Positions 1 through 46,770 of a DNA stretch of 46,770 nucleotides are shown here, in pieces; position 1 is the stretch's first letter, and each line of letters opens with the position of its first letter. The notes beneath the pieces are model-generated. The model was not told the DNA's origin, did no database searches, and saw only the letters and a program-made list of their open reading frames with translations. The DNA is from Pirellulales bacterium. GTDB taxonomy: Bacteria; Planctomycetota; Planctomycetia; Pirellulales; JACPPG01. A program made the position numbers and the translations under genes. Location of the stretch: the NCBI GenBank assembly GCA_036490175.1, contig DASXEJ010000082.1:1-46770 (forward strand). Reading direction: 5' to 3'.

Positions 1-142
1 CTGTCCCTCCCTGGACCAGCCAACAACCAAAACAACCGACCAAACATAGCCCATCCAATCAGTTTTCAACAGAGCAAGGGGCTTAATAAACGCAACAGAA
101 GTGTGCCAGGTCCGATGAGGTCATGACCTTCAGGAGAAAGAT

Positions 143-367
143 TTGCGTTTGACTCGACGGTGCATCAGAATCGGTGAGTCCGTAGCTCGGCAGCGTAGCC
201 GAGTGGGCAGTTCAAGATCCAAGTGGGAAATCCCGGTTAACGACGCCGGCCAGATCGTTGAATTCGGCATTAAATCAATCGGTCAAACGGAAGCCTTTTT
301 GTTGACGCGAACGCCCAAGAGCCTGCGTAGGTTGGCCTCGGGTTGCTCGGCAGCATATTGCTTTTGA
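143..367 (+). pseudogene. Decayed C-terminal remnant of a HAF-repeat / PEP-CTERM protein
   Basis: The second half of this short frame reads NDAGQIV, then a stretch ending in EAFLLT. This matches the end of the intact neighbour downstream, which has NNAGQIL and then VLLTPVPEPSS. In the remnant the residues after LLT have become RTPKSLRR, so the PEP motif is spoiled. The recognisable part starts near base 230; the 5' part matches nothing I know. There is no convincing ribosome site, signal peptide or closing membrane helix. I read it as the decayed tail of a paralogue of the next gene. It could also be a chance short frame, but the local match and the position directly upstream of the paralogue argue against that. 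Confidence 0.45.
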
Positions 368-416
368 TTTGCCGATATCGCCGATACTCTAACACTCCGA
401 TCGAGAAGGCAACTGC

Positions 417-1478
417 ATGAGCTTGATTCGCATCGTGACTGTCATCGCCGTCGCGGCTACGGGCCTTTTAGCGCCGAACTTTGCCATCGCAACGATCGCT
501 TATAACATCACCGACCTGGGCGATGCGGCAAGTTTCACTAGCCTGAACGACGCCGGTCAGATGGCGGGAATTTCAAACGACGCCGTACTTTATTCGAACG
601 GGTCGCTGCTCCCTCTTGGCACGCTGGGCGGGTCATTCAGCACCGGCCTCGGCATCAACAACTCCGGTGACGTGGCCGGCTATTCGGCACTGAACGGTGC
701 CCCCGGCAGCCACGCCTTTCTCTATTCCGGTGGCTCGATGCACGACCTCGGCACGCTGGGAGGGGCAATCACGAGCAAAGGTTACGACGTCAATGACAGT
801 GGCGACGTGACCGGAGATTCCAACGGCCACGTGTTCCTCTATTCCGGCGGATCAATGCATGACCTCGGCACGCTCGGAGGGGCAGAGGGGCATGGCAACG
901 CGATCAACGACAATGGCCAGATCGCGGGATCGTCGACTATAACAGGCGACACTGCGGATCACGCCTTTCTGTACTCCGGCGGTTCCATGCACGACCTCGG
1001 TACGGTCGGTGGCAATAATAGCGAAGGCTACGACCTCAACAATAGTGGCCAGGTCGTTGGCTACTCGCTCACGGCCAGCGATGTGCAGCACGCCTTCCTT
1101 TATTCTGGCGGCATGATGCACGACCTGGGCACGCTCGGCGGAACTTCCAGCGCGGCTGACGGGATCAACGACAGCGGCCAGGTGGTGGGCCAGTCGGCCA
1201 TTCCCGGGAGCGGTGCGCAGCACGCGTTCCTGTATACAAACGGATTGATGGTCGATCTGAACTCGCTGATCGATCCGTCCTCCGGCTGGGTGCTACAGGA
1301 CGGCCGAGCCATCAACAATGCTGGGCAAATCCTGGCCGACGCAAGAATCGGCGGCGACATCCACAGCGTTCTCCTCACGCCGGTTCCCGAGCCTTCGAGT
1401 TTCGCGCTGGTGAGCATGGCACTGGCCGGCATTCTCGCCCTGGCCAGCCGGCGTTTACGGATCAGGCTTAAGGCCTAA
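417..1478 (+). CDS. HAF-repeat extracellular protein with PEP-CTERM sorting signal
   Basis: This is a 353-residue secreted protein. Residues 1-26 form a signal peptide ending in NFAIA. The body is a tandem array of beta-rich HAF units with the core HAFLYSGGSMHDLGTLGG; clear copies start at residues 99, 138, 182, 225 and 269, with a degenerate one near 56. Each core is followed by a G-x-(I/V/L)-N-(D/N)-S-G-x-(V/I) segment. The C-terminus is VPEPSS, a hydrophobic helix, then SRRLRIRLKA, the PEP-CTERM signal cut and anchored by an exosortase. GAGAAGG lies 8 bases before the ATG. The spacing of about 43 residues resembles a propeller or solenoid, but the ligand is unknown. Extracellular location is well supported; a surface or matrix role is inferred from the family. 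Confidence 0.9.
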   Translation: MSLIRIVTVIAVAATGLLAPNFAIATIAYNITDLGDAASFTSLNDAGQMAGISNDAVLYSNGSLLPLGTLGGSFSTGLGINNSGDVAGYSALNGAPGSHAFLYSGGSMHDLGTLGGAITSKGYDVNDSGDVTGDSNGHVFLYSGGSMHDLGTLGGAEGHGNAINDNGQIAGSSTITGDTADHAFLYSGGSMHDLGTVGGNNSEGYDLNNSGQVVGYSLTASDVQHAFLYSGGMMHDLGTLGGTSSAADGINDSGQVVGQSAIPGSGAQHAFLYTNGLMVDLNSLIDPSSGWVLQDGRAINNAGQILADARIGGDIHSVLLTPVPEPSSFALVSMALAGILALASRRLRIRLKA

Positions 1479-1868
1479 TCCCACGCGTGCTGGACTGCGA
1501 GTGAACGTATTGCCAACCAGGCAGTTATCGCTGGATGCAAGATGTCCGCCGTCGGCATGATCCGGTGTGGCAGAGACGAGAGGTCCTTCTGCCGCCAGTT
1601 CCTTCTTGGTGGTTTTCCCTCGCGTCGCGAAAGTCGCTTGGGATCGACGTGACGACAACTCGATTCAAGGTCCTCGGAACTGAGAAAATAGGTATTAGAG
1701 AATAGAGGTAGCTCGTAGCGCGGCGCCCTAGGTGTTTTGTAATATGATCACCGCCGCGCCTTTAGTTAAATTGATCCTCGTCAGGTCGTCCCCTTCAGCG
1801 TATTCGCATTCGATGCGCGAGCCATACGGAGTATCCAGGCTAAAAGGCCAGGCGCCGGATGACCCACG
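1479..1868. other. Intergenic, no gene seen
   Basis: These 390 bases lie between the ends of two convergent genes (HAF-repeat protein and M19 dipeptidase). The short frames in it have no ribosome sites and resemble no family I recognise. I saw no strong hairpin with a T-tract. Confidence 0.5.
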
Positions 1869-3146
1869 TCATTTCGGACTTGCCCTTTGTCCGGCTGCGG
1901 AGACGCGTTCGGCTTGCCGGAACGCACGCAGGAAGTTACTCCCTAAAATCTTGCGAATGTCGTCCGCACTATGCCCGCGGTTGAGCAGTTCCTGAGTGAT
2001 GTAAGGGTAGCAGGAGACGTCTTCGAGCTGGACGGGCAGTTTTGTGACTCCGTCGTAATCCGATCCGATGCCAACGTGGTCGATTCCGGCCACCTTGATT
2101 ATATGTTCGATATGGTCGACCAGGGTATGCACGCTGCCGGCCGGCAGTTGCTCCTGTTCGCGCGTCGACCGGAACACCGAACTCGCCTCGCCTTCGTCCT
2201 TTGCCTGCCCGGTCGCGGCACGCCGGGCCATTCGCTCGGCAATCATTTTGGCACCGATCACCGCACGCTCGGGCACGATGAACCCCGAATAGAAATTGAC
2301 CATCACGACACCGCCATTCTGCGGAAGTTCACGCAGCACGTCATCCGGTACATTACGAGGATGCGGCGCCACACCGAACGCCGACGAGTGCGAGGCAATC
2401 ACCGGAGCCCGGCTGACCCGTAATGCGTCCTTCATGGCCGCAGCCGAGATATGGGAAATGTCGACCAGCATTCCCAAATCATTCATCGTGCGTACCACGT
2501 CCTCTCCGAACGGGGATAGCCCGTCCGATCGTGGCGCGTCGGTGGCGGAATCGACCCAATCGAGCGTATCGGAATGGGCCAACGTCATGTAACGGACGCC
2601 CAGGTCGTACAGCCTGCGCAGCGAGGCCAGCGAATTCTCGATCGCATGCCCTCCTTCCACGCCGATCAGCGAAGCGATTTTGCCCGACCGATGGATGCGC
2701 TCGATGTCGTCTGCCGTGAGCGCAAGTTCCAGATCGTCAGGATAACGGGCCACCAGCCGCCGAATCAGGTCGATCTGCTCGAGCGTGACCTTGGCCGCCT
2801 CGCCGCGGTTAATCGTTTCGACCGGTGCGTACGCCGACCAGAATTGCGCGCCAACGCCACCGGCCCGCAATCGCGACAAGTCCGTGTCGAGCGAAGGTTG
2901 CGGCTGCGAGATATCGAGCTTATCGAAGCCAGAGTCTCCCTTGGTGCGCAATTGCCAGGGGAGGTCGTTGTGTCCGTCGATCAACAAAGCGCTTCTGTGC
3001 AATTCGCGCGCGGCGTCCGACAGCACAATGGGTGGCCTGGTTGGATTTTTGGCAGGCGTCGGGGATTCGTCAGCCGTGGCCTCGCGTCTTGCTCCTAGCA
3101 GGGCAACGATCGCAAGCACGCAGATCGAATAGCGGGGGCGTTTCAT
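1869..3146 (-). CDS. Membrane dipeptidase (renal dipeptidase family, peptidase M19)
   Basis: This 425-residue zinc-dependent dipeptidase is predicted to be exported. The start chosen is the ATG at 3146, which gives MKRPRYSICVLAIVALLGAR, a signal peptide ending near TADES. The frame stays open to 3254, but that extension would include a terminator (3253-3281) and has no ribosome site. Family motifs in order are: the HNDLPW zinc-site motif, GVEGGHAIEN, the DISHIS segment, the ASHSS histidine, and VGIGSDYDG near the end. M19 enzymes hydrolyse dipeptides, including some with D-residues. The gene stands alone, convergent with the HAF-repeat gene. Family is certain; substrate is unknown. Confidence 0.93.
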   Translation of the reverse strand: MKRPRYSICVLAIVALLGARREATADESPTPAKNPTRPPIVLSDAARELHRSALLIDGHNDLPWQLRTKGDSGFDKLDISQPQPSLDTDLSRLRAGGVGAQFWSAYAPVETINRGEAAKVTLEQIDLIRRLVARYPDDLELALTADDIERIHRSGKIASLIGVEGGHAIENSLASLRRLYDLGVRYMTLAHSDTLDWVDSATDAPRSDGLSPFGEDVVRTMNDLGMLVDISHISAAAMKDALRVSRAPVIASHSSAFGVAPHPRNVPDDVLRELPQNGGVVMVNFYSGFIVPERAVIGAKMIAERMARRAATGQAKDEGEASSVFRSTREQEQLPAGSVHTLVDHIEHIIKVAGIDHVGIGSDYDGVTKLPVQLEDVSCYPYITQELLNRGHSADDIRKILGSNFLRAFRQAERVSAAGQRASPK

Positions 3147-3252
3147 AATAGGCAGGCTCCGTCGCCAGGGATTCGGCGGGTTGCTGCATTCTGCGTCGTT
3201 GCGACCAGCTTGCCAAGCTGCTATTTCGCAGTCGTAAGGTCCCATACAAGCC

Positions 3253-3281
3253 AAAAAAAAGCCCCACGAGGTCGTGGGGCT
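3253..3281 (-). terminator. Rho-independent terminator downstream of the PEP-CTERM gene
   Basis: On the minus strand a perfect stem of AGCCCCACGA with TCGTGGGGCT (3260-3281, very short loop) runs into eight T residues (3253-3260). It lies about 70 bases past the stop of the minus-strand PEP-CTERM gene and just before the dipeptidase start, so it separates the two transcripts. It also supports the shorter dipeptidase start. Confidence 0.85.
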
Positions 3282-3348
3282 GGTAGATCTCTTTCAGATT
3301 GGCGAACGGCACGTCGACTTCAAAAAAGTCGTCCGTGTCGTACGTTAG

Positions 3349-4083
3349 CTACGAACTTTTGCGACGACGCAACCGCACCACGACCAGGCTGACAAAGCCC
3401 AAGCCGGCCAGCACGATTGTGGATGGCTCGGGAATGCCCGGGGCACTACCGCCGAGTCCCTGCACGATCAAGCCAGTCGAACCGGGGGCTGCGTTGATCA
3501 CGACGAAGTCGAGGTGGTTTACGCCGGATCCAAAATTGGATCCAACCGGAACCGAGAAGGGAGTAGGCGTCCCCGAACCGTTAAGATTTGTCGTAAAGCC
3601 GACATAGGCGCCATTCAGGTAGATCAAACCAATCGTGTCGACCGCCCACGAACCGGTGATCGTAGCTTGGGTCGGATCGAGGCCGGCCATGTTGAACGGC
3701 AAATCATAAATATAGGTGCCGACCGCATTGCCGAACCCTGCCGCACCATTGTCAGTTGGTGTTTGCAAAGCGTTCGGGCTGATCCATTGAGCGGTCGGTG
3801 TGTTGGGCGTCCACCCGGCAGGCAATGGCGAGTCCGTGACGAGGGCGTTCGGACCAGGGAAGGACAAATCGTCGCTGGAAATCAGCGCATAGTGAGGATC
3901 GACTACACCCGCGGCTAGCGGGGTGCCAGTGCCATCCACACCGGTGTTAAACAGGCCAGGTATCGACATCATCGTCGCCTGGGCGATTCCGGACACGTTG
4001 AGTAGCAAGGCGACGGCGAGGACCGTCACACCCAGTCGAGAGGTTTTCAGTAATGGTGTGCAACGCGAGCTAATGCATCTCAC
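3349..4083 (-). CDS. PEP-CTERM sorting domain protein
   Basis: This is a 244-residue secreted protein. The chosen start is a GTG at 4083 because AAAGG sits 7 bases upstream of it, and the product then opens with a signal peptide whose core is LGVTVLAVALLLNVSGIAQA. The longer frame to 4248 has no ribosome site. The middle contains GSWAVDTIGLIYLNG and HLDFVVINAAPGSTGL, the pattern of beta-sandwich domains common in PEP-CTERM proteins. The tail is GIPEPSTIVLAGLGF, a hydrophobic helix, then RLRRRKSS. An exosortase, not in this window, would be needed to process it. Export and sorting are well supported; function is unknown. Confidence 0.86.
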   Translation of the reverse strand: MRCISSRCTPLLKTSRLGVTVLAVALLLNVSGIAQATMMSIPGLFNTGVDGTGTPLAAGVVDPHYALISSDDLSFPGPNALVTDSPLPAGWTPNTPTAQWISPNALQTPTDNGAAGFGNAVGTYIYDLPFNMAGLDPTQATITGSWAVDTIGLIYLNGAYVGFTTNLNGSGTPTPFSVPVGSNFGSGVNHLDFVVINAAPGSTGLIVQGLGGSAPGIPEPSTIVLAGLGFVSLVVVRLRRRKSS

Positions 4084-4158
4084 AGGAGTGCCTTTCTCAG
4101 TTGAATATCGAACAACGAATAGAACCAGTTGCGAAACGCGAGGAACTATTTGTCCGTA

Positions 4159-4174
4159 TTCACTAGCTACCCTG
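4159..4174 (+). repeat. Short direct repeat, copy 1 (TTCACTAGCTACCCTG)
   Basis: This copy matches 4440-4455 at 15 of 16 positions. It lies about 75 bases upstream of the start of the minus-strand PEP-CTERM gene. Its role is unknown; it may be a regulator site or coincidence. Confidence 0.45.
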
Positions 4175-4439
4175 GAGACGCAGGACCCTATGGTCCGCCC
4201 GTAAAAGTTAAGTTGCAAAAAGGTTTCCCCTGGCGGGAAACAACACATCGAAAATATTCAAAAAATCGCGCCGGACGATGATGAAAGCTAGCCGGATCGA
4301 GGGGCGGACTCCGGTTGCGTTCTGCGGAAACCATCGGGTTTCCGACAACGAGCGCAAAAGAAATCCCACAGGACTGACATCAACTAGCTGAAAACCGATC
4401 GACAGACAGAGTTATTGGTTGAAAAACTCTAAGTCGATT

Positions 4440-4455
4440 TTCACTAGCTATCCTG
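4440..4455 (+). repeat. Short direct repeat, copy 2 (TTCACTAGCTATCCTG)
   Basis: This is the second copy of the 16-base repeat, 281 bases from the first. A looser relative, CAACTAGCTGAAAA, lies at 4381. Confidence 0.45.
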
Positions 4456-4848
4456 CGGGACAAATGGATGGCATGCACACAGCACGCCCAACGTGCCGCG
4501 ATTTTAGGGTGATCATCAAAGCCCGTCAACAAAAAAGTTGCTGGAATCGAGCTGCTGGCTAGCTGCTAGCAGGCATGTTGATCCCGGTTCATTACGTAAG
4601 TTCCTTGTCATTAACGGTTTGTGGGTATCATGTTGGGCCGGGAAGTACTGGCCGCAGTCCAGGAATTGGCTAGCACTCTCGCTTGCAAAGGCCGCCGAGG
4701 GCTTTACCTCAGAGATCACCCGATGACGGAGGACGCGTTGCGTCGTACCGGATTTCCCGAGTTTTTGGCGACGTTCTTTCGGCCAAATCATCGACGTCGG
4801 CGTGTAATAGACAGACGGCCAACGACCGTACCCTGACCGGAAGATTGG

Positions 4849-5415
4849 ATGAGTTCCTCGGCCGCTGCCACGGACCACGAATTGATGCGCCGCTGCCAAT
4901 TCGGCGATGCGGTCGCATTCGAGGTGCTGGTGCGCCGCTGGCAAGGGCCCATCGGCCGGATGGTCGGCCACCTGCTGCCGCCAGGCGCAGATATCGACGA
5001 CTTGTGCCAAGAGGTGTTCGTCCGTGTCCTGCGGGCGCGCGAACATTATCAACCCAACCATTCGTTCTCGACCTGGATGTATCAAATCGCGCTGAACGTT
5101 GCTCGCGATAGCCGGCGGCGTGCCGGTCGTCGTCCGCAGGAGCCGCTTGCCGCGCGCGACGTCGCCTCTGGCGAGCCTGGCCCGGATGATTCGCTCGAGC
5201 GACAAGAAACGTCGACGGCGGTAGCTGCCGCCGTGGCCGCACTGCCCGAGCGATTGCGTGAGGTACTCGTGTTGAAACACTTTGGAAAACTTTCTTTCAG
5301 CGAAGTGGCGATCGCCACCGGTTTGCCCCTCGGCACGGTGAAATCACGTATGCAGGCGGCATTCGTGCAACTGCGTGTCGAGTTGCGCCGTCTTGGAATC
5401 ACAGAATCGGAATGA
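4849..5415 (+). CDS. ECF-type RNA polymerase sigma factor
   Basis: This 188-residue sigma-70 family protein has only regions 2 and 4, as in extracytoplasmic-function sigma factors. Region 2 covers about residues 10-85, with DIDDLCQEVFVRVLRA (2.2) and FSTWMYQIALNVARDSRRR (2.3-2.4). Region 4 covers about 125-182, with LPERLREVLVLKHFGKLS and the helix-turn-helix GLPLGTVKSRMQAAF. The linker is rich in Ala, Arg and Pro. GGAAG lies 8 bases before the ATG. The anti-sigma gene begins 4 bases after the stop, and two secreted-protein genes follow on the same strand. ECF factors direct RNA polymerase to a small regulon, and many are held inactive by the neighbouring anti-sigma. Confidence 0.95.
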   Translation: MSSSAAATDHELMRRCQFGDAVAFEVLVRRWQGPIGRMVGHLLPPGADIDDLCQEVFVRVLRAREHYQPNHSFSTWMYQIALNVARDSRRRAGRRPQEPLAARDVASGEPGPDDSLERQETSTAVAAAVAALPERLREVLVLKHFGKLSFSEVAIATGLPLGTVKSRMQAAFVQLRVELRRLGITESE

Positions 5416-5419
5416 AGCC

Positions 5420-6145
5420 ATGCGTTGCCAAGAATTGTCTGAGCTAATCCTGTTGTTGGTCTACGACGAACTTGGTGTCGCCGACCAGGCACTCGTCGAA
5501 GAGCATCTGGCCAGCTGTCCGGCATGTCGCGCCGAGCTATCTGCGCTGCAAGCGACGCAGCGGCTGCTCGACCTGACGCCGGCGCGACAAACGCAAGTCG
5601 ATTTGGCGGCAGTCTGCTTGCGCATTGCCGACCGTGAACGTCGCAGCCGTGCATGGCGGCGTTGGGGGTTGGGTGTTACGAGCCTGGCGGCCAGCCTGGT
5701 TGCTTTGGCTGCGGTGCGTTTGCTGCATGTGGAATTCGCGCCAGGGCATGTAGTCGTTGCCTGGCGGCAACCATCCCCCGTGCCGCCCGAACCGGCTGAA
5801 GCGCCGGCGGGGCAGGGCGGGGGCGCTGCTGACATTCAATATGCGGCGACAGAGCGCGCTGCCACGGATGGTCCTGATAGTGCGGTGTCGCCGGTTTATC
5901 GTTTTGACAGTCGCAAAGATGTCGTTGAATCGGCGTTACTCGACTCGCGCGGTCAGGCGTTGATGTTCAGCACCGCGCGAGGCGGCAGTTTGCCAGGAGC
6001 AAGTTGGGATGCGCGACGCTATGCGCAGCCGATTACGGATGCGACCAGGGCTGCGGATCGCGCCATGAACTACGGCGATCTGCGCCGCGAACTGTTGGAC
6101 GAAGAGAGGGTCGACGGTCCGACTCGTAATCCGCGCGGGGCATGA
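5420..6145 (+). CDS. Membrane-bound zinc-finger anti-sigma factor
   Basis: This 241-residue protein begins at the ATG at 5420, after the sigma stop; the longer frame would overlap the sigma gene. The N-terminus carries the zf-HC2/ZAS signature, with Cys3, His29, Cys33 and Cys36 (H-x3-C-x2-C in HLASCPAC). This binds zinc and clamps the partner sigma factor. One membrane helix follows at about residues 83-103, after a basic RRSRAWRRW stretch. The outer part (about 104-241) is Pro/Ala-rich at first and shows no known sensor domain. Order and spacing make it the partner of the upstream sigma factor. The signal that releases the sigma factor cannot be read from the sequence. Confidence 0.87.
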   Translation: MRCQELSELILLLVYDELGVADQALVEEHLASCPACRAELSALQATQRLLDLTPARQTQVDLAAVCLRIADRERRSRAWRRWGLGVTSLAASLVALAAVRLLHVEFAPGHVVVAWRQPSPVPPEPAEAPAGQGGGAADIQYAATERAATDGPDSAVSPVYRFDSRKDVVESALLDSRGQALMFSTARGGSLPGASWDARRYAQPITDATRAADRAMNYGDLRRELLDEERVDGPTRNPRGA

Positions 6146-6208
6146 AACAAAGATCAGAAATGCGGTGCGGCTATGCCGGTCGCGCCGCTAATAAAATCGG
6201 AGGATCAG

Positions 6209-7705
6209 ATGCGAAATCCGTTCTCAGGACCACAGCACGTTCGTTGCCGGATAGTTCCGGGCAGGCAGGTGTTCTCAGCCTGCCTTGGTACCCTCGCGTT
6301 CTTGTCGGTGATTGCCGCCCACGTGGCGCCGCTGCGGGCCGATGACACCACGAATATGGCGCCGGTGACGAAGTTCGTCGTGCGGGCCACGCCCGAGCCG
6401 GTACCCGCGCTCAAATATCGGCTGCTGCCATCGTTCCTGGACCTGAAGCCGGGCAACGCGGCGATCGTCTATACGAAGATTGCCGTCGAGTTCCAAGGCC
6501 CCTTATCCGATCAGGCGCGAGAGATCATCGAGAAGATCGCCGATTGGCAAGAGGTGCCAGCGGAAAAGCTCCCCCGTGCCGAGGTCGAAGCGGCACTGGC
6601 GATGCACGCCGAGCGAATCAAGGAAGCCGGCCGCGCCGCGCGCATGGAAACGTGCGATTGGCAACTCCCTGTGCGCGGCGATAAACCTTGGACGATCATG
6701 CTCCCCGAAGTTCAAGGGATTCGTTCGGTCGCGCGTGTGGTCATTTTGCGATCCCGGTTGGCAATCGCCGACGGGCGATTCGACGATGCGCTGTACGATC
6801 TGCAAACCACCTTTGCCATGGCGCGCCATGTGAGCCAGGGGCCAACGCTCGTCAATGGGTTGGTGGGGATTGCGATTTCCGGAATCGGCTTCCGGGAGGT
6901 CGAAGGCTTGATGCGCGCTCCCAACGCGCCGAACTTGTACTGGGCCATCATGGGGTTGCCGCGTCCGTGGATTGACTTGCGGCCGGCCATGGACGCAGAG
7001 ACCCACTTTATCGATTTCAGCTTTCCCAAGTTGCAGGATGTTGATTCGGCTCGGTATTCGGCCGATCAATGGCGTGAGCAGTTGGTGGGCGTCGCCGCCA
7101 ATATGGCATCCCTGCTCGAGATAGCCCCTCCGGCTTCGGCGGTGGCTCCGGAGTACATCGCGGCAGGGTTCGCAATTAAGACTTATCCGCGTGGCAAGAA
7201 ACTGCTGATTGCAGCCGGAATACCGGTCGCCGACGTCGAAAAGATGCCGGTTGCCGAAGTTGCCTTGCGGGGCATGATGCAAGATTACCGGCGCGTGCGC
7301 GACGAGAATTTCAAATGGTCGTATGTCCCTTACGCACAGCGCGGCGACGGACCGAAACGGGCCGCAAAAGAAATAGAGAACGCGACAGCGCACGTGGAGG
7401 GCTACCCCTTCGTCAGTTTGCTGTCAGCCGTATCGGCCGTATCGCTAGCGCAAGTCCGTAGCGAACGACTGGTCGCGATCCATGCCGCGGTCGAAGCGCT
7501 GCGCATTCACGCGGCTGCCCACGGCGGACAACTGCCTGCGCGGCTGAGCGACGTGACGCTCGCGCCGGTGCTCGACGACCCGCTAACGGGAAAGCAGTTC
7601 GGCTATACGGTCACGGGGCGAACCGCCGCGATCACCAGCCCAGCTCCCGCCGGCCTCGATCCGGCGCATTTTGCGCTCGAATATGAATTAACCATTCAGC
7701 CCTAA
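6209..7705 (+). CDS. Secreted protein of unknown function in the sigma/anti-sigma unit
   Basis: This product has 498 residues. The start at 6209 was chosen because AATCGGAGG ends 6 bases upstream; an in-frame ATG at 6173 lacks such a site. A long signal peptide runs through AFLSVIAAHVAPLRADD. The rest is soluble and rich in helices. One segment (about residues 175-225) reads like a helical repeat: RSRLAIADGRFDDALYDLQT, then FAMARHVSQGP. Near the C-terminus LPARLSDVTLAPVLDDPLTG resembles the closing region of several large planctomycete secreted proteins. I do not recognise a named family. The gene lies 63 bases after the anti-sigma gene and 37 before the next, so co-transcription is likely. 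Confidence 0.8.
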   Translation: MRNPFSGPQHVRCRIVPGRQVFSACLGTLAFLSVIAAHVAPLRADDTTNMAPVTKFVVRATPEPVPALKYRLLPSFLDLKPGNAAIVYTKIAVEFQGPLSDQAREIIEKIADWQEVPAEKLPRAEVEAALAMHAERIKEAGRAARMETCDWQLPVRGDKPWTIMLPEVQGIRSVARVVILRSRLAIADGRFDDALYDLQTTFAMARHVSQGPTLVNGLVGIAISGIGFREVEGLMRAPNAPNLYWAIMGLPRPWIDLRPAMDAETHFIDFSFPKLQDVDSARYSADQWREQLVGVAANMASLLEIAPPASAVAPEYIAAGFAIKTYPRGKKLLIAAGIPVADVEKMPVAEVALRGMMQDYRRVRDENFKWSYVPYAQRGDGPKRAAKEIENATAHVEGYPFVSLLSAVSAVSLAQVRSERLVAIHAAVEALRIHAAAHGGQLPARLSDVTLAPVLDDPLTGKQFGYTVTGRTAAITSPAPAGLDPAHFALEYELTIQP

Positions 7706-7742
7706 CGGATCTGACAAACACCAGCGTCTCAGGAGCCAACCG

Positions 7743-9326
7743 ATGCGCTTAAAGATCATTTTTTCGACAACGATCGCCTGTGCATGTGTCACGTTGAGTG
7801 GCATGCTCGCGGCCGCGCAGGAAAAAGCCGGGGCCGGCCTGGCCCAGACTATCGCAGCGATTGTGGACGACCAAACGTTTCTCGTTGCGCACGTCGACCT
7901 GGACGAGCTCGATGCCGGTGCAGGGCTCGATCGATTGAGCCACATATTGAAGTTGTCTGATAGTTATCTTGCGGCGCTATCGCTGTCGAAGATGGCGCTA
8001 GTCGATACGGTGTCCAAGCTAAAAAAATCCGGCGCGCAAGAACTGTTCTTGGTATCTAGCATTGCTGACTTACCGGGGGTGCCGTACGTTCTTGCCGTGC
8101 CAGTCGATGCCAAAACGGATACAGCTCCGATCGTTGCACAATTGGGTATTCCCCTGTTGCATGGCGCACAAGGCGCGGCGCATCATCGGGTAGGCAATCT
8201 GCTATTGATCGGCGGTTCCCAAGCGATCGAACGCTTGAAGAACATCAAGCCGACGCCGCGCCCCGAGTTGGCCGCCGCCTGCGACGCGATTGCCGGCAGC
8301 ACCGCAAAACTATTGCTGGTGCCGCCCGCCGATGTGCGCCGCATCATCGAAGAGATATTGCCTAACTTGCCCGCGCAACTTGGTGGAGGCGCGACTCGCA
8401 TCTTGACGCAAGGAGCATTGTGGGGCGCGGTCGGCTTTGACTTGTCGCCAAAAAAGATGGCCGCGCGTGCCGTCGTACAATCCGCTGATCCAGCGGCAGC
8501 CGTGGCGCTGAACGTCGAGCTCTCCAGAATATTGCAAGCCGTCGGACAAAGTTCCGAAATGCAGCGGCTCGTCCCCAAGTTCGCAGAGTTTGCCCAGGCA
8601 ATCAAGCCGACAGTCTCGGGCGATCGACTGACCTTGGAATTGAATGAAGCCAATGATGGATTATCGGCCCTGTCCTCGCTTCTGGCGCCACCGGTCGAAG
8701 CGGCGCGTGCTGCGGCAACACGTTACAGATCGACGAACAACCTGAAGCAGATTATGTTGGCTATGCTCAATTATTCCAGCGCCAACAACAACAGATTTCC
8801 TGCCCGTGCGAGCCATTCTGCGGATGGCAAGCCGCTGCTGAGCTGGCGGGTGCACATTTTGCCGTACCTGGTCGGTCGCGACGGTAATGCGCTTTACAAG
8901 CAATTCAAGCTCGACGAGCCCTGGGACAGCGAGCACAACCGCAAGCTGATCGATCGGATGCCGGATGTGTTGCGCAGTCCGCTGTCGACGGCCGGCGCCG
9001 GACAGACAACTTACGTCGTGCCGGTGCTAGAGGGGGGCATCTTTGGCGGCCGCGAATCTCTCGAATTCAAGCAAATCGTCGACGGTACAAGTAATACGAT
9101 CGCCGTCGTCGAGGCAGATGATGACCACGCCGTGGTGTGGACCAAACCCGACGATATCGAGATCGACGTTAGCGATCCGGCGCACGGGCTGCGGCGAGCG
9201 ACGATCAACGGCTTTCTGGCTGCCATGGCCGACGGTAGCGTGCGATTTCTCGCCGCCGATCTGGGTGCGGACATATTGAAGCCCGCGTTTACGGCAAACG
9301 GCAGGGAACCGGTTCGTTTGCCCTAA
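7743..9326 (+). CDS. Secreted protein with a DUF1559-like C-terminal domain
   Basis: This is a 527-residue exported protein; the signal peptide ends near GMLAAAQEK. AGGAG lies 7 bases before the ATG. Residues 25-310 form an unassigned alpha/beta domain (FLVAHVDLDELDAG, LPGVPYVLAVPVD). Residues 315-525 match DUF1559: VEAARAAATRYRSTNNLKQI, then LSWRVHILPYL, DGTSNTIAVVEA, and the closing MADGSVRFLAADLG that corresponds to the H-X9-DG region. Typical DUF1559 proteins start with a type IV pilin-like methylation signal; that part is absent here and the domain is fused to a different front end. It is last in the sigma/anti-sigma unit. Function is unknown. Confidence 0.87.
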   Translation: MRLKIIFSTTIACACVTLSGMLAAAQEKAGAGLAQTIAAIVDDQTFLVAHVDLDELDAGAGLDRLSHILKLSDSYLAALSLSKMALVDTVSKLKKSGAQELFLVSSIADLPGVPYVLAVPVDAKTDTAPIVAQLGIPLLHGAQGAAHHRVGNLLLIGGSQAIERLKNIKPTPRPELAAACDAIAGSTAKLLLVPPADVRRIIEEILPNLPAQLGGGATRILTQGALWGAVGFDLSPKKMAARAVVQSADPAAAVALNVELSRILQAVGQSSEMQRLVPKFAEFAQAIKPTVSGDRLTLELNEANDGLSALSSLLAPPVEAARAAATRYRSTNNLKQIMLAMLNYSSANNNRFPARASHSADGKPLLSWRVHILPYLVGRDGNALYKQFKLDEPWDSEHNRKLIDRMPDVLRSPLSTAGAGQTTYVVPVLEGGIFGGRESLEFKQIVDGTSNTIAVVEADDDHAVVWTKPDDIEIDVSDPAHGLRRATINGFLAAMADGSVRFLAADLGADILKPAFTANGREPVRLP

Positions 9327-9362
9327 ATGCCTGTTGCGCGGAAATCGTAACTGCCCCGATTT

Positions 9363-10469
9363 TCAGACCGCTTCGGCTTCGGTCGCCTCGCGCAAAAGGC
9401 TAGCCTGCGGGAAGTACTTATCCACGATGGCCGCGAAATCTTGCGGAGTTGCCATCTGTGAGACGCGCGTGCGAAATTCCCGCGCGCCGGGGCGGCCTTG
9501 GGCGTAGCAGCAGGCAAATCGCCGCATCAAGATCGTGCCGCGCGCCGGGCCGAAGCGTTCGCACACCAGCGCGTAATGATGCACCAATAGTTCTCGCTCT
9601 TCCGCCAGCGTCGGGTCAGGAGGCACGGGCTCGCCTCGTAGCGCCGCCTGCGCCTGGCGGAACAGCCACGGCTTTGACAGTGCCGCGCGCGCGATCATCA
9701 CGCCATCGACGTCGTAGCGGGTCAACGCGTCCACCACCTTGGCCGCCGAGTCCAGGTCGCCGTTGCCGATCAGCGGAATCCGCTTCAGGTAGGGCTTGAT
9801 CGCCGAAATTCGGTCCCAATCAGCCGAGCCCTTGAAAAAGTCCTGCGCTGTGCGGCCGTGAACCGTGAGTGCCGCGGCCCCGGCTGACTCGACGACCTGG
9901 GCGATCTCGAACGCCGTGATGTTGTCACGCGTGCACCCTAGTCGGATTTTGGCCGTGACGGGCGTGGGCGCGCAGGCCGCCACGACGCGCTCGACGATCG
10001 CGCCCACGCGGTCAGGGCATTTCAATAGATAGCTGCCACTTTGCGCCGCCACGGTGATCTGCTTGACCGGGCAGCCGAAGTTGATATCCACCACGCTGAC
10101 TTTGAATTCGTGTGCCAGCCGCGCACCGACGGCCGCCAACGTGCCTGGATCGTTGTCCCAAATTTGTACGGCCAGCGGGCGTGGCTCATCCTTGACGCCC
10201 CATAACCGATCAGGAAACTCGCCGTCGCGCTCGTCTTTGGCCAGAAAGCCGCGGGCGCTGACCATTTCGGTAGCTTGCAGCCCAGCGCCACCAAACTCAC
10301 GGACGATCTGCCGATAGGCGAAATTGGTGAAGCCCGCCATCGGTGCCTGTAGGACCGGCGGATCGACCACCACGTTGCCGATCATCAGAGGGCGCACAGC
10401 GCCGGAAGCAGCAGCGCTAGGAGGCCTGAGCGATGAGCGCTCGGCCGTTGGGGATTCCGATTGGGCCAT
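9363..10469 (-). CDS. dusB: tRNA-dihydrouridine synthase (DusB-like)
   Basis: This 368-residue flavoenzyme reduces uridine to dihydrouridine in tRNA D-loops. It shows the TIM-barrel Dus motifs: LQAPMAGFTNFAYR, ATEMVSARG, VDINFGCPVKQIT with the conserved Cys, VTAKIRLG, LTVHGRTAQDFFKG, IPLIGNGDL and VDGVMIARAAL, then a C-terminal helical domain. The first 28 residues before MIGNVVVDPP are not typical. An internal ATG at 10385 would give the usual start, but neither start has a clear ribosome site. Translation may be coupled to the upstream gene, whose stop lies 3 bases before this ATG. The family is certain; the DusB subgroup is less sure. Confidence 0.93.
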   Translation of the reverse strand: MAQSESPTAERSSLRPPSAAASGAVRPLMIGNVVVDPPVLQAPMAGFTNFAYRQIVREFGGAGLQATEMVSARGFLAKDERDGEFPDRLWGVKDEPRPLAVQIWDNDPGTLAAVGARLAHEFKVSVVDINFGCPVKQITVAAQSGSYLLKCPDRVGAIVERVVAACAPTPVTAKIRLGCTRDNITAFEIAQVVESAGAAALTVHGRTAQDFFKGSADWDRISAIKPYLKRIPLIGNGDLDSAAKVVDALTRYDVDGVMIARAALSKPWLFRQAQAALRGEPVPPDPTLAEERELLVHHYALVCERFGPARGTILMRRFACCYAQGRPGAREFRTRVSQMATPQDFAAIVDKYFPQASLLREATEAEAV

Positions 10470-10472
10470 GAT

Positions 10473-12677
10473 TCAACGATCTGCGTTTGCCCGTGACGAG
10501 GCGATTTCGTCCGCGGTCACCAGCGCCCGCACCAGCGACCCATTGGTCGTCGCCGGCGGAAGGACGATGCTCGCAAAGTTGGCTATCTCGACATTATAGT
10601 CGGCTAGCCGCGCCAAGAAGGCCGTCGTCTCTGTCGTTTGGGCCTGAATTGCCTTGAGGGCTTGACGAGTCTCGGTCAGTGCATCGCCGGAATCAAGCAC
10701 TGTAGATCCCCGAGCCTGATCGGCAGCAACCACGGCCGCGGCGCGCTCGGCAACCGTGCGACGCAACTGCGGAATCACGGCCGCTAGCCGTTGCACGTTT
10801 GGCGAATCCCGCACGTCGCGGGGCAAATCGGCCAGTTGCATGCGATATCCGCCGGCATGGGGAGGCGTTTCAGCCACCAGCCATTTGGCCGTAAGCGGTC
10901 GGCCGGCCGACATGGTCAGTGACCATTCGGCCCCCAGCCGATCTGCCTGAGCGCGACGGGAGTCCGCTTCGGCGGCCAACTGCGCGGCACGCACTAAAAG
11001 CATCGCTGGGCCAGCACCGCGCGCGCCGCCAATGTGCCCGACCGCGATTGTTGCCCCGAGGGCCTCGAATTGTTCGAGTTGTTGCGCGAGCGCCTGCGCG
11101 CACGCCGTATAGAACTGCGAGTGCCAATATGCTGTCAGGGCATCGCGTCGGCGCTCAACTGGTACTACCGCCAGGAAGTTTTCGAGCGAGATGGGCGTGA
11201 CGTTGGCGCTGGCTTCCGCCGGTTCCCAGCACAGTACCAGGGCCAGCTGTCGGGCCTGATCTTCAGCCGTCATCTGCCGTAGCGCAGGGTAAAGATACGT
11301 GGGCGTGCTCGCCGCCGGCGCGACATCAGCGGCGGCCGTGGTGGCTTGTTCGCTGCCCAGCGGACGAGCGGCTTCGTGCGCTTTGGCGTCACCAATGTTG
11401 ATGGGGGGTTGCATCGTGCCGCCAGCCTTGGTGACTCCTATGCGCGGCGGTTTGGGATCTTGTTCCTGCCGGGGTGGCTGCGTCGGTTGTGGCGGCGCCA
11501 ATGTCGGCTCGTTGCGTGCGGGTGCCGCGGGGTAGCCCGGCGGCGGCGCTAGCTGGATCTGCCCTTCGGGGACTGGTTGCAGGGGGCTCGCGGGGGGCAT
11601 TCCGATCTGTTGATTGAAGCCAGCGCGTTCTACACCGCCGGCCATCCCTGGGCTTGCCCCGGTCCCTCCGGCGATCGCGGACGGACGCGCCGAAGCCGAC
11701 GGCTTGATCAGCATCGAAGCGAGGCCCTGCGCATCCAAGGTGGGCGTAGGCGCCGACATGGCATACTCGGCAATTTCATAGTTGTAGACACGCACATCCG
11801 CCAAGAAGGCGCGCCGCTGTGACGCCAGATCATCAATCAACGTGAGCACGAGGGCCAGATCGCTGCGCCCTTCGAAATGCGATTCTTCGACGGCCTCGAG
11901 CGCATCCGCGGCCGCCTGCACCGCGACGGCCCGCGCGTCGATCGCACCGCGACGTATCGGCAATGTACGGTCAATCAGCACAGCGCGGGCCGGAATCGTA
12001 CGACCCGTGTAAACCTGCTCCAGCAACGTGCGGTAGGGGCCGACATGAGGCGGGTCAATCGGCAGCGGCAACGCTTGACCTGCAGGTAGACGGATGGCGC
12101 CAGCCAAATCGTATTGCGCAGCGACCAGGGCCAGTTCCGCATCCTGCAAGCGCGCTTTGGCCGCGGCCAGCCGCGTGGAGAGCATGTGCTGCTCGGGTGA
12201 TGGTTGCTCCTGCGGCGAGGTGGCTGGTTTCAGACGCTCGATCTGCTGATATTCGTCCCACGTGAAGTTGTAATCTGCCAACGTCTCGGCCAAGCGCCAG
12301 TAGCTCTCCGTGGCGCGCAATTGCGACGTGCGGTCCGATGCCGAGCGTAACACGTCAACCAGGCTCAGTGGCCGCCCGCGAACTTTGTCACCCTCGGGAG
12401 CGACCATGGCGGTGCTAAGAATGTCGAGCGGGGTGGTCCGCGACGTGCGCGGGCCGACAGCCACGAGTGGCGCTGCCGCGTTCGGTGCACTAGGTGCCTG
12501 CGCCTCGCCTTGACCGGCCGAAGGCTCGGAAACGGCTGCCGGCGGGGCTACATCAGGCGCGGCACGCTCGGCGGGCGCAGCGTGGCCGTGGTGCTGCTCT
12601 CGCGGGGCGCTCGGCAATTGCGCCGCCGGAGGCAGCTGAGCCAAAAAACCGCACAAAAGGAGATGACTAACGTACAT
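10473..12677 (-). CDS. Secreted TolC-like protein with two tandem copies of one module
   Basis: This product has 734 residues. The start at 12677 has GGAGG 8 bases upstream and opens with the signal peptide MYVSHLLLCGFLAQLPPAA; the longer frame to 12776 lacks both. Residues 105-307 and 497-703 are two helical modules with matching landmarks: ESYWRLAE/TAYWHSQF, VGPYRTLLEQV/AGGYRMQLADL, and the closing YNYEIAEYA/YNVEIANFA. The heptad-like Ala/Leu/Arg pattern and the YN-x-EIA ending resemble the coiled-coil helices of TolC-type outer-membrane efflux proteins. A Pro/Gln/Gly-rich linker (308-496) joins the modules. The dusB gene follows after 3 bases. The TolC relationship is an inference from pattern; no transporter genes are adjacent. 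Confidence 0.75.
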   Translation of the reverse strand: MYVSHLLLCGFLAQLPPAAQLPSAPREQHHGHAAPAERAAPDVAPPAAVSEPSAGQGEAQAPSAPNAAAPLVAVGPRTSRTTPLDILSTAMVAPEGDKVRGRPLSLVDVLRSASDRTSQLRATESYWRLAETLADYNFTWDEYQQIERLKPATSPQEQPSPEQHMLSTRLAAAKARLQDAELALVAAQYDLAGAIRLPAGQALPLPIDPPHVGPYRTLLEQVYTGRTIPARAVLIDRTLPIRRGAIDARAVAVQAAADALEAVEESHFEGRSDLALVLTLIDDLASQRRAFLADVRVYNYEIAEYAMSAPTPTLDAQGLASMLIKPSASARPSAIAGGTGASPGMAGGVERAGFNQQIGMPPASPLQPVPEGQIQLAPPPGYPAAPARNEPTLAPPQPTQPPRQEQDPKPPRIGVTKAGGTMQPPINIGDAKAHEAARPLGSEQATTAAADVAPAASTPTYLYPALRQMTAEDQARQLALVLCWEPAEASANVTPISLENFLAVVPVERRRDALTAYWHSQFYTACAQALAQQLEQFEALGATIAVGHIGGARGAGPAMLLVRAAQLAAEADSRRAQADRLGAEWSLTMSAGRPLTAKWLVAETPPHAGGYRMQLADLPRDVRDSPNVQRLAAVIPQLRRTVAERAAAVVAADQARGSTVLDSGDALTETRQALKAIQAQTTETTAFLARLADYNVEIANFASIVLPPATTNGSLVRALVTADEIASSRANADR

Positions 12678-13024
12678 CCCTGGATCCTCCAGGAGGGCGT
12701 TTAGCAAATGAACTGTGTTTCCAGCGTGACCGGTTACTGCCAAAGCGTCAACAGGCCCATAGCGAAAGCTGTCCAAGACGCGGGGCTGAGTCGTTCAGCG
12801 TGTCGCGGTCTACCGTCATTCGACTATGCAAGGACCAGTCAAACAGTGGACACGGCGCGGGAAACTTTGCGCAGCTTGCCTTGGCTCCATGCCGCGGCGG
12901 AAGTCGCTCGCGGTTGACGGGCACTCTTGAGCCGGGTGAGAATGCAGCTCGACGTTCGTCCCGGTGCGGGCTGAATGTTGCTCCAGATCCACGTCCCTTT
13001 GTCGCGTCTGAGGCAAAAAACGAT
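12678..13024. other. Divergent intergenic region
   Basis: These 347 bases separate two divergent starts (TolC-like protein and DUF6174 protein) and must hold both promoters. Open frames cross it on both strands but have no ribosome sites or recognisable content. I could not assign promoter elements. Confidence 0.5.
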
Positions 13025-13645
13025 ATGTCGTCGAGACGCGACGGTAAGAGCCTTCCGAGCGATGTAACCAACGTGACGCAGACGCGACGCCTGGGAGTTC
13101 GGTCGATCTTCCTTGGTTTCGCGGGCGGGTCGGTCTTGGCACTTGCTGTCTTGTTGGGGGTGCTGATCGCGCGGCGCGAGCCATCGGTGCCGATGGTCAC
13201 GCGTGAAGAATTGGCCGCCGCCGAGCGACTTTGGCAAACGCATGGTCCGGCCAGCTATACGATGGACCTGTTGATCGGTGGTCGGCAGCCCGGGCCGGTC
13301 CACATTGAAGTGAGTGACGGCACCGTCACGCGCATGACACGCGACGGGGTCACACCGTCGCAACGTCGCACTTGGGAATACTGGACGGTGCCCGAGCAGT
13401 TCGAGACGATCCGCCAAGATTTCGATTCCGCGGAGACCGCCGGTGGATTTGGCGCGGCGCCCGGCACGCAAACGATTTTAAAGGCCGACTTCGACCCGCA
13501 GTACGGCTACCCGCGGCGCTACCAGCGTTTCGTCCTGGCGTCCAAGACGCCTGCGCAGTCTCCGTCTCTCGCACCAATTGAGTCTTCAGCGGGCGCCGAT
13601 CTCGACGTCGACTGGCGCGTCACGCGCTTCGAGGCCGGGAAATGA
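13025..13645 (+). CDS. DUF6174 family membrane-anchored protein
   Basis: This protein has 206 residues. The ATG at 13025 is the nearest start to the membrane helix (about residues 27-49, SIFLGFAGGSVLALAVLLGV). The longer open frame to 12800 has no ribosome site and unlikely composition. The part outside the membrane matches the DUF6174 pattern: SYTMDLLIGG, VHIEVSDGTVTRMTRDG, a segment WTVPEQFETIRQDFD, and ADFDPQYGYPRRYQR. The family's function is not known to me. It lies alone, 66 bases ahead of the SDR gene on the same strand. GAGG sits 11 bases upstream, a weak site. Confidence 0.72.
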   Translation: MSSRRDGKSLPSDVTNVTQTRRLGVRSIFLGFAGGSVLALAVLLGVLIARREPSVPMVTREELAAAERLWQTHGPASYTMDLLIGGRQPGPVHIEVSDGTVTRMTRDGVTPSQRRTWEYWTVPEQFETIRQDFDSAETAGGFGAAPGTQTILKADFDPQYGYPRRYQRFVLASKTPAQSPSLAPIESSAGADLDVDWRVTRFEAGK

Positions 13646-13711
13646 CCAATCGCGGGCGGGCGCGAGTGGGCTCGATCCTTCGTCAGCACCTATTTTCGAG
13701 ATAATTGTCCG

Positions 13712-14530
13712 ATGCCCGATTGGCAGGGAAAAGTTGTATTGGTGACCGGCGGATCGAGCGGCTTGGGCCGTGCGATTGCCGCCGCGTTCGCGGCGCGCAA
13801 GGCGCGCGTGGTGATCGCGGCCCGCGGCGCCGAGGCGCTCGAGCGCGTGGCTGTCGAACTCCGGCAGCAAGGGCTCGACGTCACCGCGATCCCGGCCGAT
13901 CTGACCGACCAGGCATCGGTCGAGTCGCTCGTAGCTCAAGTCATTGCTGGCTTCGGCCGGCTCGATGTACTGGTCAACAACGCGGGGAGATCGAGCCGCC
14001 GCGCCGTCCTCGATACCACGCCTGAGGATTTTCAGGCGCTCATGGATTTGAATTTGCTCGGGGTGGTTCGTCTGACGCGTGCTGCCGCCAGCCATTTGCT
14101 CTCCTCCCACGGCCACCTGGTGAACATCGGGTCGCTCGCCGGCAAGTCGGCCACGAGGTACATGGGGGCCTATCCGGCCAGTAAATTCGCACTTAGTGCT
14201 TATTCGCAGCAACTGCGCTTGGAACTCGCGCCCCAAGGACTGCACGTGCTCCTGGTGTGCCCAGGTCCGATTGCACGCGACGAACCGCGCTCGTCGCACA
14301 GCGAGCGTGCCCAAGAGAATGTCGAGGGCATTCCGGAAAGTGCCCGAAAACCGGGGGCCGGCGTGAAGGTGACGCAGCTGCGCCCTGAAGATTTGGCCGA
14401 ACGCATCGTGCGCGCCTGCGAACGGCGAAACCCAGAGTTGATTGTGCCGGGCAAGGCGCGACTGCTCTTTGCAATCTCGGCACTTTCAGCGCGCTGGGGA
14501 GATTGGCTGGTACGGCGGATGACCAGTTGA
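13712..14530 (+). CDS. Short-chain dehydrogenase/reductase (SDR)
   Basis: This 272-residue protein is a classical SDR oxidoreductase with a Rossmann fold. Landmarks are the cofactor loop TGGSSGLG (12-19), Asp64 in PADLTD, NNAG (89-92), Asn114, and the catalytic triad Ser141, Tyr154 and Lys158 (IGSLAGKSA, YPASK). Arg38 in AARGAEAL suggests a preference for NADP(H), by analogy with the family. The C-terminal part (LIVPGKARLLFAISALSARW) is hydrophobic and resembles SDRs loosely tied to membranes. Substrate is unknown. The DUF6174 gene precedes it by 66 bases and may share its transcript. Confidence 0.92.
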   Translation: MPDWQGKVVLVTGGSSGLGRAIAAAFAARKARVVIAARGAEALERVAVELRQQGLDVTAIPADLTDQASVESLVAQVIAGFGRLDVLVNNAGRSSRRAVLDTTPEDFQALMDLNLLGVVRLTRAAASHLLSSHGHLVNIGSLAGKSATRYMGAYPASKFALSAYSQQLRLELAPQGLHVLLVCPGPIARDEPRSSHSERAQENVEGIPESARKPGAGVKVTQLRPEDLAERIVRACERRNPELIVPGKARLLFAISALSARWGDWLVRRMTS

Positions 14531-14604
14531 TGCGCCGCGACGCCTTGTGATTTATCGCCAGTCAGTCAGTGAATCGCGTTTAGCCGATAGCGTCTCGACG
14601 TCGT

Positions 14605-14892
14605 TCACTCGATGATTGTCGAAACATGCCCTTGCCGGTCGACCTTGGGTAGCACTTTGGGCTGGTAGATCTCGGTGTAGGCTTTGGCCTTACGGTGCAG
14701 GTCGAGTGCGTCGGTCGACTCCCAACGTTCGACGAGCAGAAACCGCGTTTCGTCGACCGTCGAGTGATAGACCTCGAACCGCAGGCAGCCGGGCTCAGCC
14801 CGAGAAAGGCGCCCCTGTTCGCGCAACAGTTCGCGAATTTCGGGAATGTCTTTGGCGTCCTTCACAGTTAACCAGATGTTGGCGCAGATCAT
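14605..14892 (-). CDS. Antibiotic biosynthesis monooxygenase (ABM) domain protein
   Basis: This 95-residue protein matches the ABM fold, a small dimeric ferredoxin-like barrel, over its whole length: MICANIWLTVKD, EIRELLREQGRLSRAEPGC, LRFEVYHSTVDETRFLLVE and RWESTDALDLHRK. Members include quinol monooxygenases and heme-degrading enzymes, and many act without a cofactor. It ends 74 bases from the convergent SDR stop. No signal peptide is present. Family is well supported; reaction is unknown. Confidence 0.85.
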   Translation of the reverse strand: MICANIWLTVKDAKDIPEIRELLREQGRLSRAEPGCLRFEVYHSTVDETRFLLVERWESTDALDLHRKAKAYTEIYQPKVLPKVDRQGHVSTIIE

Positions 14893-15123
14893 GGCAGGAA
14901 TCTCATTGGTCTGGTGACGATTGTCGAGTTCACAGTGAACCCGTTGGCAATGGAAATCGAATTAGCCTGGGAAGTTTTTTAGTCTATGGATTCCCAGGTG
15001 CCAAGAGACTGCCCAGGGCGATCTTTTCGAGTTGCTCACAACTGACCGTCGTCATGGTAAGCCCAGTACCCAAGTCGGCAAAAAGCGGCGGTTTCACAGT
15101 CAGTGATGCTTACCATCGTTGAG

Positions 15124-15846
15124 CTAATGTCGCGTCATAACCTGGTTCAGCAGCGGATTGAACCAGTTTTCGTACTGTGGTGAGCCCTCTTCGATCGTAC
15201 CCTCGCCAGCCTCGAACGATGTATTCGGCACAGTTGCCGCCACCTTGAGGATCGCCAGGCTGAGATTCGTCAGCTCGGCGACGTGTTCGGGCATCACCCA
15301 CACATAGACGCCGCGATAATGTCCCACGTAGCTCGCGCTATGTGGAACGTTGCGAAGCTTGCCGGCGCCCCACCAACAAGGCGTCATGTAGACGGAAGGG
15401 TCAATGTGATAGGCACTGTGCAGATACTCGGCGTGACGCTCGTCTTGGCACGAACCAGTGACCAACGAGGCGTACATAAAGCGCATGTCGGCAAGCTTGG
15501 GTGCTTGATAGACGGGCGCTAGACTCCAATTTTCGTTTCGCTGGCGTGAAGCATTCAGGCCAACTGCCTGATTGAAATAACTGAACGTGTTGAACGGAAA
15601 CGCCCAGTTGGACGAAGCGCCGACCGAACCGTAGTCCTTGATGTCGCTCACGCCACCGCCGACGCCAGCGAAATAAGGCATCGAGCCGGGATTGTTCACA
15701 AACATCGCAATGTTATCGAGAACTTGCTCATACTGGATGTCAGTCCAGGTTCGAGCCTGATTCAATGCGCTGCGACGCAACTGAAGGCTTGTGCACCCGC
15801 AGCAGACCAAAACCGCGCATCCCGTCGCGAGCAGTTTCTTCGCCAT
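15124..15846 (-). CDS. Putative lipoprotein of unknown function
   Basis: This product has 240 residues. The N-terminus MAKKLLATGCAVLVCCGCTS is a lipoprotein-type signal with Cys18 after CCG as the likely lipid site. The mature part begins with LRRSALNQARTWTDIQYEQV and contains aromatic, Gly-rich stretches (SMPYFAGVGGGVSD, FSYFNQAVGLN) and a Cys at either side of DERHAEYLHSAYHIDPS. The region ends with a helix NLSLAILKVAATVPN. I do not recognise the family. AAGG lies about 10 bases before the ATG. It is flanked by unrelated genes. Confidence 0.72.
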   Translation of the reverse strand: MAKKLLATGCAVLVCCGCTSLQLRRSALNQARTWTDIQYEQVLDNIAMFVNNPGSMPYFAGVGGGVSDIKDYGSVGASSNWAFPFNTFSYFNQAVGLNASRQRNENWSLAPVYQAPKLADMRFMYASLVTGSCQDERHAEYLHSAYHIDPSVYMTPCWWGAGKLRNVPHSASYVGHYRGVYVWVMPEHVAELTNLSLAILKVAATVPNTSFEAGEGTIEEGSPQYENWFNPLLNQVMTRH

Positions 15847-16337
15847 CTGGCACCGCCTTCTTCATTTGCCGCAATACGTCGTTCGAAATTTGAGGACGTT
15901 CCCCGGTCCCTTCTCACGACGCAGGAATAGGAGCACGCCGTCGCCGGCGACCGCGGGCAGGTCTACCGCTACCGAGGGGAAGGCGAGATTAAACCAACTG
16001 GTTCGCAGGCACCAAGTGCGATTTAACCGGTTTGCCTGTACATTGCGTAAGGCGCGTTGCATGCTCCCCCGAACGGGTTTGGGATGCGCACGACCGGCAG
16101 TTTGCATAAGGGGTCGTCGCACCGCGGCCGTCGTTTCGAGTCTGCCAGAACGTCGGGCAGCGTGCTATCGTCGGCGGTCATCAGGGACATTCCTGCCGCC
16201 GGCGGTAGCGAAAACCGGGGCAGGGGCGATTGCCAGTCCGCCCTTCGTTTGGCACCATACTGGCTTGCGCCCGGGACATATGGCTCGGGCTTCCATTGAA
16301 CAACGCCTGATTTCGTCCTTTTAGAGAACCTACCCCC
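15847..16337. other. Intergenic region upstream of xylA
   Basis: These 491 bases lie between divergent genes. A long minus-strand frame running into xylA is antisense shadow. At 16224-16243 the sequence GGGCGATTGCCAGTCCGCCC can form a short imperfect stem and resembles a dispersed palindromic element, but only one copy was seen. No promoter could be assigned. Confidence 0.45.
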
Positions 16338-17648
16338 ATGGCCGCATTCCCCGAAGTTTCGAAGATCCGCTACGAGGGCCCTCAGTCGAAGAATCCGCTC
16401 GCTTTTCACCACTACAATCCCGACGAGATTGTGGAGGGCAAGGCGATGAAGGATCACTTCCGCTTTAGCGTGGCCTATTGGCACACCTTCCGCGGCGCCG
16501 GCGCCGATCCGTTCGGCCCGGGTACGGCTGTGCGTCCTTGGGAAGCGCCCGTTGACTCGGTCGAGAATGCGATTAATCGCGTCCACGTAGCATTCGAGTT
16601 CATGGAGAAGCTGGGCGTTCCCTATTATTGCTTCCACGATCGAGATGTGGCGCCCGAGGGCCCGACACTGGCCGAATCGAACAAGAATTTCGACGCCATC
16701 GCCAAGGCTCTCAAGGAGGAGCAACAGCGGACGGGCATCAAGCTGCTGTGGGGCACGGCCAACTTGTTCAGCAACCCTCGCTACGTTCACGGGGCCGCGA
16801 CCAGCCCTAATGCTGATTCGTTCGCCTTTGCCGCGGCCCAGGTCAAGAAGGCCCTCGAGGTTACCAAGGATCTAGGTGGCCAAGGCTATACGTTCTGGGG
16901 AGGCCGCGAGGGTTATCAGAATCTGTGGAACACCGACATGAAGCGCGAGGTCGACCACCTGGCCCGTTTCATGCATATGGCGGTCGATTATGCCAAGGCC
17001 ATCGGCTTCACCGGCCAGTTCTACTTCGAGCCCAAGCCGAAGGAACCGACCAAGCATCAATACGACTTCGACGTGGCAGCTTGCATCAATTTCCTCAGAG
17101 CATACGGCCTAGAGAAGCATATAAAGATGAACATCGAGGCCAATCATGCCACGCTGGCCGGCCACTCGATGCATCACGAGTTGGAATATGCCGCGATGCA
17201 GGGATTCCTGGGTTCGGTCGACGCCAACTACGGCGACCTGATGCTTGGCTGGGACACGGATCAGTTTCCGACCGACATCTATCTCACGACGCAAATCATG
17301 CTCGTACTGTTGAAGTACGGCGGCTTCACGACAGGCGGCTTGAACTTCGACGCTAAAGTTCGCCGCGAGAGCTTTGAGCCGGTCGATCTATTCCACGCCC
17401 ACATCGGCGGCATGGACGCCTTCGCCCGTGGCTTGAAGATTGCCGCTGCGATTCGCGCCGATGGTCGGCTGGCCGACATGCTGAAAACACGCTACAGCAG
17501 TTGGGATAGCGGTGTGGGGGCCGAGATCGAGTCGGGCAAGGCGGACTTCAAGTCGCTCGAGGCCTACATGCTGAAGAAGGGGGACGGCACCCCCAACACC
17601 AGCGGCCGGCAAGAGATGCTCGAAAACCTGATCAACACGTTTGTATAG
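16338..17648 (+). CDS. xylA: Xylose isomerase
   Basis: This 436-residue cytosolic TIM-barrel enzyme interconverts D-xylose and D-xylulose, and D-glucose and fructose in vitro. It has the length and motifs of the class II (long) form: [28 protein letters not shown] with the catalytic His and Asp, [45 protein letters not shown] and [11 protein letters not shown] with metal ligands, and the closing [13 protein letters not shown]. No xylulokinase, transporter or regulator gene lies next to it, so it is a stand-alone gene. A hairpin 100 bases downstream may end the transcript. Confidence 0.98.
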
Positions 17649-17746
17649 ATCAGCGATCGATTCGCACTGGACAGCGGTGTTCCATCGGTGCTCGATGCAA
17701 ACACCAGAAGCGCACCTACCGCATCGCAAAGAACGTTAGACCGTGC

Positions 17747-17773
17747 GCACCCCGGCGCCATGGGCCGGGGTGC
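17747..17773 (+). terminator. Hairpin downstream of xylA, possible terminator
   Basis: GCACCCCGGC (17747-17756) and GCCGGGGTGC (17764-17773) form a perfect 10-base-pair stem with a 7-base loop. No T-tract follows on the plus strand, so intrinsic termination is uncertain. It lies between the convergent xylA and PEP-CTERM genes. Confidence 0.55.
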
Positions 17774-17885
17774 ATGAGATCTGACAATCAGCTGCCGGCT
17801 GGCCAGCGGCCAACGGGGTTGCGTTTGTCGTTCGGCAGCTAGCTAACGTTTCTCACGTCCAATCGCCTTCCATCGGCGCGGCGGC

Positions 17886-18554
17886 CTATTTGCGCCGCCA
17901 GCGGCGCCATCCGATCACGGCCAAACCGATTCCCAGCAACGTGACGGTAGACGGCTCGGGAATGGGGACGCTGGTGGTAGCGAACGTCGATGTGAAGAAT
18001 GACAAGCCTGGTGTACCAGTAACGGCGTAAGCCAGTACGCTGTCCTGCACGGTGAGTGATGGAAGTGGGCTGCTAAAAACGACGCTGCTATTAGTCTGAG
18101 TCGATCCGGGCGCGACGCTGTAGATGTTTAGGATGTCACTCGCGTCAGTTGGCAAAAAACTTTGGGTAACGCTCATAACTCCGGTACCGTCGATCACTGT
18201 GGGGATGCCGGCGAGGGCGGCGCTGGAAATTGCTGCGCCCACAGAGATGTCGGCGACCTGATAGCCAATCAGCGCGTCGGATCCGCCGGGGCCGAAGAAG
18301 TCTTGAAACGCACCTTGGAACATCAGCCCATTGTTGCCGCTCAGCGACGTGAAGGGCGTGACATTAATCCCCGTCGCATTCGGCATGTCATTTGTTTGTA
18401 GGTAGCTGAAGTTGCTGAAGAGCAAATCGCCAACCTGAACCGTCTGGCCCGGAGTCATGAGATCGGACAAGAGCACGGCCCGCGCGGGCGCGGCGCTGGC
18501 CATGACGGCCGCCAAGATCATAAGTTGGAAAACTGCGGTGCGGTGGATCTTCAT
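17886..18554 (-). CDS. PEP-CTERM sorting domain protein
   Basis: This product has 222 residues when started at the ATG at 18554, which gives the signal peptide MKIHRTAVFQLMILAAVMAS followed by a cut near APARA. An upstream ATG at 18599 would add 15 residues; AGGGA lies 11 bases before the chosen start, so the choice is not firm. The body is beta-rich (MTPGQTVQVGDLLFSNFSYL, GFQ-type segments, LTVQDSVLAYAVTGTPG) with no assigned domain. The C-terminus is VPIPEPSTVTLLGIGLAVIG, then WRRWRRK. It is therefore exported and probably handled by an exosortase coded elsewhere. Function unknown. Confidence 0.87.
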   Translation of the reverse strand: MKIHRTAVFQLMILAAVMASAAPARAVLLSDLMTPGQTVQVGDLLFSNFSYLQTNDMPNATGINVTPFTSLSGNNGLMFQGAFQDFFGPGGSDALIGYQVADISVGAAISSAALAGIPTVIDGTGVMSVTQSFLPTDASDILNIYSVAPGSTQTNSSVVFSSPLPSLTVQDSVLAYAVTGTPGLSFFTSTFATTSVPIPEPSTVTLLGIGLAVIGWRRWRRK

Positions 18555-19223
18555 TTTCGTTGTAATTCCCTGATGCAGTGCCATTAAGTTTTGCGTCATG
18601 CTGTTTACATTTCGCTCGATTTCCGTGCCGCGAGCGCGATATTCGTTAAACCGGCGCCTGTGTAGACTCGCCGGCTTTGGTTTTTTTGAGGTGATGCCAG
18701 GCACAGGCTTTCGCAACAACGAAACTGTGCTGCATGCGGTCAGGCGTAACGCGTACTTAGGCGCAAGCCGAAAACGCAGCTAGTTCGTCGGGAAAGTGGG
18801 CCTGATGAGAATCGCGAAAGAATGCCACTGTTAAGCGGCGGGAGCCTTCGGACCGTGGTCCAAGGGCAAGTGCGATTCTCAGCTAGAAAGCATTAGCAAT
18901 TCACGTCGCGGGTGCGGCAATAGTTCAGACGGGGCAAATACCCCATGCAGATATAATAACCACAGCCCGGACGAGGTGTCGCCTTTTCAGGAAGAAAATG
19001 GAAATATTTTTCGCATGGTTGGTCGGTCCTGGCATCATGGCCCCTTTTCCCTAGCCTGGGGGGTGTCGCCAGTCGGCGGGGGTCGTTGATTTGCGGCAAG
19101 ATACCCCCTGAGGCGTCAGTTTTGCGAGGGTTACAGCCGCTCGGATCGAAATCCTGAATAAAGTTCCTATGCTCAAATAATCGGGGCCGTCGGGCGAATT
19201 CCCTACATATTCGGAGAAACCAT
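18555..19223. other. Divergent intergenic region
   Basis: These 669 bases lie between the PEP-CTERM gene and the small membrane protein gene. A minus-strand frame at 18893-19315 has no family resemblance and overlaps the small gene, so I treat it as non-coding. The palindrome GGACCGTGGTCC (18850-18861) resembles one upstream of the other minus-strand PEP-CTERM gene (4183-4196). No other signal is clear. Confidence 0.45.
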
Positions 19224-19538
19224 ATGTTGCAGCTCTTCATCAGCAATCCGTGGCTGGCGTTGTGTGTCCTGGTGGCGGTTGTCATCGTGGCCTGCGTGGC
19301 AATCGTCTTTATCACGGACTACCTGCGGCAAACGCATCAGGCCGAGATCGATGCCTCGCTCAGGCAAGACATGCTGAACCGGGGCATGTCAGCCGCTGAC
19401 ATCAAGATCGTTCTCGAAGCCCGCAGCGATGACGAGGCCGCGCGCCTAGCATTGGCCGGCAACCAGGGTGTTCGCGTAGGCATGGGCAAATTCCAGGTCG
19501 AGGTCGGAGCGATCGACAAATCTGTCACAGGGGCATAA
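19224..19538 (+). CDS. Small single-pass membrane protein
   Basis: This product has 104 residues. A membrane helix at about residues 8-31 (NPWLALCVLVAVVIVACVAI) is followed by a charged cytoplasmic or periplasmic part with a helix TDYLRQTHQAEIDASLRQDM and a UBA-like short segment MSAADIKIVLEARSDDEAAR. CGGAG ends 8 bases before the ATG, a good ribosome site. The methyltransferase gene follows after 26 bases and is probably co-transcribed. Function unknown. Confidence 0.78.
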   Translation: MLQLFISNPWLALCVLVAVVIVACVAIVFITDYLRQTHQAEIDASLRQDMLNRGMSAADIKIVLEARSDDEAARLALAGNQGVRVGMGKFQVEVGAIDKSVTGA

Positions 19539-19564
19539 GCCACGTCTCAGCGGTAGGAAACGCA

Positions 19565-20269
19565 ATGAGTACGATTAGCCAGCCTGGCGCAAACAGGATG
19601 CCTTCTGGCAAAAAAGGCTATAAGGGCCTGCCATTGGAAGGAATGATGGCCCGCTGGTACGCCAAGATCACGGGTCGAAACCGTGACGAGTTTCGCAAGG
19701 CTGCCGAAATGGTGCACGCCCAGGTTCCGCGCGGCGGCAATGTGCTGGAGGTTGCACCGGGCCCGGGCTATCTCGCAATCGACCTGGCCCAGATCGGCGA
19801 CTGCCATGTTACGGGCTTGGACATCAGCCGATCATTCATCGAGATCGCCACACAGAACGCGAAAGACGCCGGAGCAGAGGTCGTCTTTCATCACGGCGAT
19901 GCGGCGACCATGCCGCTGGACGATGACGCGTTTGATTTCATCATCTGTCGTGCGGCTTTTAAGAACTTTGCCCAACCCGTCCAGGCCTTGGACGAGATGT
20001 ATCGCGTTCTCAAGCCGGGCGGCAGGGCGTTGATCGTCGATCTGGCCAAAGATGCATCCATGGCGGATATCAACGTGCATGTGAACGCGATGCAGATCGG
20101 GGCATTGAATTCCGCGATTACTCGGTTCGTCTTCCGGCACATGCTGCTTAAGCGTGCCTATCGTCAAGAAGATTTCCAACGCATGGCACGCGAGAGCCGG
20201 TTTGGATCGTGTCGAATCTGCGCCGAAGATATCAGCCTGGAAGTCTGGCTAACCAAGCCCGCGACCTGA
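19565..20269 (+). CDS. Class I SAM-dependent methyltransferase
   Basis: This 234-residue soluble protein has the SAM-binding core of class I methyltransferases: motif I VLEVAPGPGYLAIDLAQ (about 60-76), the acidic residue in VTGLDIS, motif II-like HHGDAATMPLDDDAFDFI, and LKPGGRALIVDL. The C-terminal half (LNSAITRFVFRHMLLKRAYR) forms a helical cap as in ubiquinone/menaquinone-type and small-molecule methyltransferases. Substrate unknown. Its stop codon touches the stop of the convergent GNAT gene (20269/20270) with no gap and no terminator between. Confidence 0.92.
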   Translation: MSTISQPGANRMPSGKKGYKGLPLEGMMARWYAKITGRNRDEFRKAAEMVHAQVPRGGNVLEVAPGPGYLAIDLAQIGDCHVTGLDISRSFIEIATQNAKDAGAEVVFHHGDAATMPLDDDAFDFIICRAAFKNFAQPVQALDEMYRVLKPGGRALIVDLAKDASMADINVHVNAMQIGALNSAITRFVFRHMLLKRAYRQEDFQRMARESRFGSCRICAEDISLEVWLTKPAT

Positions 20270-21226
20270 TTACACGTGGTCGATCTCCTGCAACCAATCG
20301 CAGGCTGCGATTGCGGCCTGGTCGAGCACAACAGCCTCGTCGAGCGATTTGAGCATCGTGATCTCAGTCGTGCGGGGTTCCAGGCCAAAGAGCCCGTCCG
20401 TTAACGGAACTGCAGGCAGCCATCCGCCGGCCCGGGCCAGCCCACGCTGGGCCGCCAATTCGACGACGGCGCGCAACAGTTTTGATCGGTTAGCATCGAC
20501 CCCGTCGCGCACCGCGTGATCGTCGATCACTACATCTCGGGTCTCGGTTCGCAACCAGACGTAGCCACAGCGATCGCCGGCTGGCGAGACGAACCAAAAT
20601 CGCTCGGCTTCCGGCAATCGGTCGGCAAGATGCTGCCAGTAGTCTGTCGTGCGCTCGACGGAGAATGCCCTGCGCGCATGATCCGAATTGTAAATCTCGG
20701 CAAAAGCTGCAATCTGTGCGGCGAATGTTCCTGTCGTCTCGGCGGGTTGCAGTCGCCAGCCATCGTTACCGACGTGCGGAAGATCGATGCTCGCTGTCGA
20801 TGCCCAACCGCGATGTGATGGGCAGAGTGTGTAGCCCAACCGCGCATAATAGCGAGGATCGATATCGCAAAACAGCACGCTCAAGCGGGCGCCGTGTTGT
20901 CGTTCGAACGGCTCGATCCAGCGAATCATGCGTTGCGCGAACCCTAGGCCACGGATCTCGCGCAGTGTGTGGACCGAGGCGATGCCAATCCCTGGATAGG
21001 AGCGGCCATGCCATCGAAAACGCAGGGGATGGCTAGCCAGCGCCGCGACGACGCGCCCATCAAGGCAACCTACGACCCAACGGGCACTTTGATGTAGCGC
21101 CGAGCACTCACGGTGCGCCACATGGGCTGCTAAGGGCAGCCCTTGCGACCACACATCGTGGCAGTTCTCATGCGCCGCGCGTCTTTCGTCGTCATTTGCC
21201 AGATGAATGTCGAGGAATTGTGTCAT
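20270..21226 (-). CDS. GNAT family N-acetyltransferase
   Basis: This product has 318 residues. The N-terminal half is a GNAT fold: VVGCLDGRVVAALASHPLRF, then the acetyl-CoA loop IASVHTLREIRGLGFAQRM (R-G-x-G), and FCDIDPRYYARLGYTL as the closing strands. The second half resembles the extended two-domain acetyltransferases (Eis-like), with AERFWFVSPAGDRCGYVWLR as another GNAT-like strand pair. It would transfer an acetyl group to an amine; the acceptor is unknown. The stop abuts that of the methyltransferase gene. Confidence 0.85.
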   Translation of the reverse strand: MTQFLDIHLANDDERRAAHENCHDVWSQGLPLAAHVAHRECSALHQSARWVVGCLDGRVVAALASHPLRFRWHGRSYPGIGIASVHTLREIRGLGFAQRMIRWIEPFERQHGARLSVLFCDIDPRYYARLGYTLCPSHRGWASTASIDLPHVGNDGWRLQPAETTGTFAAQIAAFAEIYNSDHARRAFSVERTTDYWQHLADRLPEAERFWFVSPAGDRCGYVWLRTETRDVVIDDHAVRDGVDANRSKLLRAVVELAAQRGLARAGGWLPAVPLTDGLFGLEPRTTEITMLKSLDEAVVLDQAAIAACDWLQEIDHV

Positions 21227-21382
21227 CGAGTTCCGATTGTCGTGGGAATTGCGTTGTAATGTCGCGTTTTTCTGGGGATCCGTTTGCAGACGTCCGGAGG
21301 TCGGCTAGATTGTGATGCGCATTTCGATGTCGCGGAATCCCCCTGCCACAGGTTGTGGCGCGGTTATCAAGGAGACGCCGGC

Positions 21383-22405
21383 GTGACGCTTGTGCTCAAT
21401 CACCGCATTGTGTTAGCCGCGCGGCCTGCCGGCTTTCCCAAGGAGACAGATTTTCGACTTGAGGAGCGACCCATCGAGGAGCCCCGCGAGGGGCAATTCC
21501 TGGTCCGCGTGATTTACTTGTCGCTCGATCCCTACATGCGCGGCCGCATGAGCACGGCCAAAAGCTATGCCGCCAATGTCGAAATCGGCGAGGTCATCGT
21601 CGGGGGTGCTGTCGGGCGTGTCGAGGCCTCGCGGCATTCAGGGTTTGCCGTAGGGGATATCGTCGTCGGCAATTTCTGCTGGCAAGAATATGCTCTGTCG
21701 CGAGGCGAGGGGGTCAGCAAGGTCGACTCGCGGCTCGGTCCAATTTCCACCGCGCTCGGCGTCCTCGGGATGCCCGGCATGACAGCCTACTTTGGTCTAT
21801 TAGATGTCGGACAGCCCAAACCTGGCGAAACTGTTGTCGTCTCGGCGGCGTCGGGCGCTGTCGGAGCGGTCGTCGGGCAGATCGCCAAGATCGCGGGCTG
21901 CCGCGTGGTGGGTATTGTCGGATCGAAGGACAAGGCGGCCTACATTCGCGACGAACTGGGCTTCGACGCCGCCGTCGATTACCGCGCAGTTCCCGATGTT
22001 GCGGCCGCGCTGAAGCATGCCTGCCCTCAAGGAATTGACGTCTATTTCGAAAATGTCGGCGGCGAGATTCTGGACGCCGTGCTGCGGCACATTAATACCC
22101 GCGCGCGGATTGCCGTCTGCGGAATGATTGCGGAATACAATCTCGAGCAGCCCGCCGTCGGACCGCGGCCAGGCCGGATGTTGCTCGTTAACCGGGCCCG
22201 CATGCAAGGTTTTCTGGTGTTCGATTATCGCGATCGTTACCCCGAAGCGACGCGTGCGATCGCCCATTGGATTCGCGAGGGTAAGATCAAATACCGCGAA
22301 GACATCGTCGAAGGTCTGGCTAACGCTCCGCAGGCTTTTCTGGGACTGATGCAAGGAAAGAACTTCGGCAAGCTGCTGGTGAAGGTGTCTGATGAAGCGG
22401 CATAG
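21383..22405 (+). CDS. NADP-dependent oxidoreductase (MDR superfamily, CurA-like)
   Basis: This product has 340 residues. The chosen start is a GTG at 21383 with GGAG 8 bases upstream, and the product then begins like its family (VLNHRIVLAARPAGFP); the frame open to 21284 adds unrelated residues. Landmarks are IYLSLDPYMRGRM, the glycine-rich cofactor loop VSAASGAVGAVVGQIAK, VGIVGSKDKAAY, IDVYFENVGGEILDAVL and FVFDYRDRYPEA-like tail strands. No structural-zinc cysteines are present, as in the zinc-free leukotriene B4 dehydrogenase / curcumin reductase group, which reduces alpha,beta-unsaturated ketones and aldehydes with NADPH. A hydrolase gene follows on the same strand. Confidence 0.9.
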   Translation: MTLVLNHRIVLAARPAGFPKETDFRLEERPIEEPREGQFLVRVIYLSLDPYMRGRMSTAKSYAANVEIGEVIVGGAVGRVEASRHSGFAVGDIVVGNFCWQEYALSRGEGVSKVDSRLGPISTALGVLGMPGMTAYFGLLDVGQPKPGETVVVSAASGAVGAVVGQIAKIAGCRVVGIVGSKDKAAYIRDELGFDAAVDYRAVPDVAAALKHACPQGIDVYFENVGGEILDAVLRHINTRARIAVCGMIAEYNLEQPAVGPRPGRMLLVNRARMQGFLVFDYRDRYPEATRAIAHWIREGKIKYREDIVEGLANAPQAFLGLMQGKNFGKLLVKVSDEAA

Positions 22406-22520
22406 ATAAAAAGTTTACAACTCGGCGGCGAAGGCAGTGCGGCGTTGTCTATCTCGTGCCCTTTTTTTTCTAGCATCGATTTCGCACCAAGTGCCCAACC
22501 CTCTCGCAATAAAAGTCATC

Positions 22521-23435
22521 ATGAAAACCCTCCGCACGCCTGACGAACGATTTGAAAACCTACCGGGTTTTGACTTCGCGCCACATTATGTAGAAGTCAA
22601 CGGCCTGCGGATGCACTATCTCGACGAAGGAACAGGCGACCCGATCCTCTGCCTTCACGGCGAGCCATCGTGGTGCTATCTGTACCGCAAGATGGTGCCG
22701 ATTCTGGCGCTCGAACACAGGGTGGTTGCGCCCGACCTGGTGGGCTTTGGTCGCTCTGACAAGCCCGCCGAACGATCGGCATACACCTACGCCATGCACC
22801 ATGACGCGGTGGTGGGATTCATCGAGGCGCTTGATCTGAGGCGCATCACGCTCGTATGCCAGGATTGGGGAGGATTGCTTGGTCTGCCCATCGCCACCGA
22901 AATGCCAGATCGATTTGCGCGGCTTGTGATCATGAACACGGGCCTGCCAACCGGTGATCCGCCGCAGACCGAAGCGGCGAAAAAAAGCGCCGCCGCGTTC
23001 GCCGCTTGGCGTGGATTCGCCGAGCGCACGCTAGACCTGCCCATTGGCTTCGTGATCAAGGGGGCGACCAAATCGAACCCCTCTGCCGAGATTCTCGCGG
23101 CGTATGAGGCACCCTATCCCGATGCAACGTATAAAGCGGGCGCGGCACAATTCCCGTTGTTGGTACCGGTCGCACCGGGGGACGAGGCCGTACCTGCCAT
23201 GAAGCGCACGCGCGAGGCGCTTCGTCAGTGGACCAAGCCGGCGCTCGTCATGTTTTCGGACAGCGATCCGATCACGGCTGGCGGCGACGAGTTTTTTCGC
23301 CGTACAATTCCCTCGGCCAAAGACGAGCCGGCAGTCACAATCCGCGATGCCGCGCATTTTCTTCAGGAAGATAAAGGCGAAGAGATCGCTGACCACATTC
23401 GGCAATTCCTTGCCCGCCGCCCCGTAACAGGCTAG
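22521..23435 (+). CDS. Haloalkane dehalogenase-like alpha/beta hydrolase
   Basis: This product has 304 residues and starts at the ATG at 22521; the longer frame adds an unlikely hydrophobic lead. Family motifs are HGEPSW (46-51, oxyanion and halide-binding Trp51), CQDWGG with nucleophile Asp115 and halide-stabilising Trp116, Asp249 in FSDSDPIT as the likely acid, and His279 in DAAHFLQED as the base. The Asp nucleophile, rather than Ser, and the two Trp residues are the pattern of subfamily I haloalkane dehalogenases, which replace a carbon-bound halogen with OH. No export signal is present. It follows the NADP-dependent reductase gene by 115 bases. The true substrate may not be halogenated. 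Confidence 0.87.
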   Translation: MKTLRTPDERFENLPGFDFAPHYVEVNGLRMHYLDEGTGDPILCLHGEPSWCYLYRKMVPILALEHRVVAPDLVGFGRSDKPAERSAYTYAMHHDAVVGFIEALDLRRITLVCQDWGGLLGLPIATEMPDRFARLVIMNTGLPTGDPPQTEAAKKSAAAFAAWRGFAERTLDLPIGFVIKGATKSNPSAEILAAYEAPYPDATYKAGAAQFPLLVPVAPGDEAVPAMKRTREALRQWTKPALVMFSDSDPITAGGDEFFRRTIPSAKDEPAVTIRDAAHFLQEDKGEEIADHIRQFLARRPVTG

Positions 23436-23776
23436 ATCTCGTCTCGGGTACACAGCCACGTGACCGTCGGCACGATACGGCGTGCAGCAAGACGGAATTC
23501 ATCGCTTGCGAGATTCCCACTGGCCGGCAAAGTCTATCTCGTCGCCTTGTCTTGCCCATGCCGGTAAGTGCGCGCCCTGCAATGCTAGCAGTCCCGCGAT
23601 TTAGTCTGCGGCATTTGGAAAAACTTTGCGGGCACCCGCTCACCGCATGGTCTGGTTTATGGGCTTTGCGCTCATGGAACGGGTTTCGGGCGACGATTCT
23701 AAGCAACACCCGCCAACCTCGGTTTGAGGATGGTGGCCGTTAAACTCGTTCGCAATTTACTCAAGTTGTGACCAGC
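23436..23776. other. Intergenic region
   Basis: These 341 bases lie upstream of the TPR/SLBB pair and presumably contain its promoter. Short frames lack ribosome sites. No hairpin or repeat stands out. Confidence 0.45.
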
Positions 23777-26584
23777 ATGACACGATTGCGCCAAAACTGC
23801 CTGCCATTGCTGTTGGTGGCGGCCGCCGGGTCGGCGACCCTGGTAGTGGGAATTGCCATGCGCCGTGTCGATGGAACACGGGCGCCGGCGTTCGGCTTGC
23901 AAACTGCTCCCGCGTCGAGCGTCGTAACGGACAACGGGCCGCAGTCGCCGCACGTAGGCTCCGCCAAGGCATCGGTATGGCAGCCAGTGGCATGGAACGA
24001 AGAGGCGACAGGCAATTCGGTGCGCGTCGCTTCCGTCGAATCAGCCACGCTACCGTCGGCTCAGAATCGGCCCGTCGTGAAAATTGCGCAACGTGCCGTG
24101 CGGTCCGTTCCCGCGACAGCGCCGATTGTCATTTCGGGCAGTGCCCAGGACGGCAACTACGGTGCCGAGGCGCTCGCTGCGTCTCCGGCAGCACCCACGG
24201 TCCGAGTCGTTACTCAACCAGTGGTTGCGCAACCGGCCGTTGCTGATCCCACGATTGCGCCACCAGCCACCACGGACGCCGTAAACGTTGAGCCTTCTCC
24301 TGCACCCGCAACGCCAGTCGTTCGCGCTGTACAACGACAGAAGCTTTCGGACCTTTCCGTTCTCGGATCTGATACCGACGAGGATGCCGCAGGGGATTCG
24401 ACAGGGGATTCCACCGAACAGGCAGACGAAGGGCAGCCAGCGGTCGACGTAGGCGGGGCGGCTTCTCGGCGCGAAGACGTTGCCGATCTGTCCACGCCCG
24501 AGCCGTACGTGAGCATGAACGAGACGGTCGCCGCGCAGCGCGCCCCGGTAAAAAATGACGCGGCTCCGGCGAAATCAAACGAGTTATTCGCGCCTCCCGC
24601 ATTGCCTCGCGGCTTTGGCATTGGCCTCCCGCGCATCTCGCGCAGCACGGCAAAGAATCCGACGTCGGGCCAGGCGCCTCGCGGTGTCCGTGGCACGCCT
24701 AACAACAATCGCCCGCCGGTTGTCAGTGCCGCGCCTGAGTCCACGCGTGACGGTGCGAGTGAGGTGGTGGACACGGATGCCGCGAATATCGATTCAGCAG
24801 ATCGTTACTCGGCGAATAATGATTCGTCCGTTGTCCCTGACGACACCAGTGTACGGATGGTGCTTCCAAATTCAGGGGGAACACCGATCTCGGCGAACAG
24901 CAACTCCGCCCCGAGTGAGCCGACGACGGACCCGATCGTGACTCCTAACTTGCAACAACCGCGATCCGAACAGTTTGTCGCGGAAAGTGCCGCGCCAACG
25001 ATGGCGTCTGCCGTGACACCGGCGCCGACGATTACGTCGCCCACGGTCAGACCGGCAACACCGATGCCGCAGCGGCCCGTGGCATCGGCACCTGTTTCCG
25101 AGCGGGGAATGCGCATGCGACAGGTGCCGCCGCAACCGGTTGCACCGTGGGCCATGCCGCCGACACCTCGTGCCGCAGTCGCGTCACGGGATGCGCAACC
25201 GGTGCCTGCACCGGCTGCGAAGCAAGCCCCGCAGGTGGCGGCCAAACCCGCGTCACCACCGCCTCCCGTTCCTGCGGTCGCCGCGCAGCCTGTGCCCGTC
25301 GTCGACCCAAAGCCGGTTCCGCCGAGCGTTACCCAGAAGAACGTGATGGTATTGGCACCTCCCGCGGTCGACCCATCGCGCCGCACGATGATGCCGGCTG
25401 CCACGCCGCCTGCTCCTGTCCGACAGCAGGTTCAAGCACAGCGGCCGCCAGCGATGCAGCAGCCGGGTTTCGCCCCGGCACCCGTTCCGATGCCGCTGGC
25501 AAATGTCCCGCCGGCACGGCCGCCCTATTTGATGGTGGTGGCTCAGCGTGCCCAGGAACACATCGACTACGGGTTCAACCTGGCGGAACGAGGAGCCATT
25601 TTCTCGTCCGAGACCGAGTTCAACGAGGCCTTGCTCCTCGTCGCACAAGCCATGGATGCAGCCGAACACACTCACATCCACAGCGACGCCATGCGGACGG
25701 CCATGCGGGCCTTTCGTGAGGCCGACGACTTCGTGCCGCGAGATGCGATCGAGCCGAATATTTCACAAATTGTCACTACCCATCAGACTCCGGTGTTGAA
25801 GCGGACAGATACGAACCAGATGCCGCTATTGGTGGCGATGCAGGAATATTACACGTACGGACAATATCAGCTGGGGGTCGCCGGAGGGCATGAGCCGACC
25901 GCCGCCGCCGCGTTGTACGGGCTGGCTCGGCTGCAATCCGTTCTGGGCACGGGCAACGACATGAAAAAGATGATGTGCGGACCGAAAGCCATTGCCCTGC
26001 ACCAGGCGGCCCTGGCCATCGATGGGACGAATTACGCCGCTGCTAACGAGCTGGGAGTTTTGTTGGCCCGCTATGGCCAATGGCCCGAAGCACAAGCCGC
26101 GTTTTTGCAGAGCGTCTGCGTTTCGCCGCAGCTAGAGAGCTGGCGGAATCTGGCCGTGTCGTATGAATCGCTGGGAGACATGAACGCCGCGAAAAATGCT
26201 TGGGGACGATACGAGTTGGCTCGCCAGGCTAAGCAAACCAACACGGTGGGCGGCGGCGACCGGCCGATGGTGAACTTCGTCGATACCGAGACTTTTGTCC
26301 GCGCCTCGGGCGGGCCCGAAGCCGGCGACATGTCGGTACCACAACCACGGGCGGCAGAGCAGTCTGTGGCCGGGGCACCGCGCCAGGGTGCGCCGCCGCA
26401 AATGCAGCCGCCACAACAGCAGACCCAGCAGCCCGCCGGGCAGCAACCCGTGACCCAGGCCCGGGCCGACGAATATCCGTTGAACTGGCTTAAGACCAAG
26501 GTCACCGCCGCATTTTCCAGTAACAGCAACAGCAACAGCAATACGGCGCAACAAACCGGCGGCCAGCAGCTGCAGCGGCGCTAA
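23777..26584 (+). CDS. Large Pro/Ala-rich exported protein with C-terminal TPR repeats
   Basis: This product has 935 residues from the ATG at 23777; a GTG 9 bases earlier is also possible and neither has a clear ribosome site. Residues about 6-27 (NCLPLLLVAAAGSATLVVGI) form a signal or anchor helix. Residues 40-575 are low complexity, rich in Pro, Ala, Val, Gln, Thr and Ser, with no fold predicted by eye. From about 580 a helical part begins (AQEHIDYGFNLAERGA), followed by TPR-like helices near 735-815, including ELGVLLARYGQWPEAQAAFL and NLAVSYESLGDMNAAKNAWG. The tail is Gln/Pro-rich and ends in an NSNSNSN run. The SLBB exporter gene starts 24 bases later. The long disordered part may span a wall or periplasm; that is inference. 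Confidence 0.83.
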   Translation: MTRLRQNCLPLLLVAAAGSATLVVGIAMRRVDGTRAPAFGLQTAPASSVVTDNGPQSPHVGSAKASVWQPVAWNEEATGNSVRVASVESATLPSAQNRPVVKIAQRAVRSVPATAPIVISGSAQDGNYGAEALAASPAAPTVRVVTQPVVAQPAVADPTIAPPATTDAVNVEPSPAPATPVVRAVQRQKLSDLSVLGSDTDEDAAGDSTGDSTEQADEGQPAVDVGGAASRREDVADLSTPEPYVSMNETVAAQRAPVKNDAAPAKSNELFAPPALPRGFGIGLPRISRSTAKNPTSGQAPRGVRGTPNNNRPPVVSAAPESTRDGASEVVDTDAANIDSADRYSANNDSSVVPDDTSVRMVLPNSGGTPISANSNSAPSEPTTDPIVTPNLQQPRSEQFVAESAAPTMASAVTPAPTITSPTVRPATPMPQRPVASAPVSERGMRMRQVPPQPVAPWAMPPTPRAAVASRDAQPVPAPAAKQAPQVAAKPASPPPPVPAVAAQPVPVVDPKPVPPSVTQKNVMVLAPPAVDPSRRTMMPAATPPAPVRQQVQAQRPPAMQQPGFAPAPVPMPLANVPPARPPYLMVVAQRAQEHIDYGFNLAERGAIFSSETEFNEALLLVAQAMDAAEHTHIHSDAMRTAMRAFREADDFVPRDAIEPNISQIVTTHQTPVLKRTDTNQMPLLVAMQEYYTYGQYQLGVAGGHEPTAAAALYGLARLQSVLGTGNDMKKMMCGPKAIALHQAALAIDGTNYAAANELGVLLARYGQWPEAQAAFLQSVCVSPQLESWRNLAVSYESLGDMNAAKNAWGRYELARQAKQTNTVGGGDRPMVNFVDTETFVRASGGPEAGDMSVPQPRAAEQSVAGAPRQGAPPQMQPPQQQTQQPAGQQPVTQARADEYPLNWLKTKVTAAFSSNSNSNSNTAQQTGGQQLQRR
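26522..26539 (+). repeat. AACAGC hexanucleotide repeat, three units
   Basis: Three exact AACAGC units near the end of the TPR protein gene encode alternating Asn-Ser. Because the unit is six bases, gain or loss of units would keep the frame. Confidence 0.7.
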
Positions 26585-26608
26585 TGTGACGTCTCAGGGA
26601 CAGCAAGC

Positions 26609-28048
26609 GTGCAAGGGAACAGAAACGTGACAGGGATTCGGAAAATCGCAGTTTGCCGCGCCGTAATCCAGGCCGGCCGGCTCGTCATGCTGATCCTGGC
26701 AAGCGCCAACTGCGCGATTGCCCAACAGCCCGCCTCGGTCCCCGCGCCCAAGCCCGCCGTAAAGGTGGCAGGCCGGATCATGTTTGCCGACGAGACGCCG
26801 ACGGCGCAGCCGTTCAACAACGCGAATCCCGCGCCCACGGGCGAGCCCGTTGCACCACCAAAGATCGCGCCGTTACCTGAAGACGACGACATGAAAGTCC
26901 TCAACAACGGCCCCTACGGCTACGATGCCGCTGCCGGTCAATACGGCGCGGGCGCGGCGCCGGTTGCGGCGTGGCCAAGTGAAAATGATTGTCCCCCGGT
27001 GCCCAACTATCGCTGCGGCGTGAAGTGCCAACCGGGTGGCGAGTGCTACGAATTGAATTGGAAGGCCATGCGGCCGATTCCCTGGCAAATTTTTGCCCAA
27101 GGTGAATACATTGGCCCCCATCGTCTGCGGCACGTGCCGGAATACCGACTTCGCGTCGATGATCACATCCTATTGCTATTCCGCCTGACGACGGTGCCGA
27201 CAGAGCAGGCTTATGAATTGACCGTGGGGGACGTGCTGCAGGTCGAATCGCTCACCAATGCCGATTTGGACCGCAGCGTCATCATTCAGCCGGACGGCAC
27301 CATTACGCTGCGGTTGCTGGGGCAGGTGCGCGTGGCTGGTCGGACGATCGACGATGTGCGGAAGGACTTAGAGGATCAATACCAGCGATTCGTCCGCGAG
27401 CCATCGATTACGGTAACGCCGACCAAGCTCAACTCGAAGCTGGAAGAATTGCGTGCCACGATCGACGCCCGCCAAGGCTTTGGCGGTCAACAACGCGAAG
27501 TGCGGGTCACGCCTGAAGGGACGATTCAACTGCCCGGCATCGGCTCTGTGCCAGCCCAGGGATTGACGCTCTCGGAACTGAAGCGCGAGATCGACACTCG
27601 CTACAAGGTGTTAGTCAACGGGTTTGACGTGACGCCGCTGTTGAATAGCCGTGCGCCGCGCTATATCTACGTAGTGGGCGAGGTAACTCAACCGGGCCGG
27701 TACGAGCTGGTTGCTCCGACGACCGCGATGCAGTCGATCGCACTGGCCGGCGGCTGGAAGCTGGGCGGTAACCTGGCCCACGTGGTCGTTTTTCGCCGCG
27801 ACGATTGCTGGCAACTGATGGCCACGGTGCTCGAGATACACTTGCCTTTGTTCGGCAAGAAGCCCTGCCCCGCAGACGAAATCTGGTTACGCGACTCCGA
27901 CATCATCGTCGTGCCGAAACGGCCCATCAAGGTCGTCGACGACGCCATCGAACTGGTCTTCACCCGCGGCCTCTACGGCGTGATTCCGTTCCAGTACACC
28001 GTCTTCCAGGGTCTGACAAACGTCGGTGGCGTGTCGGGGGCCCACTAA
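26609..28048 (+). CDS. Polysaccharide biosynthesis/export protein (Wza-like, SLBB domains)
   Basis: This product has 479 residues. It starts at a GTG at 26609 with AGGGA 8 bases upstream; a GTG at 26627 is nearly as good. A signal peptide ends near ANCAIAQ. Residues 120-155 carry four cysteines (CPPVPNYRCGVKCQPGGEC), unusual for the family. The polysaccharide-export domain follows (YELTVGDVLQVESL, VIIQPDGTITLRLLGQVRVAG), then two SLBB-type segments: VRVTPEGTIQLPGIGSVPAQ and YIYVVGEVTQPGRYELV with SIALAGGWKLGG. Such proteins form the outer-membrane passage for capsule or exopolysaccharide. No kinase, flippase or polymerase gene is adjacent. It is paired with the upstream TPR protein gene. Confidence 0.92.
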   Translation: MQGNRNVTGIRKIAVCRAVIQAGRLVMLILASANCAIAQQPASVPAPKPAVKVAGRIMFADETPTAQPFNNANPAPTGEPVAPPKIAPLPEDDDMKVLNNGPYGYDAAAGQYGAGAAPVAAWPSENDCPPVPNYRCGVKCQPGGECYELNWKAMRPIPWQIFAQGEYIGPHRLRHVPEYRLRVDDHILLLFRLTTVPTEQAYELTVGDVLQVESLTNADLDRSVIIQPDGTITLRLLGQVRVAGRTIDDVRKDLEDQYQRFVREPSITVTPTKLNSKLEELRATIDARQGFGGQQREVRVTPEGTIQLPGIGSVPAQGLTLSELKREIDTRYKVLVNGFDVTPLLNSRAPRYIYVVGEVTQPGRYELVAPTTAMQSIALAGGWKLGGNLAHVVVFRRDDCWQLMATVLEIHLPLFGKKPCPADEIWLRDSDIIVVPKRPIKVVDDAIELVFTRGLYGVIPFQYTVFQGLTNVGGVSGAH

Positions 28049-28336
28049 CGCGCCTAGCAGGCGGTTTCATCAGCGAGGGACCGGCAGCTTCGACGTATTG
28101 CGGCCCTACGCCGGCTTGCATTCTTTGAACATCGCTTGACGCGGCTGGCCGATTTCCATTCGTGGCTCCGCATTCTTGCACCGGTGCCCGGCCGCAGGCT
28201 GGTTCATTCTCGCCGCGTTGCGCTGTAAGATAGCAACCGCTTTCCCGGCAGACGGTCCGGCCTGGCTGGCCGACACAGTGCCCGGGAGAGTGACCCTCGC
28301 GATCAACTTTGCCCTTCTTCGAACGGACAACTTGGA

Positions 28337-29281
28337 ATGAACACAGATCAATTGTTATTCGTGCCAGATTTACAGCAGACTTCGACAGTAGGGCAGAGGG
28401 GGGCAACTCTGGCTTGCCTTCGCGCCTGCTTTGCCGGTTTGGCCGCGGTTGCGATCATGCTCGGCCTTTCGGCCGGCCAATCCGCGCAGGCAAAGGACAA
28501 GAAAATCGTCCTCGTCGCCGGCACACCCAGCCACGGACGCGGTGATCACGAGTTCAATGCCGGCGTACAACTGCTGAAGCAGTGCTTGGATCAGGTGCCG
28601 GGAATTCACTGCGACGCGTATCTGAACGGCTGGCCCAAAGAGCCCAAGGTGCTCGACGACGCCGATGCCGTCATGCTCTATATGGATGGCGGGTCCGGCC
28701 ATCCTTTGATTCGTGAGGCGAACCTGGCGCAGATGCGGGCTTTGGTCGCGCGCGGCGTCGGCCTGGTGTGCGTGCATTACGCCGTCGAAGTGCCCAAAGA
28801 CCGCGGCGGTCCGGAACTGATCGATTGGATCGGCGGCTACTACGAGACCGGCTATTCGATCAACCCGCACTGGGTGGCGCAAATCAAGAGCCTGCCGGAA
28901 CATCCCATCACGCGCGGAGTGAAGCCCTTCTCGATTCGCGACGAATGGTACTTCAACATGCGGTTCCGTCCTGAGATGGAGGGGGTCATTCCCATCGTCA
29001 GTGCCACGCCGCCTGACGGCGTGCGCGGAACTCCGGCCGCCAAGGAGCATCCGGGGCGTGAGGAGGTCCTGGCATGGGCCGTCGAGCGTCCTGACGGCGG
29101 CCGCGGTTTCGGGTTCACCGGTGGTCACTTTCACATCAATTGGGGTGACGACTATTTCCGCAAGCTCATTCTCAACGCGCTCGTATGGGCGGCCCACGGC
29201 GACGTACCAGCCGACGGTGTCCCCTCGATGGTGGCGCGCGAGGATCTGAAGAAGAATCTCGATCCGAAGGGAAAGAAATAG
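28337..29281 (+). CDS. Secreted ThuA-like domain protein
   Basis: This is a 314-residue exported protein. The signal peptide is long: a 25-residue lead, then ACFAGLAAVAIMLGLSAGQS and a cut near AQAKD. The ThuA (glutamine amidotransferase-like) fold covers about residues 55-290: KIVLVAGTPSHGRGDHEFNA, DADAVMLYMDGGSGHPL, VARGVGLVCVHYAVE, and the end GFGFTGGHFHINWGDDYFRK. ThuA was named from trehalose use in rhizobia; planctomycetes carry many secreted paralogues, often tied to sugar breakdown. The exact reaction is unknown. A short linker DPKGKK closes the protein. Confidence 0.9.
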   Translation: MNTDQLLFVPDLQQTSTVGQRGATLACLRACFAGLAAVAIMLGLSAGQSAQAKDKKIVLVAGTPSHGRGDHEFNAGVQLLKQCLDQVPGIHCDAYLNGWPKEPKVLDDADAVMLYMDGGSGHPLIREANLAQMRALVARGVGLVCVHYAVEVPKDRGGPELIDWIGGYYETGYSINPHWVAQIKSLPEHPITRGVKPFSIRDEWYFNMRFRPEMEGVIPIVSATPPDGVRGTPAAKEHPGREEVLAWAVERPDGGRGFGFTGGHFHINWGDDYFRKLILNALVWAAHGDVPADGVPSMVAREDLKKNLDPKGKK

Positions 29282-29358
29282 CGGACGTAGGGTAAAGAAC
29301 ACCAGCAGTTCTAGCCATCTCACGCTAACCGCTCCTTGCGCATTGCAAAGGGCTACGC

Positions 29359-29913
29359 ATGCAGCGCGTCAAGCCAGCGAGAAGACTTGCACTTTTTGCC
29401 GTAGTAGTCGTGCTGATGGCGGATGCGGTGGTGACCATCCTCCTGGATGGCCGTTTGCCGGAGGCCATTCAGTGGGCATTTCAGGCCGCTGTTCTATTGC
29501 TACTAACGGCCTATTTACTGCTGTACGTGCGCGAACGACGTTCGCCGCGACTGCAATTTGGTACGGCTTCGATCTTCGCATTCGTGACGCTTGCTGCGTT
29601 CGATGCTTGGGCTTGGCGCTTGGGTTTGGGGGCTCCTTTTACAACGATGCTTGTCGCCGGCCTTCTGCTGTACTGGCGGGTTTGGATTCGTCGCTACGAG
29701 CCCCTGGGCTGGCTCAGCGTGATCATCATGTGCGGACTGACGTTCCTGTTCCTGCTGTCTAGCATGTTTGTTACAGCGTACTTGCTTGACCTGCCTAAAT
29801 CCGAAAAAGCTGCGGTCGATTCTCAACCGGCTGTTTCGTCCATCTTGATTGTCGGTGCTTTGCATCTCGCTCCGGCAACCGTTGGCACGCTGGGCACCCT
29901 GCCGTTATGCTAG
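29359..29913 (+). CDS. Multi-pass membrane protein of unknown function
   Basis: This product has 184 residues with about five hydrophobic helices: LALFAVVVVLMADAVVTILL, AFQAAVLLLLTAYLLLYV, SIFAFVTLAAFDAWAW, FTTMLVAGLLLYWRVWI and LSVIIMCGLTFLFLLSSMFV, then a less hydrophobic tail. Basic residues at the N-terminus and between helices (RERRSPR, RRYEP) fit a cytoplasmic start. No family recognised. It lies between two secreted-protein genes on the same strand and has no clear ribosome site. Confidence 0.68.
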   Translation: MQRVKPARRLALFAVVVVLMADAVVTILLDGRLPEAIQWAFQAAVLLLLTAYLLLYVRERRSPRLQFGTASIFAFVTLAAFDAWAWRLGLGAPFTTMLVAGLLLYWRVWIRRYEPLGWLSVIIMCGLTFLFLLSSMFVTAYLLDLPKSEKAAVDSQPAVSSILIVGALHLAPATVGTLGTLPLC

Positions 29914-29965
29914 GGAGGCCTGCCTGCTCCGCCCGTGTTCCCGCCTTTGCCTGGAGTTTTGACGC

Positions 29966-31231
29966 GTGCAGCGCCACCTACTTTTCCTGATGCTCTTGTT
30001 CATGCCTGCACCGTCTTGGGCGGGCGAATCGTGGCCGCAATTTCGTGGGCCGGACGGGCAAGGGCATGCGGATGCTGTCGGTTTGCCGGTGACCTGGAGC
30101 GACGACGAGAACGTCACCTGGAAGACGGCCATTGCCGGACGCGGATGGTCTTCTCCTGTAGTCGACGGGGATCGCATCTGGCTCACCACAGCACTCGACG
30201 ACGGTCGTTCGCTGCACGCCCTTTGCATCGACCGCGCGTCGGGCCGCATCGTGCATGACGAGCATGTGTTCAACATCGACGAGCCGGCAAAGATTAACGC
30301 CAAGAACAGCTATGCCTCGCCCACGCCGGTCATCGAAGGCGACCGCGTGTGGGTTCACTTTGGGACATATGGAACCGCCTGCCTTGATAGCCGTAGCGGT
30401 AAGATCCTGTGGACCAATAACGAATTGAAGTTGGACCACAAGGAAGGTCCCGGCAGTTCCCCGATTCTGGTGGGCAATCTGCTTGTCGTAAATTGCGACG
30501 GCATGGATGTGCAATATGTTGTCGCTCTGGATAAACGCACAGGAAGCATCGTTTGGAAAGCCGAACGATCGGGGCGCAAGAATGCCGATCCCGACCTGCG
30601 AAAGGCCTATTCCACTCCGCTCGCGATCGATGTCGCCGGGCGCAAGCAAATCGTCAGCGTCGGTGCGGATCGGGCCAGTGCCTACGACGCCGCGACCGGT
30701 GCCGAGTTGTGGTACGTCGATTTCGAGGGCTTTTCCAACGTGCCGCGCCCACTGTTCGCAGGCGGCCTCGTGATTCTGGACACGGGTTATATGAAGCCGC
30801 AACTGTGGGCCATACGGCCGGACGGCGCGGGGGACGTCACCGAGTCGCACATCGTTTGGCGCGTGAAGAACCAGGTGCCAGCGAACCCTTCGCCTGTTGT
30901 CGTCGACCAGAATCTGTATATGGTAAGCGATCAAGGAGTGCTCACGTGTCTGGAAGTGCAGACGGGCAAGGAACGCTTCAAGTCGCGCTTGGGAGGCAAC
31001 TTCTCGGCCAGCCCGATCTCGGCGGCTGGCAATGTCTATTTTTTTTCCGAGGAAGGCGAGACGACGGTCACCGAGGCCAGCGCCGAGCTGAAAGAAGTCG
31101 CCCGCAACCGGCTCCCGGGGCGAATCATGGCTTCGCCCGCCGTGGCGGGTCGCGCGATCTATCTACGGACCGACACGCACCTCTACCGTATCGAGCAGTC
31201 GGCAGCCGACGTGTCGGGGGCCGCTCCGTAG
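29966..31231 (+). CDS. Secreted PQQ-type beta-propeller protein (BamB-like)
   Basis: This product has 421 residues from a GTG at 29966 with GGAG 9 bases upstream. The signal peptide MQRHLLFLMLLFMPAPSWA is followed by the typical planctomycete opening WPQFRGPDGQGHA. Eight repeated blades share a SP-x-V-x(2)-DR-x-(I/V) pattern, for example SSPVVDGDRIWLTT, PTPVIEGDRVWVHF, SPILVGNLLVVNC, NPSPVVVDQNLYMVS and ASPAVAGRAIYLRT, giving an eight-bladed propeller like BamB and PQQ dehydrogenases. Residues for binding PQQ and calcium were not identified, so this is probably a non-enzymatic scaffold or a sugar-related protein. It ends 13 bases from the convergent rfbD gene. Confidence 0.9.
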   Translation: MQRHLLFLMLLFMPAPSWAGESWPQFRGPDGQGHADAVGLPVTWSDDENVTWKTAIAGRGWSSPVVDGDRIWLTTALDDGRSLHALCIDRASGRIVHDEHVFNIDEPAKINAKNSYASPTPVIEGDRVWVHFGTYGTACLDSRSGKILWTNNELKLDHKEGPGSSPILVGNLLVVNCDGMDVQYVVALDKRTGSIVWKAERSGRKNADPDLRKAYSTPLAIDVAGRKQIVSVGADRASAYDAATGAELWYVDFEGFSNVPRPLFAGGLVILDTGYMKPQLWAIRPDGAGDVTESHIVWRVKNQVPANPSPVVVDQNLYMVSDQGVLTCLEVQTGKERFKSRLGGNFSASPISAAGNVYFFSEEGETTVTEASAELKEVARNRLPGRIMASPAVAGRAIYLRTDTHLYRIEQSAADVSGAAP

Positions 31232-31244
31232 TAGCGTTCAACCG

Positions 31245-32225
31245 CTACGCAGCGCCTCCACGAAACGACGCCGCGATGGCAGGAAATTCTGCCGCGAGCG
31301 CGGCACGCCAATCAGGAAGCCTCAGGCCGAATTGCTCGAAGGCCCGGGTTCCGTCCAGTCGAGAATTATGGGGCCGCTGCGCGGGCGTGGGATAATCGGC
31401 GGTTGCGATCGGCAGCACACGCTCGATTTTGAGCGGCACGTTGTGAATTCGCGCCTGTCGAAAAATCTCTTCAGCAAATTCGTGCCAGTTGGTCTCGCCG
31501 GCGCAAGGAACGTGGTACGTTCCGCCTCGCTCGCGAAAGGCGTCCGCCGGTGAACCAGCACCGTGTTGGAGAGCGCTTTGCTTGAGGATGTGCGCTGTAG
31601 CCGAAGCGACAAGTGAGGCGGGCGTCGGTGCGCCGCACTGATCCGCGACCACTCGCAGTTCTGTCCTGTCGGCTGCCAGCTTTAGCATTGTTTTGACGAA
31701 GTTCTGGCCATGCGCGGCGTAGATCCAGGAAACGCGCAAGATTACGTGCGCAGCGCCCGCAGCCCGCACCGCGGCTTCGCCGGCGAGTTTTGTGCGTCCG
31801 TAAGCACCCAGAGGGTGCGGCGTGTCATTTTCTCGCCAGGGGCGCGTACCACTGCCGTCGAAGACATAGTCAGTCGAATAATGCACCAGCGCGCAACCCA
31901 GCTGCCGTGCCTCATCGGCCAATATTCCGGGCACAATCGCGTTGATTATCGTGGCCAGTTCGGTTTCGGTCTCGGCGCGGTCCACGGCGGTGTAAGCCGC
32001 CGCGTTGACGATCACCGTGGGACTGACCTCGCGCACCGTGGCGCGGACGGCCTCTAGATCGGTAACATCCAACGCTCGGCAAGGCGTGACGCCGCGCGTA
32101 AGCTCGGGCGCCCGAGCCGTGGCAATAACGCTGCCCAAAGGCGCGAGCGCGGCCAGCAACTCGCGGCCGACTTGGCCTGTCGACCCGATGATGAGGATTC
32201 GCTGCGACATTGGATTAGCGGACAT
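31245..32225 (-). CDS. rfbD: dTDP-4-dehydrorhamnose reductase
   Basis: This 326-residue NAD(P)H-dependent enzyme makes dTDP-L-rhamnose, the donor for rhamnose in surface polysaccharide. It has the Rossmann loop ILIIGSTGQVGRELL, VIVNAAAYTAVDRAE, LVHYSTDYVFDGSG, the catalytic pair in YGRTKLAGE, and LRVSWIYAAHGQNFVKTML. The C-terminal substrate part is FGLRLPDWRAAL. A second ATG five codons in (MSQRILIIG) may be the true start. The other rhamnose genes (rfbA, rfbB, rfbC) are not adjacent. It is divergent from purE. Confidence 0.95.
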   Translation of the reverse strand: MSANPMSQRILIIGSTGQVGRELLAALAPLGSVIATARAPELTRGVTPCRALDVTDLEAVRATVREVSPTVIVNAAAYTAVDRAETETELATIINAIVPGILADEARQLGCALVHYSTDYVFDGSGTRPWRENDTPHPLGAYGRTKLAGEAAVRAAGAAHVILRVSWIYAAHGQNFVKTMLKLAADRTELRVVADQCGAPTPASLVASATAHILKQSALQHGAGSPADAFRERGGTYHVPCAGETNWHEFAEEIFRQARIHNVPLKIERVLPIATADYPTPAQRPHNSRLDGTRAFEQFGLRLPDWRAALAAEFPAIAASFRGGAA

Positions 32226-32408
32226 GGCTACGATGCACTCTCGCCAGCGTTGCGTTCATGCCGATCGGAAAAGGGTATTTGTCGCAAACCGCGTTACGCG
32301 CCGTCCAGGCCAAATTGCGACGCATCGACGTGCCGGCCCCCTTGCCAGCACCGAGGAATATGCCATACTCGGCCGCGCGCCATAAATCGTGATGAAAGGA
32401 TAGCGAAA

Positions 32409-32903
32409 ATGCATGCAGCCGAACGACCGCTAGTGGCCATTGTGATGGGGAGTAAATCCGATTGGGAATTGATGCGGCATGCGGACGAGACATTGAACAC
32501 GTTTGACGTGGCACACGAAAGCCGCGTACTCTCGGCGCACCGCACACCCGACGAATTGCGGAGCTACATCGCCGACGCTGAATCACGCGGCGTGGAAGTT
32601 TGGATCGCCGCGGCCGGCGGAGCGGCCCATTTGGCGGGGGTTGTGGCGGCGCACACAGTGCGGCCGGTGCTCGGCGTGCCCATCCCCAGCACGTCGCTCA
32701 ATGGGCTCGATTCGCTGTTGGCCATCGTGCAGATGCCGGCCGGCATTCCCGTTGGCACATTGGCGATTGGCAAGCCCGGCGTCACGAACGCGGCCTTGCT
32801 GTCCGTCAGCATCCTGGCCACGAGCCGGCCTCCTTTGGTCGAAAAGCTTCGCAAGTTTCGCGCCGACCAGGCCAAGAAAGTGTTGAGCGAAACGCTGCCG
32901 TAG
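32409..32903 (+). CDS. purE: N5-carboxyaminoimidazole ribonucleotide mutase
   Basis: This 164-residue enzyme of purine synthesis converts N5-CAIR to CAIR. The start at 32409 follows AAAGGA by about 8 bases and gives the usual opening VAIVMGSKSDWELM; a longer frame upstream is not credible. Other motifs are ESRVLSAHRTPDEL, IAAAGGAAHLAGVVAAHT, PVLGVPIPSTSLNGLDSL and VQMPAGIPVGTLAIGKPG. SAHRTP with GSKSDW is typical of the class I enzyme that works after PurK. purK is not next to it. A hairpin directly after the stop probably ends the transcript. Confidence 0.97.
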   Translation: MHAAERPLVAIVMGSKSDWELMRHADETLNTFDVAHESRVLSAHRTPDELRSYIADAESRGVEVWIAAAGGAAHLAGVVAAHTVRPVLGVPIPSTSLNGLDSLLAIVQMPAGIPVGTLAIGKPGVTNAALLSVSILATSRPPLVEKLRKFRADQAKKVLSETLP

Positions 32904-32923
32904 AGGTTACCGCGGCAACCTTT
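32904..32923 (+). terminator. Terminator-like hairpin after purE
   Basis: AGGTT (32904-32908) pairs with AACCT (32917-32921), with a CC/GG pair inside and a small loop, followed by a short T run. It begins right after the purE stop codon. The T-tract is short, so strength is uncertain. Confidence 0.55.
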
Positions 32924-32927
32924 GAAC

Positions 32928-32948
32928 AAATCCTGCAGCGCAGGATTT
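32928..32948. terminator. Bidirectional hairpin between convergent genes
   Basis: AAATCCTGC (32928-32936) and GCAGGATTT (32940-32948) form a perfect 9-base-pair stem with three loop bases. AAA on the left and TTT on the right allow it to work on both strands. It overlaps the stop codon of the minus-strand gene ending at 32947. Confidence 0.55.
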
Positions 32949-33558
32949 ACCACGCGTTAAGCAAGTTCTGCAGGCGCGCCGCGGCGCGTAGGTACTTGAC
33001 GACACGCGGTCCGACGCGGATCAGAAATCCCTGATATGCCGACTGCACAATCCAGCGATTCGTCTCGCCCGAGGTATCCGCAGGTAGGATCGCTCCGCCG
33101 CTTTGCAGGGAGTGCTTGAACCCGCCGGAAGCGTGGACCCATCCCACGCCTGGCAAGCGGAGCGCTTGCAGCCGTCGCGCCGACTTTCGGCTTGGCGGAT
33201 CGGTGAACCATCTTCCGCGCTTGTTCCACCATGCTCCCAGGCTTGCGCGCACCGGCGCCCGCGAATCCAGATAGATTTCCAGCGCGTAGGGAAGCGTGAC
33301 GCCGTTCCGAAAGGGAAGCGTCAGGACGAACTGAAAATCGCAGGCCGTCGCACGTGCTCGCAACCATTGATTGGCGTCGTAGCTCCAACGAATCGTGAGC
33401 AGATCTCTGAGGGGCGACGCATCTTTGTTGGAAACAAGGTCCAGAGAGAGCGCGGATGCGCCCGCTTTTTTCAGCTCCCTGGCAACCGGTTTGAATGCGC
33501 GATTGATGCGCCCTATGTAATGCGTCTTGCGAAATGGTTGCAAGTCGGCATGCAGCAT
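32947..33558 (-). CDS. Hypothetical protein, last gene of the aldolase cluster
   Basis: This product has 203 residues. The start at 33558 has AGGGGG 7 bases upstream; the longer frame to 33660 would overlap the class II aldolase. The sequence is basic and mixed: PFRKTHYIGRINRAFKPVAR, SALSLDLVSNKDASPLRDLL, then aromatic segments FQFVLTLPFRNGVTLPYALE and WWNKRGRWFTDPP. No signal peptide or membrane helix is seen. I do not recognise a family. It begins 32 bases after the class II aldolase gene, so co-transcription is likely. Confidence 0.7.
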   Translation of the reverse strand: MLHADLQPFRKTHYIGRINRAFKPVARELKKAGASALSLDLVSNKDASPLRDLLTIRWSYDANQWLRARATACDFQFVLTLPFRNGVTLPYALEIYLDSRAPVRASLGAWWNKRGRWFTDPPSRKSARRLQALRLPGVGWVHASGGFKHSLQSGGAILPADTSGETNRWIVQSAYQGFLIRVGPRVVKYLRAAARLQNLLNAW

Positions 33559-33590
33559 TCTGGTCGCCCCCTGCGCGCACCATCCGCTAA

Positions 33591-34412
33591 TTAGGAATCG
33601 TTTCGCCAAGGATCGTAATCGGTCTCGTGGCGATTGAGCTGCCGCACCACGGCTTCCCACTGAAACGGATAGCGCATGGGCTGCGTCAATACCGAGCGGC
33701 TTTGCCGGGCAACCTCGGGCGGCACGACCTGTAGCGGACGTCCGGTAGCCATGGCCCGCAAGTTCACCGCGCAGGTCCGCTCCATGTCAATCATGTCCAA
33801 CAAAGCCTGCTCGACTGATCCGCCCGTGGTCAGCAGTCCATGGTTGGCCAGGATCAATGCCCGTTTGTCTCCCAACGCCGACACGATGTCCTGCGATTGC
33901 CGCTCGTCCAACACGATGCCTGTGTACTCGACGTACACGGCGTGATCCTCGAAAAACGAGCAGCCGGTCTGATCCAGTGGGTCGAGCAGAATCGCCAGTG
34001 CGCTATACGCCGAACCTGCCGGCGGATGCGTGTGGACGGCGCAATGCACATCGGGTCGGGCGTGATGAATCGCGGCGTGGATGCAAAACCCCGCCTGATT
34101 GATCATCGGCCAGCCGTCGATGATCTCGCCCTTGTCATTCACCAGTACCAGGTTCTCGGCTGTAACTTCGCTGAATAGTTTGCCGAACGGATTAACCCAA
34201 AAGTAATCCGGTGCTCCGGGTACGCGTAGACTGATATGGCCAGCCAGCCCGTCGTCCAATCCTAGTCGCGCCAGAATGCGATACGCGGCGGCCAGCTTCA
34301 CACGTTGCTGCCGAGCTTCCGGCGTATTGGCGATCTCGAGGATTCGTTCCTTTTCGGCACCGTCGCTAATGGTCTTATTGCGAACGATCGTGGTAGGATC
34401 CGTGTTGATCAT
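33591..34412 (-). CDS. Class II aldolase/adducin family protein
   Basis: This product has 273 residues. The start at 34412 follows GGGAG by 7 bases. The fold is shown by RILARLGLDDGLAGHISLRV, FWVNPFGKLFSEVTAENLVL, the zinc-binding HTHPPAGSAYSA, FFEDHAVYVEYTG (acidic residue) and ALILANHGLLTTGGSVEQAL with the third His. Enzymes of this family split or rearrange sugar phosphates and related hydroxy acids with zinc; others such as adducin are not enzymes. All three His are kept here, so an active enzyme is likely. Substrate unknown. It lies 27 bases after the crotonase-fold gene. Confidence 0.9.
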   Translation of the reverse strand: MINTDPTTIVRNKTISDGAEKERILEIANTPEARQQRVKLAAAYRILARLGLDDGLAGHISLRVPGAPDYFWVNPFGKLFSEVTAENLVLVNDKGEIIDGWPMINQAGFCIHAAIHHARPDVHCAVHTHPPAGSAYSALAILLDPLDQTGCSFFEDHAVYVEYTGIVLDERQSQDIVSALGDKRALILANHGLLTTGGSVEQALLDMIDMERTCAVNLRAMATGRPLQVVPPEVARQSRSVLTQPMRYPFQWEAVVRQLNRHETDYDPWRNDS

Positions 34413-34438
34413 AGAATGTCTCCCTGTGCGTGCATGAG

Positions 34439-35272
34439 TCAGCTTTGCCACTCGGGTCGGCGTTTTTCCAGGAACGCGGCAATTCCTTCTTTGGCATCCG
34501 GCATTTGCGCGTTTTCGACCATCGCACGCTCGGCTACTTCATACGCTTGCGGTCGATCCAGCGGCAACTGTTCATAGAACGCCCGCTTGCCCAGTGCCAA
34601 CGTCGCGCCGCTCGCGGACACAATCTGCCTGGCCAGTGCGTTGGTCGTTTCCTCAAGTTGATCCGCCGGCACGACGCGATTCACGAGCCCGATCCGCGCG
34701 GCCTCGGCGGCGGTAATAGGCGCCCCTGTGAGCAGCATCTCGACGGCCTTCTTTGTCGCCACGGCTCTCGCCAAGGCGACCGCAGGGGTGGAGCAGAACA
34801 GGCCGATCTTCACGCCCGGAGTGGCGAACGTCGCTTCCTCGGCCGCGACGACCAAATCGCAGGTGGCGGCCAATTGGCAGCCCGCCGCGGTGGCGATTCC
34901 TTGTACCTGTGCAATCACCGGCTGCGGTAAAAGCCGGATCGCTTCCATGACTTCCGTGCAGAGAGCGAAAAGCGACACAGCCTCGGCCTCGTCCGCGGTA
35001 GCGATCTCGCGTAGATCGTGGCCCGAGCTGAATACCGGTCCTTCAGCCTGCAACACCACGCATTTGATCGTGCGGTCGGATCCGATCGTACGCAGTTGAT
35101 CGCGCAGTTGTCGAAGCAATTTGCGACCCAGCGCGTTGCGGCGTGCTGGATTGGCAAGCGTTAGGATCGCGATCTGATCTTTACGGTCGCACTTGACGAG
35201 TGGCGACTCGCTGACGGCAGCCGCTGCGACCGACACGGTATCAGAAGATGTCGTGGAAGATTGCTTTTCCAT
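34439..35272 (-). CDS. Crotonase-fold (enoyl-CoA hydratase/isomerase family) protein
   Basis: This product has 277 residues from the ATG at 35272, which has GGGAGGAAG upstream. Crotonase motifs are RRNALGRKLLRQLRDQL, FSSGHDLREI (first oxyanion loop) and GIATAAGCQLAATCDLVVAA (second), then ITAAEAARIGLVNRVVP. By alignment from memory with rat mitochondrial hydratase, the catalytic Glu144 position is Gly153 here (FATPGVKIG), while Glu178 (AVEMLLTG) matches Glu164. It is therefore unlikely to be a standard hydratase; it resembles ECHDC3-type proteins. It probably still binds an acyl-CoA. The gene lies 72 bases after the lyase gene in the same direction. Confidence 0.88.
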   Translation of the reverse strand: MEKQSSTTSSDTVSVAAAAVSESPLVKCDRKDQIAILTLANPARRNALGRKLLRQLRDQLRTIGSDRTIKCVVLQAEGPVFSSGHDLREIATADEAEAVSLFALCTEVMEAIRLLPQPVIAQVQGIATAAGCQLAATCDLVVAAEEATFATPGVKIGLFCSTPAVALARAVATKKAVEMLLTGAPITAAEAARIGLVNRVVPADQLEETTNALARQIVSASGATLALGKRAFYEQLPLDRPQAYEVAERAMVENAQMPDAKEGIAAFLEKRRPEWQS

Positions 35273-35344
35273 CGTTCGGTCTTCCTCCCTGGCCGCTCTG
35301 TTGCCAGTGGCCACGGCATCCGGCCCGACGTCAATGAACATCTT

Positions 35345-36319
35345 TCAACTCGCGCTAAAAGCGCGGGCCGTTTTGGCCGCTTTTCGAGGTGGTGCCGAAG
35401 TGCTCTTGGCGCAGTAGTCGTCAAATCCAAGTCGCGTGAGCTGTTCGTCCAGTATCGTGGCTTGCTCGGGCGATAATGGCCGTAGCGGCGGACGCACTGG
35501 TCCACATTCGACTCCTAGCCGCGACATCACACTCTTGCCGGCCGCCATGAAGGCGGGTCCGAAGCGAAGCAACGCTCTCACCAATTCGACGGCCCTCATC
35601 TGCTCGCGCCGGGCCGTGGCCATGTCACCCGTATCGAAGGCGTGAATAACGCGGTGATAAAGCGGCGCCATGAAATTGTACGTACTACCGACCGCCCCAC
35701 GCACGCCCAAGGACAGGGCTGCCAAGAGGATTTCGTCCTTGCCAAACAGAATCTCGAACCGCCCATCGTCGAGCGCCACGCAAGCCGCCAGATCGACGAG
35801 ATCGTCGTGACTGTATTTCAACCCTACCAAATTCGGAATCTGTCGGCCGGCGACCTGCATGAAATGCGCCATCGACATGTTCACGCCGGTCATGCCAGGG
35901 ATGTGATAGTAGTAAAATGGCAGGTCCGGCGCTGCCGCGGCGATCGGGACGCAGAAATCTGCGAGCATTTCGGCGTCGGCCGGCTTGGCGAAGCAAGGGG
36001 CCATCGCCGCAATCGCTGACGCGCCATGTGCCGCGGCATGCTCGGCCAGCGCGATGCAGTCACGTTGGCACGTGTGACCGACGTGAACGATCACGGCAAA
36101 TCGCCCCGCGACGGCCTTGATCCAGGTTTCGGTCAGCAGGCGTCGCTCGTCCATCGTGAGCGACATGCTTTCCCCCGTCGTACCGCATATGAACGCGCCG
36201 GCGAGTCCGTTGTGCGCGAACAGGTCGGCCTGTTCGGTAATCACGTTGAGGGCCAACTCGCCATTACGCCCAAACGGCGTATACGGTGCGGCAATCAGAC
36301 GAACGGGTGATGGTTTCAT
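35345..36319 (-). CDS. N-acetylneuraminate lyase-like aldolase (DapA/NanA family)
   Basis: This 324-residue TIM-barrel class I aldolase shows GAFICGTTGESMSLTMDER (GTTGES 46-51), Tyr138 in YYYHIPGMTGV, and the Schiff-base Lys168 in GLKYSHDDL. Tyr and Lys are at the spacing of N-acetylneuraminate lyase and dihydrodipicolinate synthase. The YYHIPxxTGV form is closer to the sialate lyase branch. The family joins or splits pyruvate and an aldehyde. The basic tail after ARKAAKTARAF-like residues is longer than usual. The gene heads three others in the same direction. Sialic acid as substrate is only one option. Confidence 0.88.
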   Translation of the reverse strand: MKPSPVRLIAAPYTPFGRNGELALNVITEQADLFAHNGLAGAFICGTTGESMSLTMDERRLLTETWIKAVAGRFAVIVHVGHTCQRDCIALAEHAAAHGASAIAAMAPCFAKPADAEMLADFCVPIAAAAPDLPFYYYHIPGMTGVNMSMAHFMQVAGRQIPNLVGLKYSHDDLVDLAACVALDDGRFEILFGKDEILLAALSLGVRGAVGSTYNFMAPLYHRVIHAFDTGDMATARREQMRAVELVRALLRFGPAFMAAGKSVMSRLGVECGPVRPPLRPLSPEQATILDEQLTRLGFDDYCAKSTSAPPRKAAKTARAFSAS

Positions 36320-36457
36320 AGCGTGGCTTACAGGTGGGAAATGAAGATTGGGGACATTGGAACGATGAGCTGCATTGCGCGAGACAATGGCTTGGCCATG
36401 TCCAGCGACTCGTCATTCGTCATGGTATTTGCGATTGGCATCTTTCGTGCGTCGAGT

Positions 36458-36793
36458 CTAACCGGCCGCTAGCAGCTTCGCGAGGGCCTCGAGGCCGGTC
36501 ATGCCCGGCTGAATACCTAATTTGCGTGCTGGCTCGCTGACCTCCACGATCTTGGCCTCGTAAAGGTCTTCTGGCTCGCACAAAGGCTTGGCCGGAGTGC
36601 CCCGAGCGATGGCTACGACCATGCCGAATTCGCCGGCAATGTCGACGTCGTAAATGCCACAGCCGACCATTCCACGGCTCGTATGGATGGCACAATATTG
36701 GCCGCCCGGCCAGCGAAAGCTGGTCCCCAGGACCGCGCCATGGGGCGTCTGGAGCGTGTCGTTACGTGCCGTTGGCAACGTGGTTGTGGTCAT
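36458..36793 (-). CDS. DUF1805 (YunC-like) protein
   Basis: This product has 111 residues. The pattern of the DUF1805/YunC family is visible throughout: GAVLGTSFRWPGGQYCAIHT, GMVGCGIYDVDIAGEFGMVV, AIARGTPAKPLCEPEDLYEA and VSEPARKLGIQPGMTGLEAL. The family forms a small alpha/beta trimer-like fold of unknown function. No signal peptide. GGAAC lies about 9 bases upstream. It lies 138 bases before the lyase gene on the same strand and may head the cluster. Confidence 0.87.
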   Translation of the reverse strand: MTTTTLPTARNDTLQTPHGAVLGTSFRWPGGQYCAIHTSRGMVGCGIYDVDIAGEFGMVVAIARGTPAKPLCEPEDLYEAKIVEVSEPARKLGIQPGMTGLEALAKLLAAG

Positions 36794-37151
36794 GTGAATT
36801 AGTTCCTATTTCAATATACCCCCGGAAGACGTCTCGGACCGTCGACATTAGTCTTGGTAGCCGCGCCGACCAGCGGCTGCAAGCCGCACGACTAGAAAAC
36901 AGACCCAACCTGGTGGAAACAGAAAGGCTGGCAATGGCTGGCCGCCACGCCCCGCGTGATCGATCTCGCGGTCTGGCGAAGATCTACTGGCCGGCGCCCG
37001 AAGAAGGCGAGAAGAGTTTGACGGCAGGCGTCCCGTGGATGAAAATGTCGCTTTGCCGCTAAATCCTGTCACGGATTGCCATAGCGACCCCAAAGTAGTG
37101 GGGCCATTGGACCGTGATACCCACCTTCCGCGCCCCGCAGGAGTAACTACC
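36794..37151. other. Divergent intergenic region
   Basis: These 358 bases lie between DUF1805 and the secreted hydrolase and should hold both promoters. Open frames in it lack ribosome sites. No convincing operator, hairpin or repeat was seen. Confidence 0.45.
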
Positions 37152-38111
37152 GTGAAACGATTGGTCCTCATTCCCTTGCTTTGCGCATTGCCGGTACTTC
37201 TTTCTGTTTCCGCCCGCGCTGCCGACGATGCTGCCGGCGCCACCGCGGTTACGGATGCACCCGCGAAGAAGGAAAGCCCTTACGTCCAGCACCAGGACGT
37301 GGTCTTCGGTGACATCGACGGCGTGGGCTTGTTGATGGATATCTTCACACCCACGGGCAAGGCCAACGGTTTAGGCATTGTCGACGTCGCCAGCGGTGCA
37401 TGGTTTTCCGATCGCGGCAAGATCAATGACCATAAACGTGCCCGCATGTTCGATACGTTCTGCGGCCGCGGTTACACCGTGTTCGCAGTGCGGCCAGGCT
37501 CGCGCAATCGTTTCACGGCGCTCGAGATGCTGGACAACTTGAACCAAGGCATCCGCTGGGTCAAAGCCCATGCCGAAGAGTACAAGATCGATCCCGACTG
37601 TCTGGGCCTGACGGGCGCATCTGCCGGGGGCCATTTGGCTTGTCTCTGTGCGGCCACGGCCGCTGACGGAAACCCGGACGACCGCGATCCGCTGAAGCGT
37701 CCCAGCACGCGAGTGAAAGCCGTGTCGGTGTTCTTCCCGCCGACCGACTTCACCAATTGGGGAAAGCAAAAGGTCAGCCCAGACAATCCCGGCGGAACGT
37801 CGCGGATGATCGGCAACCTGTTGTTCACCGGCGGGATCACGACGCAGAAGAACGAAGAAGTCTACGAACAGATCAAGAAAATTTCGCCGGCCTTGAACGT
37901 ATCGAGCCGGTTTCCGCCGCTCTTGGTATATCACGGCGACGCTGATCCGCTGGTTCCCTTACAGCAGTCCGAAGTACTGATCGAGGCTCTGAAGAAGGAA
38001 GGTGTTGCGGCCGAACTGATCGTCAAGCCCGGAGGCGGACATCCGTGGCCCACGATTCATGAAGAGGTCAAGGAAGTCGCCGACTGGTTCGACACGCACC
38101 TGCCGAAGTAG
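37152..38111 (+). CDS. Secreted alpha/beta hydrolase lacking the usual HGGG oxyanion motif
   Basis: This product has 319 residues from a GTG at 37152 with GGAG 8 bases upstream. The signal peptide KRLVLIPLLCALPVLLSVSA ends near ARAADD. The hydrolase core has nucleophile Ser158 in LTGASAGGHLA, an Asp in YHGDADPLV and His297 in KPGGGHPWP, a full catalytic triad. In related esterases a HGGGW motif before the nucleophile builds the oxyanion hole; here the matching stretch is GIVDVASGAWFSDRG (residues 75-89), with His and two Gly lost. The fold is safe; a normal esterase activity is less so. Possible roles are a sugar-ester or peptide hydrolase. Confidence 0.87.
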   Translation: MKRLVLIPLLCALPVLLSVSARAADDAAGATAVTDAPAKKESPYVQHQDVVFGDIDGVGLLMDIFTPTGKANGLGIVDVASGAWFSDRGKINDHKRARMFDTFCGRGYTVFAVRPGSRNRFTALEMLDNLNQGIRWVKAHAEEYKIDPDCLGLTGASAGGHLACLCAATAADGNPDDRDPLKRPSTRVKAVSVFFPPTDFTNWGKQKVSPDNPGGTSRMIGNLLFTGGITTQKNEEVYEQIKKISPALNVSSRFPPLLVYHGDADPLVPLQQSEVLIEALKKEGVAAELIVKPGGGHPWPTIHEEVKEVADWFDTHLPK

Positions 38112-38338
38112 GCAAACCCGGCACATTGCCCGCGCGCCATAGTCGTGTATTTACGCGCGCCCAGGTTTTGGCGTTTGGCCGTCCAGGCCAGCAGGCAAAT
38201 ACCGGCAAGCATGTTGCACTGTGCGGGCGTGTAAACTTCCAGTGACTAAGTCAGAAGCTTCAAAGACTCTGGCCGCGTCTGCGGCAGTGAGTTCGGCTGG
38301 CAATCCGCCCACGGCATTCGGACGGACACACTAACGCT

Positions 38339-41300
38339 ATGCGACCATCGCCTAGAAAAAGCGAGGTAAAGAACAGGCAGCAAGTTACGACCCTGTTCCT
38401 GGGCGCCGCAGTCGCCGTATCCCTGCTCGTCATGAACATTGCGCTCGCGCTGCGCAATACCCGGCAATTGAACGAGGATGCTAGTTGGGTCGGTCATACC
38501 CATGAGGTGATTGCCCGCCTGGAGCACCTGCTGTCGCTGGCGAAGGACGCCGAGACGGGACAGCGGGGCTTCCTCATTTCTGGTGACGCGCGTTATCTCG
38601 AGCCCTACGACGCGGCCGTCGCCCGCATCAATGAGACGGTCGACGAAATAGCGACTTTGACGGCGGATAACTCTCGTCAGCAAGCGACGATTCCTGCCTT
38701 GAAAGAGCATGTTGCCGCCAAGTTGCGGGAACTCGACAAGACCATCGGGATCATGACCGGCGATGGTTTCGAGGCGGCTCGGCAAGCCGTCTTGTCCGAT
38801 CGGGGCCGCCAAGCAATGGACGCCCTGCGCAGCGTCGTGGGGCAAATGGTCGAACACGAACAGGACTTGCTGCGGGATCGCCGTCAGGCGTCGGAACACA
38901 CGTATCGAGTGGCCGTCATCTCCGGTTTGCTATCGGGCGTCGCGGGTCTGACGGCCGTCGGGGCGTTCATCGTGCTGATGACGCGACATCTGGCTGTTCG
39001 GGCCAAGGCGTCGCAAACCATTGCCGAGCAGGCGGAACGTTGGCGCACCACGCTCTCCAGCATTGGCGACGCAGTGATCGCGACAGACTTCGATGGCCGC
39101 ATTACGACCATGAATGCCGTCGCCGAGGAACTTACCGACTGGAAATGCGACGATGCAGCCGGTCAGCCTCTCGACAATGTGTTTCGCATCGTGAACGAGG
39201 ATACCCGGCAGACCGTCGAGAGCCCCGCGGCCAGGGCTTTGTACCAGGGCGTTATTGTAGGATTGGCGAACCACACGGTGCTGCTTGCCAAAGATGGCAC
39301 CGAGCGACCCATCGACGATAGTGCCGCGCCCATCCGTTGCAAGGACGGTGAAATTGTCGGCTGCGTTCTCGTTTTCCGCGACGTAACTGATCGGCGAAAT
39401 ACGGAACTACAACTGAAAGAACGCGAGCGCCAATTTCACACGCTCGCGGACTCCATTCCGCAGCTGGTATGGACGGCAAAGCCAGACGGCCACATCTTCT
39501 GGTACAACCGCCGCTGGTACGACTATACCGGTACAACGTTCGAACAAATGGAAGGCTGGGGCTGGCAGTCGCTTCACGATCCCCAATCGCTGCCGAATGT
39601 TCTAGAAAAATGGAATTCGGCCATCGCGTCAGGTCGCCCGTTCGAGATGGTGTTTCCGCTCAAGGGCAAGGATGGCACCTTCCGAACGTTTCTGACTTTG
39701 ATCGAGCCGCTCTTGGACCAAGAGGGTCGCGTTGTCCAATGGTTTGGCACGAACACGGATATCACCGAGGCGGAACGCTTCGCGGCGCGTGAGCGGTTCT
39801 TACTCGGCGAAGCCGCCACGGCCAATGCCAAGTTCCGCGCGTTTTTTGATCAGGGGCCGCTTTTCGCCGGCATCATGACACTCGACGGGATTCTCATCGA
39901 GCCGAATCGCCTCTCGCTGGAAGCCTGCGGTTACACCCGAGACGAAGTCGTTGGCAAACCGTTCTGGGATTGTCCTTGGTGGAACCGCTCTGCGGCGCTA
40001 ATGGATCAGATCCGGGGGGCGATTGCCCAGGCCGCAACCGGCCAGGCCTTTCGCGCCGAGATGCCCTATTTTGTTTCCGATGGCAGCGAGCGGATCGTCG
40101 ACCTGGTCGTGCTTCCTATCAAGGGAGAAGACGGGAATGTTCTGTTTCTGGCGCCCACCGGCACCGACATCACCGATCGCAAACGGGCCGAGGAGGACCG
40201 GGAAAAGTTTGTCACCTTGGCGGAAACCATCACCGACTTCGTCGGTATTTGCGATCTGCAGGGCCAACCCTTCTACGTCAATAAAGCAGGCATGCGGATG
40301 GTCGGCCTGAACGAGCAGGAGCCGTTGCAGGATATCTCGGTCCGGGATTTTTTCTTCCCAGAAGATCAGCCCAAGATGCTTGACGAGTTTTTGCCGTCGG
40401 TCCTAAAAAATGGCCACGGCGAAGTTGAAGTGCGTTTCCGCCATTTTCGGACTGGCAACGCGCTGTGGATGTTGTACAAGGTTGTCGCGCTGGTCGACTC
40501 GCATGACAACTGCGTCGGGCTGGCGACCGTCAGCCGGGACATCACGCAACGTCGCGATCTGGAGAACAATCTGCGACAGTTGGCCTCGGACCTTTCCGAG
40601 GCCAATCATCGGAAGGATGAGTTCTTGGCGACCTTGGCGCACGAGTTGCGCAATCCTCTCGCGCCGATTCGCAACGGTCTGCAGTTAATGAAGCTGGCCG
40701 ACGGCGACACAGACACCGTCAAAGAGGCCCGAGCGCTCATAGAGCGCCAGGTGGCACAGATGGTCCGGCTGGTCGACGACCTGTTGGATGTCAGTCGTAT
40801 CACGCGAGGAAAGATCGATCTTCGTCGCGAACATGTCGACATAGCGTCGATTGTTCAGCAAGCTGTGGAAACAAGCCGCCCTGCGATCGAATCCTCTCAG
40901 CAAGAGTTGAAGATAGAGTTGCCGTCGCAGCCCATCTATTTGCATGCTGATCCCGTCCGAATGGCGCAAGTGTTCAGTAATTTGCTCAACAACTCTGGCA
41001 AGTACAGCGAGCCGGGAGGCTGCATTTCGATCGTGGTCGAGCGACAGGGACCCGCGGCGGTGATCTCGGTGAAAGACACCGGCATCGGAATCCCTCCGGA
41101 CATGCTGCCAAAAATTTTCGATATGTTCACGCAAATCGATCGATCATTGGACAGGTCCGACGGCGGGCTGGGGATCGGTTTGACGCTTGTCCGACGATTG
41201 GTCGATTTGCATAACGGTTCGGTGCAGGCAAATAGCGCTGGGCCAGGCCAAGGAAGTGAATTCATCATCCGGCTCCCGATTGTCGTCGAAATTCCTGAAC

Positions 41301-41713
41301 AGTTGCCCGAGCCCGCCGTCACCGAGCAGAAACTTGTCGACGCGAGCCGCATTCTCGTGGTTGACGATAATCGCGATTCGGCCACGTCGCTGGCCTTGTT
41401 GTTAAAGGCCGCGGGTAACGACACGCAGATCGCACACGATGGCCTGGCAGCGGTCGAATTGGCGGACTCTTTTCGGCCCGATGTGATCCTGCTTGATATC
41501 GGCCTGCCTCGGCTGAACGGTTACGAAGTCGCCCGCAGGATTCGGGGGCAGACATGGGGCCAGGGTATGATCCTCGTCGCCCTGACGGGATGGGGCCAAG
41601 ACGATGATCGGCGGAAGTCCAAAGAAGCCGGCTTCGACGGCCACATGGTCAAGCCGGTGGGCTATGCCGCGCTGGTAAAAACCTTGAACGAATTGCGCGC
41701 AAAGCCGGATTGA
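38339..41713 (+). CDS. Hybrid sensor histidine kinase (CHASE3, four PAS, REC)
   Basis: This 1124-residue membrane kinase has TM1 at about 18-37, a CHASE3 extracytoplasmic domain (40-190, with LSLAKDAETGQRGFLISGDA), TM2 at about 193-215, and PAS domains near 230-350, 362-480, 500-620 and 626-750. The HisKA box is LAHELRNPLAPIRNG with phospho-acceptor His768. The ATPase part follows, with the N box FSNLLNNSGKYSEPGG, VKDTGIGIPP and DGGLGIGLTLVRR. A C-terminal receiver carries Asp1053 in VILLDIGLPRLNG and the Lys in GHMVKPVGYAAL. No response regulator with an output domain lies nearby, so the partner is coded elsewhere. Signals are unknown. Confidence 0.95.
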   Translation: MRPSPRKSEVKNRQQVTTLFLGAAVAVSLLVMNIALALRNTRQLNEDASWVGHTHEVIARLEHLLSLAKDAETGQRGFLISGDARYLEPYDAAVARINETVDEIATLTADNSRQQATIPALKEHVAAKLRELDKTIGIMTGDGFEAARQAVLSDRGRQAMDALRSVVGQMVEHEQDLLRDRRQASEHTYRVAVISGLLSGVAGLTAVGAFIVLMTRHLAVRAKASQTIAEQAERWRTTLSSIGDAVIATDFDGRITTMNAVAEELTDWKCDDAAGQPLDNVFRIVNEDTRQTVESPAARALYQGVIVGLANHTVLLAKDGTERPIDDSAAPIRCKDGEIVGCVLVFRDVTDRRNTELQLKERERQFHTLADSIPQLVWTAKPDGHIFWYNRRWYDYTGTTFEQMEGWGWQSLHDPQSLPNVLEKWNSAIASGRPFEMVFPLKGKDGTFRTFLTLIEPLLDQEGRVVQWFGTNTDITEAERFAARERFLLGEAATANAKFRAFFDQGPLFAGIMTLDGILIEPNRLSLEACGYTRDEVVGKPFWDCPWWNRSAALMDQIRGAIAQAATGQAFRAEMPYFVSDGSERIVDLVVLPIKGEDGNVLFLAPTGTDITDRKRAEEDREKFVTLAETITDFVGICDLQGQPFYVNKAGMRMVGLNEQEPLQDISVRDFFFPEDQPKMLDEFLPSVLKNGHGEVEVRFRHFRTGNALWMLYKVVALVDSHDNCVGLATVSRDITQRRDLENNLRQLASDLSEANHRKDEFLATLAHELRNPLAPIRNGLQLMKLADGDTDTVKEARALIERQVAQMVRLVDDLLDVSRITRGKIDLRREHVDIASIVQQAVETSRPAIESSQQELKIELPSQPIYLHADPVRMAQVFSNLLNNSGKYSEPGGCISIVVERQGPAAVISVKDTGIGIPPDMLPKIFDMFTQIDRSLDRSDGGLGIGLTLVRRLVDLHNGSVQANSAGPGQGSEFIIRLPIVVEIPEQLPEPAVTEQKLVDASRILVVDDNRDSATSLALLLKAAGNDTQIAHDGLAAVELADSFRPDVILLDIGLPRLNGYEVARRIRGQTWGQGMILVALTGWGQDDDRRKSKEAGFDGHMVKPVGYAALVKTLNELRAKPD

Positions 41714-41752
41714 TCCAGATCGCAGCCGAGTCGCGCGCAGTGATCCGGCCGC

Positions 41753-43015
41753 TCAAATCCTGACGAAGATGCGCTGTCGATACAGCCACAAGCAGACCAG
41801 CCACATGGCGAATAGTACCAGCACGTGCTCGACGATGGGCACATAAGCTGCGCCCAGGTGCAGCCCGTCAGCCACCTGGTGATACAGTTCCTGACCGAAA
41901 TGGATTTTCAACCGCGTGTTAAACCAGTTGCGCAGCAGGCCGTACATCACGTACATCACGATCGAATTCATCCCGACCACCAAAAACGGAAAGCTCCAGC
42001 GGCGCAATCCGGCGATGTCGATCACGCCGTAGAAGCCCGCCAGCATCCATAACGTCCAGCCGGTCGAAAAGATGGCCCAACTGGGCGTCCAAATGATTTT
42101 CACGATCGGGCAGATGCCGGCCACGTCCAGGAGCTTGCCGACCAATAGCGCCGCCAGCCCGCTTCCGGCCAGGATCCAGAACTTAGCGGATTTACTGCGA
42201 GGTCCGCGCAACAACTCGCCCGTCATGAGCCCGAAGATCATCGTGGCCAGCGACGGGATGAAGTTCAGCGTTGGATAGCCAGAGCCTTCGTAGGCGAACG
42301 GCTTCGCACGCGAGAATTGATTCAGAAACCAGACATCGAAATTCGCCGCGGCGTTGGTCCCTTTGTCCCAGTGCGCGGCGAACCCGGTCAGGTGCGGCCA
42401 TTCGGTTCCGACGCCTACGCTCTTGTAGTCGAAATCATCAGGCGGCAGTGGATAAGCCGCGAACCATCCCCAATAGCCGACCAGTATCAGTGCGGCCGCC
42501 ACTCCTTGTACCCAGCGCGGTCTGTTCCACAGCAGGAACAAGAACGTATAGCCCAGGCCGATCTGCGACACGACGTCCATGAACGTATAGTTCGTCTGCG
42601 TGCCGCCGCCAGAGCGCAGGAAGATACCCAATAGCACCAGCACGATCGAGCGGTATATCGCATGCCCCAGCATCCGGCCGTAAGACTGGCCATGGGCAGC
42701 ACGGGCCGCATAAGAATAAGCCATGGCCACGCCGACCATGAACATGAACGACGGTTGGATCAAGTCCCAAAATGCGCATCCCAGCCAACTGACGTGATGG
42801 AAGTGATAGCCGAGCGTCGTCCAAACTTCGCTGTCGGGAAATGATTTGCGGGCAACCTCATAGATTCCCAACCCGCCCGAGGCCATCACCAGCATGATGA
42901 ACCCTCGATAGGCGTCAAGCGAGACAAGCCGTTGGTCCCCTTTGACGGGCGCAACAACGGGGCGATTGGCCGTGGTCGGAGCGGACGAAGCGACGGTGGC
43001 AGGGGCGGCATTCAT
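41753..43015 (-). CDS. DUF5009 / heparan-alpha-glucosaminide acetyltransferase-like membrane protein
   Basis: This 420-residue protein has about ten membrane helices. The opening RLVSLDAYRGFIMLVMASGG with its conserved DxxRG and the next helix WDLIQPSFMFMVGVAMAYSY match the DUF5009/HGSNAT family (related to YeiB and COG4299). Human HGSNAT moves an acetyl group across a membrane onto heparan sugar; bacterial members are thought to acetylate sugars or glycans. The closing helices (PIVEHVLVLFAMWLVCLWLY) end in RQRIFVRI. The N-terminal 20 residues are Ala/Thr-rich. Near the DUF1501 gene on the same strand (127 bases between). Confidence 0.9.
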   Translation of the reverse strand: MNAAPATVASSAPTTANRPVVAPVKGDQRLVSLDAYRGFIMLVMASGGLGIYEVARKSFPDSEVWTTLGYHFHHVSWLGCAFWDLIQPSFMFMVGVAMAYSYAARAAHGQSYGRMLGHAIYRSIVLVLLGIFLRSGGGTQTNYTFMDVVSQIGLGYTFLFLLWNRPRWVQGVAAALILVGYWGWFAAYPLPPDDFDYKSVGVGTEWPHLTGFAAHWDKGTNAAANFDVWFLNQFSRAKPFAYEGSGYPTLNFIPSLATMIFGLMTGELLRGPRSKSAKFWILAGSGLAALLVGKLLDVAGICPIVKIIWTPSWAIFSTGWTLWMLAGFYGVIDIAGLRRWSFPFLVVGMNSIVMYVMYGLLRNWFNTRLKIHFGQELYHQVADGLHLGAAYVPIVEHVLVLFAMWLVCLWLYRQRIFVRI

Positions 43016-43142
43016 TTGTCATTACGTGCGAGAGAATGCGGTTAGAACCATCTCAGTGTACCGCCAATACGGATGGTGCGCGCGCGAGTCGCCGCATGGC
43101 GGTATCAGCGGTTACGAGAGAACAATGCACCTGCCAGGCCGC

Positions 43143-44501
43143 TTACACCAGTTCCCTGATCGGTTCTCCGTCGCCCAGAATCGGCGTCGGCCGGCCGGCC
43201 AGATCGACGAAGGGCCGTCGGTAGTCGATGCCCAAGTGCCGGTACATCGTGGCCAGTAGATCCTGCGGAGTGAGTGGCCGATCGGCCGGGAATTCTCCCT
43301 TGGAATTGGTCGCGCCAATGACCTGTCCCATGCGCAGCCCGCCGCCAGAGACTAGCGCCGCCTGGGCGCCCGGCCAATGGTCGCGGCCGATCAATCCGTC
43401 GCGCTCCACCAGCCGCGGCGTGCGGCCAAACTCGCCGGCAGCGACAATCAGAATCCGCTCCGACAGCCCACGATCGTAAACGTCCTCGATCAACGCTGAT
43501 AAGCCCTGATCCATGAACGGGGCGCGATAACGCATGGCGTCGGCCAGGTCCCAACGCGTGATCGGGTTGATGTGATCGTCCCAACTGAAATAACGATCGC
43601 TGAGCGTGGGCGCGAGCGCGTCGATCGTCACCACCGCCACGCCGGCCTCGGCCAGACGCCTCGCCAACAGAAAACTCTGTCCCCACAAGTGCCGTCCGTA
43701 GCGATCACGCACCTGATCATTCTCATCGCTAATGTCAAAGGCATTGGCGACCGAGGGATTCGTCAGCATCCGCAAGGCCTGGCCCCGGAATTCGTCGACG
43801 CCGTCGAGCGAACCGCCAAGATCCAAGTCGCGTCGCAATCGGTCGAATTGCGGCAGCAACCCACGCCGCTGGTCGAGCCGTCCGGCATCAACGCCGGCAG
43901 CCAACGACAAGTTGGGTGGCTTATATCCCTTATCGGAAGGATCGCCGGCGGCCACCGCCGAGTGAGACAACCCCAGATACGTCGGCCGCGTCATGAATGG
44001 CTGCCGTGGAATGCCGACATAGTTAGGCAGACCATCGGGCCGGCTGCCGCGCAGCTTACTGGCCACCATGCCAAAATCGGGATGCTCGCTCCGCGCGGTC
44101 GAAGTAGGGTCAGGCCGCTCGGGCGTTTTGCCGGTGAGCAGCTCGATCGATCCATCGTTGTGCGCCGACATGTCGTGGTGCAGCGAACGAATCAACGAGA
44201 TGCGCGAGCCGTGCCGCGCCTGCCGTGGAAACAACTCGCAGAGGTCCAGGCCCGGCACATCGGTCGCAATCGGGCGGAAGGGGCCACGATATTCGGCCGG
44301 CGCCTGCGGCTTCAGATCGTACGTCTCCAGATGGCTGGGCCCACCCCACATCCAAAACAGAATCACGGATGTGTTGCGCGTGGACTCGCCGGCGCGGGCC
44401 CGCGCGGCCAGCAACTGGTCGAGCCCCAATCCCCCCATACCGAGCGCCCCCGCGCGCAAGAACTCGCGGCGCGGCAGCGGGCCAGGGCAGAAAAAATTCA
44501 T
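43143..44501 (-). CDS. DUF1501 domain protein with twin-arginine leader
   Basis: This 452-residue exported protein starts MNFFCPGPLPRREFLRAGAL, a twin-arginine type leader (RREFLRAG), with a hydrophobic stretch GMGGLGLDQLL. The DUF1501 sulfatase/phosphatase-like fold follows: VILFWMWGGPSHLETYDLKP, SLIRSLHHDMSAHNDGSIEL, LPNYVGIPRQPFMTRPTYLG, AGVAVVTIDAL, VAAGEFGRTPRL and GRDHWPGAQAALVSGGGL, then AGRPTPILGDGEPIREL. Planctomycetes carry dozens of such proteins, usually paired with a DUF1553/DUF1549 cytochrome-like protein, but no such gene is adjacent here. The function of the family is not established. Confidence 0.95.
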   Translation of the reverse strand: MNFFCPGPLPRREFLRAGALGMGGLGLDQLLAARARAGESTRNTSVILFWMWGGPSHLETYDLKPQAPAEYRGPFRPIATDVPGLDLCELFPRQARHGSRISLIRSLHHDMSAHNDGSIELLTGKTPERPDPTSTARSEHPDFGMVASKLRGSRPDGLPNYVGIPRQPFMTRPTYLGLSHSAVAAGDPSDKGYKPPNLSLAAGVDAGRLDQRRGLLPQFDRLRRDLDLGGSLDGVDEFRGQALRMLTNPSVANAFDISDENDQVRDRYGRHLWGQSFLLARRLAEAGVAVVTIDALAPTLSDRYFSWDDHINPITRWDLADAMRYRAPFMDQGLSALIEDVYDRGLSERILIVAAGEFGRTPRLVERDGLIGRDHWPGAQAALVSGGGLRMGQVIGATNSKGEFPADRPLTPQDLLATMYRHLGIDYRRPFVDLAGRPTPILGDGEPIRELV

Positions 44502-44970
44502 CGCACGACTTCCCAGGGGTGTGCGGCTGTGGGCGGGAACAAAATTTCACGCTTGCGGGCGGGTCCACAAACCTGCGACCGTCAGCCGTCGCCATATAGG
44601 ACGCCGGGCTAGTTCGCAGGGCTGCGGCAAACTCCAGTAGTCTGCGGGGAACCACATTGTTTCGAGTCCGCGAAGGTAGGTCAACTTTTTGCCTGCGCGG
44701 GTGGCTGATTAATGCGTGCGCCCTGGGATATTGTATTTTTGAGCCGCAGCGTCCGTTGCGATGATCGCCAATCTCGGAGGACCGCCGCCATGTATCTCGC
44801 TCATCGGAAACGTGCGTTCCCACAGTCGCCCATCGCGAGGATCTCGGCATAGCGTGTCCCAGCCCGACTACTCATGTGCGAGCTTGCCAACCTGGATGTC
44901 GACAGTTCGAGTCCGTTTGCCCGCTTTATTTTACGGGGACGATGCATGTCCCGTGCACGCCGGCCCATCG
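44502..44970. other. Intergenic region with a tRNA-Gly 3' fragment
   Basis: These 469 bases lie between the DUF1501 start and the lipase stop. The tRNA-like piece at 44884-44925 is listed separately. A tiny plus-strand frame after GGAGG (ATG at 44791, 20 codons) has a good ribosome site but no recognisable product; I do not call it a gene. Confidence 0.45.
44884..44925 (+). other. 3' half of a tRNA-Gly(GCC) gene, probable attachment-site remnant
   Basis: The sequence fits tRNA positions 32-73 without any gap. It has an anticodon loop TTGCCAA (anticodon GCC), stem half CCTGG, variable bases ATGTC, T stem GACAG, the near-invariant T loop TTCGAGT, T stem CCGTT (one mismatch from pairing), acceptor TGCCCGC and base T. 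The CCA end is not coded. The 5' half is missing: no GCGGGCA acceptor strand lies upstream, and the anticodon stem no longer pairs. Site-specific integrases commonly use tRNA 3' halves, starting at the anticodon loop, as attachment sites and leave such copies. It may also be a decayed tRNA gene. Confidence 0.55.
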
Positions 44971-45999
44971 CTAGCGTGCTGCTGCGCGCAATTTGTTGAG
45001 TAAGACCATCGGGACTGGTAGGCCAAGCAACACAAAATAGGCGTCGATGTGCTGATAGATCACTTGCTCGATGAATGTATTCATGGCGACATTCACCGAG
45101 CCAACGAGCGGCAGTACCTTTTTCTGAATCTGTTCGTAGCAATCGTCGGCCACAGCGGCCGAGACAAGACGCACGAGCGTTTTCGTCCAGAACGGTGTCT
45201 TGATGCTCGGTTCGTAAATGCTGTTGATCGCTGTCATGTCGTGGACATTCCATACGCGCGGCACGACGTCCAACGAGTTCCAAATGCGGCGCGTGTTGGC
45301 ACCAAGTCGCTGATCGAAGTAGTCCGCCCATGCGCTGTTGCCGGTGGCGGGTCCTGCATAGCAGAAAGCGCGAACCGCCGCCTTGTTCGTCGGATCCCAG
45401 CGATTCGGGCCAATGACGTTCGGTCCCTGGGTATCGGCTAACAACAATGCGGCCGTGGCCGCCAAGGCGCCGCCTAGGCTATGGCCGGTGACTGTGACTT
45501 CGACATTTCCCCCGCTTGCGGCAACAGTCTTGGTCAAGAAGTCCATCAGCGTCTGACCCGCTCCCGGAATCCCGTAGCAGGGTTTGACACCTAGCAGGAT
45601 TGCCAGACTCAAGGCATCGGAGTTAGAAATTCGAGCGCCTGGCGGAGGCACCCCATAGGTCCACGCCGTTGTATTGAGGACCATGAAATCCTCGAAAAGC
45701 CAATCGGTGAGCTCGTACGGATTTGTGCTGCTGAGAGCAAGGACATATCGGGACCGGTCGCTCGTGTTTTGAGCGATGTAGAAGACATCGTCCGTGTGTC
45801 GCGCAATTAGCGGGAACTTAAAAACCGTCGGGCCCCACACCAAATCCCAATCGCCAGCCACCGCCGGCTCGGAGGCGAGGTGTTGACGCACATTCTGGCA
45901 GAGTTGGACCTCGGTGCCGCAATCGGTGCCGGTAATTGTCTCCCCGAGGTCCGAAATGAAGGCCAAGGTGAGCATCGTCTGTTCGTCGGAAAATGCCAT
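44971..45999 (-). CDS. Lipase, class 3 family
   Basis: This 342-residue alpha/beta hydrolase matches the fungal-type class 3 lipases. The nucleophile Ser lies in VTVTGHSLGGALAATAA; the likely Asp is in NSLDVVPRVW and the His in YQHIDAYFVLLG near the end. Before these come VFYIAQNTSDRSRYVLALSS and WTYGVPPPGARISN, the usual strand and flap region. No signal peptide or lipobox is found at MAFSDEQTMLTLAFISDLGE, so the protein is either cytosolic or exported by another route. GAGAG sits about 9 bases before the ATG. Its neighbours (tRNA fragment, IS) suggest an accessory location. Confidence 0.87.
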   Translation of the reverse strand: MAFSDEQTMLTLAFISDLGETITGTDCGTEVQLCQNVRQHLASEPAVAGDWDLVWGPTVFKFPLIARHTDDVFYIAQNTSDRSRYVLALSSTNPYELTDWLFEDFMVLNTTAWTYGVPPPGARISNSDALSLAILLGVKPCYGIPGAGQTLMDFLTKTVAASGGNVEVTVTGHSLGGALAATAALLLADTQGPNVIGPNRWDPTNKAAVRAFCYAGPATGNSAWADYFDQRLGANTRRIWNSLDVVPRVWNVHDMTAINSIYEPSIKTPFWTKTLVRLVSAAVADDCYEQIQKKVLPLVGSVNVAMNTFIEQVIYQHIDAYFVLLGLPVPMVLLNKLRAAAR

Positions 46000-46670
46000 T
46001 TTAGCAGTCTCTCGAAATAATGCGTGTCGTTAGGCGAGATCCACGTGCGTAAGGCACTAGTACTTTCGCCATTTCGTGGCTGGATTACCGAATAACAGCG
46101 CGAAGAGTCGAGACCGATGCGCCGCGTAGCAACACGTATATTGCCCCCGATGGCGCGGGCCGTGCGCCGGCGGTCTCTCGATCTCACGTCGGCCAGTGAC
46201 AGACTGCGGAAAATACACCGGGGTCATCGCCCGTCGTGTAGTAAGAATGGCGGCGCTCTCTGACAACAAGCTGGCCACGCCGCAGTTGCCAGTCTTCATA
46301 GAGATGAAGCGCCACCGTTACATACGGCGATCGACGGCCAGCCGCAACGTGCCGATGGGCGTAATTGCTCATAGTGACATTTCACGCGGCAGGCGTGAGG
46401 AATTCCCTTTGCCAATAGAGCGCATGCGACTGTCGGATGCGTTGAATGAACCGGTCGCAACGCAACGGCTTTCCGTCATCTCTGCGCCATTTGTCGAGCG
46501 ATACCAGTGCTCTCATGGCCTCTAATCCAATCACCTACCACAAGCCAGTAGCGACTACGGGGTGGGAAGGTACAACAGCAATAATTGTCAGCGCGCGGCT
46601 ACCAAGCAGGTTAGCCGTGCCACCAATCCACTAAGAACAAGTCTTCAAATTGCCTGAATCGATGAAAAAC
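46000..46670. other. Intergenic region before the insertion sequence
   Basis: These 671 bases hold no gene I can support. Two overlapping frames (plus 46196-46525, minus 46184-46372) have no ribosome site and no family match. The left end of the insertion sequence must lie close to the end of this stretch, but without the right end its terminal repeat cannot be defined. Confidence 0.4.
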
Positions 46671-46721
46671 GTTACGACTCCGCCCTCTTGGTTCTCAAGT
46701 CAAGGAAGACGGAGCCGTAAC
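46671..46721 (+). promoter_or_regulatory. Hairpin that covers the transposase ribosome-binding site
   Basis: GTTACGACTCCGCC (46671-46684) and GACGGAGCCGTAAC (46708-46721) pair at 12 of 14 positions around a 23-base loop. The likely Shine-Dalgarno GGAG (46711-46714, 8 bases before the ATG) lies in the right arm, and the stem ends one base before the ATG. In RNA made by readthrough from outside, the site would be hidden; this is a known way for insertion sequences to avoid outside activation. Confidence 0.6.
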
Positions 46722-46722
46722 A

Positions 46723-46770
46723 ATGAGTGCGAATTATCCCAGCGATTTGACGGACGGACAATGGCAATGG
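46723..46770 (+). CDS. IS5-family transposase, N-terminal fragment (partial)
   Basis: Only 16 codons are present, reading MSANYPSDLTDGQWQW before the window ends. YPSDLTDxQW is the hallmark opening of the DUF4096-type N-terminal domain of IS5-family transposases. The rest of the gene, with its DDE catalytic core, lies beyond the window. There is no sign of damage in the part seen. Confidence 0.82.
   Translation, partial: MSANYPSDLTDGQWQW

What the first reader, a model, noticed from the sequence alone, without database searches (positions are those of the whole stretch)
44884..44925. tRNA-Gly(GCC) 3' half without a 5' half: likely att scar of an integrated element
Forty-two bases match tRNA positions 32-73 in perfect register, from the anticodon loop TTGCCAA through the T loop TTCGAGT to the acceptor TGCCCGCT, but the upstream half is missing. 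Integrases of the tyrosine family are known to use tRNA genes from the anticodon loop onward, so this marks a possible end of a genomic island. The lipase, the gene-poor stretch and the IS next to it fit an accessory region.
Basis: partly seen in the sequence, partly recalled or inferred. Interest (0 to 1): 0.6.

Follow-up and report, generated by a model that had tools for sequence, protein, structure and literature searches.

The report
Decayed half of a glycine tRNA gene
The window holds a worn 3' half of a glycine tRNA gene, most likely a scar left when a mobile element once used that gene as its docking site; this is a familiar kind of genomic debris, and no island remains beside it on the side where one would be expected.

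Summary
Window 44878-44925 (+) matches positions 26-73 of the genome's own tRNA-Gly(CCC) gene (C307) at 43/48, BLAST E 1e-13. The genome's true tRNA-Gly(GCC) gene matches far worse (74% over 42 bases), so "GCC" is a C34G change in a decaying copy. Positions 1-25 are absent (9/25, chance level). Twelve other 3' fragments of this tRNA gene with a visible breakpoint, in this genome, in relatives and in five viral contigs, all begin at positions 25-32. One lies about 60 bp from a tyrosine-integrase gene on a viral contig. Both intact tRNA-Gly(CCC) genes of this assembly are followed by integrated DNA, and 16 of 36 integrase hits lie within 1.5 kb of a tRNA (about 1 expected). So the fragment is best read as an integrase-made tDNA scar. 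It does not mark an island in this window: on the side where an island must lie (5', left) the flank is backbone conserved in congeners up to 44501, and no integrase is on the contig. The lipase on the other side is lineage-specific, so probably accessory, but its link to the scar is unproven. Ordinary; a known kind.

The parts
44884..44925 (+). 3' half (positions 32-73) of a tRNA-Gly(CCC) gene, decayed (C34G, G39C, G52A, C66T)
   Evidence: 38/42 identity in register to own C307 gene
44878..44883 (+). probable extension of the fragment to positions 26-31 (GCGAGC against GCTAGC)
   Evidence: 5/6 identical; this level or better at 0.6% of window positions; other fragments begin at positions 25-32
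44502..44877 (.). intergenic stretch on the 5' side of the fragment, where the lost element's inner arm would have been
   Evidence: no other copy in the own genome; little or no similarity to the arms of five other elements
43143..44501 (-). DUF1501 (PF07394) protein gene, chromosomal backbone
   Evidence: Pfam hit; 83-87% protein identity in four congeners
44971..45999 (-). class 3 lipase gene on the 3' side of the fragment, lineage-specific
   Evidence: PF01764; no match in the other 395 genomes of the order searched
46630..46770 (+). start of a repeated sequence, probably an IS, that ends the contig
   Evidence: identical 141 bp on C95, 137 bp on C192, 87% on C15

Best explanation
The fragment is a decayed tDNA scar (attR-type) from a mobile element with a tyrosine integrase that recombined in the anticodon arm of a tRNA-Gly(CCC) gene. 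Integration moves the original 3' part of the gene to the far end of the element, while the element supplies a new 3' part that keeps the tRNA working. The moved part is under no selection. Here the element and the rest of the locus have since been lost or rearranged, leaving a 48-bp relic with 5 substitutions between a backbone gene and an acquired lipase. Shown: origin from tRNA-Gly(CCC), truncation at about position 26, and integrase genes at that tRNA gene in the same genome. Inferred: that an integrase made this particular truncation, and the later loss.
For: 43/48 match to positions 26-73 of own tRNA-Gly(CCC). Twelve other fragments of this gene with a visible breakpoint (own C53 and C207; G003, G022, G024, G292, G127; five viral contigs) begin at positions 25-32 and, but for G003, run to position 73. 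Viral contig L102 carries one about 60 bp from a PF00589 integrase gene. In the own genome, C307 has an integrase gene directly on the tRNA and C114 has another just after it; C207 has an intact and a half gene about 4.6 kb apart. 16 of 36 integrase hits lie within 1.5 kb of a tRNA, about 1 expected. The mechanism is established (PMC4383910; PMC9897764).
Against: No integrase, second att site or intact tRNA-Gly(CCC) on this contig. The 5' flank is conserved backbone from 44501 leftwards. The left flank has no convincing likeness to the arms of other elements (best p about 0.025 of five tests). The assembly is in 393 contigs, so the far end cannot be placed.
Confidence: 0.75

Rival explanations
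1. The fragment is the remnant of the regenerated tRNA gene next to a decayed element lying to the right (lipase side); a deletion removed the tRNA's 5' part and fused backbone to position 26.
For: The lipase lies on the 3' side and converges on the fragment, as the integrase does at C307; the lipase is lineage-specific; conserved backbone stops at about 44501-44538.
Against: The breakpoint at position 26 falls inside the range of integrase-made fragments (25-32), which a random deletion would seldom hit; no integrase or other element gene on the right, though only 1.8 kb is visible.
Confidence: 0.13
2. The fragment arrived inside imported DNA, for example an attP carried by a phage or plasmid piece, and was never made at a host tRNA gene in this lineage.
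For: Five viral contigs carry such 3' parts.
Against: The fragment shares its T-stem bases with the genus type (identical 73 bp in G000, G002 and G003) and not with the viral copies; its exact motif is in no viral or genome contig.
Confidence: 0.1
3. Chance resemblance, or a complete tRNA gene whose 5' half has simply diverged.
For: None beyond 9/25 matches in the 5' part.
Against: Score 71 against a window maximum of 28; 5' part at chance level while the 3' part is 90% identical.
Confidence: 0.02

Closest known systems
tDNA fragments of tRNA-integrated genomic islands (Islander, PMC4383910)
   Same: 3' fragment of a tRNA gene, cut in the anticodon arm, reaching to the discriminator base; the parent tRNA gene exists in the same genome and carries integrase elements
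   Different: no intact tRNA gene, integrase or island in the correct place on the contig; the fragment is an orphan and decayed, so it would fail Islander's filters
Partial, non-functional tRNA genes from element integration (PMC9897764, category 1b)
   Same: partial copy of a host tRNA gene made by integration of a mobile element
   Different: here the second copy and the element are not linked to it in the assembly

Membership tests
tDNA-integrated genomic island (Islander definition) | fragment of a tRNA gene of the same genome, including its 3' end | tested here: met
   positions 26-73 of tRNA-Gly(CCC), 43/48
tDNA-integrated genomic island (Islander definition) | breakpoint at a known crossover region (anticodon loop, T loop, T-acceptor junction) | tested here: met
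   about position 26, within the 25-32 range of 12 other fragments of this gene
tDNA-integrated genomic island (Islander definition) | intact cognate tRNA gene upstream in the same orientation, 2-200 kb away | tested here: inconclusive
   no tRNA in the 46,770-bp contig; beyond the contig end it cannot be tested
tDNA-integrated genomic island (Islander definition) | integrase gene between tRNA gene and fragment | tested here: not met
   none of the 37 PF00589 matches in the genome lies on C82; beyond the contig untestable
tDNA-integrated genomic island (Islander definition) | foreign DNA on the 5' side of the 3' fragment | tested here: not met
   conserved backbone in congeners up to 44501
orphan tDNA scar (partial tRNA gene) | partial, non-functional copy of a host tRNA gene outside any gene | tested here: met
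   intergenic; ARAGORN and Rfam negative

The most novel reading that the evidence does not exclude
The lipase segment (44971 to beyond 46770) is cargo of an otherwise unrecognised small integrase-less element mobilised through tRNA-Gly(CCC) att sites by integrases in trans, like the 4.6-kb C207 piece in the same genome.
Probability: 0.06. Interest if true: 0.3.

Novelty: new member of a known kind. Interest (0 to 1): 0.12.

Why it matters
As a single relic it matters little. It adds one scar to good evidence that tRNA-Gly(CCC) is a repeatedly used docking gene in this bacterial order, and it warns against reading the isotype of a decayed fragment from its anticodon triplet.

Tried and rejected
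Origin from tRNA-Gly(GCC): rejected by scores, and the fragment's own motif is in no genome or viral contig. Functional or full-length pseudo-tRNA: rejected. Left flank as the arm of a known element: no support. Lipase relatives to trace the cargo: none in the congeners, in 395 other genomes of the order or in the genome collection. The upstream neighbour of DUF1501 in congeners as an empty site: different in each congener, so no clean empty site. A count of fragments across the order was limited by the tool to about two scored candidates per genome.

Full report
What is there. The window is the whole of contig C82 in a 7.58-Mb draft assembly of 393 contigs. The fragment at 44884-44925 exists and fits tRNA positions 32-73 without a gap. 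The match runs on to position 26, giving 43 of 48 bases identical to the genome's tRNA-Gly(CCC) gene on C307. Its local alignment score is 71, while no other 200-bp piece of the window exceeds 28; BLAST E-values are 1e-13 in the window and 1.3e-11 in the genome. No tRNA gene or Rfam family is called there. The 5' part, positions 1-25, is absent: 9 of 25 matches, a chance level.

Which tRNA. The genome's real GCC gene (C228) scores 29 against 71 for CCC and is 74% identical over positions 32-73. The CCC gene on C307 is identical over all 73 bases in two congeners, so it is probably the ancestral type of the genus, and the fragment differs from it by T28G, C34G, G39C, G52A and C66T. G39C and G52A break stem pairs, as expected of a relic under no selection. 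An exact search for the fragment's own motif in genome and viral contigs found nothing, so no alternative parent is known.

How it was probably made. Two fragments of this gene in the same genome (C53, C207), five in other genomes (G003, G022, G024, and G292 and G127, which share one flank) and five in viral contigs all begin at tRNA positions 25-32; a further one, in G026, starts at a contig end and says nothing about its breakpoint. All but the G003 fragment, which has a small deletion near its end, run to position 73. One of the five viral ones (L100) is called a whole tRNA by ARAGORN, although its likeness to this gene begins at position 29. On viral contig L102 the fragment begins about 60 bp from a gene with a PF00589 integrase domain. 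In the own genome C307 has an integrase gene whose last codons are the antisense of the tRNA's 3' half, C114 has another integrase gene after the tRNA, and C207 carries an intact tRNA-Gly(CCC) and a half copy about 4.6 kb apart. Across the genome 16 of 36 integrase hits lie within 1.5 kb of a tRNA gene; about one is expected. This is the known anticodon-arm class of tDNA integration (PMC4383910), and partial tRNA genes of this origin are well described (PMC9897764).

Is it the end of an island? In such integrations a 3' fragment lies downstream of the intact tRNA gene, with the island between them (PMC4383910). The island should therefore lie to the left of 44878. But the DUF1501 gene ending at 44501 and the next gene are conserved in congeners (74-79% DNA identity), window 31281-38094 is collinear with G003:C116 172634-180214, and none of the genome's integrase hits is on this contig. 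Only 376 bp remain between backbone and fragment, without copies or clear relatives. On the right, the class 3 lipase gene has no match in any other genome searched in the order, and the contig ends in a repeated sequence, probably an IS. So the right side is probably accessory, but on the wrong side for the simple island model. The gene next to DUF1501 on this side differs in each congener, which points to a rearranged spot.

Verdict. An orphan, decayed tRNA-Gly(CCC) scar of integrase origin is the best reading (0.75). A deletion remnant next to a right-hand element (0.13) and import inside foreign DNA (0.10) remain open. The kind is well known; this instance is new and of low interest.

Noticed in passing
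L026 (C307) 211-1961: A 574-aa tyrosine integrase gene reads through the antisense of the tRNA terminator hairpin and 3' half, ending in ...ERANGLEPSTSSLGS inside the tRNA-Gly(CCC) gene; the integrase tail thus doubles as the tRNA-restoring DNA.
   Followed up: partly
L027 (C53) 3810-4307: A second copy of this integrase tail (92% identical), its gene cut short, followed by a half tRNA and then what looks like the end of another element: perhaps tandem elements.
   Followed up: partly
L028 (C207) whole, L029 (C114) 1-141: C114 and C207 share exactly 141 bp, ending 3 bases after the tRNA-Gly(CCC) gene, then diverge, as if cells of the population carry different DNA at this site. C207 has no integrase gene but a trypsin-like and a Schlafen AlbA_2 gene between an intact and a half tRNA.
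   Followed up: partly
G000: 16 of 36 integrase hits lie within 1.5 kb of a tRNA gene: the genome is rich in tRNA-seated elements.
   Followed up: no
window 44971-45999: Class 3 lipase gene without a relative (E 1e-25) in 395 other genomes of the order.
   Followed up: partly
L102 3624-4548: Viral contig with a tRNA-Gly(CCC) 3' fragment about 60 bp from an integrase gene, a likely attP of a phage of such hosts.
   Followed up: partly
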